Below are positions 1-43,162 of a stretch of 43,162 nt of DNA, in pieces. The DNA is from Sphaerochaeta sp. Phil3 (GTDB lineage Bacteria; Spirochaetota; Spirochaetia; Sphaerochaetales; Sphaerochaetaceae). Both the position numbers and the translations under genes were made by a program. Positions within the stretch are counted from its first letter, which is position 1. Every line of letters starts with the position of its first letter. The notes beneath the pieces were generated by a model. That model worked only from the letters and a program-made list of their open reading frames with translations. It did not search any database and was not told the DNA's origin. The stretch lies in NCBI GenBank assembly GCA_001940825.1, contig MSGT01000005.1:1-43162 (forward strand). Direction: 5' to 3'.

Positions 1-668
1 CTACTTAGCAAAGAGGTAAAAAAAACTCCACCAAGGGGTATTGACCAACAAAAACTCGGAAGAGCCAACTGGAAGCTATAAAAGCTGTGGAGTGCGAACT
101 GTCCTCAACAGTTTCTGGAGTTGACGAAATCATAGAATCTTTGTCTGAAGAAGAGAAGTCCGACAACAAGAGTAGCGAAGGGCAGGTGTTGTTGCTCAAT
201 GAAGAGGGAGATGCCTTTGTTCCTGCCGTTCTTTCAAAGAAAGCCAAAGAGCTTTCGAAGCTTGGTCCTTTCGAAGAGGACTCCTTTGAATCGAAAATTC
301 TGAATGCTTACGAACTGATGGAAAAAGCCAAAGGACTGAGATCATCTCTCAAATCAAAGGGAAATGACTTGACCAAAGCTACCATGGAAGTGTTCGAAAA
401 GCTTTCCAATGACGATGCACTCCTTCTTCTTGAAATGAAATGGGTGGATCCTCTAGTTGAGAAGATAGAAGCAATTCCTGATTCAATTCTTTCTAGTTTC
501 GTGTCCAGGATATCAGCTCTTTCCAAGAAATATGAATCGACCTTTGCGGATATCTCAAATGAGATAGAAGAGACCGAATCAAAGCTTTCTGCAATGCTCG
601 ATGATTTGGTTGGCAGTGAGTATGACATGAAAGGTCTAGAAGAGTTCAAAAAGCTTTTGAGAGGTTGA
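1..668 (+). pseudogene. hsdM: HsdM C-terminal part, type I methylase subunit, partial and apparently frameshifted
   Basis: This is the end of a type I restriction-modification methyltransferase subunit, cut by the left edge of the window. The tail reads like the HsdM C-terminus of gut-bacterial systems: MKWVDPLVEKI, then a helical stretch, then [15 protein letters not shown] before the stop. The frame has no start that fits HsdM: an in-frame TGA lies at 42-44. Bases 1-78 in the first frame read LLSKEVKKTPPRGIDQQKL, which resembles the residues HsdM has just before this tail. The coding frame therefore seems to shift near base 58-65, after an A8 run at 18-25. Either the gene is broken or the assembly has an error here. 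An ATG at 87 could start a 193-residue fragment without any catalytic motif. hsdS follows two bases after the stop. Family call fairly sure; frameshift moderately sure. Confidence 0.65.
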
Positions 669-670
669 AT

Positions 671-3600
671 ATGGATGATAAAAAAAGGATTCCTGCCATT
701 CGTTTCAAAGGTTTTACCGATTCTTGGGAACAGCGTAAGCTTGGTGATATATTCGAATACGAACAGCCGCAAGCTTATATAGTTGAAAGTGCTGAATACG
801 ATAACAGAAATAAAACTCCAGTTTTAACAGCAGGACAAAGTTTTATTTTAGGTTACACAGATGAAAACTTTGGAATTAAAAATGCAAATTCAGATAAGCC
901 CGTTGTTATTTTTGATGACTTCACTACATCGGTTCATTACGTTGATTTTCCTTTTAAAGTCAAGAGTTCTGCAATGAAATTGCTGACACTGGTAAATGGG
1001 AGGGATGATATTCATTGTGCTTACAATGTGTTGCAAAACATTGGGTATAAACCTGTTAGTCATGAGCGTCATTGGATTTCAACATTTGCAAAAATCAATG
1101 TTTATATACCTAAAAACGAAGCAGAACAAAAGTGCATTGGGGATTGTTCTTCAAGTTTGGATAACCTTATCACCCTTCATCAGCGTAAGTGCTTTTTGAT
1201 GATATTTTGCAGATGGGGTGATATAATGTTGCAAAACGGTAGGAAAAAGAGGTTTTTTCGAATGAGTTTCACCAGTGAAAAGGATTTTGAGAACGAATTG
1301 GTTACACTTCTAGGTGGAAAGGGATGGGAAAAGAAGCCAATCATGTATCCAACGGAACGTGTTTTGCTGGAGAACTGGAAGAGAATCCTCTATGTCAACA
1401 ATAACCAAAAGGATAGATTGGGGGAGTATCAGCTCACTGATGGGGAGATGGCTCAGATTATCGAGAAGATAACAGAGCTCAAGACCCCTTATAGGCTCAA
1501 TGGCTTCATAAACGGTAAGACGGTTACGATAAAGAGGGACAATCTCGATGACGGCCTTCACTTTGGAAAAGAGATAAGCCTTGACATATTCGATAGAGAC
1601 GAAATTGCTGCTGGTAGAAGTGTGTATCAGATTGCAAGACAGCCGGTTTTTCATTCGAAAAGCAAAATCGATAAGGACCGTAGAGGGGACATCATTCTTC
1701 TGATAAACGGAATGCCTGTAATACATGTGGAACTCAAGAAGAGTGGGGTTCCTGTCAGTCAGGCGATCAATCAAATTGGCAAATACTCAAAAGAAGGCGT
1801 TTTTACCGGCCTCTTTTCGTTGGTTCAAATCTTCGTTGCAATGACTCCTGAAGAAACATTGTACTTTGCAAATCCTGGTCCTGATGCAGATTTGAATGAC
1901 AAATACTTTTTCCATTGGGCGGACTTCAACAACAACCGCATGGACGACTGGCGGGATGTTGCAAGCAACCTTCTTTCAATACCAATGGCGCATCAGCTCA
2001 TTGGGTATTACACGATTGCAGACCGTACTGACAGTGTCCTGAAGGTCATGAGGAGCTATCAGTACTATGCTGCACGGGGAATCGTAAGCTCCTATTTGGA
2101 TAAGCATAAGGATAACCCTCAAAGAGGCGGATATGTATGGCACACAACTGGAAGTGGTAAGACAATGACGAGTTTCAAGTCGGCTCAGCTTATTGCCAAC
2201 TCAGGGAAAGTGGACAAGGTCCTGTTTGTAATGGATAGAATAGACCTTGGCACCCAGTCGTTGGAGACATACAGAAATTTCGCCAATGACGATGAGGATG
2301 TGCAAGGTACGGAAAACACCAGCATCCTCATTGGTAAGCTTAAAAGCTCTGCGCCAAACGACACCCTCATAGTAACCTCCATACAAAAACTGAGCAGGAT
2401 AAGAAAAGATGACTCCTGTTTATGTTTCGCTGATTTGGCGGAGATTCTTAAGAAGAGAATTGTCATAATTGTTGATGAGGCCCATAGATCTACATTTGGC
2501 GATGAGATGTTGACGATCAAGGATACATTCTCCAATGCTGTGTTCTTTGGCTTTACGGGAACACCAAGGTTTTCTGACGACGAAGACTCTGTAAAGGAGA
2601 CATCAACTGTCTTTGGAGATGAAATCCATCGTTATCTGATATCTGATGGAATCAGGGACAAGAACGTTCTTGGCTTTGATGTATACAAGGTTTCGACCTT
2701 CAAGGAAGAAGATTTAAGGATCCAGGTTGCACTCGCCCAGGCAAAGGCTTCATCCATAGATGAAGTCAACGCAGATCCCGTCAAAGCGAAGATTTTCTAT
2801 CACTTCAAAGATGACGTGAAGATGGCTTATCCAAAAGGCGAAGGAAAAGGAATAGAGGACTTTATTCCAAACTCTCAATACGAGACTTCTGTGCATAGAG
2901 AGATGGTTGTCAAAGATATAATCAATTCATTCAAGATGTCTTCCCAAGGTAGATACCATGCAATTTTTGCAACAAGCAGCATAATCGAGGCTATCGAATA
3001 CTACAGACTTTTGAAAAAACAAGCTCCCGAACTGAAGATCTCTTCAATGTTTGAAGCTGGTATTGATGACAACGATGCCAACACCACAGAGAAAGAGACT
3101 GGACTCAGGGAAATCATCGAAGACTACAATGGAATGTTCGCCTGCAATTATACATTTGCATCATTTCCCGCAATGAAGAAGGACATTGCAAACAGACTTG
3201 CCCATAAGAAACCATATGAAAGAGTCCCAAGAGAGCAGCAACTGGACATTTTGATTGTTGTGAGGCAGATGCTGACTGGCTATGATTCGAAATGGGTGGA
3301 TATCCTGTATGTAGACCAACTCATGGAACAGGCCAACTTGGTACAGGCTTTTTCTAGGACCAATAGACTCAACGACGAGGGGAAGAAGTTTGGGATCATT
3401 AGGTACTATAGAAGGCCTTGGACCATGGAACTGAATATACAACAGGCCTTTGAAAGGTATTCTGGCGATAAGCCTATTGGTGTTTTCGTGAACAAAATAG
3501 GAAAAAACCTTGTTTCGTTGAATGAAAGGTTCCACGAGATAAAAGTGTTGTTCGAAAGAGAAGGGATTTCCGATTTCTCAAAACTTCCAGAGGATAGGGT

Positions 3601-4348
3601 CGTAAAGGCGAAATTCGCCAAGTTGTTCAGAGAACTGACCGATTACCTCGAGAATGCAAGGCTGCAAGGAATGAAATGGGATGATGTATCTACGCATGCG
3701 AATGTTGAACTCGAAATAGACAAACCAACGTATGATAGCTTGCTTCTTAGATATCAGGAGCTTGCATTGGAACCAAGCGATGAAGATGATGGTGATTCCG
3801 GAGGAGACAACGTTCCATATGATCTTGATGGATACCTCGTTGATTTGAAGACAGACAGGATTGATTATGACTACATGAATAGTCGTTTTCACAAGTACAT
3901 CAAGTCTCTTTCCGCTGGTGTCAGCGAAGAAGAAAGGAATTCGTTGCTTGATGACCTTCATAGATCATTTGCAATGTTGTCTCAACAGGATCAACTATAT
4001 GCAAATAAGCTTATTACGGATATTCAGAATGGAAATATAGTCCTTGAGGAGAACAAGAGCTTCATGGATTATGTGGTTGAGTACCAAAAGGACGAATTGG
4101 ATGCGAAGCTGCAATACTTCAATGATGCATTTGGCATTGACTCTGATAAGGTCCGAGCTTTGGTCTATTCTGATGTCACAGATGAAAACTTGGATGAGTT
4201 TGGACGCTTTTCGGCTATCACTCAGGAGATTTCTGCAGAGAGGGCCGTGGGGTTCTATGCAGAGCATGGCAATGTCATGCTGCCATTCCAAGCCGTGATT
4301 CAAGCTAGGAATGAAGTGAAAAGTTTCATCCTCAACAAAGGTAAATAG
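671..4348 (+). CDS. hsdR: Half-size HsdS specificity domain fused in frame to HsdR, type I restriction endonuclease
   Basis: One open frame of 1225 residues. Residues 1-175 are a single HsdS target-recognition half, starting with the usual [15 protein letters not shown] and ending at [11 protein letters not shown], where a complete HsdS would continue into a second recognition domain. After about 22 unrelated residues it enters HsdR at residue 198 ([17 protein letters not shown]). HsdR is the DNA-translocating and cutting subunit: PD-(D/E)xK nuclease with D340, E354 and K356; Walker A HTTGSGKT with K497; DEAH box at 602; motif [10 protein letters not shown] from 892; helical C-terminus. I chose ATG 671 over an in-frame TTG at 665 because GAGAGG lies six bases upstream. 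A second start at 1262 could give free HsdR. A tyrosine recombinase follows. Families certain; whether the fusion protein is made is unknown. Confidence 0.88.
1247..1264 (+). other. Internal ribosome binding site and start that could give separate HsdR
   Basis: AAGAGG at 1247-1252 lies nine bases before ATG 1262, exactly where HsdR homologues begin. No stop separates it from the upstream hsdS half in the same frame, so both a fusion and a free HsdR are possible products. Confidence 0.45.
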
Positions 4349-4426
4349 CCGTATAATCTCAACTCCATTGATTGCTGATTTTAAAAAAAGGCAGTCTCTA
4401 AAATAAGGAAAGGAGAAAGAGAAGAA

Positions 4427-5362
4427 ATGGTTAGAACCTCATCAAAAGGAACAGAGTTGTTCTGTTCTTACTACAAGTCGTGGATTACTGTCTACAAGGA
4501 GGGTGCAATACGGCCCGTCACAATGAACAAGTACTACATGACGCTTAGTTGGCTGGAAAGGCTGGCCCCAGATCTCCGTCTGCAGGACATGACAAGGATT
4601 GCATATCAAAAACTCTTGAATGACTATGCGGAATTCCATGAAAAGCAGACGACGATGGACTTCCACCACCAGTTGAAAGGGGCAATACTTGACGCTGTTG
4701 ATGAACGTTTGATTGAACGGGATCCAACAAGGAAGGCTATAATAAAGGGAAGAACCCCCAAGCATAAAAAACAAAAGTTCCTTAATCAATTTGAGCTTCA
4801 CAAACTTATAGCTGACCTTGATTTATCGGGTTCTTCTGTTACATGGGACTGGTTGATTCTGCTTGTCGCCAAAACAGGAATGAGGTTTTCTGAAGCTTTG
4901 GGACTTACACCAAAGGATTTCGATCTTAGGCATCAGATGCTTTCTGTGAACAAGACATGGGACTATAAAGGATGCGGAGGCTTCCTTCCAACCAAGAACA
5001 AATCGTCTGTGAGGAAGATTCCTTTGGATTGGCAGACTGTAATACAGTTCACTTCTCTTTTGAAAGACATTCCGGAAGAGAGACCCATATTTCTAATGGG
5101 TGATAGCATATATAACTCAACTGTCAATGGTATTCTTAGAAGACATTGTGAGCATTCAGAAATTCCCGTGATAACAATCCATGGGCTTAGGCACACGCAT
5201 GCTTCGCTGTTGCTATTTGCGGGGGTTTCGATTGCGAGCGTTGCAAGGCGGCTTGGTCATGCGAGCATGACAACCACTCAGAAGATATACTTGCATATAA
5301 TCCAGGAACTTGAAAACAAGGATATAGATCTTGTCATGCGTTCGTTGTCTGGCTTGAGCTAA
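4427..5362 (+). CDS. Tyrosine recombinase / phage-type integrase, hsdS-shuffling type
   Basis: A 311-residue tyrosine recombinase with an N-terminal SAM-like core-binding domain (about 8-105) and a C-terminal catalytic domain. Visible catalytic residues are R153 (TGMRFSEAL), a lysine near 190-192, H252 and R255 (HGLRHTH), H278 (LGHAS) and the nucleophile Y288. AAAGGAG lies 11 bases before the ATG. It sits 78 bases after hsdR in the same direction. Recombinases of this size next to type I systems (PsrA/CreX type) invert or swap hsdS segments through repeats. No inverted or second hsdS copy is present from here rightwards, so its substrate is either left of the window or lost. A short AGAGG/CCTCT hairpin follows the stop, before the convergent membrane gene. 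Family sure; role inferred from context. Confidence 0.87.
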   Translation: MVRTSSKGTELFCSYYKSWITVYKEGAIRPVTMNKYYMTLSWLERLAPDLRLQDMTRIAYQKLLNDYAEFHEKQTTMDFHHQLKGAILDAVDERLIERDPTRKAIIKGRTPKHKKQKFLNQFELHKLIADLDLSGSSVTWDWLILLVAKTGMRFSEALGLTPKDFDLRHQMLSVNKTWDYKGCGGFLPTKNKSSVRKIPLDWQTVIQFTSLLKDIPEERPIFLMGDSIYNSTVNGILRRHCEHSEIPVITIHGLRHTHASLLLFAGVSIASVARRLGHASMTTTQKIYLHIIQELENKDIDLVMRSLSGLS

Positions 5363-5394
5363 GAGGCAAATCCTCTACATCCCCAATAGACTCA

Positions 5395-5958
5395 TTACTC
5401 GAATGTAATTGTGGCTTGGATGATGTTGAACAGGCGCAGGCGTCGAAGGCGCAGGGAAGGGCGTTGGAGGAAGAATATCTCGGTGGCCTCCCATGCGAAG
5501 ACCCATGCCACGATGTCTATGATGCTGTAGAGCACCTGGTCTACGTCATGGTTCTTTAGGAAAATGTTGAAAGTGAAAACTGCAGCGGATATGAGGACCA
5601 TGATGATGGTCTGGGTCATGTTCTTTGCAAGTTCGCGCACAACCTCCATGAACTCGTTGTGGTAGTAGTTGCGAATGGCCTTTTTATATTTTTCTTTGTC
5701 ATCACTGGAGAGAGATGCTCCTTCGAAAACGAAATGAAGCGATGAATCAGGGCGCAGATGCTTTGTGCTTTGTTCTAGGAACTGGGCGGTGTCGCTTGTG
5801 ATGTACGGCTCTCCGTTTGGTGATAGAGGGGAAAGTAGGTCATAGCTGTCCGCTATGCCAATGCGAACCATGCGGAGACCATTTGCATCCTCCTCTGGTT
5901 TTTTCAAGATTCTTATCTCTTCTGTTAGATCCTTGAATTTCCTAAGGCGTTCAGACAT
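5395..5958 (-). CDS. Conserved membrane protein with two transmembrane segments
   Basis: A 187-residue protein with a charged, helical cytoplasmic N-terminal half and two membrane segments at about 115-134 and 142-164, followed by a very basic tail rich in Leu and Arg (RPSLRLRRLRLF). The segment IADSYDLLSPLSPNGEPYI and the YKKAIRNYYHNEF stretch recall an uncharacterised family I remember from gut Firmicutes and spirochaetes, but I know no function. Its start overlaps the end of the upstream membrane gene by eight bases, so the two are translationally coupled and probably work together. It converges on the recombinase gene with 32 bases between the stops. Confidence 0.7.
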   Translation of the reverse strand: MSERLRKFKDLTEEIRILKKPEEDANGLRMVRIGIADSYDLLSPLSPNGEPYITSDTAQFLEQSTKHLRPDSSLHFVFEGASLSSDDKEKYKKAIRNYYHNEFMEVVRELAKNMTQTIIMVLISAAVFTFNIFLKNHDVDQVLYSIIDIVAWVFAWEATEIFFLQRPSLRLRRLRLFNIIQATITFE

Positions 5959-6655
5959 GTTTGAGATCCTCCGAGTATCGGTCTTTGAAGAATTTATGGA
6001 TAAGGAACATAAGAGGCATTCCTAGATTGGTTTCCACTAGGCTGTTGATGACAAGCGTGCGTATTTGCTCTGGCAGGGCGAATCCCGTACTGCGGATTCC
6101 TCCAACGAGCAGGGCGAACTCCCAACCGAACTGCACGGCAACTCCAATGGAGCATAGCCACAGTATGTTGACCATGGACTCCTTCTTGCGACATGAGAGG
6201 TTGTAGACAATCACCCCTAGATATGACAGAAAGAGGATGGCGCCCATTATGCCGTGGTATACACCTGTTGTGCGTTGGATGTGGATCATTGGCGAAGAGA
6301 TCATGCCTGAAATCATTGGACATGCTATCCACCACGAGAATATGAGGATCGTCCATTCCTTGAGATTTCCATCCTTGTCCAGACACAGCCATATCCATGC
6401 AAAGTTCGTAAAGCCATAGCTCATACTCATCCAAAGTAGGGTCCAGAACATGTTGCCGCCTTCAATGGATCGTGAACCCGTCCAGAGATAGAATACGCAG
6501 TAGTCAACGAAAAAGTAGAGGATTCCTCCAAAAAGACCCCACAATGTTGTGAGATAGCGCCGCCTCCAGCATAAAAGTCCTATGAACAGCAAAACGAAGG
6601 TGCTGTCTAAGACGATGTAGGCCAAGTTGAAATATCTTGATGCAATTATTCCCAT
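5951..6655 (-). CDS. Polytopic membrane protein, about seven transmembrane segments
   Basis: A 234-residue, almost wholly hydrophobic protein. Likely membrane segments are near residues 7-29, 36-58, 67-92, 100-119, 131-153, 161-187 and 201-224. The loops are short and rich in Trp and Gly. I do not recognise the family. It is the first gene of a two-gene unit with the two-segment membrane protein, which it overlaps by eight bases. There is no ribosome binding site before the ATG; instead a TAGAAT box ends six bases before it, suggesting a leaderless transcript. A sensor, transporter or enzyme role cannot be told from the sequence. Confidence 0.7.
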   Translation of the reverse strand: MGIIASRYFNLAYIVLDSTFVLLFIGLLCWRRRYLTTLWGLFGGILYFFVDYCVFYLWTGSRSIEGGNMFWTLLWMSMSYGFTNFAWIWLCLDKDGNLKEWTILIFSWWIACPMISGMISSPMIHIQRTTGVYHGIMGAILFLSYLGVIVYNLSCRKKESMVNILWLCSIGVAVQFGWEFALLVGGIRSTGFALPEQIRTLVINSLVETNLGMPLMFLIHKFFKDRYSEDLKHV

Positions 6656-6661
6656 GTCTCA

Positions 6662-6690
6662 ATTCTAAGAAGAACCAAATTCAAAAACAA
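6662..6690 (-). promoter_or_regulatory. Promoter of the membrane-protein pair, leaderless layout
   Basis: On the minus strand, TTGTTT (6685-6690), a 17-base spacer and TAGAAT (6662-6667). The -10 box ends six bases before ATG 6655, so transcription should start at or next to the start codon. Confidence 0.5.
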
Positions 6691-6790
6691 TGGAGACTTC
6701 TTCGAAACAGTGCGTTTTCGTGCGTACAGTGCGTGATGTGCGTGATGTGCGTGATGTGCGTGACGTGCGTTCAGTGCGTGAAGTGAGCTG
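6690..6790 (-). repeat. Dispersed intergenic repeat, copy C, with a 9-bp tandem array
   Basis: Seven units of the 9-mer GTGCGTGAT (variants GTGCGTACA, GTGCGTGAC, GTGCGTTCA, GTGCGTGAA) occupy 6720-6782. On the minus strand the flank reads ACGCACTGTACGCAC, then AAAACGCACTGTTT, which is shared with the longer repeat copies at 16580 and 37680. It lies in sense orientation just 3' of the minus-strand gene ending at 6813. Translations of the array (VRDVRDVRD) look like low-complexity artefacts. Confidence 0.75.
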
Positions 6791-6812
6791 GACTCGTGCG
6801 TCCTCGATAAAA

Positions 6813-7715
6813 TCAGTTTGGAGTTTTCCAGCGTTCGCAGAGCGTAGGGAAATCGGTCTTGTAGAGGGCTATGCGTGGCCTGACCTCGCCGCTTAGGACC
6901 TTGCCGTTGGTTTTGTAGCCTTTTTTGATGTAGTTGCGGCCTTTGAGCTGTCTCACGGTGAGGTTCTTGGTGTAGAAGCGGTCCACGCCGTCCTGCTCGG
7001 AACGGTCTTCTATGAGGAACTGCTTGGCGTAGAAGAGCACTGACATGTATGGCATTGTGTATGTTGGGTAGCCGTAGAGCCAGCAGCGAACGCCAAAGTC
7101 CAAAGCCTGCCAGTATGCCCCGGTTATTTCGTTGTCATAGCCGCGAAGCCGTTGGAAGAGGGCCCTGTCGTAGATGCCCATGCCTAGGAAAGGATAGAGC
7201 GTGGCATCACACTCCGAGTTTGGCATGAAGCTAAGCGGATCGACTTCCTTGCCGTTCATGCGCGGGGCCCTTAGTGTTGGAATCTTCTCGTTGCCTTTGT
7301 TGAACATCCATGGGCATATCACCGCAGGGTGCGGCTCTTCTTTGAGCTTGGCCTCAAGAGGGCTCCAGTCGAACGACATGAAGGAGGTGTCGCTGCGTGT
7401 GACGATGAAGTATGTGGTCATGCATACGTCTGCAAGGGCGTTGATACGTTCTGCAAGCGACGGTGCCTTTGGGAAGACTATGAAAGTCACGTCAGGGAAC
7501 TGGCTCTGCATGACCTCTTGGGTGAACCTATCGCTTTGCGTCATCACATGCAGGCAATAGTTGAAGTTCCCGCTGAACCACGCAATTGAGTCTTCAAGGT
7601 CCTCTTTCGTGCCAGTGTCCATTATGCCCACCGCAAGGAACTCCTCCCTGTGCAGCTGGTTGATGAGATGTCCAATATCCTGTTTCCTACTGATGATTTG
7701 ATATTTCTGATCCAC
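6813..7715 (-). CDS. GT-A fold glycosyltransferase-like protein
   Basis: About 300 residues from the GTG at 7715. Blocks recall family-2 GT-A glycosyltransferases: an alternating N-terminal beta/alpha region (FLAVGIMDTGTKEDLEDSI), a central acidic motif in IVTRSDTSFMSFDW, and the late block FLGMGIYDRALFQRLRGYD followed by WQALDFGVRCWLYGY, like the acceptor-side Gly-Asp-rich region. There is no signal peptide or membrane segment. The open frame runs on upstream to 8051, but that part is antisense to trmL and carries no recognisable domain, while TTGCCA-N17-TAGTAT ends seven bases before the GTG. I therefore place the start at 7715. Substrate unknown; another nucleotide-sugar-like enzyme is possible. 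Confidence 0.55.
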   Translation of the reverse strand: MDQKYQIISRKQDIGHLINQLHREEFLAVGIMDTGTKEDLEDSIAWFSGNFNYCLHVMTQSDRFTQEVMQSQFPDVTFIVFPKAPSLAERINALADVCMTTYFIVTRSDTSFMSFDWSPLEAKLKEEPHPAVICPWMFNKGNEKIPTLRAPRMNGKEVDPLSFMPNSECDATLYPFLGMGIYDRALFQRLRGYDNEITGAYWQALDFGVRCWLYGYPTYTMPYMSVLFYAKQFLIEDRSEQDGVDRFYTKNLTVRQLKGRNYIKKGYKTNGKVLSGEVRPRIALYKTDFPTLCERWKTPN

Positions 7716-7722
7716 GATTGCA

Positions 7723-7751
7723 ATACTACTATCAAAGAAAACGTTTGGCAA
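7723..7751 (-). promoter_or_regulatory. Promoter of the glycosyltransferase-like gene, leaderless layout
   Basis: Minus strand: TTGCCA (7746-7751, five of six consensus bases), 17-base spacer, TAGTAT (7723-7728), then seven bases to GTG 7715. It overlaps the divergent trmL promoter region. Confidence 0.6.
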
Positions 7752-7760
7752 TGGAGGGCT

Positions 7761-7789
7761 TTGAGGGAAAGCTCCAAACGTGCTATCAT
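7761..7789 (+). promoter_or_regulatory. Promoter of trmL, extended -10, leaderless layout
   Basis: TTGAGG (7761-7766), 17-base spacer ending in TGC, TATCAT (7784-7789), then seven bases to ATG 7797. There is no Shine-Dalgarno sequence in the gap. Confidence 0.6.
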
Positions 7790-7796
7790 CACGACG

Positions 7797-8363
7797 ATGA
7801 AGATAAACATAGTCCTGTTCCAACCAGAGATCCCTCAGAATACCGGCAACATAGCCCGCACATGCAGCGCAACTGCAAGCGCACTCCATCTTGTGCATCC
7901 GCTTGGCTTCTCGCTGGACGAAAAGCATCTGCGACGGGCTGGCCTTGACTACTGGGACGGCCTTGACATCACGCAATACGAGGACGATGAGGACTTCTTC
8001 TCTCGCTTTGCATTGGAGCACGACGGCGACCCCATGTTCTTCCTGTCCCAAAAAGGGGCTGTCTCGCTTTGGGAGACTCGTTTTTGGGAAAGCGCTTCAT
8101 CCTGCGCTTCATCCAAGACCGATGCCCCTGTGTGTGATGATTCTGGGAACCTGTGGCTTGCCTTTGGGCGGGAAAGCCGAGGCCTTGACGACAGCATGCT
8201 TGATGCCCACAGAGACCACTGCATACGCATTCCAATGATAGAGGGAAGACGTTCATTGAACCTCTCCAATGCAGTGGCCGTCACGGTGTACGAGGCCTTG
8301 AGACAGGCAGGAGGCCTTGGCCTCAAACAGCATGGAATGCTTTGGGAAAATGCCAATGCGTAG
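7797..8363 (+). CDS. trmL: tRNA (cytidine/uridine-34-2'-O)-methyltransferase TrmL
   Basis: A 188-residue SPOUT-class methyltransferase that 2'-O-methylates the wobble base of certain leucine tRNAs using S-adenosylmethionine. The N-terminus INIVLFQPEIPQNTGNIAR is the family signature. The C-terminal trefoil-knot motifs are FGRESRGL (about 123-130) and RSLNLSNAVAVTVYEALR (152-169). It is slightly longer than E. coli TrmL because of an insert at about 95-117. The open frame extends upstream to 7650, but homology begins at ATG 7797, which directly follows a good promoter. The last codons overlap the start of the transglutaminase-like gene, so the two are co-transcribed. Confidence 0.93.
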   Translation: MKINIVLFQPEIPQNTGNIARTCSATASALHLVHPLGFSLDEKHLRRAGLDYWDGLDITQYEDDEDFFSRFALEHDGDPMFFLSQKGAVSLWETRFWESASSCASSKTDAPVCDDSGNLWLAFGRESRGLDDSMLDAHRDHCIRIPMIEGRRSLNLSNAVAVTVYEALRQAGGLGLKQHGMLWENANA

Positions 8364-9438
8364 GATTTCAGCTGTTCTTCTTTTGGTCTTCATTGCCGTG
8401 TTTTCCATTGCGGCGGGGGCTGTGGACGACTACTGCTACAGCCAGCTTAGCCTTTCCGAGCAGATTGCCTACGATGCAATGTTCGACTGCATAACGACCC
8501 TGACCTCAAAGTGGAATTGTGGCTCCTTTTCGCAGGATACACTTAAAAAAGCATACGACAGTCTAATGTTGGACCATCCTGAGCTGTTTTGGTCTGAAAG
8601 CTTCACATACGTTACAAGCTATGTGAACAACTCCATAGCGGGACGTTGCGTGGAGTTCGAATACACCATGACAAGGTCTCAGATAGAGAAGGCAAACAGG
8701 GAGATAGAGCAGGCTTTGTTCGACATCGTGCGTGAGATAGGGACCGTTGAGCCTTCCTATGAAACGGCAAGGCTCGTCTATGCCTGGATGGTTGAGAACT
8801 GCATCTATGATGTTTCAAACATGGACCAGAGCCTGTATTCCGTGCTTGTCAACAAAAGCGGGGTGTGCGCCTCATTTGCAAAGGCCTATGAGTTCATAAT
8901 GCAATGCCTTGGAATCCCCTGTACCTGCGTGAACGGTCGTCTTAGAAGCGGCTCCGGAATACTTGGCGTATCATCGAACATAGGCCATGAGTGGAATCTT
9001 CTGTACCTTGACGGTTCATGGAGCCATGTGGACGTGACAAGTGCACTGGGGGTGTCGCAGGACGGCTTTGTGGACTACGGGTTCTTCTGCTGCACCACGG
9101 AGGAGATCCTTGAAACCCACATCATAGAGAACGTGGTTGCAGTTCCCATCTGCAACGATGAAACGCTTGGTGTATTTGAGCGCTACGGACTTGTATTCGA
9201 TTCCTACGACATGGATGCCGTGGCAGACGGCTTTGCACGTTCCGCTTCACTTGGAATGCTCCCGGAGGTGAGGTTCTCAAGCTATAGGACGTTCCTTGAG
9301 GCCAAGGAGGATCTCATAGACAATGCACAGCTCATTGGTGTCGTGGAGGCGTTGACTGCAAAAAGCGTGGAGAGCGTGGACTACAGCATAGACGAGAAAA
9401 GCCTGTCGATCAGGCTGTTCAACGATATCGGGCTATGA
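8350..9438 (+). CDS. Exported transglutaminase-like (papain-fold) protein
   Basis: About 362 residues. Residues 4-24 form a signal peptide (RRISAVLLLVFIAVFSIAAGA) without a lipobox cysteine, so the protein should be periplasmic or surface-exposed. The core is a transglutaminase-like domain with a visible catalytic triad: C173 in KSGVCASFAKAYE, H213 in IGHEWNLLYLDG and D228 in HVDVT. Such bacterial domains usually act as peptidases or amidases; the substrate is unknown. The C-terminal 100 residues have no clear match. ATG 8350 is preferred over the longer frame because it begins the signal peptide directly; ATG 8356 is an alternative. It overlaps the trmL stop, so its expression depends on that promoter. 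Confidence 0.75.
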   Translation: MPMRRISAVLLLVFIAVFSIAAGAVDDYCYSQLSLSEQIAYDAMFDCITTLTSKWNCGSFSQDTLKKAYDSLMLDHPELFWSESFTYVTSYVNNSIAGRCVEFEYTMTRSQIEKANREIEQALFDIVREIGTVEPSYETARLVYAWMVENCIYDVSNMDQSLYSVLVNKSGVCASFAKAYEFIMQCLGIPCTCVNGRLRSGSGILGVSSNIGHEWNLLYLDGSWSHVDVTSALGVSQDGFVDYGFFCCTTEEILETHIIENVVAVPICNDETLGVFERYGLVFDSYDMDAVADGFARSASLGMLPEVRFSSYRTFLEAKEDLIDNAQLIGVVEALTAKSVESVDYSIDEKSLSIRLFNDIGL

Positions 9439-9534
9439 TGGATTGATGTAGGCCCAAGGTTGGTCCTTTGCGGGTTTCGTGCAAGGTTTGATGTGGGTTT
9501 TGATGTCCCATTGGAGGCCTTTTGGTGTTTGCAG

Positions 9535-9564
9535 TTGAAAACGGCTGTACGTTTGGGGTATCAT
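9535..9564 (+). promoter_or_regulatory. Likely serS promoter
   Basis: TTGAAA (9535-9540), 18-base spacer, TATCAT (9559-9564). This leaves a leader of about 40 bases before serS, which has a normal GAGAGG ribosome site. The rest of 9439-9611 shows nothing distinct. Confidence 0.5.
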
Positions 9565-9611
9565 TGGATGTGGCTTGTGGGCCCGTTATGGCCAAAGCCG
9601 AGAGGTGTTAG

Positions 9612-10889
9612 ATGATAGACTATAGGGAACTAAAGACCAGACGCGATGAAATTGCGGCAAACATCAAGAACCGCAACATGAAGGTTGATGTCGATGAAGT
9701 CATAGCCCTTCAGGACAAGAGGGCCGCTCTCATGCACGATGCAGAGCTGCTTAGGGCTTCCAGAAACGAGAACGCCATGAAGATGAAGGGCAAGATGGAG
9801 CCTGATGCGCGCCAGAAGCTCATAGACGAAGGCAGATCCCTCAAGGAAAGGATCGCCGCTGTGGAGTCTGAGCTGGAGGAGGTCGAAAAGAGCTACACCT
9901 CGCTTCTCAAGCAGATTCCAAACTACGCCCATCCAAAGGCGCCTGTTGGAAAGGAAGACAAGGACAACACCGCCGTCAAGTACGTTGGAAAGCCACCTGT
10001 GTTCGATTTCAAGCCTTTGGACCATGTCCAGCTTGGCGAGAAACTGGACCTGATAGATTTTGACACCGCTACAAGAGTGAGCGGTCCTAAGTTCTACTAT
10101 CTCAAGAACGAGGCCGTACTTTTGCAGATGGCCCTTGAAAACTATGCCATGAACATAGTAGTAGGCCATGGTTTCACTCCAATGATTACACCTGATGTGG
10201 CCAAGGAGGAGATCCTTGAGGGCATTGGTTTCAATCCCCGTGGAGCTGAAAGCAACATATACACGGTTGAAGGTACAGGCACCGCTTTGGTTGGCACCGC
10301 TGAAATCACCCTTGGCGGATACTATAGCGGCATGACGCTTCCAAAGGAGTCCCTTCCAATCAAGATGACAGGCCTTTCGCACTGCTTCAGACGTGAGGCC
10401 GGTGCTGCTGGTCAGTATTCCAAAGGCCTTTACAGGGTCCACCAGTTCTCAAAGCTTGAGATGTTCGTCGTATGCCTTCCTGAAGAGTCGGATGCGATGC
10501 ACGACCAGCTCCTTGCAATAGAGGAGGAAATCTTTGGCGGTCTTGGACTTGCATACAGGGTCGTTGATACATGCACAGGAGACCTTGGAGCCCCCGCCTA
10601 CAGGAAGTTCGACATTGAAGCATGGATGCCAGGCAGAGGCGAGAACGGAGAGTACGGAGAGGTGACATCCACCTCCAACTGCACGGACTACCAGTCAAGG
10701 AACCTCAACGTGAAGTACAAGGACGACGATGGCAAGGCAAAGTACGTGCACATGCTCAACGGTACGGCTGTAGCCCTCTCACGTACATTGGTTGCAGTAC
10801 TTGAGAACTACCAGCAGGCCGACGGCAGCATACGCATACCTGACGCCCTTGTCCCTTATATGGGCGGACGAAAAGAGATAAGAAGATAG
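9612..10889 (+). CDS. serS: Seryl-tRNA synthetase
   Basis: A 425-residue class II aminoacyl-tRNA synthetase that charges tRNA-Ser with serine. Residues 1-110 are the long antiparallel coiled-coil arm that binds the tRNA variable arm. The catalytic domain carries motif 2 (GLSHCFRREAGAAG, with the HQFSKLEMF strand after it) and motif 3 (LNGTAVALSRTLVAVLENYQ). The serine-site block TSTSNCTDYQSRNL is also present. Length and motifs are complete. GAGAGG lies upstream of the ATG. It is followed by the nicotinate phosphoribosyltransferase after about 110 bases in the same direction. Confidence 0.97.
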   Translation: MIDYRELKTRRDEIAANIKNRNMKVDVDEVIALQDKRAALMHDAELLRASRNENAMKMKGKMEPDARQKLIDEGRSLKERIAAVESELEEVEKSYTSLLKQIPNYAHPKAPVGKEDKDNTAVKYVGKPPVFDFKPLDHVQLGEKLDLIDFDTATRVSGPKFYYLKNEAVLLQMALENYAMNIVVGHGFTPMITPDVAKEEILEGIGFNPRGAESNIYTVEGTGTALVGTAEITLGGYYSGMTLPKESLPIKMTGLSHCFRREAGAAGQYSKGLYRVHQFSKLEMFVVCLPEESDAMHDQLLAIEEEIFGGLGLAYRVVDTCTGDLGAPAYRKFDIEAWMPGRGENGEYGEVTSTSNCTDYQSRNLNVKYKDDDGKAKYVHMLNGTAVALSRTLVAVLENYQQADGSIRIPDALVPYMGGRKEIRR

Positions 10890-11001
10890 TTTCTTTGCTA
10901 TGCGATGTGGTCTGATGAGGCCCACATTGTTTTTATGGACTTTTTTAGGGAAGGGGAGGCCCTTCCATGATGGATATGGAAGACTTAGAGGAGGTTCCAA
11001 C

Positions 11002-12453
11002 GTGGATATTTCAGCCATTTCCGCACTTACGACCGATTTCTACGAACTTACGATGATGCAGGGATACTACCTGAGCGGTGAGAACCCCCAGGTCGTGTTC
11101 GATATGTTCTATAGAACCAATCCGTTCGAGGGCGGCTATGCTGTGTTCGCAGGCCTTGGAGACCTCCTTCCTCAGCTTGAGGGGTTGAACTTCAGCGAGT
11201 CCGACATTTCATACCTCAGGTCCCTGAACATGTTCGACGATGGGTTTCTTGACTACCTTGCAGGCTACAAGTTCCATGGCGACATCTACTCAATGAAGGA
11301 GGGGACGATCGTTTTCCCAGGCGAGCCTCTGGTGCGTATTCACACCTCCCTTATGGATGCTCAGCTCATAGAGGGGCTTCTTCTGAATACCATAAACTTC
11401 CAGACCCTCATTGCAACCAAGTCCATGCGTGTATGCAGCGCCGCAAAGGGCGGGGCGGTCATGGAGTTTGGACTAAGGCGCGCCCAGGGCATAGACGGTG
11501 CGCTCAGTGCAAGCCGCGCCGCATTCGTAGGAGGGGCGGCGCTTACCAGCAACACGATTGCAGGCAAGGTGTTTGGCATTCCCGTTGGCGGTACAATGGC
11601 CCACAGCTGGATCATGGCATACGAGAGCGAGCTTGAGGCGTTCCGTGAGTTCGCCCGCATATACCCAAACAACTGCATTCTCCTGATCGATACATACGAT
11701 ACTCTTGGAAGCGGCATAGAGAACGCCATAAAGGTTGGGCTTGAGCAAAAGGCCAAGGGTCTAAGGATTGGTGTAAGGATAGATTCCGGAGACCTTTCCT
11801 ACCTTGCAAGGGAGGTGCGTCAGCGCCTTGACGATGCAGGTCTTACTGATGCCACTATATGCGTCTCCAACGACCTCAACGAGCAGATCATAAGCACTCT
11901 TGTAAGCGACAACGTCCCTATTGATTCGTGGGGCGTAGGTACGAACCTTGTGACCGGCGGCACGCAGAGTGCGCTTGGCGGTGTGTACAAGCTATGCGCC
12001 AAACAGAGGGCCGACGGTTCGTTCGAACCTACGATGAAGATAAGCAACTCCTACGCAAAGACAACCAACCCTGGCATCAAGCAGGTCTATAGGTTCTATG
12101 ATGCCGATGGCCTTGCAATAGCCGATCTGATTGCTCTTGACGACGAAGACATAGAGGCTGGACAGGACATAATGTTCTACCATCCTTTCAGCGACTCGGA
12201 CTTCTTCCTTCTCAAAGCCGACAAGTACGTTTCATGCGAAAAGCTTCTTGTAAAGGTAATGGACAACGGAAATCTTGTGTTTCCAAAGCGTCCGTTGAAG
12301 GAGATTCAGGATTTTGCAAAGGCTGACTTCTCAAAGTTCCACAGAAGCTACAAGCGTTTCATGAACCCCCACATATACAAGGTCTCTCTTTCACAGAACC
12401 TCAAGAGCCTAAAGCACGACCTGATTCTCAAATCCAAGGGTATTATGAAATAG
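11002..12453 (+). CDS. pncB: Nicotinate phosphoribosyltransferase
   Basis: 483 residues from the GTG at 11002, chosen because AGAGGAGG ends seven bases upstream and the protein then begins at ISALTTDFYELTMMQGYY, the family's N-terminal signature. The enzyme makes nicotinate mononucleotide from nicotinate and PRPP, using ATP, in NAD salvage. Other matches are EFGLRRAQGIDGALSASRAA, GIPVGGTMAHSW with the active-site histidine, LIDTYDTLGSG, and the RIDSGDLSYLAREVR phosphate-binding region. The length matches the 480-residue PncB2-like branch. The frame stays open for 34 further residues upstream with no family resemblance. A hairpin terminator follows. Confidence 0.93.
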   Translation: MDISAISALTTDFYELTMMQGYYLSGENPQVVFDMFYRTNPFEGGYAVFAGLGDLLPQLEGLNFSESDISYLRSLNMFDDGFLDYLAGYKFHGDIYSMKEGTIVFPGEPLVRIHTSLMDAQLIEGLLLNTINFQTLIATKSMRVCSAAKGGAVMEFGLRRAQGIDGALSASRAAFVGGAALTSNTIAGKVFGIPVGGTMAHSWIMAYESELEAFREFARIYPNNCILLIDTYDTLGSGIENAIKVGLEQKAKGLRIGVRIDSGDLSYLAREVRQRLDDAGLTDATICVSNDLNEQIISTLVSDNVPIDSWGVGTNLVTGGTQSALGGVYKLCAKQRADGSFEPTMKISNSYAKTTNPGIKQVYRFYDADGLAIADLIALDDEDIEAGQDIMFYHPFSDSDFFLLKADKYVSCEKLLVKVMDNGNLVFPKRPLKEIQDFAKADFSKFHRSYKRFMNPHIYKVSLSQNLKSLKHDLILKSKGIMK

Positions 12454-12480
12454 GTTTTCATGTAAGGAATTGAACATCGA

Positions 12481-12515
12481 AAAGGAACCATCGCCACTAT
12501 GCGACAGTCCTTTTT
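12481..12515 (+). terminator. Rho-independent terminator after pncB, probably bidirectional
   Basis: AAAGGA (12481-12486) pairs with TCCTTT (12508-12513), and TCGC (12491-12494) with GCGA (12501-12504), followed by a T5 run. The opposite strand also ends in T4, so it may serve the convergent Rpn gene. Confidence 0.7.
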
Positions 12516-12522
12516 CTCTTGA

Positions 12523-13401
12523 TTACTTGATGTTGTTGACTTCCTCAACGCTCAGGTTCGCGGCCTTGGCTATAGCTTCAATGGGGAAACCTTGTTCCTT
12601 TAGGCTTTTTGCCATGCGATTTGTGGCATTGGCTTCGCCTTTTGCTTCTCCAATGGAAATCCCCTCGGCCCTTCCGTCCTTGTAGCTTTCGATGAGGTTC
12701 AGTTCGTACTTCATATATCCCTGCCTCCACTCTTCGTCCCCGTTTATGTCAAGGACGTACCTGTCCAGCTTTCTCACGAATTCGTCGTCGCTGTCCTCTC
12801 CTGTGCCTATGGAGGAGACCCCTCCGTTGAGGTATTTGAAGAAGGCGTCCATGGCATGGCTCGAATCTCCTACGGAGCCCTTCGTGTTCACGAATATAGT
12901 ATACCTGCCGTCGCCCAAAGGCAAGTCCGGCTCGTCCCTGCATAGGTTCTCGAAGAAGTACGTCTTCCTGTTTCGCCTGAAGGGGTCGAAGAGGCATATG
13001 AATATGACATAGCCCTTCTTGAGCGCATTGTAGTCAAGCCCCTTGTCCAGCATGTTCGCATCCATCATGGACGAGTACATCCTCGTCCTCCTTGGAAGGT
13101 TGCCCTTGTCCACCTTCTGGATCTCCATGTCGTAGACTCCGTCCCCATCCTCGAAGTACACGTCAAGGCGTATGCTCTTGTTTGCGGGGTTGAAAACAAC
13201 GTACTTCTGTGTCACCGAAGAGGGTGCATCCTTGTACTCCAATGACTTCACTTTGCGCCCATTGAATATGGTCTCCAGCAGACCTATGCAGGCGTCCCTG
13301 CACTGCATGACCGTGGAGAACATGAGGTCGTTTTCAAGGGGTACGTCCCATCTTTCGGTCCTCCCAAAAACCTTTTGTGAATCGTTGTGCTTCTTGCTCA
13401 T
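12523..13401 (-). CDS. Rpn-type PD-(D/E)XK nuclease / putative transposase family protein
   Basis: A 292-residue protein of the recombination-promoting nuclease (Rpn, PF12784-like) group. The N-terminal part has the standard opening, NDLMFSTVMQ near 24-33. The nuclease core is D80 (IRLDVYF) with E93 and Q95 (YDMEIQ), the E-x-Q form of the PD-(D/E)XK site. FFKYLNGG and the basic, Ala/Glu-rich C-terminal segment (GRAEGISIGEAKGEA, then a small HTH-like end LKEQGFPIEAIAKAANLS) are typical. These proteins are often multicopy in gut bacteria and can promote RecA-independent recombination. It has its own AAAGGAGGT site and a TGG-TATTAT promoter. Appears intact. Confidence 0.87.
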   Translation of the reverse strand: MSKKHNDSQKVFGRTERWDVPLENDLMFSTVMQCRDACIGLLETIFNGRKVKSLEYKDAPSSVTQKYVVFNPANKSIRLDVYFEDGDGVYDMEIQKVDKGNLPRRTRMYSSMMDANMLDKGLDYNALKKGYVIFICLFDPFRRNRKTYFFENLCRDEPDLPLGDGRYTIFVNTKGSVGDSSHAMDAFFKYLNGGVSSIGTGEDSDDEFVRKLDRYVLDINGDEEWRQGYMKYELNLIESYKDGRAEGISIGEAKGEANATNRMAKSLKEQGFPIEAIAKAANLSVEEVNNIK

Positions 13402-13447
13402 GGAAACACCTCCTTTGTTGAGGTATGAAGGCCTTGGAGAAGTCCTT

Positions 13448-13456
13448 CATAATACC
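13448..13456 (-). promoter_or_regulatory. Extended -10 promoter of the Rpn-type gene
   Basis: Minus strand TGG-TATTAT. No convincing -35 box. It leaves a leader of about 40 bases with a strong ribosome binding site before ATG 13401. Confidence 0.4.
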
Positions 13457-13536
13457 AAATACGCAAAACCTGGCATTTCCATTCTCACTTTTGGAAAGAT
13501 TTTTGAAAAAAGTTGAAAAACAGGAGAGACTAAAGT

Positions 13537-13827
13537 CTAGATGCTATCTACAAGGTCCTTTATCAACTGCCTCTTGGATTCGTATGACAACTCCTTCAAA
13601 TCGAACTTTTCTGCGTTGAAGAACAATTGCCATACTTCCACTTTGAGACTGTTGGCAAGTTTGACTATGGTTGAGAGATTTGGATTGCTTCTTCCACCTT
13701 CGATATCTGCAATGCTGTTCAAGCCTGACATCTCAGCAAGTTTTTCCTGTGTTAGATGTTGCGCTTTTCTATATCGTTTGACATTGGAAATCAAAAGTTC
13801 CTTTGTTTCGTCATTTCTCTCGCTCAT
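13537..13827 (-). CDS. XRE-family HTH regulator coupled to dinB
   Basis: A 96-residue protein with a Cro/cI-type helix-turn-helix at about 14-68 (LTQEKLAEMSGLNSIADIEGG, then NPNLSTIVKLANSL). The remaining 28 residues form a short helical tail. Its ATG overlaps the stop of dinB by four bases, so it is translated with the DNA polymerase gene. No cleavage site or sensor domain is visible, so it is not LexA-like. It may regulate its own operon or a nearby element; the target is not known. A small AGACT/AGTCT palindrome lies next to the stop. Confidence 0.85.
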   Translation of the reverse strand: MSERNDETKELLISNVKRYRKAQHLTQEKLAEMSGLNSIADIEGGRSNPNLSTIVKLANSLKVEVWQLFFNAEKFDLKELSYESKRQLIKDLVDSI

Positions 13828-14999
13828 AGTGAATCCTTTGTTTCCAGCTCGGAGGCCTTCTTGAGTTTGAGGCCTTTGGCGCCAAGCTCATGGACGGCTT
13901 TGTCCATCTTGCGTTTTTTGTGTTCGTCTTCGAAGAAAAGGTTGTCCTGAAGGGGTTTGTCTCCTTCGTATGTGTTGTAGAGTCCTAGCCCTATGAGGCG
14001 TATGCCTTGGCCTGGTTTCCACTTTGAGGCGAGGAGTTTCTTGGCAATTGCATAGATTGTAGTTGCATTGAGGATTGGGTCGTCTGGAGAGTCTTGGACG
14101 GTTATGGTTCTGAAATCGCCCCAGCGCAGCTTGAGGCCAACCGTGCGTCCAATGATGCCTTCGTCTATTGAGCGTCCCATGAGTTCGTGGCTCATGCTAA
14201 GCAGCACCTGATGGAGGGATTCTTCATCAGTGATGTCCTCAACGAATGTTATCTCTGAAGAAATGGAGTGGCTCTTTGCCTTTTGGACCATCGTTCCAGG
14301 GTCTATGCCTCTGCATGCTTCATAGAGGTATTCGCCAAAGGAATCGCCCAGCATGAGCTTGAGTTGGTCAATGGAGTACGAACGGGCCTGCTGTGTGGTC
14401 GTTATCCGGTGCTCCTCCAACGTCTTCTTTCCGCTCTTTCCAATGCCCCAGATTTTGCCAAGGCCAATTGCGTCTATGAAGACTTGCTCCTTGCCAGGGG
14501 AGACGGCGCAAAGGCCATCGGGCTTATTGTAGTCGCTTGCCATCTTTGCGATGAATGGGGATGTGGCGATTCCAATGCTCATGGTGATTCCAATCTCGTC
14601 CTTGACGCGCTGCTTTATCTTCATGGCAAGTTCCCGTGGTGGTCCAAAGAGCCTTTGGGTTCCTGTCATGTCAAGGCTGGCTTCGTCTATGGAGCATTGT
14701 CGCATTGCAGGTGAGTATTCACGAAGTATAGCCATGACCTGACGGCTTACCTTTGCGTACAGCTCCATGTTGCCTGGTATGAAGATGCCGTTTGGACATA
14801 GCTTCTGGGCCTGTAGGCTTGGCATTGCAGAGTGTACGCCGTACTTCCTTGCTTCATACGAGCAGGTTGAAACCACGGCCCTTTTGCCGGGCATTCCTAT
14901 TATGAGGGGCTTCCCTCTATATTCGGGATTGTCTCGTTGCTCTACGGAGGCGAAGAATGCATCTAGGTCTACATGGAAGAACACAGTATGCTCGGGCAT
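13824..14999 (-). CDS. dinB: DNA polymerase IV (Y family, DinB)
   Basis: A 391-residue translesion polymerase. The palm has D11 (HVDLDAFFASVEQ) and D105-E106 (CSIDEASLD), the metal-binding residues; SYEARKYGV and the thumb helix-hairpin-helix (IWGIGKSGKKTLEE) match the family. The little-finger domain follows (FVEDITDEESLHQVL). A likely clamp-binding motif, QDNLFF, lies near 350, with a basic tail of about 40 residues after it. Transcription seems to begin at the start codon: TGG-TAGAAT ends six bases before the ATG, with no ribosome binding site. No SOS-box is evident. It diverges from the TSCPD gene and is coupled to an XRE regulator. Confidence 0.96.
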   Translation of the reverse strand: MPEHTVFFHVDLDAFFASVEQRDNPEYRGKPLIIGMPGKRAVVSTCSYEARKYGVHSAMPSLQAQKLCPNGIFIPGNMELYAKVSRQVMAILREYSPAMRQCSIDEASLDMTGTQRLFGPPRELAMKIKQRVKDEIGITMSIGIATSPFIAKMASDYNKPDGLCAVSPGKEQVFIDAIGLGKIWGIGKSGKKTLEEHRITTTQQARSYSIDQLKLMLGDSFGEYLYEACRGIDPGTMVQKAKSHSISSEITFVEDITDEESLHQVLLSMSHELMGRSIDEGIIGRTVGLKLRWGDFRTITVQDSPDDPILNATTIYAIAKKLLASKWKPGQGIRLIGLGLYNTYEGDKPLQDNLFFEDEHKKRKMDKAVHELGAKGLKLKKASELETKDSL

Positions 15000-15005
15000 G
15001 GCTTC

Positions 15006-15014
15006 ATTCTACCA
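15006..15014 (-). promoter_or_regulatory. Extended -10 promoter of dinB, leaderless layout
   Basis: Minus strand TGG-TAGAAT (-10 at 15006-15011), then GAAGCC and the ATG. The -35 region is poor, as expected with an extended -10. Confidence 0.55.
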
Positions 15015-15051
15015 CAATGGTGTGCTTCATGTGGATATCAAGTTGGTTTTC

Positions 15052-15060
15052 TGCTATATT
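15052..15060 (+). promoter_or_regulatory. Extended -10 promoter of the TSCPD gene, leaderless layout
   Basis: TGC-TATATT (-10 at 15055-15060), then CAAGGT and ATG 15067. AAGG is too close to the ATG to serve as a ribosome site. Confidence 0.55.
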
Positions 15061-15066
15061 CAAGGT

Positions 15067-15324
15067 ATGAAGAAACTAGAGTATACCCCAAAGGGAATAT
15101 GTGCCAGGCACATCACGGTTGAGCTTGATGACAACGATGTCATCCAGAACGTTGAGTTTGTTGGTGGCTGCGACGGCAACCACAAAGGGATCGTCTCCTT
15201 GTGCAAAGGCATGAAGGCAAGCGATGCCGTGGATAGGCTCAAAGGCATAACATGCGGTCCTAGAAGCACTTCTTGTCCAGATCAGCTTGCATGTGCGCTT
15301 GAGGAGTGCCTTTCCAAGAACTGA
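15067..15324 (+). CDS. TSCPD domain protein (TIGR03905-like)
   Basis: An 85-residue protein ending in the TSCPD motif at residues 69-72 region (GPRSTSCPDQLACAL), with further cysteines at 12, 35, 46, 63, 76 and 81. The opening KLEYTPKGICARHITVEL and FVGGCDGNHKGI are characteristic. Stand-alone TSCPD proteins are widespread in anaerobes; the same domain closes vitamin B12-dependent ribonucleotide reductases, where its cysteines help reduction or metal binding. The function of the stand-alone form is not established. It diverges from dinB and its stop lies just before the outer-membrane protein gene. Confidence 0.9.
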   Translation: MKKLEYTPKGICARHITVELDDNDVIQNVEFVGGCDGNHKGIVSLCKGMKASDAVDRLKGITCGPRSTSCPDQLACALEECLSKN

Positions 15325-15337
15325 TGAACGCAGCCAG

Positions 15338-16357
15338 ATGAAAAGGACGTTTGCGACTTTCTTCATCCTATGCCTCGTGTGCCTTTGCATCTTTGCCGAT
15401 TCATCCAGCGTGCGGCTTCGCTCAATGGGGGGCATTGGCATAGCCGTAAGCGATCCAAGGCATCCTGCAGTGGCAAATCCAGCCTCCCTGTATTTCCTTG
15501 AAAACGACAGCTCGTTCGTCCTTGATTCAAGCTACAGCGATTCGTTTCTTCCAAACAGCGGAGAGACGTTTCCAACGTATCCGGGATCAGGGCTCAAGGG
15601 AACGTTCATGGGAAAGCGCATATCGTTCTCAATTGGCTTTGACTACAGCGTTGAGTCCACAGGCATTGGGGATGGCATAAAGTACTACAATGTTTACCAG
15701 ACGTCCGAGATAAGGCTTGATTTCTGTGCTGGCTACGGGAACTTTGGAGCTGGCATAGAGGTTTACGGAGGTTCCACCAAGCAGCGGGTGAACGTTCCAA
15801 TCCATCAGAGCACTGCGCTGAGCGACTTTGTAATCCAGACATATCTTTCTCCATACGACAGAAGGAGCGACAGCGAGTATCTTCAGATAAACCTTGGTTT
15901 CATGTACGGAATGGGTGGTTTCACCTTTGGCCTCATGTTCGATGACATCCTGGACAATCAGGATTCCAAGACGGCATTGAGCTGGGACACCTTCGTAAAT
16001 GAGGCTGGAATTGGCGTCTACTACGTTAGGGATGAGTACGGAAGGCGTGGAAGTCTGAACCACTTTGGTTTCAGCGCAGGCGTTGAGGTCTCGAACCTCT
16101 TCAGAAACAGTACAAGGACATTCCATGCTGGGTTGGAGCTCTCCTATATGCTGCTCAAGGACTACGGTTTCTACCTAAGGACCGGATACGAGGCTCTTTT
16201 CAGCGATTTCTCACTTGGAACGCACTCGTTTGGCATTGGCTCTAGATTGGACTATGTTGAGTTTTATCTCAACTTCCGTTTTCCATTGGCTGTCTATCGT
16301 GGTTTGAACAGCGGTGACAGATTCACCGTGGAGCTTGCGGCTGCATTTTCGTTTTGA
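15338..16357 (+). CDS. Outer-membrane beta-barrel protein
   Basis: A 339-residue exported protein. Residues 1-21 are a signal peptide (MKRTFATFFILCLVCLCIFA). The mature part alternates polar and hydrophobic residues in many amphipathic strands with frequent Gly and Tyr (ISFSIGFDYSVESTGIG, FGAGIEVYGG, INLGFMYGMGGFTFGLMF), and the protein ends in Phe, the usual C-terminal signal for BamA-dependent insertion. The N-terminal VRLRSMGGIGIAVSDPRHPA and NPASLYFL recall FadL/PorV-like or spirochaete surface barrels. ATG 15338 is used because it begins the signal peptide. Function unknown: porin or surface protein are both possible. It supports a diderm organism. Confidence 0.75.
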   Translation: MKRTFATFFILCLVCLCIFADSSSVRLRSMGGIGIAVSDPRHPAVANPASLYFLENDSSFVLDSSYSDSFLPNSGETFPTYPGSGLKGTFMGKRISFSIGFDYSVESTGIGDGIKYYNVYQTSEIRLDFCAGYGNFGAGIEVYGGSTKQRVNVPIHQSTALSDFVIQTYLSPYDRRSDSEYLQINLGFMYGMGGFTFGLMFDDILDNQDSKTALSWDTFVNEAGIGVYYVRDEYGRRGSLNHFGFSAGVEVSNLFRNSTRTFHAGLELSYMLLKDYGFYLRTGYEALFSDFSLGTHSFGIGSRLDYVEFYLNFRFPLAVYRGLNSGDRFTVELAAAFSF

Positions 16358-16453
16358 ATTTGGGCGGTTCTCATTTGAGTCGAGTTGACAATCATGTGTC
16401 AGGACAAGTTGCACGACTGCTGGTTTTCTTCCTTTTTCTTTTTTTGGGACTTC

Positions 16454-16506
16454 TATGAAGAAAACTTTCTTCATAAACCTGCATTTCCAAAGGTTTCTGA
16501 AGAAAC
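16454..16506. repeat. Two adjacent perfect palindromes downstream of the barrel gene
   Basis: TATGAAGAAA (16454-16463) is followed after two bases by its exact complement (16466-16475). GTTTCT (16493-16498) and AGAAAC (16501-16506) form a second palindrome. Both share the AGAAA/TTTCT core. The first may act as a hairpin for the upstream transcript, though no T-run follows. The remainder of 16358-16453 is T-rich with no gene. Confidence 0.5.
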
Positions 16507-16579
16507 TTGCAGTGTGTTTCTTCTCCTTCTTGAACCAAATCTCTCACATTTTCTCGACTCACCTTCTACCATGGTCTGT

Positions 16580-16740
16580 GCATCACGGACTGAACGTACT
16601 GAAACGGGCTGTTTTGGAATCCTCTTTGGAAATTGTTAGCGATTTGTAGCGATGGTGAGTGTGGTGAGCATTGTGGGTGTGGTGGGTTGGTAAGCATGGT
16701 TCAGACTGTGAGTGTGGTCGCGATGGTTGCGGCTTGCAAT
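16580..16740 (+). repeat. Dispersed intergenic repeat, copy A
   Basis: Shares blocks with the copy at 37680: TTGGAAATTGT, AGC and TTGTAGC, ATGGTGAG, AGCAT, GTGGGTGTGGTG, GTAAGC, TGGTT and CTGT in the same order and spacing, about four bases in five identical. The preceding block (ACTGAACGTACTGAAACG and CTGTTTTGGAA) aligns to the GCACTGTACGCAC part of the other copies. Open frames across it are low-complexity and not conserved. Confidence 0.7.
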
Positions 16741-16756
16741 AGATTGTGACTTGTAA

Positions 16757-16785
16757 TTGACATGGAATGAGTTGACGGCTAGAAT
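16757..16785 (+). promoter_or_regulatory. Strong promoter of the zinc-ribbon micro-protein
   Basis: TTGACA (16757-16762), exactly 17 bases, TAGAAT (16780-16785). This is the best consensus promoter in the window; the leader is about 43 bases and carries AGGAGAA before ATG 16835. Confidence 0.75.
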
Positions 16786-16834
16786 TGCATGGTAACGACA
16801 AGTCGGACAAAACCATACCTATAGGAGAAGCATT

Positions 16835-16999
16835 ATGTCAAAGGCACATAGAGGTACAGGAATAAGAGAACAGGTCAACTGCGGACGCGGTGCATGTCCA
16901 GTCTGTAAGAGAGACGGAATCAAGGTTCTCTATGAAGTATCCTTGGACGGCGAGACCAAGAAGGTCTGTAAGCAGTGCAAAGCAAAGCTCGCAAAGTAA
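16835..16999 (+). CDS. Four-cysteine zinc-ribbon micro-protein
   Basis: A 54-residue, very basic protein of two Cys pairs: C16 and CPVC (21-24), then CKQC (45-48). The strand between them, GIKVLYEVSLDGETKKV, suits a zinc ribbon. The N-terminus SKAHRGTGIRE is basic. It looks like small ribosomal or RNA-binding zinc proteins such as L33 or L36 but does not match them; I recall similar short proteins in spirochaetes. A consensus promoter, a good ribosome site and a strong terminator make it an independent, highly expressed unit. Function unknown; a ribosome- or RNA-associated role is inference. Confidence 0.85.
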   Translation: MSKAHRGTGIREQVNCGRGACPVCKRDGIKVLYEVSLDGETKKVCKQCKAKLAK

Positions 17000-17018
17000 G
17001 TCGATCCGTTCACATTGA

Positions 17019-17047
17019 AGGGCTGCCTCTTGGCAGCTCTATTTTTT
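17019..17047 (+). terminator. Rho-independent terminator of the zinc-ribbon gene
   Basis: GGGCTGCC and GGCAGCTC pair around a TCTT loop, followed by TATTTTTT. It isolates the small gene from yicC. Confidence 0.85.
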
Positions 17048-17161
17048 CGTAGAAAGCCAGATCCGTGCGACATTGCGCAATATGCAATGCAGTATTCAAT
17101 GTGATGTACAATTCAATGTACACGGATCAGGCGAACCGCAAACAAAAAAAGGAGCCTTTCC

Positions 17162-18040
17162 ATGAAGAGCATGACGGCCTATGGCTACGCAGAGTATCAG
17201 ACTGAAAGCTACATCCTCACGATGGAGCTCAAGAGCTACAACAACAGATACCTTGAGATAGGCTATGCATCGCCATCTTCCCTGAGCGCATACGAGGCGG
17301 AGCTCACATCTCTTGTCAAGGCGAACGCCCAACGCGGCCATGTGGACGTCTCGGTAAGGGTCAAGAACCTCAAAAGCGATGTAGAGCTGCACTTGGACGA
17401 GGCTCTTGCCAGCTCATACCTGGACGCAATCGCCAAGGTGAAGGCCATGGCCGCATCCAAGGGAATGGAAGTCGTGGTCACAGCTACAGACATCCTCTCC
17501 AAGGACGGAGTCCTGAGCAGCGTCAAGACCGATACCCTTGAAACCTACCGTGAAGGTCTGGACCACTGCAGCTCAATAGTCATGCAGCAGTTCAGGGACG
17601 CAAAGGCTCGTGAAGGCGAAGCCACAAGACGAGACCTTACGTCCATGATAGACAGCCTTGAAGCCTCCCTTGAGGTCGTCAAGGCGAATGTGTCCACACT
17701 TGAGGCCATGATAAGGCAGAACCTTGAGGCAAGGATCAAGGAGATGCTTGGCGACAGTTCCTACGATGAGAACAGGATTCTTACGGAGGTTGCCGTCATG
17801 CTCAACCGCTACACCATAAACGAGGAGACCGTAAGGCTCAGCACCCACATAGCGGAGTTCAGAAAGCTTCTTGCAAGCGACGACGCCGTTGGAAAGAGGA
17901 TGGATTTCCTAAGCCAGGAAATGAACAGGGAGATAAACACCATAGGCTCAAAGAGCCAGATGGTTGAGGTCAACATGCAGGTGGTCAACATGAAGGACTG
18001 CCTTGAGAACATTAGGGAGCAGGTGAGGAACATAGAATGA
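17162..18040 (+). CDS. yicC: YicC family endoribonuclease
   Basis: A 292-residue YicC-like protein. The opening KSMTAYGYAEY and ELKSYNNRYLEI, the middle VNLSRGKVDV-like segment (ANAQRGHVDVSVRV), and the conserved C-terminal block (EVAVMLNRYTINEETVRLSTHI, then GKRMDFLSQEMNREINTIGSKS) are complete. E. coli YicC is reported to be an RNA-cleaving enzyme acting on small RNA; the family is found next to nucleotide-kinase and omega genes in many bacteria, as here. AAGGAG precedes the ATG. The stop overlaps the Cmk-like gene by four bases, starting a unit that runs through rpoZ and miaA. Confidence 0.93.
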   Translation: MKSMTAYGYAEYQTESYILTMELKSYNNRYLEIGYASPSSLSAYEAELTSLVKANAQRGHVDVSVRVKNLKSDVELHLDEALASSYLDAIAKVKAMAASKGMEVVVTATDILSKDGVLSSVKTDTLETYREGLDHCSSIVMQQFRDAKAREGEATRRDLTSMIDSLEASLEVVKANVSTLEAMIRQNLEARIKEMLGDSSYDENRILTEVAVMLNRYTINEETVRLSTHIAEFRKLLASDDAVGKRMDFLSQEMNREINTIGSKSQMVEVNMQVVNMKDCLENIREQVRNIE

Positions 18041-18570
18041 GGATTGCCATTTCAGGAAAGAGCGGATGCGGGAACACGACCGTGTCTACCATGCTGGCGC
18101 AGAGGTTGGGGTATGACCTCATCAATTTCACATTCAGGCAAATGGCTCAGGAAAGAGGCATGGAGTTCTGGGATTTCTGTGCTTTGGCTGAGAAGGACGA
18201 CAACATAGACCGTGACCTTGACCGCAGGCAGGTCGAGATGGCAATGGCGAAGGAGAACTGCATACTTGGTTCCCGTTTGGCTATATGGATGCTCAAGGAT
18301 GCAGACTTCAAGGTCTATCTCAAGGCAAGCGACCAGGAGAGGGCAAGACGCATCACAAAGCGTGAGGGAGGCTCATACGAGCAACGCCTTGAACAGACCC
18401 AAGGCCGTGACGGCCATGACAGCGCACGCTACAAGAGGATATATGGTATAGACAACTCCGATACCTCATGTGCTGATCTTGTCATAGACACGGAGAACCG
18501 CACACCTGAGAGCATTGTGGATGAGATCGTTGAGGCCGTGAAAAAGGCGCAGACTGTACAAAAGAATTGA
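18037..18570 (+). CDS. Cytidylate-kinase-like protein with altered P-loop
   Basis: 177 residues, similar to archaeal-type (d)CMP kinases. RIAISGKSGCGNTTVS is the P-loop, but the usual Walker lysine is N13. The NMP-binding and lid regions follow (INFTFRQMAQERGMEFWDF, DRRQVEMAM, LGSRLAIWML, then ARRITKREGG and YKRIYGID). Known enzymes of the family transfer phosphate from ATP to CMP or dCMP. I remember spirochaete relatives with the same Gly-Asn-Thr/Ser variant, so it is likely a lineage trait. It could still bind nucleotide through the backbone, use a lysine nearby (K8), or have lost catalysis. It sits where guanylate or cytidylate kinase often follows yicC. Confidence 0.8.
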   Translation: MRIAISGKSGCGNTTVSTMLAQRLGYDLINFTFRQMAQERGMEFWDFCALAEKDDNIDRDLDRRQVEMAMAKENCILGSRLAIWMLKDADFKVYLKASDQERARRITKREGGSYEQRLEQTQGRDGHDSARYKRIYGIDNSDTSCADLVIDTENRTPESIVDEIVEAVKKAQTVQKN

Positions 18571-18620
18571 AAACAGGTATAATTCGCTACTGATTTTACT
18601 GTCGTGTAAGGAGAAAGATC

Positions 18621-18821
18621 TTGAGCATTCCACTTGATACGCTTATTGACAAAGACACCAACGTTTACGAAATGACATGTGTAGCCATCAAAGAGGCTGC
18701 AATCATGGCGGCAAAGAAGGATACGGAGGAAGAACTCGAGAAAAACCACGAAAAGATCGTCTCCGTGGTCCTTGAAAAGGTCCTCAACGACGAAGTCGAG
18801 TACTCCAAGCCTGAAGAGTGA
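18621..18821 (+). CDS. rpoZ: RNA polymerase omega subunit, spirochaete type
   Basis: A 66-residue acidic protein from TTG 18621, which has AAGGAGA seven to eight bases upstream. The sequence SIPLDTLIDKDTNVYEMTCVAIKEA resembles short spirochaete omega subunits, where the conserved MTCVAIKRA helix wraps the beta' C-terminus. The usual omega MAR(I/V)T opening is diverged, so the call rests on the helix, length and the yicC-kinase-omega gene order, which is common in bacteria. miaA starts 13 bases after the stop, so both should be co-expressed. Confidence 0.75.
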   Translation: MSIPLDTLIDKDTNVYEMTCVAIKEAAIMAAKKDTEEELEKNHEKIVSVVLEKVLNDEVEYSKPEE

Positions 18822-18834
18822 TTCAAAAGGCAAC

Positions 18835-19821
18835 GTGAACTCTGAAACCAAAAGGAACGTAGTATTTCTCTTTGGGCCCACAGCGGTTGGTAAGACACAA
18901 CTGCTGTGTGACTGTTTCTCCAAAGTAGGCGAAGTCGTCAACGCAGACTCCGTTCAGGTCTATAGAGGTTTGGACATTGGGTCTGCAAAGGCTGACCCGT
19001 ATGTGCAGTCCAGGATTCCACATCATCTCATAGATATCCTGGACCCCTGGGAAAGCTACAATGTGTCGGACTTCATCCGCCTTGCAGATGCGGCATGCGA
19101 GGATATCTGGAGCAGGGGGCTTCTTCCTGTCGTGTCTGGAGGAACGGCTTTCTATTTCAAGCATTTCCTGTATGGACTGTCTCAGGCCCCAAAGAGCGAT
19201 CCAGCAATAAGGGATGAAGTTGCATCATATATTTCCAAAGTAGGATTGATGGAAGCGCATAGGTATCTATCAAGCATAGATCCTGTTTCGGGTGCAAGGA
19301 TAAACCCAAACGACGGCTACAGGATTTCAAGGACCCTTGAGGTCTACAGAACAAGCGGCAAACCTCTTTCATCGTTTGAACTTCCACATGAACCGCGCAA
19401 TGGAATGAACATTGTGAGCATAGGACTGTGCAGGGACAGGGATGTCCTGAGAAAAAGGATAAAGGCCAGGGTTGGCATAATGTTCGAGCAGGGGATTGTA
19501 GGGGAGATAAGGAACCTTCTTGAAATGGGGGCATCCCCCTCGTGGCAGAGCATGCAGGGCATTGGCTACAAGGAGTTTTTGGACAAGGTATGGTGCGGTG
19601 ACAGCGCTTCGTCCATAAAGACTCTGGATACGCTTTCGAAAGATGAGCTTTCATCCATTGCGGATGAGATTGAGATGAACTCAATCCACTATGCAAAGAG
19701 GCAGATGACTTTCTTCAAGAGCTTTGCCAATGTGAAATGGCTCGATCCTGGCGAGGACGAGTCTCAGAACGGATCTGTCCTCAAGACCATTGTGGAAACT
19801 GAGCTCTCCGTATCCTTGTAG
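18835..19821 (+). CDS. miaA: tRNA dimethylallyltransferase MiaA
   Basis: 328 residues from GTG 18835, placed after AAAAGG. The enzyme adds a dimethylallyl group to A37 of tRNAs reading UNN codons. The P-loop GPTAVGKT lies at 14-21, followed by NADSVQVYRGLDIGSAK, PHHLIDI and VSGGTAFYFKHFLYG, all standard. ARVGIMFEQGIVGEIRNLL and MQGIGYKEF complete the swinging-domain region. The frame is open to 18772 inside rpoZ, but that part is unrelated. The 3' end overlaps the convergent gene on the other strand by 58 bases, so the two C-termini share DNA. Confidence 0.95.
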   Translation: MNSETKRNVVFLFGPTAVGKTQLLCDCFSKVGEVVNADSVQVYRGLDIGSAKADPYVQSRIPHHLIDILDPWESYNVSDFIRLADAACEDIWSRGLLPVVSGGTAFYFKHFLYGLSQAPKSDPAIRDEVASYISKVGLMEAHRYLSSIDPVSGARINPNDGYRISRTLEVYRTSGKPLSSFELPHEPRNGMNIVSIGLCRDRDVLRKRIKARVGIMFEQGIVGEIRNLLEMGASPSWQSMQGIGYKEFLDKVWCGDSASSIKTLDTLSKDELSSIADEIEMNSIHYAKRQMTFFKSFANVKWLDPGEDESQNGSVLKTIVETELSVSL

Positions 19822-21254
19822 GATACTTCAAAAACATCTGTAAGAGTCTCTTCCAGTACGTCTATGTTTGAGATTTCAAGCCATGTCTTGCGCTGGATGA
19901 ACGAGAACTCCACCGTTTCGTGGTAGACTCCTGTGAATACGCTTGAGGCTGTGGTTGCATCGGTTTCCATCGAATAGTCTTCGTATGGTCTAAGGAAGTC
20001 GAACGTTGCAATTGCAGTCGCATCATCCATTGTCTGTACTTCAAGGTTTGCAATGCCATAGACCATTGTGCCCTGCGGGATTGCTGGCATCCCCTCGTCA
20101 AGCCAGCTTTGGGCTTCAACGATTGGATCCGTGCCTTCGTATGCATAGCGTACCTTTTGGGTGACTTCCAGGTTCGTGACAGTCATTTCGTCAGGGCTTT
20201 TGCTGCCGCGTGCAAGCGAATCCTTCACACCTTGTAGGTCAAGGTCGTTGACGGCTTTGTAATAGGCCCTTACTATATCTTCCTTTGGAAGTCCTGCCGT
20301 TGCAGGAGGGGCTAGGGCCAGGGCTATGTAGTACCATGCAATTGAGACGACTATTGCCGCTCCTGCTATGGAGGCTGCCAGCACCGCACCCTTCTTTCTT
20401 AGGAATCTTCGTATGGAAGCCTTCTTTGCAAGCTTTTGTAAGTATTCCTTATAAACTTTGGATTTCCTTACTATGAAATCATTTGCTGAAACCTTGCCCT
20501 TTATGTTTTCCAATGCTGTGAGGAAGTATTCGTAAGGAGAGCTTACTTTGTACATGTCCTTCCTTGTCATGGAGAATGCTCTGTCCACTGCATTGCACAG
20601 CTTTCCAATCTCCTTTTTCTGGACGACTCCGTCATCGTCTGAAAAGAAAAGGCTCAAGGGTATCGGTCTAAAGCCACAGTCCCTTACGTCCTGGGGTGCG
20701 AACGGCATGGTTGAGGCCAGTGCGTAGTAGAGAAGTTGGAACAGGTAGTGGGCCTTTCCAAAGCCGTTGGCCTCGTTGTGGACGTACCATGCTTCGCGGT
20801 CAAGGAAGCGGTCCTCGTCAGGCATGACGCTGTCTATGAAGTCGCTTGCCCTTGCGGGTAGGAGCAGGACGGCGTCATCAAGGAAATATATGCTTGAAAG
20901 CGGTAGAGCGTTGAAGTTCCAGTCAAGTTCGCAGTCCTTGGCCCCCTCAAGACTTTGCAGTGTCTGGGCTAGGGTCTCCAGGTGGTCGAATGCGTTGGGG
21001 CGTAGGCTGTGTGCAAGCTCAAAGGCAGGGGCCGGGACTTCTTCGCCAAATGGCTTGGCATCGAAGCACAGGCAGCGTCTGTCGTTTTCAAGACGCACCC
21101 CCAGCCATGCCACCTGAGTGAAGGATCCGTCTTTGTACAGCAGTGCAGGAGGTCTCTGGGACGAGAGTTCGAATCCTCGTAGACCTGTGGCTGGATCCGC
21201 CACGGCTATGCACAGCATCCCGTCCTTTGCGAATATGTCCTTGGAAGTTATCAT
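19764..21254 (-). CDS. Single-pass membrane protein of unknown function
   Basis: 496 residues from ATG 21254, chosen because AAGGAG lies six bases before it (a second ATG is 15 bases upstream). Residues 1-280 are a soluble domain rich in Leu and Pro with a kinase-accessory look (FDHLETLAQTLQSLEG, HYLFQLLYYALAS), but I see no catalytic motif. One membrane segment is at 289-314 after a strongly basic stretch, so the N-terminus is cytoplasmic. The outer part begins GLPKEDIVRAYYKAVNDLDLQGV, which resembles NTF2-like or DUF4878 folds, and continues with beta-rich sequence. It ends the folC operon and overlaps miaA tail to tail. Possibly a pseudokinase-type envelope sensor; this is a guess. Confidence 0.65.
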   Translation of the reverse strand: MITSKDIFAKDGMLCIAVADPATGLRGFELSSQRPPALLYKDGSFTQVAWLGVRLENDRRCLCFDAKPFGEEVPAPAFELAHSLRPNAFDHLETLAQTLQSLEGAKDCELDWNFNALPLSSIYFLDDAVLLLPARASDFIDSVMPDEDRFLDREAWYVHNEANGFGKAHYLFQLLYYALASTMPFAPQDVRDCGFRPIPLSLFFSDDDGVVQKKEIGKLCNAVDRAFSMTRKDMYKVSSPYEYFLTALENIKGKVSANDFIVRKSKVYKEYLQKLAKKASIRRFLRKKGAVLAASIAGAAIVVSIAWYYIALALAPPATAGLPKEDIVRAYYKAVNDLDLQGVKDSLARGSKSPDEMTVTNLEVTQKVRYAYEGTDPIVEAQSWLDEGMPAIPQGTMVYGIANLEVQTMDDATAIATFDFLRPYEDYSMETDATTASSVFTGVYHETVEFSFIQRKTWLEISNIDVLEETLTDVFEVSYKDTESSVSTMVLRTDPF

Positions 21255-21336
21255 CTCGTTCTCCTTCAATGCTTTATGCCTCTATGTTCTATGCTTCTTG
21301 GCCTTTGGGGCATGCCTTATGCCGATACCTTTGTGT

Positions 21337-21903
21337 TCAGTACCACATGGATGCACAATGTGTTTCTTCGTCGTCACTTACAAATATTAGGCTGTCACAG
21401 GCCATACGTCCAATTGTTTGCTTTATTTCTTCAAGATTGGCGTTGTTTTCTGGTGCCAGAAGGTATGCAACAGGGCTGTTCGGATACAACACGGCAAGGT
21501 ATGGGGCTATGATTTCAAGGCTGTGCTCCTCTGTGCATACATCGTCGCTTTGCTCAATGCATCCCAAGGATGTGATTTCGCAAGGTGTCTCCAAGGGGAT
21601 TTCCCAGTCGGAGCCCTTTAAACAGCCTTTGCAAGGTGTGTATGCTGCAAAGCGTTCTCCAATGATGGGGCCTTTGTGAAGGGGTGCAAGGACGAAGATC
21701 CTTTTGGGGCTTTTGTCTTGGAGGCCTGCAAATATCCTTTCAAGTTCGCCCTTGCACAGAGTCCAGGATTTGTGAGGGACCTTTATGTACTTGCAGTTGT
21801 TTGGCGCGGACTGTTGTGGGTATGAGGTTGCGCTTTTATAAGAGGCTTTTACAAGTGCAGCGGCGTCCTTTGGGTACATCACTCCTTCGCAGGCGTTCTT
21901 CAT
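21337..21903 (-). CDS. MEMO-like protein (AmmeMemoRadiSam B family), short form
   Basis: 188 residues with MEMO-family blocks: YIKVPHKSWTLCKG in place of the usual PHAGY, a strand ending FVLAPLHKGP, and CTEEHSLEIIAPYLAVLYP, matching the EHS motif of the family. The fold is related to class III extradiol dioxygenases, whose metal ligands are the two histidines (H in PHKS and H in PLHK) plus a third ligand. It is much shorter than typical 260-290-residue members, so the C-terminal part is reduced. The bacterial role is unsettled; it is often paired with AMMECR1 and a radical-SAM protein, not seen here. Start overlaps the rqcH stop by four bases. Confidence 0.72.
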   Translation of the reverse strand: MKNACEGVMYPKDAAALVKASYKSATSYPQQSAPNNCKYIKVPHKSWTLCKGELERIFAGLQDKSPKRIFVLAPLHKGPIIGERFAAYTPCKGCLKGSDWEIPLETPCEITSLGCIEQSDDVCTEEHSLEIIAPYLAVLYPNSPVAYLLAPENNANLEEIKQTIGRMACDSLIFVSDDEETHCASMWY

Positions 21904-23330
21904 AGCTGCTGTTCCTTTGGAAGAAGCCTTGCTATCCGTTGTGGATCGGGTTTGATTGTAAGGTTCTTTTCCTGGCTTGGAAGGACGAGGCCCGTTTTCC
22001 CATCCTTGGCTCTCCTTAGGTGTTTGACCTGTGTGTAATACAGGTCTACGCTTTGTGCGTTGCGTCCCTTTGAGTAGAGTACGGCGATGTTTGCAGCATC
22101 CAAAAGCACTTCAAGGGGGACCGTCTTGTCCCTGCGGTGCTTTATGAAGACATATCCACCTGGAAAATCCCTTGTATGGAGCCACATGTCGTTTCCTTTT
22201 GCGTGGTGTCTCAGTAGCTCGTCGTTCTCCTTTGCGTTCCTTCCTGCAAGGATCTGAAAGCCTCCGCTTGTGCATCTTATGCCGGGGCCTTCCTGCTCCT
22301 GTTTGTGGGGCTCTGTCTTTTCTAGGATCGCCTTGAGTCTTCTTATGTCCGCCTGTTCGTCGTCCGTAGGTGCAAGCGCCTTCTCGAATCTGGCTTTTGT
22401 GCTTTCGTACTGCGCTTTTAGCCTTTCAAGTTCGCTGCATGCGTTCTCGTACGTGCCCTTCGCCTTTTGGTAGCGGTCGTAGTAGCCTTGCACATTTGCA
22501 CCTGGTGTGAGGCTTGGGTCCAACTGCAGTGTCACCTTTGCGTCTCCGTTGGGATCCTTGTTCCAATCAGTGACTGTCACGCTTGTCATGCCTTTTTTCA
22601 TGAGGTATGAGTTTGCGGATAGTATGTCGCCATCGTATTTGAGCTCTTCGTATGCCGTGTTTGCATCCCTTGTGCGCTCTGCGCTCTTTATTGAGGATTC
22701 CAGTCGTGACAGCTCATGCTCCATCCTGTTTGCGATCTGTTTTGTAAGCGTTGCACGCAGGTCGTCGTCCTGCTGTTTGGAGCATGTCGTCTCTATGTAT
22801 CGGTTGAAGGAGTCTCCTTCGTATTGTCGTACATGGAACTCCTTGTCGCTTTTGGTCCTTTCCTCTATTTCAAGTCTGCTTGCACTTGTCTCGTCCCGTC
22901 CAGGCCTTCTAAGCAACAGGTCCTGTATTACAAGGTCTTCGTCTGTGACGATTATGTTCGCACCTGGTCCGCTGTACAGTCTCGTGAATATCTTGAGCTT
23001 CCTTCCATGGTTGTCCAGATCCCAGACCATGACTCTGTCAAATGGAAGCTGATAGCACTTTGTTATTGTGGAACCCTCAAGGTTCTTTCTTGCGTACTGC
23101 TCGAAACGTTGGAGCTTTTTCGTCTTCTGAGGCTTTGTATCGACCGATATAAGGTTTATTCTGCTAAGTTGTGTGCCAATCTCGGTATAGAAGCTGAATC
23201 TTCCTCTTTCTCTGTCGTAAAGCTCCCAAGTGACGGAGTGAAATGAGTTCTGGACGACTCCCTGTATCTTGCATCCATCAAGATGGGCTTCCTTTATGAT
23301 GAGCTCCATTTCCTTCCAGTTCAACGACAT
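21900..23330 (-). CDS. rqcH: NFACT-family ribosome quality control protein RqcH
   Basis: A 476-residue NFACT protein, shorter than the 560-580 residues of Firmicutes RqcH. NFACT-N covers about 1-170 (NSFHSVTWELYDRERGRF and the DR-type motif in LPFDRVMVWDL). A helical coiled-coil middle follows (250-330, with EELKYDGDILSANSYL and a charged CC-M region). The NFACT-R domain near 370-470 holds NDMWLHTRDFPGGYVFIKH and PLEVLLDAANIAVLYSK. RqcH binds obstructed 50S subunits and adds alanine tails to nascent chains. Its start overlaps folC by ten bases. Confident of the family; alanine-tailing activity is inferred from relatives. Confidence 0.92.
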   Translation of the reverse strand: MSLNWKEMELIIKEAHLDGCKIQGVVQNSFHSVTWELYDRERGRFSFYTEIGTQLSRINLISVDTKPQKTKKLQRFEQYARKNLEGSTITKCYQLPFDRVMVWDLDNHGRKLKIFTRLYSGPGANIIVTDEDLVIQDLLLRRPGRDETSASRLEIEERTKSDKEFHVRQYEGDSFNRYIETTCSKQQDDDLRATLTKQIANRMEHELSRLESSIKSAERTRDANTAYEELKYDGDILSANSYLMKKGMTSVTVTDWNKDPNGDAKVTLQLDPSLTPGANVQGYYDRYQKAKGTYENACSELERLKAQYESTKARFEKALAPTDDEQADIRRLKAILEKTEPHKQEQEGPGIRCTSGGFQILAGRNAKENDELLRHHAKGNDMWLHTRDFPGGYVFIKHRRDKTVPLEVLLDAANIAVLYSKGRNAQSVDLYYTQVKHLRRAKDGKTGLVLPSQEKNLTIKPDPQRIARLLPKEQQL

Positions 23331-24742
23331 ACTACGCCTCCGTTTGGTTCTGGGCTTTGTTCCTTCTCCTGTCTTTCAAGTTCCTCCTTGATTGCTCCTG
23401 CAAGATAGAACGAGCCGCATACGAGAATTGGTTCGTCAGAGTCTGTCAATTTTCTTGCAAGTTCAAGGGCGTCTTTGGCTTCGCATTCAAGGTACACCTT
23501 CTTTGATGCTTTTGATGCTTTTGATGCAGTGTCTTCGTCGATGTGCCTCTTCAGCATCTCATACAGAGCTAGAGGATCGCTTTTCTTGAAGGTCCCGGGT
23601 CTTGAAACTATTACAGTATCGAACGTTCCAAGTATGGCCTCTGCCATGGCTTCGTGGTTCTTGCCTTCTACTGCACCAAAGATACAGACTCCTTTGCCTT
23701 TAGGGTACATGTTCTTGAACGTCCCAAGCAGGTGTTCCATGCTGCTTTGCGTGTGTGCTCCATCAAGGATCAACGTCCTATCCCATTTTACAGTCTCCAT
23801 TCGACCTGGAAGATGGTTGTTTTCAAGAGCTTTCTCTGTTTCCCCCCTCTTATAGAGACCAAGGTTCCTTAGCATCATGATGGCAAGTACGCTGTTCTGT
23901 GCCTGCACGTCACCCAGCATGGAAAGGTTGAATGAAGTCTCAAACCCATCGTTGAAGTTCACCTTTATATGTTGTCTGCCGCTTTCGAATGCGGTTTCCA
24001 GCCGTTTGACTTCGTTGTCGAATTCATGGAGCTGGCTTTCTTGGAGGGTCGCTTCCTTGCGGAACACTTCAAGGGCATCGGGTTTCTGAGGGGATGTGAA
24101 GACTGGTACACCTGGTTTGATTATCTTGGATTTCTCTATTGCTATCTTTGTGATGGTGTCTCCAAGTATGTTGGTGTGTTCGAGTTCTATTGGCGTCAGT
24201 ACACAGGCCTGTGGCAGGAGTATGTTGGTTGCATCAAGCCGTCCTCCAAGTCCGGTTTCGATTACGGCCCATTGGCAGCCAAGTTCCTTGAAGAGGAGGA
24301 AAGCAAAGGCCGTGTAGAGCTCGAAAGTGGTTGGTTCGTTCTCTCCAAGAGTGTCGCAGAAACGAAAGCCTTGGAGCTTCCTGCAAAGAAGGTTTCCGGT
24401 TGCAACTAACGTTCCATCGTCAACGAAACGACCGCAAAGGGTGAATCTTTCCCTGTAGTCGCTTACATGTGGCGACATATATAGCCCAACTCGGAATCCT
24501 AATGCCTCAATTCCATTGGCTATGAAACTTGCAGTGGAGCCTTTTCCCTTGCTTCCTGCTACATGTATGGTCCTATAGCTGTTCTGTGGATTTCCAAGAA
24601 CCTCCATGAGGGCCTGCATCCTGTCAAGCCTGTAGGTCCTTACGTTGTATTTGTCTGTCTTCCTTTCAAGGTTGGTGAACCCTTCCATGAAAGACACCAC
24701 TTGGTCGAATGTTCTGAATTCCTGCCTTTCTTCAAGTGCCAT
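23321..24742 (-). CDS. folC: Folylpolyglutamate synthase / dihydrofolate synthase
   Basis: 473 residues. The Mur-ligase-like ATP site is HVAGSKGKGSTASF at 60-73, followed by MSPHVSDYRERF and ETGLGGRLDATNI, which are the FolC signatures. LPGRMETV and ILDGAHTQSSMEHLL mark the C-terminal glutamate-binding domain. It adds glutamate to folates, and in some bacteria to dihydropteroate. GGAGGT precedes the ATG. A 9-base tandem repeat gives the run KASKASKASK near residue 405. The gene leads a four-gene minus-strand unit with rqcH and the MEMO gene, all overlapping. Confidence 0.95.
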   Translation of the reverse strand: MALEERQEFRTFDQVVSFMEGFTNLERKTDKYNVRTYRLDRMQALMEVLGNPQNSYRTIHVAGSKGKGSTASFIANGIEALGFRVGLYMSPHVSDYRERFTLCGRFVDDGTLVATGNLLCRKLQGFRFCDTLGENEPTTFELYTAFAFLLFKELGCQWAVIETGLGGRLDATNILLPQACVLTPIELEHTNILGDTITKIAIEKSKIIKPGVPVFTSPQKPDALEVFRKEATLQESQLHEFDNEVKRLETAFESGRQHIKVNFNDGFETSFNLSMLGDVQAQNSVLAIMMLRNLGLYKRGETEKALENNHLPGRMETVKWDRTLILDGAHTQSSMEHLLGTFKNMYPKGKGVCIFGAVEGKNHEAMAEAILGTFDTVIVSRPGTFKKSDPLALYEMLKRHIDEDTASKASKASKKVYLECEAKDALELARKLTDSDEPILVCGSFYLAGAIKEELERQEKEQSPEPNGGVVCR

Positions 24743-24782
24743 ACGGACCTCCAGCTCTCAAACTGTTTTCAAACATCATTGC

Positions 24783-24811
24783 ATTCTAGTTCATTGGTGT
24801 TGGGTTGTCCA
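24783..24811 (-). promoter_or_regulatory. Promoter of the folC-rqcH unit
   Basis: Minus strand TGGACA (24806-24811), 17 bases, TAGAAT (24783-24788), about 34 bases of leader with GGAGGT before ATG 24742. Confidence 0.6.
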
Positions 24812-24902
24812 TTGTGGGTTTTTCGAATGTTTTTTGACAATATATAGAAAAGCGTCAACCAAGCTATTGAACTTGCGTGTTCTCCTTTGATATATTTTGC
24901 TG

Positions 24903-24908
24903 TATAAT
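24903..24908 (+). promoter_or_regulatory. -10 box upstream of the acyl-CoA synthetase gene
   Basis: A perfect TATAAT about 50 bases before ATG 24960; no clear -35. The leader ends with CATAAGGA twice (direct repeat at 24933-24951 region), the second copy serving as the ribosome site AAGGAG. Confidence 0.45.
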
Positions 24909-24959
24909 TTTTCATGATTCACATAGAGTCCGCCATAAGGATTCATAAGGAGAAACGAT

Positions 24960-26696
24960 ATGGGAAAGAAGCACAACCCAAGACCATGGGACTTCCTTGA
25001 CAGCTATAGAGGCAAATTCTTTGAAGGTGATTGGCCATCACTGCCTGAGATGTTCGACATCACGGTGGAGCGCTGGGGCTCAAGAAAATGCTTTGAGGCC
25101 TTTGCTCCAAAGCACTTGGTGTTCACCTATACCGAGGCAAAGGCCCAGATAGAGAAGGTGTCCGCCTGGCTGTATGCCCAGGGCATCCGCAAAGGCGACA
25201 GAGTGGCCGTCACGGGAAAGAACAGTCCTGAGTGGGCACTTGCCTACATGGGCATCCTCTACATGGGCGCCATAGTAGTACCTGTAGACTATTCCCTGTC
25301 AGACGAAGAGATCGAGCACCTTGTGGACTTCGTCGAGATCAAGGGGCTTTTCGTGGACGGCGAGCGTTACGAGAGGATTGGAAAGGACGACAAGTACGGC
25401 TTCAAGGTGAGCCTTGAGGAGAAGGGTCATGAGGAGCAGTACATACTAAACCTTCCTGACGTTGGACCTCAGCCGACCCAGAAGCCTGTGGCCGATGACC
25501 TTGCGGCCTTCCTCTTCACAAGCGGAACCACAGGCACTCCAAAGGCGGTCATGCTCACTCACAAGAACTTCGTCGCTGACTGCTACTCCGCACAGGCTTG
25601 GATGAACATCTACGAGACGGATGTCTTCTATGCAATCCTTCCAATACACCACGCATACACCATGCTGGCGGTATTCATCGAGTCCATGTCGGTTGGTGCG
25701 AACCTAATCTTTGGAAAGCGTCTTGTCGTCTCCCAGATCTTCAAGGAGATGCGCGAAGGTGGAGTTACGATGTTCCTTGCCGTTCCAATGCTCTACAACA
25801 AGATGATCTCATCCATGATGAAGGGCGTGAAGGACAAGGGACCGTTCGTCAACGGACTCATCCATGCAATGATGGGCTTCTCCGGGTTCTTCAAGAAGGT
25901 GTTCAAGATAAACATTGGAAAGAAGATGTTCGGCTTCCTTCTCAAGAAGGTGTCGCTTGACAAGAACAGGATATGCATCTCAGGCGGCGGACCGCTTCCG
26001 GCATCGACCTTCAAGCAGTTCAACCAGCTTGGAATAGACTTCGTGCAGGGCTATGGCCTTACCGAGACAAGCCCCATCATAACGCTCAACCCAGTGTTCG
26101 ACTACGAGGAGACGTCAATTGGAAAATGCCTTCCAAACATGGAGATCGAGTTCAGGGACAAGGACGAGCATGGCAACGGAGAGATATGCGTGCGTGGTGT
26201 CAACGTCATGCAGGGCTATTACAAGAATCCAGAGGCCACGGCTGAGATAATTGACAAGGACGGTTGGCTCAGAACCGGAGACATTGGCTATCGTGACGAT
26301 CGCGGCTTCGTATACCTTACAGGAAGGGCAAAGAACATCATCGTCACTGAAGGTGGAAAGAACGTGTTCCCAGAGGAGATCGAGGACCATTTCCAGCTCT
26401 ACTACGATGTTGATCAGATCTGCGTCATGGGCTATGTGCTTGATGCAAAGATGAAGACTGAGGGCGTGTGCGCCGTCATCTACCCATCCCAGGATTGCCA
26501 GAAGTCCATCACGGACAAGGATGCGATGCAGAAGCACATGGAGGAGATCGTCGATGCCGTCAACAAGGAGCTTCTTCCTTACAAGAGGATAAGAAAGGTT
26601 TTCGTCGTCGATGAGCCAATGGAGATGACATCTACAAAGAAGATAAAGAGGTTCGTCGTAGCCAAGAAGTACAAGGAGTTGGTCAATGGACAGTAA
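24960..26696 (+). CDS. Long-chain acyl-CoA synthetase / AMP-dependent ligase
   Basis: A 578-residue ANL-superfamily enzyme that activates a carboxylate, probably a fatty acid, as acyl-AMP and then thioester. The phosphate loop FTSGTTGTPKAVMLTH is at 186-201; the adenine motif QGYGLTETSP and the TGDIGYRDDRGFVYLTGR hinge region are present; the C-terminal lysine lies in TSTKKIKRFV. There is no signal peptide. It overlaps yhbY by 11 bases, and a PlsC-like acyltransferase follows, suggesting use of the acyl-CoA or acyl-ACP for phospholipid synthesis. Close relatives are long-chain ligases of spirochaetes that take up host fatty acids. Chain length is not certain. Confidence 0.92.
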   Translation: MGKKHNPRPWDFLDSYRGKFFEGDWPSLPEMFDITVERWGSRKCFEAFAPKHLVFTYTEAKAQIEKVSAWLYAQGIRKGDRVAVTGKNSPEWALAYMGILYMGAIVVPVDYSLSDEEIEHLVDFVEIKGLFVDGERYERIGKDDKYGFKVSLEEKGHEEQYILNLPDVGPQPTQKPVADDLAAFLFTSGTTGTPKAVMLTHKNFVADCYSAQAWMNIYETDVFYAILPIHHAYTMLAVFIESMSVGANLIFGKRLVVSQIFKEMREGGVTMFLAVPMLYNKMISSMMKGVKDKGPFVNGLIHAMMGFSGFFKKVFKINIGKKMFGFLLKKVSLDKNRICISGGGPLPASTFKQFNQLGIDFVQGYGLTETSPIITLNPVFDYEETSIGKCLPNMEIEFRDKDEHGNGEICVRGVNVMQGYYKNPEATAEIIDKDGWLRTGDIGYRDDRGFVYLTGRAKNIIVTEGGKNVFPEEIEDHFQLYYDVDQICVMGYVLDAKMKTEGVCAVIYPSQDCQKSITDKDAMQKHMEEIVDAVNKELLPYKRIRKVFVVDEPMEMTSTKKIKRFVVAKKYKELVNGQ

Positions 26697-26964
26697 GTTC
26701 AGAGCAAGCCTAAGAAGCAAGGCCCAGCTGTTGGATCCGGTCGTCATGGTAGGCCATGGCGGCGTTTCCAGCGGAGTCGTCGAGGCTTTGGCTCAGGCTC
26801 TTGACTGCCATGAGCTTGTGAAGGTGCGCTTTCAGGACTTCAAGGACCAGGTAAAGGTCCTTGCCCCTGAGCTTGCACAGGCCACGCAGTCCGATCTTGT
26901 TGCCACTACAGGTTTCACTGCCGTATATTACAAGAGGAACGAAGAGCTTCGCAAAAGAGGTTGA
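26686..26964 (+). CDS. yhbY: YhbY / CRS1-YhbY (CRM) domain RNA-binding protein
   Basis: A 92-residue protein with a single CRM domain: FRASLRSKAQLLDPVVMVG, then GGVSSGVVEALAQALDCHELVKVR, and the C-terminal QSDLVATTGFTAVYYKR corresponding to the GNRLVLYR region. Members associate with pre-50S particles and help ribosome assembly. The start overlaps the acyl-CoA ligase end by 11 bases and the acyltransferase follows closely, so it sits oddly between two lipid genes. Confidence 0.93.
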   Translation: MDSKFRASLRSKAQLLDPVVMVGHGGVSSGVVEALAQALDCHELVKVRFQDFKDQVKVLAPELAQATQSDLVATTGFTAVYYKRNEELRKRG

Positions 26965-27038
26965 GGATATTGTCTAGGCTTTGTCCTAGACCTCTCCTTT
27001 GTGATGTTGCGACTGCTTTTTGTCAGTGGAGCCTGTTT

Positions 27039-27872
27039 ATGAGGAAGGGAAACTTGAGGGCTGGGGAGCCTTTTAAGACAGTCTACTATTCGGACCCTGT
27101 GAACGATGACTTTGCACTCACGCATGACCACATAAGCAATCGTGAGATCGACTGCGATGTGGAGTACTCCAACAGAGGCGTGTTGTGGAACACGGCTTCG
27201 TTCGTTGTCTACAGGCTCGTTGCTACTCCATTGGCCTATGTCATATGCAAGGTTGGCTTTGGCCTTAGGATAAAGGGGCGCAGGAACATCAAGGTCCTGC
27301 GTGGCCATGACAAGTGCGGCTACCTCATCTTTGGAAACCACACTCATTTCGTTGATGCCTTCATCCCAACGCTCCTCTCCTTTCCTCGCAAGGCCTCCAT
27401 CGTCACATCCCCTGACGCAGTGTCTGTCCCTCTTCTCCACAATGTCGTAGAGATGCTTGGCGCCGTTCCAATCGCTCCTGGCCTGGGAGGTGTGAGACAG
27501 CTTGTGGGCGTCATGAAGAAGAAGGTCAGGACCCAGACCCTTACAGTGTTCCCAGAGGCCCATCTGTGGCCTTATTACAATGGCATAAGGCCGTTTCCGG
27601 CAAATGCCTTCTCATTTCCGTACCTGCTTGATTCCCCTGTCGTTGCATATGTGACGACCTATAGGAAACGCAGGGTCCTGTCCAATGTGCTGCCTCCTGC
27701 GATAACGGTTACTGTGAGCACCTCGTTCTACCCGTCCGACTACAGCAACAAGCACGAGATGCGCGATGCCGTCTATGCCTATATGTGCGATGTCGTTGAG
27801 AAGGAAGGCAGCTTCGCCTATATAAAGTACGAGCAAAGGGCGGCTTCTTCCTTGAACGAAGGGGATGACTGA
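27039..27872 (+). CDS. PlsC-like 1-acylglycerol-3-phosphate acyltransferase
   Basis: 277 residues from ATG 27039; an in-frame TTG at 26961 overlaps yhbY but has no ribosome site. The H-x4-D active-site motif is in GNHTHFVDAF, and the third block reads VFPEAHLWPYYNGIRPF, a variant of FPEGTRS. A hydrophobic segment precedes the catalytic domain (RLVATPLAYVICKVGF), as in membrane-bound acyltransferases. Such enzymes acylate lysophosphatidate or similar lipids. It is the last gene of the acyl-CoA ligase unit. An inverted repeat of TGTTTGTT begins 14 bases after the stop. Family confident, substrate not. Confidence 0.82.
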   Translation: MRKGNLRAGEPFKTVYYSDPVNDDFALTHDHISNREIDCDVEYSNRGVLWNTASFVVYRLVATPLAYVICKVGFGLRIKGRRNIKVLRGHDKCGYLIFGNHTHFVDAFIPTLLSFPRKASIVTSPDAVSVPLLHNVVEMLGAVPIAPGLGGVRQLVGVMKKKVRTQTLTVFPEAHLWPYYNGIRPFPANAFSFPYLLDSPVVAYVTTYRKRRVLSNVLPPAITVTVSTSFYPSDYSNKHEMRDAVYAYMCDVVEKEGSFAYIKYEQRAASSLNEGDD

Positions 27873-27885
27873 AAAATTTTTTCCA

Positions 27886-27923
27886 CTGTTTGTTTTTGTT
27901 CTTTTTCATCATTCAACAAACAG
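27886..27923. repeat. Inverted repeat carrying two TGTTTGTT half-sites
   Basis: CTGTTTGTT (27886-27894) and its complement AACAAACAG (27915-27923). It could be a weak terminator for the acyltransferase, but shares its core with the operator next to the DeoR gene, so it may be a distal binding site. From 27924 to 28121 the DNA is AT-rich and contains one more exact half-site (28062-28069) and no gene. Confidence 0.45.
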
Positions 27924-28121
27924 CTTTCCTCCAATTGCATAGGAACACTCGTTTCCAGTCTTTTTTCGTATGTCTTTCATATTGGCCTTGTATTCTTGCG
28001 CCAGTTTTTATTGGAAAGCCTTGAAATTGCGGAATACCTCAATTTGATGGTTTTGTAATGCTGTTTGTTTTCTTTTGACATAAATTTCATTTTGTGGAAT
28101 AAAATAAACAAAAATGAGAAT

Positions 28122-28145
28122 AAACGAACATAAATATGTTTGTTT
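28122..28145. promoter_or_regulatory. Palindromic operator, probably for the DeoR regulator
   Basis: AAACGAACATA (28122-28132), two bases, TATGTTTGTTT (28135-28145): 11-base arms with one mismatch. Arms match the AT-rich TTTG/CTTT type bound by DeoR and GlpR proteins. It lies about 50 bases upstream of the promoter. Confidence 0.6.
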
Positions 28146-28192
28146 TGGCTAAAAAAGTGGGTTTTTATGAGTTTTTAGTCACAAAAAAATTG

Positions 28193-28222
28193 TTGACAGC
28201 TTGAAAAATGTGATTGTAGGAT
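28193..28222 (+). promoter_or_regulatory. Promoter of the nucleoside-type operon
   Basis: A perfect TTGACA (28193-28198), 18-base spacer, TAGGAT (28217-28222). The leader runs about 80 bases to the DeoR gene. Confidence 0.55.
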
Positions 28223-28311
28223 GAAGGCGTGTTTTGAGGTTTCCATCAATTTACGGGTTTTTGGAAATGCTTTGGAACCCACTAGTAAAGAGCTTTGTAA
28301 GGAGGTTTTTC

Positions 28312-29085
28312 ATGGGAAAAAGGTATTCGCAGATCCTTAGGCTTCTCGACAATCAGGAGTTCATGTCCGTCTCTCAGTTGTCCCAGATCCTTGAGGTCAG
28401 TCCCATGACCATACGCAGAGATCTTGACGAGATGGAGTCCAAGAAGCTCATCCGTAGGTTGCATGGAGGGGCCGCTGCAATAAAGACGCAGAACAACGAA
28501 CCTTTCTACAGGGACAGGGCTGTAGTCCAAGTCGATGAGAAGAGGCTCATAGCCCAGATAGCGAACGAGCTTGTGCAGGACAATTCCATAATAGCAGTGG
28601 ACAGCGGTTCGACCTGCTTTGAGCTCGTGAAGCTGCTTCAGAACAGGCCAATTACGGTCGTCACCAACAGCTTCCCTGTCATGGAAGGCCTTTTGTATTC
28701 GAATACGGTCAAAGTCATAGTGCCATGCGGAAACCTGCGCTCCCATGAGGGCGCGATATCGGGCTCCGACACCATAGAGTACCTTTCCAAGCTCCATGTG
28801 GACCAGTTCTTCATGGGTGTGGGTGGAATAGACAGCAATGCAGGGATAACGGACTACAACATAGAGGATGCGGCGGTGAAGCGCATAATCATCTCGAACG
28901 CTTCCAAGGTGATAGTCCTTGCAGACTCCTCAAAGTACAACAGAGTGACATTTGCAAACATATGCCCGGTATCGGAGTTGGACATCTTGGTCTCGGACTC
29001 CAAGCCGGCGGGGAAACTATACGAGAACTTACAGCGCTCCGGTGTACAGATCATAACGCCATCGGAAGCCAAGGAGGATAGATGA
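28312..29085 (+). CDS. DeoR-family transcriptional regulator
   Basis: 257 residues from ATG 28312, with AAGGAGG six bases upstream. The DeoR helix-turn-helix spans 5-57: MSVSQLSQILEVSPMTIRRDL, then LIRRLHGGAA. The sensor half resembles ribose-5-phosphate isomerase-like sugar-phosphate domains (ITVVTNSFPVMEGL, DQFFMGVGGIDSNAGITDYN, VIVLADSSKYNR). Such proteins normally repress the operon until a phosphorylated sugar binds. It heads an eight-gene unit, overlaps the BtpA gene by four bases and lies beside repeated TGTTTGTT sites. Likely ligand: the product of the FGGY kinase at the other end; inference only. Confidence 0.93.
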   Translation: MGKRYSQILRLLDNQEFMSVSQLSQILEVSPMTIRRDLDEMESKKLIRRLHGGAAAIKTQNNEPFYRDRAVVQVDEKRLIAQIANELVQDNSIIAVDSGSTCFELVKLLQNRPITVVTNSFPVMEGLLYSNTVKVIVPCGNLRSHEGAISGSDTIEYLSKLHVDQFFMGVGGIDSNAGITDYNIEDAAVKRIIISNASKVIVLADSSKYNRVTFANICPVSELDILVSDSKPAGKLYENLQRSGVQIITPSEAKEDR

Positions 29086-29897
29086 GCAAGAAATGGCTTA
29101 AGGATGTTTACGGCGCAGAGAAGCCAATAGTGGCTATGTGCCATTTGGATGCACTTCCAGGCGATCCCAGATACGACAGGCAGAAGGGTATGCAGTACGT
29201 GATAGACCGCGCACATGCGAACCTCAAGGCCCTTCAGGACGGAGGGGTTGACGCCGTGATGTTCTCCAATGAGTTCAGCCTTCCATACCAGACAAAGGTA
29301 GATGCAATCACCTCCATGGCCATGGCAAGGATCATTGGCGAGCTCATGGACGAGATCCGCATTCCTTTTGGTGTCAACGTTCTTTGGGATGCAAAGTCCT
29401 CATGCGAACTTGCAGTGGCGACAGGTGCACGCTTCGTGCGTGAGATATTCACCGGCGCATACGCAAGCGACTTTGGCATTTGGGACACTGACTGCGGCAA
29501 CACGGTACGACGCAGGAACGCCGTCGGAGGAGAGAACGTGAGACTCATGTACAACATCCTCCCTGAGGCCAGCGTATACATAGCCGAGCGCAGCATTGAG
29601 GACATTGCCAAGACGACGGTCTTCAACTGCCAGCCCGATGTCATTTGCGTTTCAGGCCGCACGGCAGGGGCCAAGACCGATACCTCAATCCTAAAGCGCG
29701 TCGTCGAGGCCATTCCTGACACACCGGTCTTCGCCAATACAGGTGTGAGGGTCGAGACCATAAGCGAGCAGCTTTCCGTAGCCGATGGAGCCGTCGTTGG
29801 AACGGCCTTCAAGAGGAACGGAGACTTCTTCGATATGGTGGATCCTGAAAAGGTTAGAGTATTCATGGACGCCGTTATGGCCGTCAGAAGCAAATAA
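29082..29897 (+). CDS. BtpA / SgcQ family TIM-barrel protein
   Basis: 271 residues of the BtpA family (PF03437, COG0434). The signature parts are VAMCHLDALPGDPRYD at the N-terminus, DAVMFSNEFSLPY, FGVNVLWDAKSSCELAVATGARFVRE, VICVSGRTAGAKTD and VFANTGVRVETISEQLSVADGAVVGTAFKRNG, which look like successive barrel strands with a C-terminal phosphate-binding loop. No activity is established; relatives occur in sugar operons (sgc of E. coli), and in a cyanobacterium BtpA affects photosystem I. Here it follows a DeoR gene and precedes a nucleoside transporter, so cleavage or rearrangement of a sugar-base or sugar-phosphate substrate is plausible. Confidence 0.88.
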   Translation: MSKKWLKDVYGAEKPIVAMCHLDALPGDPRYDRQKGMQYVIDRAHANLKALQDGGVDAVMFSNEFSLPYQTKVDAITSMAMARIIGELMDEIRIPFGVNVLWDAKSSCELAVATGARFVREIFTGAYASDFGIWDTDCGNTVRRRNAVGGENVRLMYNILPEASVYIAERSIEDIAKTTVFNCQPDVICVSGRTAGAKTDTSILKRVVEAIPDTPVFANTGVRVETISEQLSVADGAVVGTAFKRNGDFFDMVDPEKVRVFMDAVMAVRSK

Positions 29898-29910
29898 AAG
29901 GAGAAATGCA

Positions 29911-30963
29911 ATGAAAAAGATTTTCACACTGCTTTTCGTAGCTGTCGTCTCGATCTCGATGATCTTCGCCGCCGGTGCAAACGAAACCGCCGCCAAAGAC
30001 GAGAAAGTGACCGTTGCCGTCGTTATCCCAAGTCCACTTGGAGATAGATCTTTCTGTGACAGCGCCAACGAAGGTGTCAAGAGAGCCAACGCTGAGCTCA
30101 ATGCAAAGGTTGACCTCATAGAGACACAGGGCGTCCACGAGCATGAGAATGCAATGAGGGGAGCAATCAACAAGGGTTACGACCTCATCCTTGGTGTTGG
30201 ACTCGACACTCAGATGATGCTTGACCTTGCAAACGAGTATCCAGATCAGGCTTTCGCTTCTCCAAGTGAGCTCTATGCCGATGTCCTCCCAGACAATCTG
30301 GCTTCCCTTCTCATCAATGTCAACAAATCCAGCTTCCTTGCCGGTCTCATTGCCGGATACATGACCAACACGGACAAGGTTGGCGTCGTAGCCGGTGGAG
30401 ACGCTCCTGGCATCAACCAGTTCGTCTACGGCTTCAAGCAGGGCGTGCTTGTAACGAATCCTGACTGCAAGTTCTACGTCAACTACCTTGGTTTCGACTT
30501 CTCCAATCCAACGCTTGGAAAGGAAAGCGCAATCGCCCTCTATGACGAAGGCTGCGACATCATCTACAGTGTATGCGGACTTTCCGGCGAAGGCGTCCTC
30601 GCCGCTGCTGCCGAGACCGGCAACTATGCAGTTGGCGTAGATACGGTCCAGGACGAGTTCTATCCAGGTTCGATCATCACATCCGTCATCAAGAGAGTTG
30701 ACAACTCAACGTACGATCTCATCAAGAGCTATGTCGATGGCAACTTCAAGGGTGGATTCAGAACTCTTGACATCGAAGACGGTGCAACGGGAATCTCCTG
30801 GGATGTTGGCTACACGACATTCAAGGACAACGCTCCTGCCGACATGGCGGCAAAGGTCGATCCTGCTGCAAAGATCGTGGAAGAGTACAAGGCAAAGATC
30901 CTCTCTGGAGAGTACAAGGTATACGATGCTCTTACAGAGGAGCTTTGGGATTCTCTCAAATAG
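29911..30963 (+). CDS. BMP/PnrA-family nucleoside-type substrate-binding protein
   Basis: 350 residues. Residues 1-20 are a signal peptide with no lipobox Cys (SISMIFAAGANE), so it is probably a free periplasmic protein rather than the usual lipoprotein. Family blocks: VTVAVVIPSPLGDRSFCDSA, GYDLILGVGLDTQ, NKSSFLAGLIAGYMT, KVGVVAGGDAPGINQFVYGF and DIIYSVCGLSGEGVLAAA. Characterised relatives bind purine nucleosides (Treponema PnrA, Bacillus NupN). AAGGAG lies before the ATG and BtpA ends 13 bases upstream. Two hairpins follow the stop, which could raise its amount relative to the ABC core. Confidence 0.93.
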   Translation: MKKIFTLLFVAVVSISMIFAAGANETAAKDEKVTVAVVIPSPLGDRSFCDSANEGVKRANAELNAKVDLIETQGVHEHENAMRGAINKGYDLILGVGLDTQMMLDLANEYPDQAFASPSELYADVLPDNLASLLINVNKSSFLAGLIAGYMTNTDKVGVVAGGDAPGINQFVYGFKQGVLVTNPDCKFYVNYLGFDFSNPTLGKESAIALYDEGCDIIYSVCGLSGEGVLAAAAETGNYAVGVDTVQDEFYPGSIITSVIKRVDNSTYDLIKSYVDGNFKGGFRTLDIEDGATGISWDVGYTTFKDNAPADMAAKVDPAAKIVEEYKAKILSGEYKVYDALTEELWDSLK

Positions 30964-30973
30964 TAGGCCAAGG

Positions 30974-31013
30974 GGGAACTTCCAAAGCGGGTGAATTGGT
31001 TTTGGAAGCTCCC
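30974..31013 (+). other. Intergenic stem-loop after the binding-protein gene
   Basis: CTTCCAAA (30979-30986) pairs with TTTGGAAG (31001-31008), extended by GGGA and TCCC. There is no T-run, so it would stabilise the 3' end of the binding-protein message rather than terminate. Confidence 0.65.
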
Positions 31014-31027
31014 TATTCAAGGTCATC

Positions 31028-31070
31028 GGCCTTGCCTTCCTGTGATGAGAACGGGCGGGCGAGGCCTTTT
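31028..31070 (+). terminator. Leaky terminator or attenuator before the ABC ATPase
   Basis: GGCCTTGCC (31028-31036) pairs with GGCGAGGCC (31058-31066) through one G-T pair, followed by T4. It ends two bases before the AGGAGG of the ATPase gene, so partial termination or opening could set transporter levels. Confidence 0.55.
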
Positions 31071-31082
31071 CTAGGAGGATGA

Positions 31083-32603
31083 ATGAAAGAGGCAATCAGG
31101 TTCGACCATATTTCAAAGTACTATGCTTCGACATCCGTGCAGGCATCGGACGACATTTCCTTTTCCGTGCAGGAGGGGGAGATTCATGCCATATGCGGTG
31201 AGAACGGGGCTGGCAAGAGCACCCTTATGAACATCCTTTTTGGATTGGAGAAGGCGGACTCGGGTTCCGTGTACCTCCATGGTGAAAAGGTTGCATTCAA
31301 GGGGCCAAGCGATGCCATTTCGTGTGGAATAGGAATGGTGCATCAGCATTTCAAGCTCGTCTCTTCGTTCACTGTAAAGGAATCGATTCTCCTAGGGATT
31401 GAGAAGAAGGCTGTCCTTAACGGCAAGGAGGAAGCGGATTTCGTCCGTGAGCTTTCTTCTCGATTCAACCTTCCAATAGACCCTGAGGCTGTGATAGAAA
31501 GCCTTCCAATAGGGCTTCTACAGCGGGTCGAGATACTCAAGATGCTGGCACGCGATGTTGACATCCTCATTCTTGACGAACCCACCGCGGTGCTTACTCC
31601 GCAGGAAGTTGGTCCGTTCCTTGAGACCATGAAGAGCCTTTCAAAGATAGGAAAGACGATTCTCTTCATCTCCCATAAGCTTGGAGAGGTCCTTGAGGTT
31701 GCTGACACCATAACTGTCATGAGAAAGGGGCGTGTCGTCTCTACGGGCATCAAAGCAAGCGAGACGGACATCCCATCGCTTGCGGACCTCATGGTTGGCC
31801 GTAAGGTGCTGCTTCAGGTTGACAAGGGTCCGGCGAACCCTGGCAGGACGGTTCTTGAGGTCAATGATTTGAATGTGTTCAGTCCAATGGGTGTGCAGCT
31901 GCTTTCCAATGTCTCACTTTCTGTAAGAGCTGGCGAAATATACGGTATTGCCGGCGTTTCAGGCAACGGTCAGGAGGCTTTGGTTGCTGCAATAGCCGGT
32001 CATGTCCATTCCATGAAGGGCTCTGTGAAGATAAACGACGTTGAGATTGGACACATGCCCATAAGGGGCAAGAGGCAGCAGGGCATAGCCTATGTGCCAG
32101 AGGACAGGATCCATACGGGTCTCAATATGCTTGCGAACCTGTCTGACAACTCGCTCATGGGATTCCAAGGTTCCAAGGAACTCAACAAAGGCTGTTTTCT
32201 GGATTGGGATGCCATAGACGAGCGGGCGCACGACATGATAGAGCGCTACTCCATAGCTGGTTCCTCTCCAAAAGGCCTGGTGTCAAAGCTGTCCGGTGGA
32301 AACATGCAGAAGGTCGTGCTTGCAAGGGAGCTTGCATACGAGCCGCATCTTTTGGTAGTTGAGCAGCCCACCCGTGGTTTGGATGTTGGTTCCATAGAGG
32401 CCGTCCATAGAATGCTCATAAAGGAACGCGACAAGGGCGTTGCAATCCTTTTGGTGAGCGTCGAACTTGAAGAGATACTATCGCTTGCAGACCGCGTTGG
32501 AGTCATGTACTCCGGAAGGATACAGGGTGAGCTTGAAGGAGCCGATATAAACGAAACCGATATTGGACTTCTCATGGTTGGAAGCAAAAGGAGGGCACAG
32601 TGA
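31083..32603 (+). CDS. Nucleoside-type ABC transporter ATPase, two ABC domains
   Basis: 506 residues holding two ABC modules in one chain, as in YufO/NupO and RbsA. The first has Walker A GENGAGKST (39-47), the Q-loop HQHFKLV and Walker B ILILDEPTAVL, with a degenerate signature (LPIGLLQRVEIL). The second has a reduced Walker A (GVSGNGQEAL), a good LSGGNMQKVVLARELA signature and LLVVEQPTRGLD. This asymmetry is normal in the family. It energises import with the two permeases that follow; its stop overlaps the first permease by four bases (GTGA). Confidence 0.95.
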   Translation: MKEAIRFDHISKYYASTSVQASDDISFSVQEGEIHAICGENGAGKSTLMNILFGLEKADSGSVYLHGEKVAFKGPSDAISCGIGMVHQHFKLVSSFTVKESILLGIEKKAVLNGKEEADFVRELSSRFNLPIDPEAVIESLPIGLLQRVEILKMLARDVDILILDEPTAVLTPQEVGPFLETMKSLSKIGKTILFISHKLGEVLEVADTITVMRKGRVVSTGIKASETDIPSLADLMVGRKVLLQVDKGPANPGRTVLEVNDLNVFSPMGVQLLSNVSLSVRAGEIYGIAGVSGNGQEALVAAIAGHVHSMKGSVKINDVEIGHMPIRGKRQQGIAYVPEDRIHTGLNMLANLSDNSLMGFQGSKELNKGCFLDWDAIDERAHDMIERYSIAGSSPKGLVSKLSGGNMQKVVLARELAYEPHLLVVEQPTRGLDVGSIEAVHRMLIKERDKGVAILLVSVELEEILSLADRVGVMYSGRIQGELEGADINETDIGLLMVGSKRRAQ

Positions 32604-33676
32604 AAAGGAAAAGCTTTGATCCAATGGTTCTTGTGATGCCTGCCGTAGCGCTTCTTCTTGGAGTCGTGGTGGCGGTGCTTCTCATTGCAATTACGGGGGT
32701 CTCTCCTCTTAGGTCGTTGGGTGTCCTCATCTCCGGAGGGTTTGGCTTCTCGGGCAAGGTCTGGCCAATCTTCATGACTTTGGGTTCCTCCACGCCGCTC
32801 ATCCTGACAGGTCTTGCCGCCATGCTGTGCTTCAAGGTGGGAGTGTTCTGCATAGCTCAGGAAGGTCAGTATGTCTTTGGAGCCATAGTGGCTGCTTGGT
32901 TTGGCGCATCGCTCAAGCTTCCTCCTGTCATAGCCGTGCCTTTCATAATGTTGGCCAGCATGGCTGCAGGAGGCCTCTACGGGGTGATTCCAGCGGTGCT
33001 CAAGGTCAAACTTGGCGTCAACGAGATAATCTCTTCCATCATGCTCAACAACATCTCCACTCTTGTGCTTGAGTACATGGTGGCGTTCCCCCTCAGGGCT
33101 GATGCCGGTCAGAAGGCCCAGTCCGAGGTCATATCCAAGGGCTACTGGCTGCCTCAGTTCATATACGGCTCCCGTTGGGGTGTGAGCTTCCTAATAGCCA
33201 TAGCTCTCATAGTCTTCTTCTACTTCTACATCTACAAGACCCGTTGGGGCTATGAGATGCGCATGGTAGGGGAGAACAGGCGCTTTGCAGACTACGGCGG
33301 AATAAAGAGCGGCAACGTGATAATACGCTCGCTTGTGATAAGCGGTGCAATAGCTGGCCTTGCAGGCTGCATGGAGGTCCTTGGAAACTACCACAGGATA
33401 ATGACGGGCTTCTCGTCAGGTCTTGGCTTCGATGGTCTTTCCGTTGCAATGCTTGGAATGTCCAACCCAATAGGAGTCGTGATTGTTTCGTTCCTGCTGG
33501 CCGGTATAAGGCAGGGTGCTCAGCTTGGGCTTCAGCTCAGCCTTCAGATTCCTAGAGAGCTTGGAGGTGTACTCATTGCAATGGTCATTTTCTTCGTAGC
33601 CATAGGCAATGTCTACAGACCTGTGGTTGAGAAGGCTGTCCGCAGCATTTCAAGAGGGAGGAAGGACGATGAATAG
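32600..33676 (+). CDS. Nucleoside-type ABC permease, YufP/NupP-like
   Basis: 358 residues from a GTG that overlaps the ATPase stop. It has an N-terminal membrane segment (LVMPAVALLLGVVVAVLLIAI) and eight or so further segments of the branched-chain-type permease fold, with the family loop KLGVNEIISSIMLNNI and the ATPase-contact region (YEMRMVGENRRFADYGGI, then GAIAGLAGCMEVLGNYHR). Partner of the second permease; the pair forms the inner-membrane channel. It overlaps the next gene by eight bases. Confidence 0.94.
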   Translation: MKRKSFDPMVLVMPAVALLLGVVVAVLLIAITGVSPLRSLGVLISGGFGFSGKVWPIFMTLGSSTPLILTGLAAMLCFKVGVFCIAQEGQYVFGAIVAAWFGASLKLPPVIAVPFIMLASMAAGGLYGVIPAVLKVKLGVNEIISSIMLNNISTLVLEYMVAFPLRADAGQKAQSEVISKGYWLPQFIYGSRWGVSFLIAIALIVFFYFYIYKTRWGYEMRMVGENRRFADYGGIKSGNVIIRSLVISGAIAGLAGCMEVLGNYHRIMTGFSSGLGFDGLSVAMLGMSNPIGVVIVSFLLAGIRQGAQLGLQLSLQIPRELGGVLIAMVIFFVAIGNVYRPVVEKAVRSISRGRKDDE

Positions 33677-34631
33677 CATTTTCGATATAATCACATTGAA
33701 CGTTCTTGCAAGTGCCATAAGGCTTGCAACCCCCGTCATCCTTGCGGCTTTGGCTGCTGCAATCTGTAACAAGGCTGGTGTTCTCAACCTTGGTATAGAC
33801 GGCTTCATAACGATATGCGCCTTTGCTGGCATAGTTGGCGCCTACATATTCCGCAACTTCACGCCTATAGGGATTGCGCATCCTGTGTTTGCAACCTACA
33901 TGGGTGTCGTCTGCGCCATGTTGGTTGGTGCTTTGCTTGGTCTTTTGTTTGCATTCCTCAAGGACAGCTACGGCGTTGACCTTACGGTCCTTTCCATTGC
34001 CATGAACATGCTTGCAGTTGAAATCACCGTCTATCTAATGAGAACCATATTCCACCAGTCCGGAACGTGGTCGGATCCGTCCATCGTGCAGCTTCCATCC
34101 ATAAGGCTTACTCTTATAGAGAAGATCCCCGTCCTTGGAGGACTTCTCAGCGGCTACAACATAATCGTCTACTTTACGTGGATCTTGGCCTTGGTTCTTG
34201 TATTCGTAATGCACAAGACCAAGTACGGTAGGTACATAACGGCTGTTGGCGAGAACCTTGAAGCTGCAAAGAGCGTTGGAATAAACGTCTCCAAGGTACG
34301 CTACGGGGCTTTGATATTCTCTGGAATCCTTTCAGGCCTCGCTGGTTCGTTCCTCTCCATAGGACACCTTACGCTGTTCACAAGGGACATGGCATCGGGA
34401 CGCGGATGGCTTGGAAACGCCGCTGCATTGTTTGGGTTCAACAACCCGGGCGGGTCGTTCTTTGCAGGCCTTTTCTTTGGCTTCGCCGATGCCCTTGCAT
34501 TGAGGCTTCAGAACGTGACCAAGATTCCGCCTTACATAATACAGGTCATGCCTTATGTGCTTACACTTGTGATTCTTTCGATAGTTTCGTATCAGTCCAT
34601 AAAGAAGAAGCGCAAGAGATCCATATATTGA
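33669..34631 (+). CDS. Nucleoside-type ABC permease, YufQ/NupQ-like
   Basis: 320 residues from ATG 33669, inside the end of the previous gene. It opens with VLASAIRLATPVILAALAAAICNKAGVLNLGIDG, the hallmark of this permease group, followed by about eight more membrane segments. The coupling loop reads KYGRYITAVGENLEAAKSVGI and GILSGLAGSFLSIGHLTLF. It makes a heterodimer with the first permease. The open frame extends further upstream to 33609 but only as overlap. It ends 43 bases before the amidohydrolase gene. Confidence 0.94.
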   Translation: MNSIFDIITLNVLASAIRLATPVILAALAAAICNKAGVLNLGIDGFITICAFAGIVGAYIFRNFTPIGIAHPVFATYMGVVCAMLVGALLGLLFAFLKDSYGVDLTVLSIAMNMLAVEITVYLMRTIFHQSGTWSDPSIVQLPSIRLTLIEKIPVLGGLLSGYNIIVYFTWILALVLVFVMHKTKYGRYITAVGENLEAAKSVGINVSKVRYGALIFSGILSGLAGSFLSIGHLTLFTRDMASGRGWLGNAAALFGFNNPGGSFFAGLFFGFADALALRLQNVTKIPPYIIQVMPYVLTLVILSIVSYQSIKKKRKRSIY

Positions 34632-34674
34632 CGTCGTTTCAGAGACATCGGTCTTGATGATAGGAGGTAGTGCA

Positions 34675-35988
34675 ATGAGAAAGGTTATAAAGGCATCCGT
34701 GGTCCTTACCATGAACAAGGCTGCGGAGATATACAAGCCAGGTTACGTTGTCGTGGACGGCAACAGAATCGTGGAAGTTGGGAAGGGCGAGCCAAAGCTT
34801 GGACCGGACGACGAGCTCGTGGATTTCACGGGAAAGCTGTTGATGCCGGGGCTCATCAACGCCCATGCCCATACTCCAATGGTGCTTACCCGTGGTATGT
34901 GCGAGGGTGTCTCCCTGTTTACGATGGATGGCTTTCTCAACACCTTGAGGCGCTTTGAGAAGTATGCGGACTCGGACATGGCGGCCATGACATCCCCTTG
35001 CAACCTTGCAGAGATGATAAGGATGGGTACGACGTGCTTCGCCGACCAGTATTTCTACGCAGATCGCATCTTCAAGGCCACTGACGAGGCTGGTTTGAGA
35101 GGCCTTATCTGCTACGGCATAGTCGAGCTTGGAGACGAAGAGGCACGCAAACGCGAGACGGCGCGCTGCGAAGCTTTCCTTGAGATGTGCCAGAGACACC
35201 CTTTCATCCGCGGTTGGGTTGGCCCCCATGCGTTCTTCGTGGACAATTCCCTGGATTTGATAGAAATAGAGAAAAACCTGGCCAAGAAGTACAATACAGG
35301 CTTTCATATCCACTTCGCCACAAGCAACGAAGAGAACGACTACTGCATGGCGCACTACAACAAGAGTGCCGTCACCATGATGAAGGAGCTGGGGATCCTT
35401 GAGGTCCCAATCCTTGCAGCCCATGCCATCACGGTGTCAGAGGAGGACATGGAGACCATGAAGGGCTTCCCGTTCACTCCTGTCATGGCTCCTACTTCAT
35501 CCATGAAGAGCGGTTTCCCTGCCGCGCCTGTCAAAGCCTACAGGGACCACGGCATAAACGTGGCTCTTGGAACGGACAACCTCTGTTCCTCCAGCGCCGA
35601 TATGTTTGGAGAGATGGCAACAGGTGCAAAGCTCGTAATCCATAGGGAGCATGACGTAAAGGCGATCACTGCGTTCGATATGGTCAAGATGGCCACGATA
35701 GACGGTGCAAAGGCCATAATGATGGAGGACCAGCTTGGTTCCCTTGAGAATGGAAAGCTTGCCGATATGATAGCTTTGGACCTCTCTGATCCGGGTTGGG
35801 TTCCATTCTGTGGTCAGGACTACTATACTCAGCTTGTATACTGGGTCTCAGGTATGTCTGTCACCGATTCCATGGTCAACGGCCGCTTCCTCATGCGTGA
35901 CAGGAAGCTTTTGACCATAGACTATGGCAAAGTAGCCTCAGATGTCGAAAAGGCCACCGCTGAACTCAAGAGGAGGATGGGAGAGTAA
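34675..35988 (+). CDS. Amidohydrolase, MTA/SAH-deaminase (TM0936)-like
   Basis: 437 residues from ATG 34675 with AGGAGGT upstream. It is a metal-dependent (beta/alpha)8 amidohydrolase of the subtype with one metal: H64 and H66 (NAHAHTP), H213 in GFHIHFATSNEE, H250 in ILAAHAITVSEED and D301 in ALGTDN. The SSMKSGFPAAPVKAYRDHGINVALGTDN block matches the TM0936-type deaminases of S-adenosylhomocysteine, 5'-methylthioadenosine and adenosine, though guanine-like or other amino-heterocycle substrates occur too. The C-terminal beta-sandwich is present (GSLENGKLADMIALDLS). Location after a nucleoside transporter suggests deamination of the imported compound. The stop overlaps the kinase start (TAATG). 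Confidence 0.9.
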   Translation: MRKVIKASVVLTMNKAAEIYKPGYVVVDGNRIVEVGKGEPKLGPDDELVDFTGKLLMPGLINAHAHTPMVLTRGMCEGVSLFTMDGFLNTLRRFEKYADSDMAAMTSPCNLAEMIRMGTTCFADQYFYADRIFKATDEAGLRGLICYGIVELGDEEARKRETARCEAFLEMCQRHPFIRGWVGPHAFFVDNSLDLIEIEKNLAKKYNTGFHIHFATSNEENDYCMAHYNKSAVTMMKELGILEVPILAAHAITVSEEDMETMKGFPFTPVMAPTSSMKSGFPAAPVKAYRDHGINVALGTDNLCSSSADMFGEMATGAKLVIHREHDVKAITAFDMVKMATIDGAKAIMMEDQLGSLENGKLADMIALDLSDPGWVPFCGQDYYTQLVYWVSGMSVTDSMVNGRFLMRDRKLLTIDYGKVASDVEKATAELKRRMGE

Positions 35989-37532
35989 TGTCTTCGCTTG
36001 TCATGGGGATTGATATAGGTACGACCGCCATAAAGGTGATTGTCGTTGATGCCTTGTCTTTGGACAGGATGGATATCGTGGCTGTAGACAGCATTCCCCA
36101 TGATTTGGTGTCTTTGCACCCTGGTTGGGCGGAGGAGGATGCTTTGGTATGGAGAGACCACTTGTATGAGATTCTCTCCCGCATGGCCTCCTCTGTGGAT
36201 CTGTCGTCGTTGAAGGCAATAGGCCTTACCGGCATGGTCCCCGCCCTTGTGTGCTTGGATTCCAACTGTGTTCCTATTCGTAATTCAATACAGCAGAACG
36301 ATATGAGAACGGGTTTGGAGCTTAAGGAGCTCTCTTCCGCTTTGGAAGGTCCTGAAAGTGTCTTTGGAAATGGTTTTGGAAGTGGTTTTGGATGTGGCTT
36401 TTGTGCGGGCAGCTATTTTCAGACCACAGGCTCCCATGTCAACAGCCAGCACATAGCTCCAAGGCTCATGTGGCTGAGACGCAATGAACCATATGTCTTT
36501 TCCAGAATTTCTTGGATAATGGGGTCCTATGACTATGCTGCATATCTTTTGACGGGAGCCATGCACATTGAGTCGAACTGGGCTCTCGAAAGTGGCCTGT
36601 TCTCATTGGATGGTGCGCTTTTGGAACCTGTGCTTGGATATACAGGCCTTCCTGCATCTGTTTTGCCTCCTGTAATTGAAAGCCATGGATTGTGTGGAGT
36701 GGTTGAGGAGTCGGTGTCTCTCCTGACTGGTATTCCTGCAGGTGTTCCTGTCTATGCCGGCACTGCGGACCATGTTGCATCTGCATTCTGCACCGGCGCC
36801 CACGAGAATGGGGACCTTGTGCTCAAACTTGGAGGAGCAGGGGACATCCTTTTGTCCTTGGATCATTTGGCTATTGACGACAGGCTTTTCATCGACTATT
36901 TCGTTTCTTCGTCGTGTCCCTTCATCATAAACGGATGCACTGCTGCAAGTGGCTCCCTCATAAAGTGGTTCAAGAACGAGTTTGGAGGCGACTTCAAGGA
37001 TCTGGACGAGCAGGCCTCTTTGGTACCTGCGGGGTCGGACGGCCTTGTGATGCTTCCTTATGTCCTTGGCGAGAAGACTCCAATATTCGATCCAAACGCC
37101 AGGGGTGTGCTCTTTGGTCTCATGCTCTCCCATACGAAGGCCCATGTCTATAGGGCAATGCTTGAGTCCGTGGCATACGCCTTCAGGCACCATGTTGACG
37201 TCTTCAGGGAACTTGGCGTCGAGATAAACAACGTCTACATCACGAACGGCGGTTCCACAAGTCCTCTTTGGCGTCAGATCATGGCCGATGTCCTTGGTAT
37301 GCGCGTAGACTATATCAAATCCAATCCAGGCTCGTGTCTAGGCGCTGCATTCATTGCAGGAATCGCCCATGGTTTGTGGTCTGAGGATGTGATTGGGTGT
37401 TTCACTTCGCAAAGGATTCCTTCATACCCGAATCCTGATGCAACGAGGGCCTATGACAGGGGCTATTCCATATACCGTGAACTCTATCCTCGATTGAAGG
37501 ATTTGTTTGTAGCTTCAAGTTCAAATTGTTGA
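35988..37532 (+). CDS. FGGY-family carbohydrate kinase
   Basis: 514 residues of the FGGY kinase family. The N-terminal ATPase domain begins MGIDIGTTAIKVIVVD; PGWAEEDALVW and the catalytic-region blocks follow. GTADHVASAFCTGA and GGAGDILLSL belong to the middle, and the C-terminal FGGY-like signature region is VYITNGGSTSPLWRQIMADVLG with GSCLGAAFIAG. It phosphorylates a sugar or polyol; xylulose-, ribulose- or AI-2-like substrates are all possible. Residues 126-141 are four tetrapeptide repeats of the FGxG type, an unusual insert in a loop that is variable in the family. It is the last gene of the operon; a repeat array starts 15 bases after the stop. Confidence 0.93.
   Translation: MSSLVMGIDIGTTAIKVIVVDALSLDRMDIVAVDSIPHDLVSLHPGWAEEDALVWRDHLYEILSRMASSVDLSSLKAIGLTGMVPALVCLDSNCVPIRNSIQQNDMRTGLELKELSSALEGPESVFGNGFGSGFGCGFCAGSYFQTTGSHVNSQHIAPRLMWLRRNEPYVFSRISWIMGSYDYAAYLLTGAMHIESNWALESGLFSLDGALLEPVLGYTGLPASVLPPVIESHGLCGVVEESVSLLTGIPAGVPVYAGTADHVASAFCTGAHENGDLVLKLGGAGDILLSLDHLAIDDRLFIDYFVSSSCPFIINGCTAASGSLIKWFKNEFGGDFKDLDEQASLVPAGSDGLVMLPYVLGEKTPIFDPNARGVLFGLMLSHTKAHVYRAMLESVAYAFRHHVDVFRELGVEINNVYITNGGSTSPLWRQIMADVLGMRVDYIKSNPGSCLGAAFIAGIAHGLWSEDVIGCFTSQRIPSYPNPDATRAYDRGYSIYRELYPRLKDLFVASSSNC
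36363..36410 (+). repeat. Four 12-bp in-frame repeats inside the FGGY kinase gene
   Basis: Units TTTGGAAATGGT, TTTGGAAGTGGT, TTTGGATGTGGC and TTTTGTGCGGGC encode FGNG, FGSG, FGCG and FCAG. Confidence 0.85.
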
Positions 37533-37547
37533 GTGCTTTGCTTTTAT

Positions 37548-37617
37548 GGCGTTGTAGGGCGCTGTAGGGCGTTGACGGGCGTTGTATGGCTTTGTGGGAC
37601 GCTGTAGGACGCTGATG
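37548..37617 (+). repeat. 10-bp tandem array downstream of the kinase gene
   Basis: Seven units related to GGCGTTGTAG (GGCGCTGTAG, GGCGTTGACG, GGCGTTGTAT, GGCTTTGTGG, GACGCTGTAG, GACGCTGATG). It starts 15 bases after the FGGY kinase stop and adjoins repeat copy B. The period matches one helical turn. Confidence 0.8.
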
Positions 37618-37679
37618 GCAGCGCAGACGACACTAACTGTACCTACAATCATGCATACACAATGCCGCACAGTGCTGAC

Positions 37680-37830
37680 AACACGCACTGTACGCACATC
37701 ATGCACTGCATGTCCCAAAACGCACTGTTTTTTTGAACCTCCGCTTGGAAATTGTAAGCTAATTGTAGCAATGGTGAGCTTGGTTAGCATGGTGGGTGTG
37801 GTGAGTAATGTAAGCGTGGTTGAATCTGTA
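37680..37830 (+). repeat. Dispersed intergenic repeat, copy B
   Basis: Contains ACGCACTGTACGCAC and AAAACGCACTGTTT, as in copy C, then TTGGAAATTGT, TTGTAGC, ATGGTGAG and GTGGGTGTGGTG, as in copy A. It therefore links the three. From 37831 to 37956 the sequence continues as degenerate TGTAG-rich repeats without a gene. Confidence 0.75.
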
Positions 37831-37956
37831 ACTGTTCTGTAGTGGTTGTGGCTTTTGTAGTATTTGTAGCACCTGTGGCGGTTGTCAGGTCTGTAGCAAC
37901 TGTAGGCAACTGTTGAAACGTGAACCCAAGTCGGTTCTTGCAAGAATCCAAAATGA

Positions 37957-37986
37957 CAAAAAAAGCGACCCAAAACTGAGTCGCTT
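37957..37986 (-). terminator. Terminator of tRNA-Asp
   Basis: Minus strand: AAGCGAC pairs with GTCGCTT (arms 37963-37969 and 37980-37986) followed by T7. Confidence 0.8.
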
Positions 37987-37992
37987 CATCTT

Positions 37993-38066
37993 CGAGATCT
38001 ACGGGGCTCGAACCCGTGGCCTCCACCGTGACAGGGTGGCGTGATAACCAGCTTCACCAAGATCCC
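37993..38066 (-). tRNA. tRNA-Asp (GTC)
   Basis: A 74-base cloverleaf on the minus strand. Acceptor GGGATCT pairs with AGATCTC (one G-T), the anticodon loop CTGTCAC gives GTC, the T-arm contains GGTTCGAGCCC, and the discriminator base is G as expected for aspartate. The CCA end is not encoded. A TTGACA-N17-TAACTT promoter and a hairpin terminator flank it, so it is transcribed alone. No duplicated 3' end is visible near it, so there is no sign of an integrated element. Confidence 0.96.
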
Positions 38067-38079
38067 AATTGACTTCTTG

Positions 38080-38108
38080 AAGTTACAATAAAGGCTTTTC
38101 TTTGTCAA
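38080..38108 (-). promoter_or_regulatory. Promoter of tRNA-Asp
   Basis: Minus strand TTGACA (38103-38108), 17 bases, TAACTT (38080-38085); start expected a few bases before the mature 5' end at 38066. Confidence 0.7.
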
Positions 38109-38185
38109 CTATGCAGAAAAAAAATTTTCAAGATGTCTAAATTGCCTGAAAGTAAACACTTTCTCAGTCTTGTTGATACAATACT

Positions 38186-39127
38186 TCATTTCCGATTGAG
38201 TTCTTGTTCCAGCTCCTCTATGGTAGGCAGAGTGCCTTTGAATTCACTCTGAATGAAATTTGTTATTCTATATTCGGAGATTCCAATGGGCACCTTTACT
38301 GCATTGGTGGAATACTGGGCAAGAATATTGTCTTTGGTTTTGCATATGAGAAGTCCTATTGTTGGAAGATCTCCTTCTCGTTTCATTATTCCATCGACAG
38401 CAGAGACGTATGTAAGAAGTTGGCCCATGTCCTTTGGGTCGAAGTCGGACACTTTTACCTCTACGACTACGAAACAATGGATTTGGAAATTATAAAACAA
38501 CAGATCTATGAATTGCTCAGTTTTGCCAACAACAAGTCGGAACTCTCTACCAATAAAAGAAAACCCTGTTCCAAGTTCCAGTAGGAATTTCTGGATATTG
38601 TTCATCAATGCATCTTTGAGTTCTTTTTCATCGTACTGTTGTCGTATAGTCAGGAAATCAAAATTGTATGGATCTTTAGTTATCTCTTGGGCCAAATCTC
38701 CTTGTGGGGTTGGTAGTGACTGTGAAAAATTGGTTATTGCTTTGCCTTGACGTTCATATAAATCCGAATCAAGCCAATTGAGCAGGGTTGCCCTTGACCA
38801 ACTATTGTCTATGGTTTTCCGAATGTAGAACAGAGCCTTTTCTTCGTTTCCACCACACTTGTCCATGAGGATTCTGTGGTGTCCCCATGGAATTCTGAAT
38901 ATGCACTCTGTTTCATCCACAAGTTGTGGATGATTTTCTCCAATATCTTGTAAAGAACTTTCGTCCACAACTTGTGGACGAAATGCAAGAGGATAAAGTT
39001 CATAGAATCTGTGCATATATTTCAAATTTGTTGAAGAAAACCCTTTTGCATCAGGGATGGCATGTTTGTTCGATTTGAGTGAAAATGTGCTATATGACTT
39101 GTATCTAGAGGAGGTTTGGGTATTCAT
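38186..39127 (-). CDS. DUF1016 (YhcG-type) PD-(D/E)XK nuclease, N-terminally truncated
   Basis: 313 residues. It joins the DUF1016 family at GFSSTNLKYMHRFYELYP and then reads PWGHHRILMDKC, NWSRATLLNWLDSDLYERQGKAITNF and the C-terminal nuclease domain: FLLELGTGFSFIGREFRLVVGKTEQFIDLLFYN and IHCFVVVEVKVSDFDPKDMGQL, with D in FIDLLF and E-x-K in VEVKV. The first 50-60 residues usually found before GFS are missing and are replaced by about 20 unrelated ones, so the gene is probably 5'-truncated. Between HRFYELYP and PWGHH is a repeat, RPQVVDE and HPQLVDE, coded by two perfect palindromes. Such nucleases are found near type I systems and other defence genes. Might still make a nuclease fragment. 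Confidence 0.82.
   Translation of the reverse strand: MNTQTSSRYKSYSTFSLKSNKHAIPDAKGFSSTNLKYMHRFYELYPLAFRPQVVDESSLQDIGENHPQLVDETECIFRIPWGHHRILMDKCGGNEEKALFYIRKTIDNSWSRATLLNWLDSDLYERQGKAITNFSQSLPTPQGDLAQEITKDPYNFDFLTIRQQYDEKELKDALMNNIQKFLLELGTGFSFIGREFRLVVGKTEQFIDLLFYNFQIHCFVVVEVKVSDFDPKDMGQLLTYVSAVDGIMKREGDLPTIGLLICKTKDNILAQYSTNAVKVPIGISEYRITNFIQSEFKGTLPTIEELEQELNRK
38913..38983. repeat. Two perfect palindromes inside the DUF1016 gene
   Basis: TCATCCACAA / TTGTGGATGA around one base (38913-38933) and TTTCGTCCACAA / TTGTGGACGAAA around one base (38959-38983). Centres are 48 bases apart, that is 16 codons. They encode the repeated PQxVDE in the linker before PWGHH. Confidence 0.85.
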
Positions 39128-39178
39128 TGGGACGATCTAGATGAGGACCTGTACATGCCAAACCTTCTGATGGGTGGC
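39098..39178 (+). pseudogene. Remnant of a DUF2442-type protein C-terminus
   Basis: The frame reads GGLGIHWDDLDEDLYMPNLL, which resembles the end of DUF2442 proteins (GIHWPELDEDISVEGLL). A TGA lies just upstream at 39095-39097, and the downstream residues have no resemblance and run into the antisense of ecfT. The missing front part and the overlap with the truncated DUF1016 start suggest a deletion scar. Moderate to low confidence, since only about 20 residues support it. Confidence 0.4.
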
Positions 39179-39231
39179 ACGTCAACTCCACACCGCGAAC
39201 ACATTGCTTATCTCTCAACAGTGAACTGTCG

Positions 39232-39879
39232 TTATCTTCTGTTCCTGAGCGACAGCAGCGTGTCATTGGCTTTCTTCATGCTAAGGGTGATGAATACGGG
39301 AAGGAGCACAAGGATTTTGCGTATGCCGCGTTTTCCGCATCTTGCTTTCCATGTCTTGTCAAGGTTCGCCCATATTGCAAACAGCTGAGGAAGGAAGTTT
39401 AGAAACAGTGCAAACGCCCTTGAGAACGAAAGGCGAGAATGTCCAAACGATACAGCCAGTTCAACTCTCTCCAATGACTGCCGTATCTCCAAATTGCTTG
39501 TTGTTCTGAAGAACAGGGAGGTGTAGGACATTGCAACTACAAGACGGGAGACAAGAAGAATGGAGCTGTTGGTATTCCATGTTCCGTCCTTGAAGGACAT
39601 GAAGAAGTCGCTTCCGTATAGAAAGGACCCTGCGGTTTCTACAAGTATTATGAAGATGCCGTAGAATGCAACAGGTTTGAGATCATGCAGGAAATCCTTT
39701 GGCTGTATATGCGAGCTCCATACCAGAAGCAGTGCAACGACAAGAAGAATGCAATGTACGCAAAATCCCGTCATGTACAACGCTACGGCTATACCCAAAA
39801 GTGCCAGCAATTTCAGTAGGGCAGGCGTCCTGTGGATGAGGCTGTTTCGTTTCTGGTACGAGAGGATTGGACTTGGCAT
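39232..39879 (-). CDS. bioN: ECF transporter transmembrane protein EcfT (BioN)
   Basis: A 215-residue membrane protein with about five segments: LLKLLALLGIAVALYMTGFCV, CILLVVALLLVWSS, PVAFYGIFIILVETAGSFL and SILLVSRLVVAMSYTSLFFRTT. The coupling helices show the Ala-Arg-Gly-type motif as the diverged WKARCGKRG near the C-terminus, plus ALFLNFLPQLFAIW before it. It joins the BioY subunit to the ATPase. ATG 39879 follows a stop in the same frame directly, with GGAG nine bases upstream. A gap of 45 bases separates it from the ATPase gene. Confidence 0.9.
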   Translation of the reverse strand: MPSPILSYQKRNSLIHRTPALLKLLALLGIAVALYMTGFCVHCILLVVALLLVWSSHIQPKDFLHDLKPVAFYGIFIILVETAGSFLYGSDFFMSFKDGTWNTNSSILLVSRLVVAMSYTSLFFRTTSNLEIRQSLERVELAVSFGHSRLSFSRAFALFLNFLPQLFAIWANLDKTWKARCGKRGIRKILVLLPVFITLSMKKANDTLLSLRNRR

Positions 39880-39924
39880 TCAAAGAGTCTCCAAGGACAC
39901 GTTGTCAAAACCTATTTCCATCGT

Positions 39925-40680
39925 TCATTTCCATACAAGTGAATCCAAGGAAGGGTAGGCGGACAATGGAAACCTTATTCCCCAGTCCTCCCAGGTTTCA
40001 CCCCCAAGGGACAGTCCTTCCTGAGGGGTGCCGTCGAACACAAGACGCCCTTTCTTCAACACAATGAATCTGCCCGCCAAGGCAAGGCATTTTTCGATCT
40101 CATGCGAAAGGATAACAAGAGTGACTCCAGAGGTGGACAGTTCTCCAACCAGCTTGTTCACGTCCTTCACCCCTGCATAGTCAAGGTTGCTGTACGGCTC
40201 GTCCATGATTATGGTTCCAAAGCCCAACGCCAGTATCGAAGCTATGGCAAGACGGCGCTTTTCACCACCTGAAAGGAAATGCGATGGGCTGTTTCGTTTT
40301 TCATAGAGGCCAACCTTCTTCAACGCCTCGCATGCGGCATCCTTTGCACGGGATCCCCGCACGCCTGTGTTGGACAAACCAAAGCACACATCCTCCAATG
40401 GAGTCTCTCCAAGGATTTGGGAATCTGCGTCCTGGAACACCAACCCAACCTTGGAATCCGTTCGAATGTAGCCCGATGCTGGCTTTTCCAAGCCTGCGAT
40501 TATGGTCATAAGGAGGCTCTTTCCTGAGCCGTTCTGGCCACTGACAACGCAAAGGGATCCCTTTGGAATTGCAAAAGACACTTCATCGAGAGCCTTGAAA
40601 CTACCACCTTCTGCATTGAGGAAGGACTTCGAGACTCCGTGGACCTCTATTGCAACGGCTTCTTTTCCAAAGTCAGCCAT
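39925..40680 (-). CDS. bioM: ECF transporter ATPase (BioM)
   Basis: A 251-residue ABC ATPase: Walker A SGQNGSGKSLL (47-57), the Q-loop as VGLVFQDADSQILGETPLEDV typical of ECF ATPases, signature FLSGGEKRRLAIASILALG, Walker B TIIMDEPYSNLD and the switch histidine in VILSHEIEKCL. A single ATPase gene serves the system, so it probably forms a homodimer as BioM does. It overlaps bioY by eight bases. Confidence 0.95.
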   Translation of the reverse strand: MADFGKEAVAIEVHGVSKSFLNAEGGSFKALDEVSFAIPKGSLCVVSGQNGSGKSLLMTIIAGLEKPASGYIRTDSKVGLVFQDADSQILGETPLEDVCFGLSNTGVRGSRAKDAACEALKKVGLYEKRNSPSHFLSGGEKRRLAIASILALGFGTIIMDEPYSNLDYAGVKDVNKLVGELSTSGVTLVILSHEIEKCLALAGRFIVLKKGRLVFDGTPQEGLSLGGETWEDWGIRFPLSAYPSLDSLVWK

Positions 40681-41266
40681 TGGACACGTCTTCCTCTGGA
40701 TCGTCCTTGAATATGTACGAAGATGCAGTTATTCTTAGCTTTGAGGAAAGCAGTACGGCAACGACCATCTTCACGATATCTCCAGGAATGTATGGTACGA
40801 CGCACAGCGTCATTGTCTGCGAGAAGGTCTTGTCCATCACCCTCATGAAGTGAAGGACCCCTGGTATGTACATGACCACAAAGCCCAGAACAGTGGCAAG
40901 AACGAGCCTAAGAACTGGAGTTCTAGCTCCATACTTGGGCCTTTGGGCTATCAAGCCAGCAACAAGGGTTGCCAATGCGTATCCGTAGAGGAATCCTCCG
41001 GTAGGTCCCATGAGCCTTGCAAAGCCGCCTGTTCCTCCTGAAAAGACGGGCAGGCCCAATGCTCCCGCTGCAAGAAACAGAACCGTGGCCGCCTCTCCCC
41101 AGACCGGTCCAAGCATGAGACCTGTAAGCACCACAAGCATGTTCTGGAGCACTATTGGAATTGGCGTGCCCGGGACAGGTATTGATATGAAGCCGCAGAC
41201 AGCGGTCAATGCTGCAAAAAGTGCAGTGAAAACTATCTTTTTGGATGTTCCTGTTTCGCTATTCAT
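40673..41266 (-). CDS. bioY: Biotin transporter substrate-binding subunit BioY
   Basis: A 197-residue integral membrane protein with six segments. Family signatures are CGFISIPVPGTPIPIVLQNMLVVLTGLMLGPVWGE, then LPVFSGGTGGFARLMGPTGGFLYGY, which form the biotin site. Members capture biotin and pass it with the EcfT-ATPase module. A whole bioYMN set in one operon suggests a biotin auxotroph or scavenger. The start overlaps the upstream hydrolase by four bases. Confidence 0.97.
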   Translation of the reverse strand: MNSETGTSKKIVFTALFAALTAVCGFISIPVPGTPIPIVLQNMLVVLTGLMLGPVWGEAATVLFLAAGALGLPVFSGGTGGFARLMGPTGGFLYGYALATLVAGLIAQRPKYGARTPVLRLVLATVLGFVVMYIPGVLHFMRVMDKTFSQTMTLCVVPYIPGDIVKMVVAVLLSSKLRITASSYIFKDDPEEDVSNG

Positions 41267-41703
41267 TTGGACTCTCCTAGGATTTCATCTATGATGGCAA
41301 ACGCCTGCGATGGCGATTCGTAGGGGTGGAGCGCAAAGAAATCGGTCCCTGATATCATTGCGGACAAGCTGGTCTGAGACCTGCGGTATAGAATGTGGCA
41401 TGGTTTGCCAAGGTTCTGTGCGTATGCAAGCTCGTAGCCCACTCCTAGGGATGGGTTGGTGCACTCAGCTATGACAAGGTCGCATTCGCGCAGCCAAGCG
41501 GTGTCCTGCTGGTATATCTCCTTGTCGTGGCGCTGGTCTTCAAGAAGGCTCAGCGAGAGGTCTCCTATGTGCTCTGTGAGGACCACGGCGGTCTTCTTGA
41601 TGTGTGCGATCATTTGCCCGTAGAGTTCGGCGTCCGCTCGGCCTCCGCGGATCGAGCCTGCAAAGTATACCTTCGTCGTTTCTTTTCCACTTGAGTTTTC
41701 CAT
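41263..41703 (-). CDS. DNPH1/Rcl-like 2'-deoxynucleoside 5'-phosphate N-hydrolase
   Basis: 146 residues very like Rcl/DNPH1: KVYFAGSIRGGRADAELYG carries the phosphate-binding loop; VVLTEHIGDLSL, the QQDTAWLRECDLVIAECTNPSLGVGYELAYA block (with the catalytic Asp and Glu98-type residue) and CHILYRRSQTSLSAMI all align with the human protein from memory. The enzyme splits the N-glycosidic bond of deoxynucleoside monophosphates and cleans up modified dNMPs. It leads the biotin uptake operon, an unexpected partner. TGC-TAGTAT ends seven bases before the ATG, so translation is probably leaderless. Confidence 0.92.
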   Translation of the reverse strand: MENSSGKETTKVYFAGSIRGGRADAELYGQMIAHIKKTAVVLTEHIGDLSLSLLEDQRHDKEIYQQDTAWLRECDLVIAECTNPSLGVGYELAYAQNLGKPCHILYRRSQTSLSAMISGTDFFALHPYESPSQAFAIIDEILGESK

Positions 41704-41710
41704 GGATGTG

Positions 41711-41719
41711 ATACTAGCA
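41711..41719 (-). promoter_or_regulatory. Extended -10 promoter of the DNPH1-bioY operon, leaderless layout
   Basis: Minus strand TGC-TAGTAT (-10 at 41711-41716), then seven bases to ATG 41703. The AGCAC/GTGCT inverted repeat (41716-41731 region) overlaps the box and might be an operator. Confidence 0.5.
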
Positions 41720-41832
41720 CAAAACGGTGCTTGTAATAAACTCGCGTTACATATACATTTTCAAGGAAATCGGCTTTGTTTGTACGATATGGATGGATAT
41801 TGTGTGGTTGAGACCGGTTTGGAGGAGCTAAG

Positions 41833-42921
41833 ATGGAGAAGGTTCTCGTTGGAATGAGCGGAGGCATAGATTCGTCGGTCGTGGCATATCTTCTCAAGGA
41901 GAAGGGCTATGACGTGCAGGGTGTGACCATGACCATGTGGAACGACAAGATTCCGTTCAGAGGGGACCCCCACAAGGATGCCTGCTTCTCACCTGGCGAG
42001 GTGGAGGACGTGGAGAAGGCCAAGCAGATTTGCTCTCGTCTTGGCATAGAGCACACCGTCCTTGATGTTTCCGAGCTCTACGAGTCCGTGGTTCTTGAGA
42101 ACTTCAGGCACGAATACCTGAACGGACGCACTCCAAACCCATGTGTGTGGTGCAATCAGAAGATAAAGTTCGGCGCACTTGTGGAATACGCACGCAAGGC
42201 CGGCATCCAGTTCGACTACTTTGCAACGGGCCACTATGCACGTATAGAGCACTCTCAGGATGTCCACAACGGTCGCTATTGCCTCAAGCGTGGCGTGGAT
42301 CCACGCAAGGACCAGAGCTACTTTCTCTACAGGCTTTCGCAGCAGCAGCTGTCCGGCATCCTCTTCCCTCTTGGCGACATGGAGAAGACCGAGACCAAGC
42401 GCATAGACCGCATCCTTGGCTTCCATCCCGTAGAGCAGACGGAGAGCCAGGACTTCTACAGCGGACACTATTCCGATCTCCTTGACGTCAAGCCTACACC
42501 CGGCGACATCGTAGACACCCAGGGCAACGTTTTGGGCAAGCACGAAGGGATCTGGAACTACACCATAGGCCAGCGCAAAGGTCTTGGAATCGCAGCCCCA
42601 CGCCCGCTTTACGTCATAGCTCTGGACCCAAAGCGCAACGAAGTCGTGGTGGGCTACGAGGAGATGACAGGCAACACCTCCGTGACGGCCTCGCAGGTCA
42701 ACTGGGTCAGCGCAGACTCCTTCGAAGACGGTCTTGTCGCACAGGCCAAGATACGCTCCACGGGCAATCCCGTACCATGCAGGGTCTTCCATGCACAGGA
42801 CGGCTCCATCAAGGCCGATTTCTTTGCGCCCGTCAAAGCCGCGACCTGCGGCCAGAGCCTTGTCGTCTACGATGGCGACTATGTCCTCTTTGGCGGCATC
42901 ATAGACAAGGTTGACCACTAG
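41833..42921 (+). CDS. mnmA: tRNA-uridine 2-thiolase MnmA, variant active site
   Basis: 362 residues. The PP-loop GMSGGIDSSV is at 7-16. The enzyme activates U34 of Lys, Glu and Gln tRNAs with ATP and inserts sulfur. C104 and C107 (NPCVWCNQKIKF) match the first catalytic Cys and its CxxC neighbour. The second active-site Cys expected in SQDxC is absent: here it is SQDFYSGHY (Y209). Two extra cysteines, C51 and C67, lie in an insert near the start (HKDACFSPGEVEDVEKAKQIC). ATGHYARI, KDQSYFLYRL and the C-terminal GQRKGLGI and barrel are standard. AGGAG lies upstream. Family certain, mechanism variant. Confidence 0.95.
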   Translation: MEKVLVGMSGGIDSSVVAYLLKEKGYDVQGVTMTMWNDKIPFRGDPHKDACFSPGEVEDVEKAKQICSRLGIEHTVLDVSELYESVVLENFRHEYLNGRTPNPCVWCNQKIKFGALVEYARKAGIQFDYFATGHYARIEHSQDVHNGRYCLKRGVDPRKDQSYFLYRLSQQQLSGILFPLGDMEKTETKRIDRILGFHPVEQTESQDFYSGHYSDLLDVKPTPGDIVDTQGNVLGKHEGIWNYTIGQRKGLGIAAPRPLYVIALDPKRNEVVVGYEEMTGNTSVTASQVNWVSADSFEDGLVAQAKIRSTGNPVPCRVFHAQDGSIKADFFAPVKAATCGQSLVVYDGDYVLFGGIIDKVDH

Positions 42922-42981
42922 GAGCTTGATTTATACTTATAAGATAGTTACAGTTTATATATGCAGGAAGAAAGGACTGAT

Positions 42982-43140
42982 ATGCTTGATGAATATGATT
43001 TCTCGCATGCTAGAAAGAATCCCTATGCGAAACTGCTTAAGAAGCAAATAACCATAAACATAGATGTTTCCACCGTTGATTATTTCAAGGACATGTCGTC
43101 TGACAATGGCATTCCATATCAGACTCTTATAAATCTTTAG
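42982..43140 (+). CDS. Orphan BrnA-like antitoxin, possibly truncated
   Basis: A 52-residue protein from ATG 42982 (AAGGA at 42972-42976), or 59 residues from ATG 42961. The sequence DEYDFSHARKNPYAKLL, then KKQITINIDVSTVDYFKDMS and GIPYQTLINL is the BrnA/CopG-like antitoxin pattern. Family members normally continue after LINL with YLRDC-like residues, but TAG follows here, so the end is either cut or differs. No BrnT toxin gene lies upstream, where it usually is, since mnmA occupies that place. The window ends 22 bases later. A TTGATT-N17-TACAGT promoter would start transcription at 42961. Confidence 0.65.
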   Translation: MLDEYDFSHARKNPYAKLLKKQITINIDVSTVDYFKDMSSDNGIPYQTLINL

Positions 43141-43162
43141 GTTCTTCACGTTTTCCTCGGGG

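Follow-up and report, generated by a model that had tools for sequence, protein, structure and literature searches.

The specificity fragment and the restriction subunit that share a single open reading frame near the start of this DNA very probably belong to a Type I restriction-modification locus of the tyrosine recombinase-associated kind that has decayed and is probably locked, and the continuity of the two genes would be incidental. The specificity gene ends exactly at a DNA-conserved recombination core, the modification gene is broken by an insertion sequence, and the restriction gene possesses its own start site. An initial annotation had raised two readings of the frame: a specificity half tied to HsdR as a new arrangement, or decay after a recombination event that removed the second half. 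The evidence presented here favors the second.

The window analyzed is the whole of contig C5 (43,162 nucleotides) from Sphaerochaeta sp. Phil3, and the features of the locus are collected in Table 1. On the plus strand the frame is open from 665 or 671 to the stop at 4348, with 1227 codons counted from a mechanically assigned TTG at 665; the natural start of hsdS is the ATG at 671, two bases past the hsdM stop codon (666–668). The absence of a stop between the two subunits was thus reported correctly, as were the coordinates, and so was the presence of a single recognition half. The frame holds one HsdS piece with one target recognition domain (TRD; Methylase_S match at residues 20–175), followed directly by a 72-nucleotide tail and a full HsdR (HSDR_N, ResIII/SWI2_SNF2, T1R_D3-like, and EcoR124_C domains at residues 302–1188), which includes the nuclease, the SF2 motor, and the C-terminal domains. 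A domain profile search found no methyltransferase domain in the 1227 codons. Elsewhere in the window, two open reading frames on the minus strand (12523–13401 and 38186–39127) resemble, by eye, Rpn/PD-(D/E)XK transposase-type and DUF1016-type nuclease proteins.

Table 1. Features of the Type I locus at the start of contig C5
Feature	Coordinates	Strand	Remarks
Insertion sequence, right end	1..66	+	terminal inverted repeat at 43–66; multi-copy; interrupts hsdM
8-bp target-site duplication AACTGGAA	67..74	.	other copy at the end of C48; exact flank match
hsdM, 3' remnant	75..668	+	5' part on contig C48
hsdS fragment	671..1189	+	N-terminal conserved segment and one EcoR124-type TRD; ends at recombination core; Methylase_S
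5' TRD boundary site TGGGAACAGCGTAAG (WEQRK)	725..739	+	CAG CGT AAG nearly fixed at TRD starts
3' TRD boundary core ATCACCCTTCATCAGCGTAAG	1169..1189	+	putative recombinase site; synonymous codons nearly fixed
Tail, 24 open codons	1190..1261	+	links hsdS fragment to hsdR; without homology; contains the hsdR Shine-Dalgarno sequence (1248–1252)
hsdR, intact, EcoR124-like	1262..4348	+	Pfam, TIGR00348, PDB 2w00
Tyrosine recombinase	4427..5362	+	PF00589; kind found beside switchable hsdS genes

The half-HsdS is 173 residues long, and its TRD terminates with the sequence ITLHQRK. This TRD matches TRD1 of EcoR124II HsdS with a score of 100 bits and is 44–50% identical to 13 other TRDs. Signs of decay were sought over 45 conserved columns and were not found, with deviations in only 4 of them, and the fragment thus has the single intact TRD of a functional half-HsdS. 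Comparison with relatives indicates that the central helix, the second TRD, the final helix, and the stop codon are all missing. In active hsdS genes the stop is located 23 codons past the last core, after a lysine-rich helix, and the sequence that follows the core here is unrelated to that conserved helix. The fragment consequently has neither the conserved helical spacer of a functional HsdS nor the central region of a functional half-HsdS. It is also the only Methylase_S match in the assembled genome.

The gene for the modification subunit is interrupted as well. Contig C48 holds the first two thirds of hsdM, and the gene is cut by the end of that contig. The repeat CCAACAAAAACTCGGAAGA is found on the ends of both C48 and C5 and at a total of 18 places in the genome, nearly all of which are contig ends. 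When read outward, C48 carries a left form (ACCC) and C5 a right form (AGCC), with identical 8-bp flanks. Four further pairs of left and right contig ends (C20/C54, C67/C49, C32/C1, and C9/C23) each have exact 8-bp flanks in common (ATAAAAAG, CTTTTTTC, GTTTTTGT, and GAAAATCT). Such paired ends with shared flanks are characteristic of a multi-copy insertion sequence, here with terminal inverted repeats of ~24 bp (GGSTCTTCCGAGTTTTTGTTGGTC) and 8-bp target duplications; this element breaks the assembly at many places. Removal of the element and one copy of the duplication restores an in-frame HsdM of 865 amino acids whose junction aligns without gaps to four relatives. Hence, hsdM is interrupted by an insertion sequence in the assembled genome, a result obtained at the level of the assembly, where the element lies at a contig junction and is not read through. 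A one-base frameshift in hsdM near position 75 had been considered and was dropped once the end of the element and the 8-bp duplication were recognized. Assignment of the element to the ISL3 family was also set aside; the PF01610 fragments are on C39 and C64, neither of which is among the contigs listed with the repeat end. The assembled genome contains no second hsdM, the sole N6_Mtase match being the gene on C48, and the intact HsdM of a functional Type I system is therefore missing from the locus. With a half-HsdS that stops short of the central conserved region and no intact HsdM, the locus would not be expected to provide a working methylase.

The restriction gene is most likely translated separately from the hsdS fragment, judging from its start region. 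The HsdR proteins of 17 relatives align from the ATG at 1262 or from no more than 2 residues away, the PADLOC HsdR profile begins at the same ATG, and the sequence AGAGG is found 9 nucleotides upstream. With a conserved start codon and this upstream motif, translation can begin at 1262. We surveyed 61 relatives, 139 genomes of the family, and 393 genomes of the phylum (overlapping sets, ~500 distinct genomes) and found no other case in which S and R share one open frame; all of the other HsdR matches begin at or near their own start, or have stops where they reach into HsdS. Searches returned one relative among genome contigs, nothing for this protein among viral contigs, and nothing in E. coli genomes. 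Our literature search, with narrow terms that make its negative result weak evidence, found no HsdS–HsdR fusion. The AlphaFold model of the half-HsdS, the tail, and the N-terminus of HsdR was poor (mean pLDDT of 40).

A functional fusion, in which two half-HsdS–HsdR chains would pair with HsdM and read a palindromic site, is very unlikely in light of these results. In its favor, the two genes are in phase with no stop between them, the TRD and the HsdR domains are well preserved, and half-HsdS proteins can work as dimers (PMC3874165). However, the helix used for dimerization and for subunit spacing is absent, hsdM is interrupted and has no substitute in the genome, hsdR has its own start and ribosome binding site, the junction peptide has no homolog, and no second S–R frame occurs in the ~500 genomes searched. 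The proposal of a new fused arrangement is accordingly unsupported.

The continuity of S and R is weak evidence of design and is unremarkable for a feature that was chosen for being open. The probability that a random tail of 24 codons would be open was calculated to be 11% with the composition of the tail and 18% with the local intergenic composition; since one third of all joins are in phase, an open, in-frame join would arise by chance in ~4–6% of cases. Local alignments of the tail with the core-adjacent sequences, the rest of the window, and C48 were no better than those of shuffled sequences. An origin of the tail in the sequence that precedes the recombinase gene, as would be the case in a silent cassette, was rejected because the core-adjacent local alignment was also at the shuffled level. 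A promoter-like site with an extended –10 element (TGATATAAT; 10 of 12 matches) was noted inside the tail at 1199–1227, and the regional total of promoter-like sites is not above chance.

The point at which the HsdS piece stops is a 21-bp core that is conserved at the DNA level. In three relatives that have silent cassettes, all TRDs, whether active or silent, end at the same core. Among 33 TRD ends from 15 loci, the codons ATC ACC CTT CAT CAG CGT are each nearly fixed (33/33, 30/30, 32/33, 32/32, 31/33, and 30/32 for the common residue), while neighboring codons are mixed, and CAG CGT AAG is common to TRD starts and ends. This pattern of codon usage suggests that the cores at the TRD boundaries are recombinase sites. 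Even distant genera share the 21-bp core ATCACCCTTCATCAGCGTRAG at TRD ends as conserved DNA, and the CAGCGTAAG part of it is also present at TRD starts. The core is carried by loci L022, L028, L029, L039, L076–L082, L090–L099, and L102, and looks like a widespread recombinase site. The core at 1169–1189 is present in a single copy, with no second good match in the assembled genome.

The tyrosine recombinase encoded downstream of hsdR is 67–74% identical to recombinases that adjoin hsdS cassettes in relatives. Most of the nearest relatives carry hsdM, a complete hsdS of ~400 amino acids, and hsdR; in intact relatives the active hsdS lies between hsdM and hsdR, with two TRDs that each end at a core. 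Silent half-hsdS cassettes flank the recombinase gene on both sides in G015 (L022), L039, and L077. The linked tyrosine recombinase of a phase-variable Type I locus is thus present, but at least two recombination sites with alternative TRD cassettes are not; since the assembled genome yields a single good core and a single Methylase_S match, the switch is without a partner, and the locus is probably locked. At 95.9% completeness and in 72 contigs, the assembly may lack a cassette located elsewhere.

In genome G025, from the same bacterial family, a half-hsdS (L023, 6680–7303) is cut at or just past the core, ~40–50 nucleotides before hsdR. This locus has an intact hsdM, a recombinase gene, and one core, and no second core was found in the genome. 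It differs from the locus described here in that hsdM is intact, the half-hsdS is closed by a stop codon of its own and runs into the beginning of hsdR in a different frame, and the recombinase gene is on the opposite strand. G025 suggests that truncation at the core recurs, and the two cut points suggest the involvement of the recombinase, by analogy with the pneumococcal tvr locus. At tvr/SpnIV, TRDs are shuffled at short repeats by a recombinase, and when an excised circle is lost, the hsdS locus that stays behind is shortened (PMC6265443), which resembles the situation found here. The tvr recombinase gene is itself carried by the excised DNA (PMC6265443), whereas the one described here is downstream of hsdR and has been retained.

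A reversible OFF phase of a switching locus, which would revert by recombination at the core, is improbable, if somewhat less so than a working fusion. It would fit the intact recombinase, the cut exactly at the core, the similar state in G025, and the excision that shortens tvr loci. Neither the assembled genome nor G025, however, offers a second core or cassette, leaving no chromosomal partner as assembled, and the interruption of hsdM is a separate defect. There is little likelihood that the S–R junction is an assembly artifact, that is, a misjoin within a variable or multiallelic locus. Recombining loci are difficult to assemble from short reads, and the contig begins, in a repeat, just 1.2 kb upstream of the junction. 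The join is nonetheless internal to a contig of 43 kb, the assembly yielded no further contig with a core, and G025 is truncated at the same point.

The locus is related to several known systems. Its HsdR (PDB 2w00) and its TRD are homologous to those of the Type IC enzymes EcoR124I and EcoR124II, which have separate M, two-TRD S, and R subunits, unlike the one-TRD S in frame with R and the interrupted hsdM found here. TRD1 of EcoR124 recognizes GAA, and the functional half-HsdS proteins EcoR124I delta50 and EcoDXXI delta C recognize symmetric sites, GAA N7 TTC in the case of EcoR124I delta50 (PMC3874165). These proteins and the HsdS1 of NgoAV, 208 amino acids in length (PMC9577141), have one TRD, as does the fragment here. 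The engineered functional half-HsdS that was examined retains the central conserved region (PMC6158711), whereas the present chain leaves homology directly after the TRD. Inverting phase-variable Type I loci such as SpnD39III (PMC7394358, PMC4948785) have a tyrosine recombinase and conserved hsdS sites, both of which are also found here, but the spare hsdS cassettes of the relatives are missing and one site is left. In the single-chain Type ISP and IIG enzymes, one polypeptide carries nuclease, methyltransferase, and TRD; the frame described here has no methyltransferase.

The favored explanation, degradation of a recombinase-associated locus, runs as follows. In relatives with silent cassettes, recombination at the cores can exchange TRDs. 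In the present locus hsdS was cut at the core, probably by the action of the recombinase, with the loss of the parts that comparison with relatives identifies as missing. A short, unrelated tail now follows the core, open and in frame with hsdR by chance. An insertion sequence additionally breaks hsdM, which would leave no working methylase and no working Type I enzyme. Because the TRD, hsdR, and the recombinase are all intact, the decay is recent or partial. A half-HsdS without the helix might have a use, given that it is found beside an intact hsdM in G025. The stronger proposal, that such a half-HsdS beside or joined to HsdR, as in G025 and here, is a recurrent minimal state whose fused chain works where hsdM is uninterrupted, is highly improbable.

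Damage can thus produce an attractive fused open frame: the specificity half ends where a recombination core lies, and the break in the methylase gene is just beyond what one contig shows. The core marks where TRDs end in recombinase-linked Type I loci from many genera, and could help to locate those that are switchable or locked.
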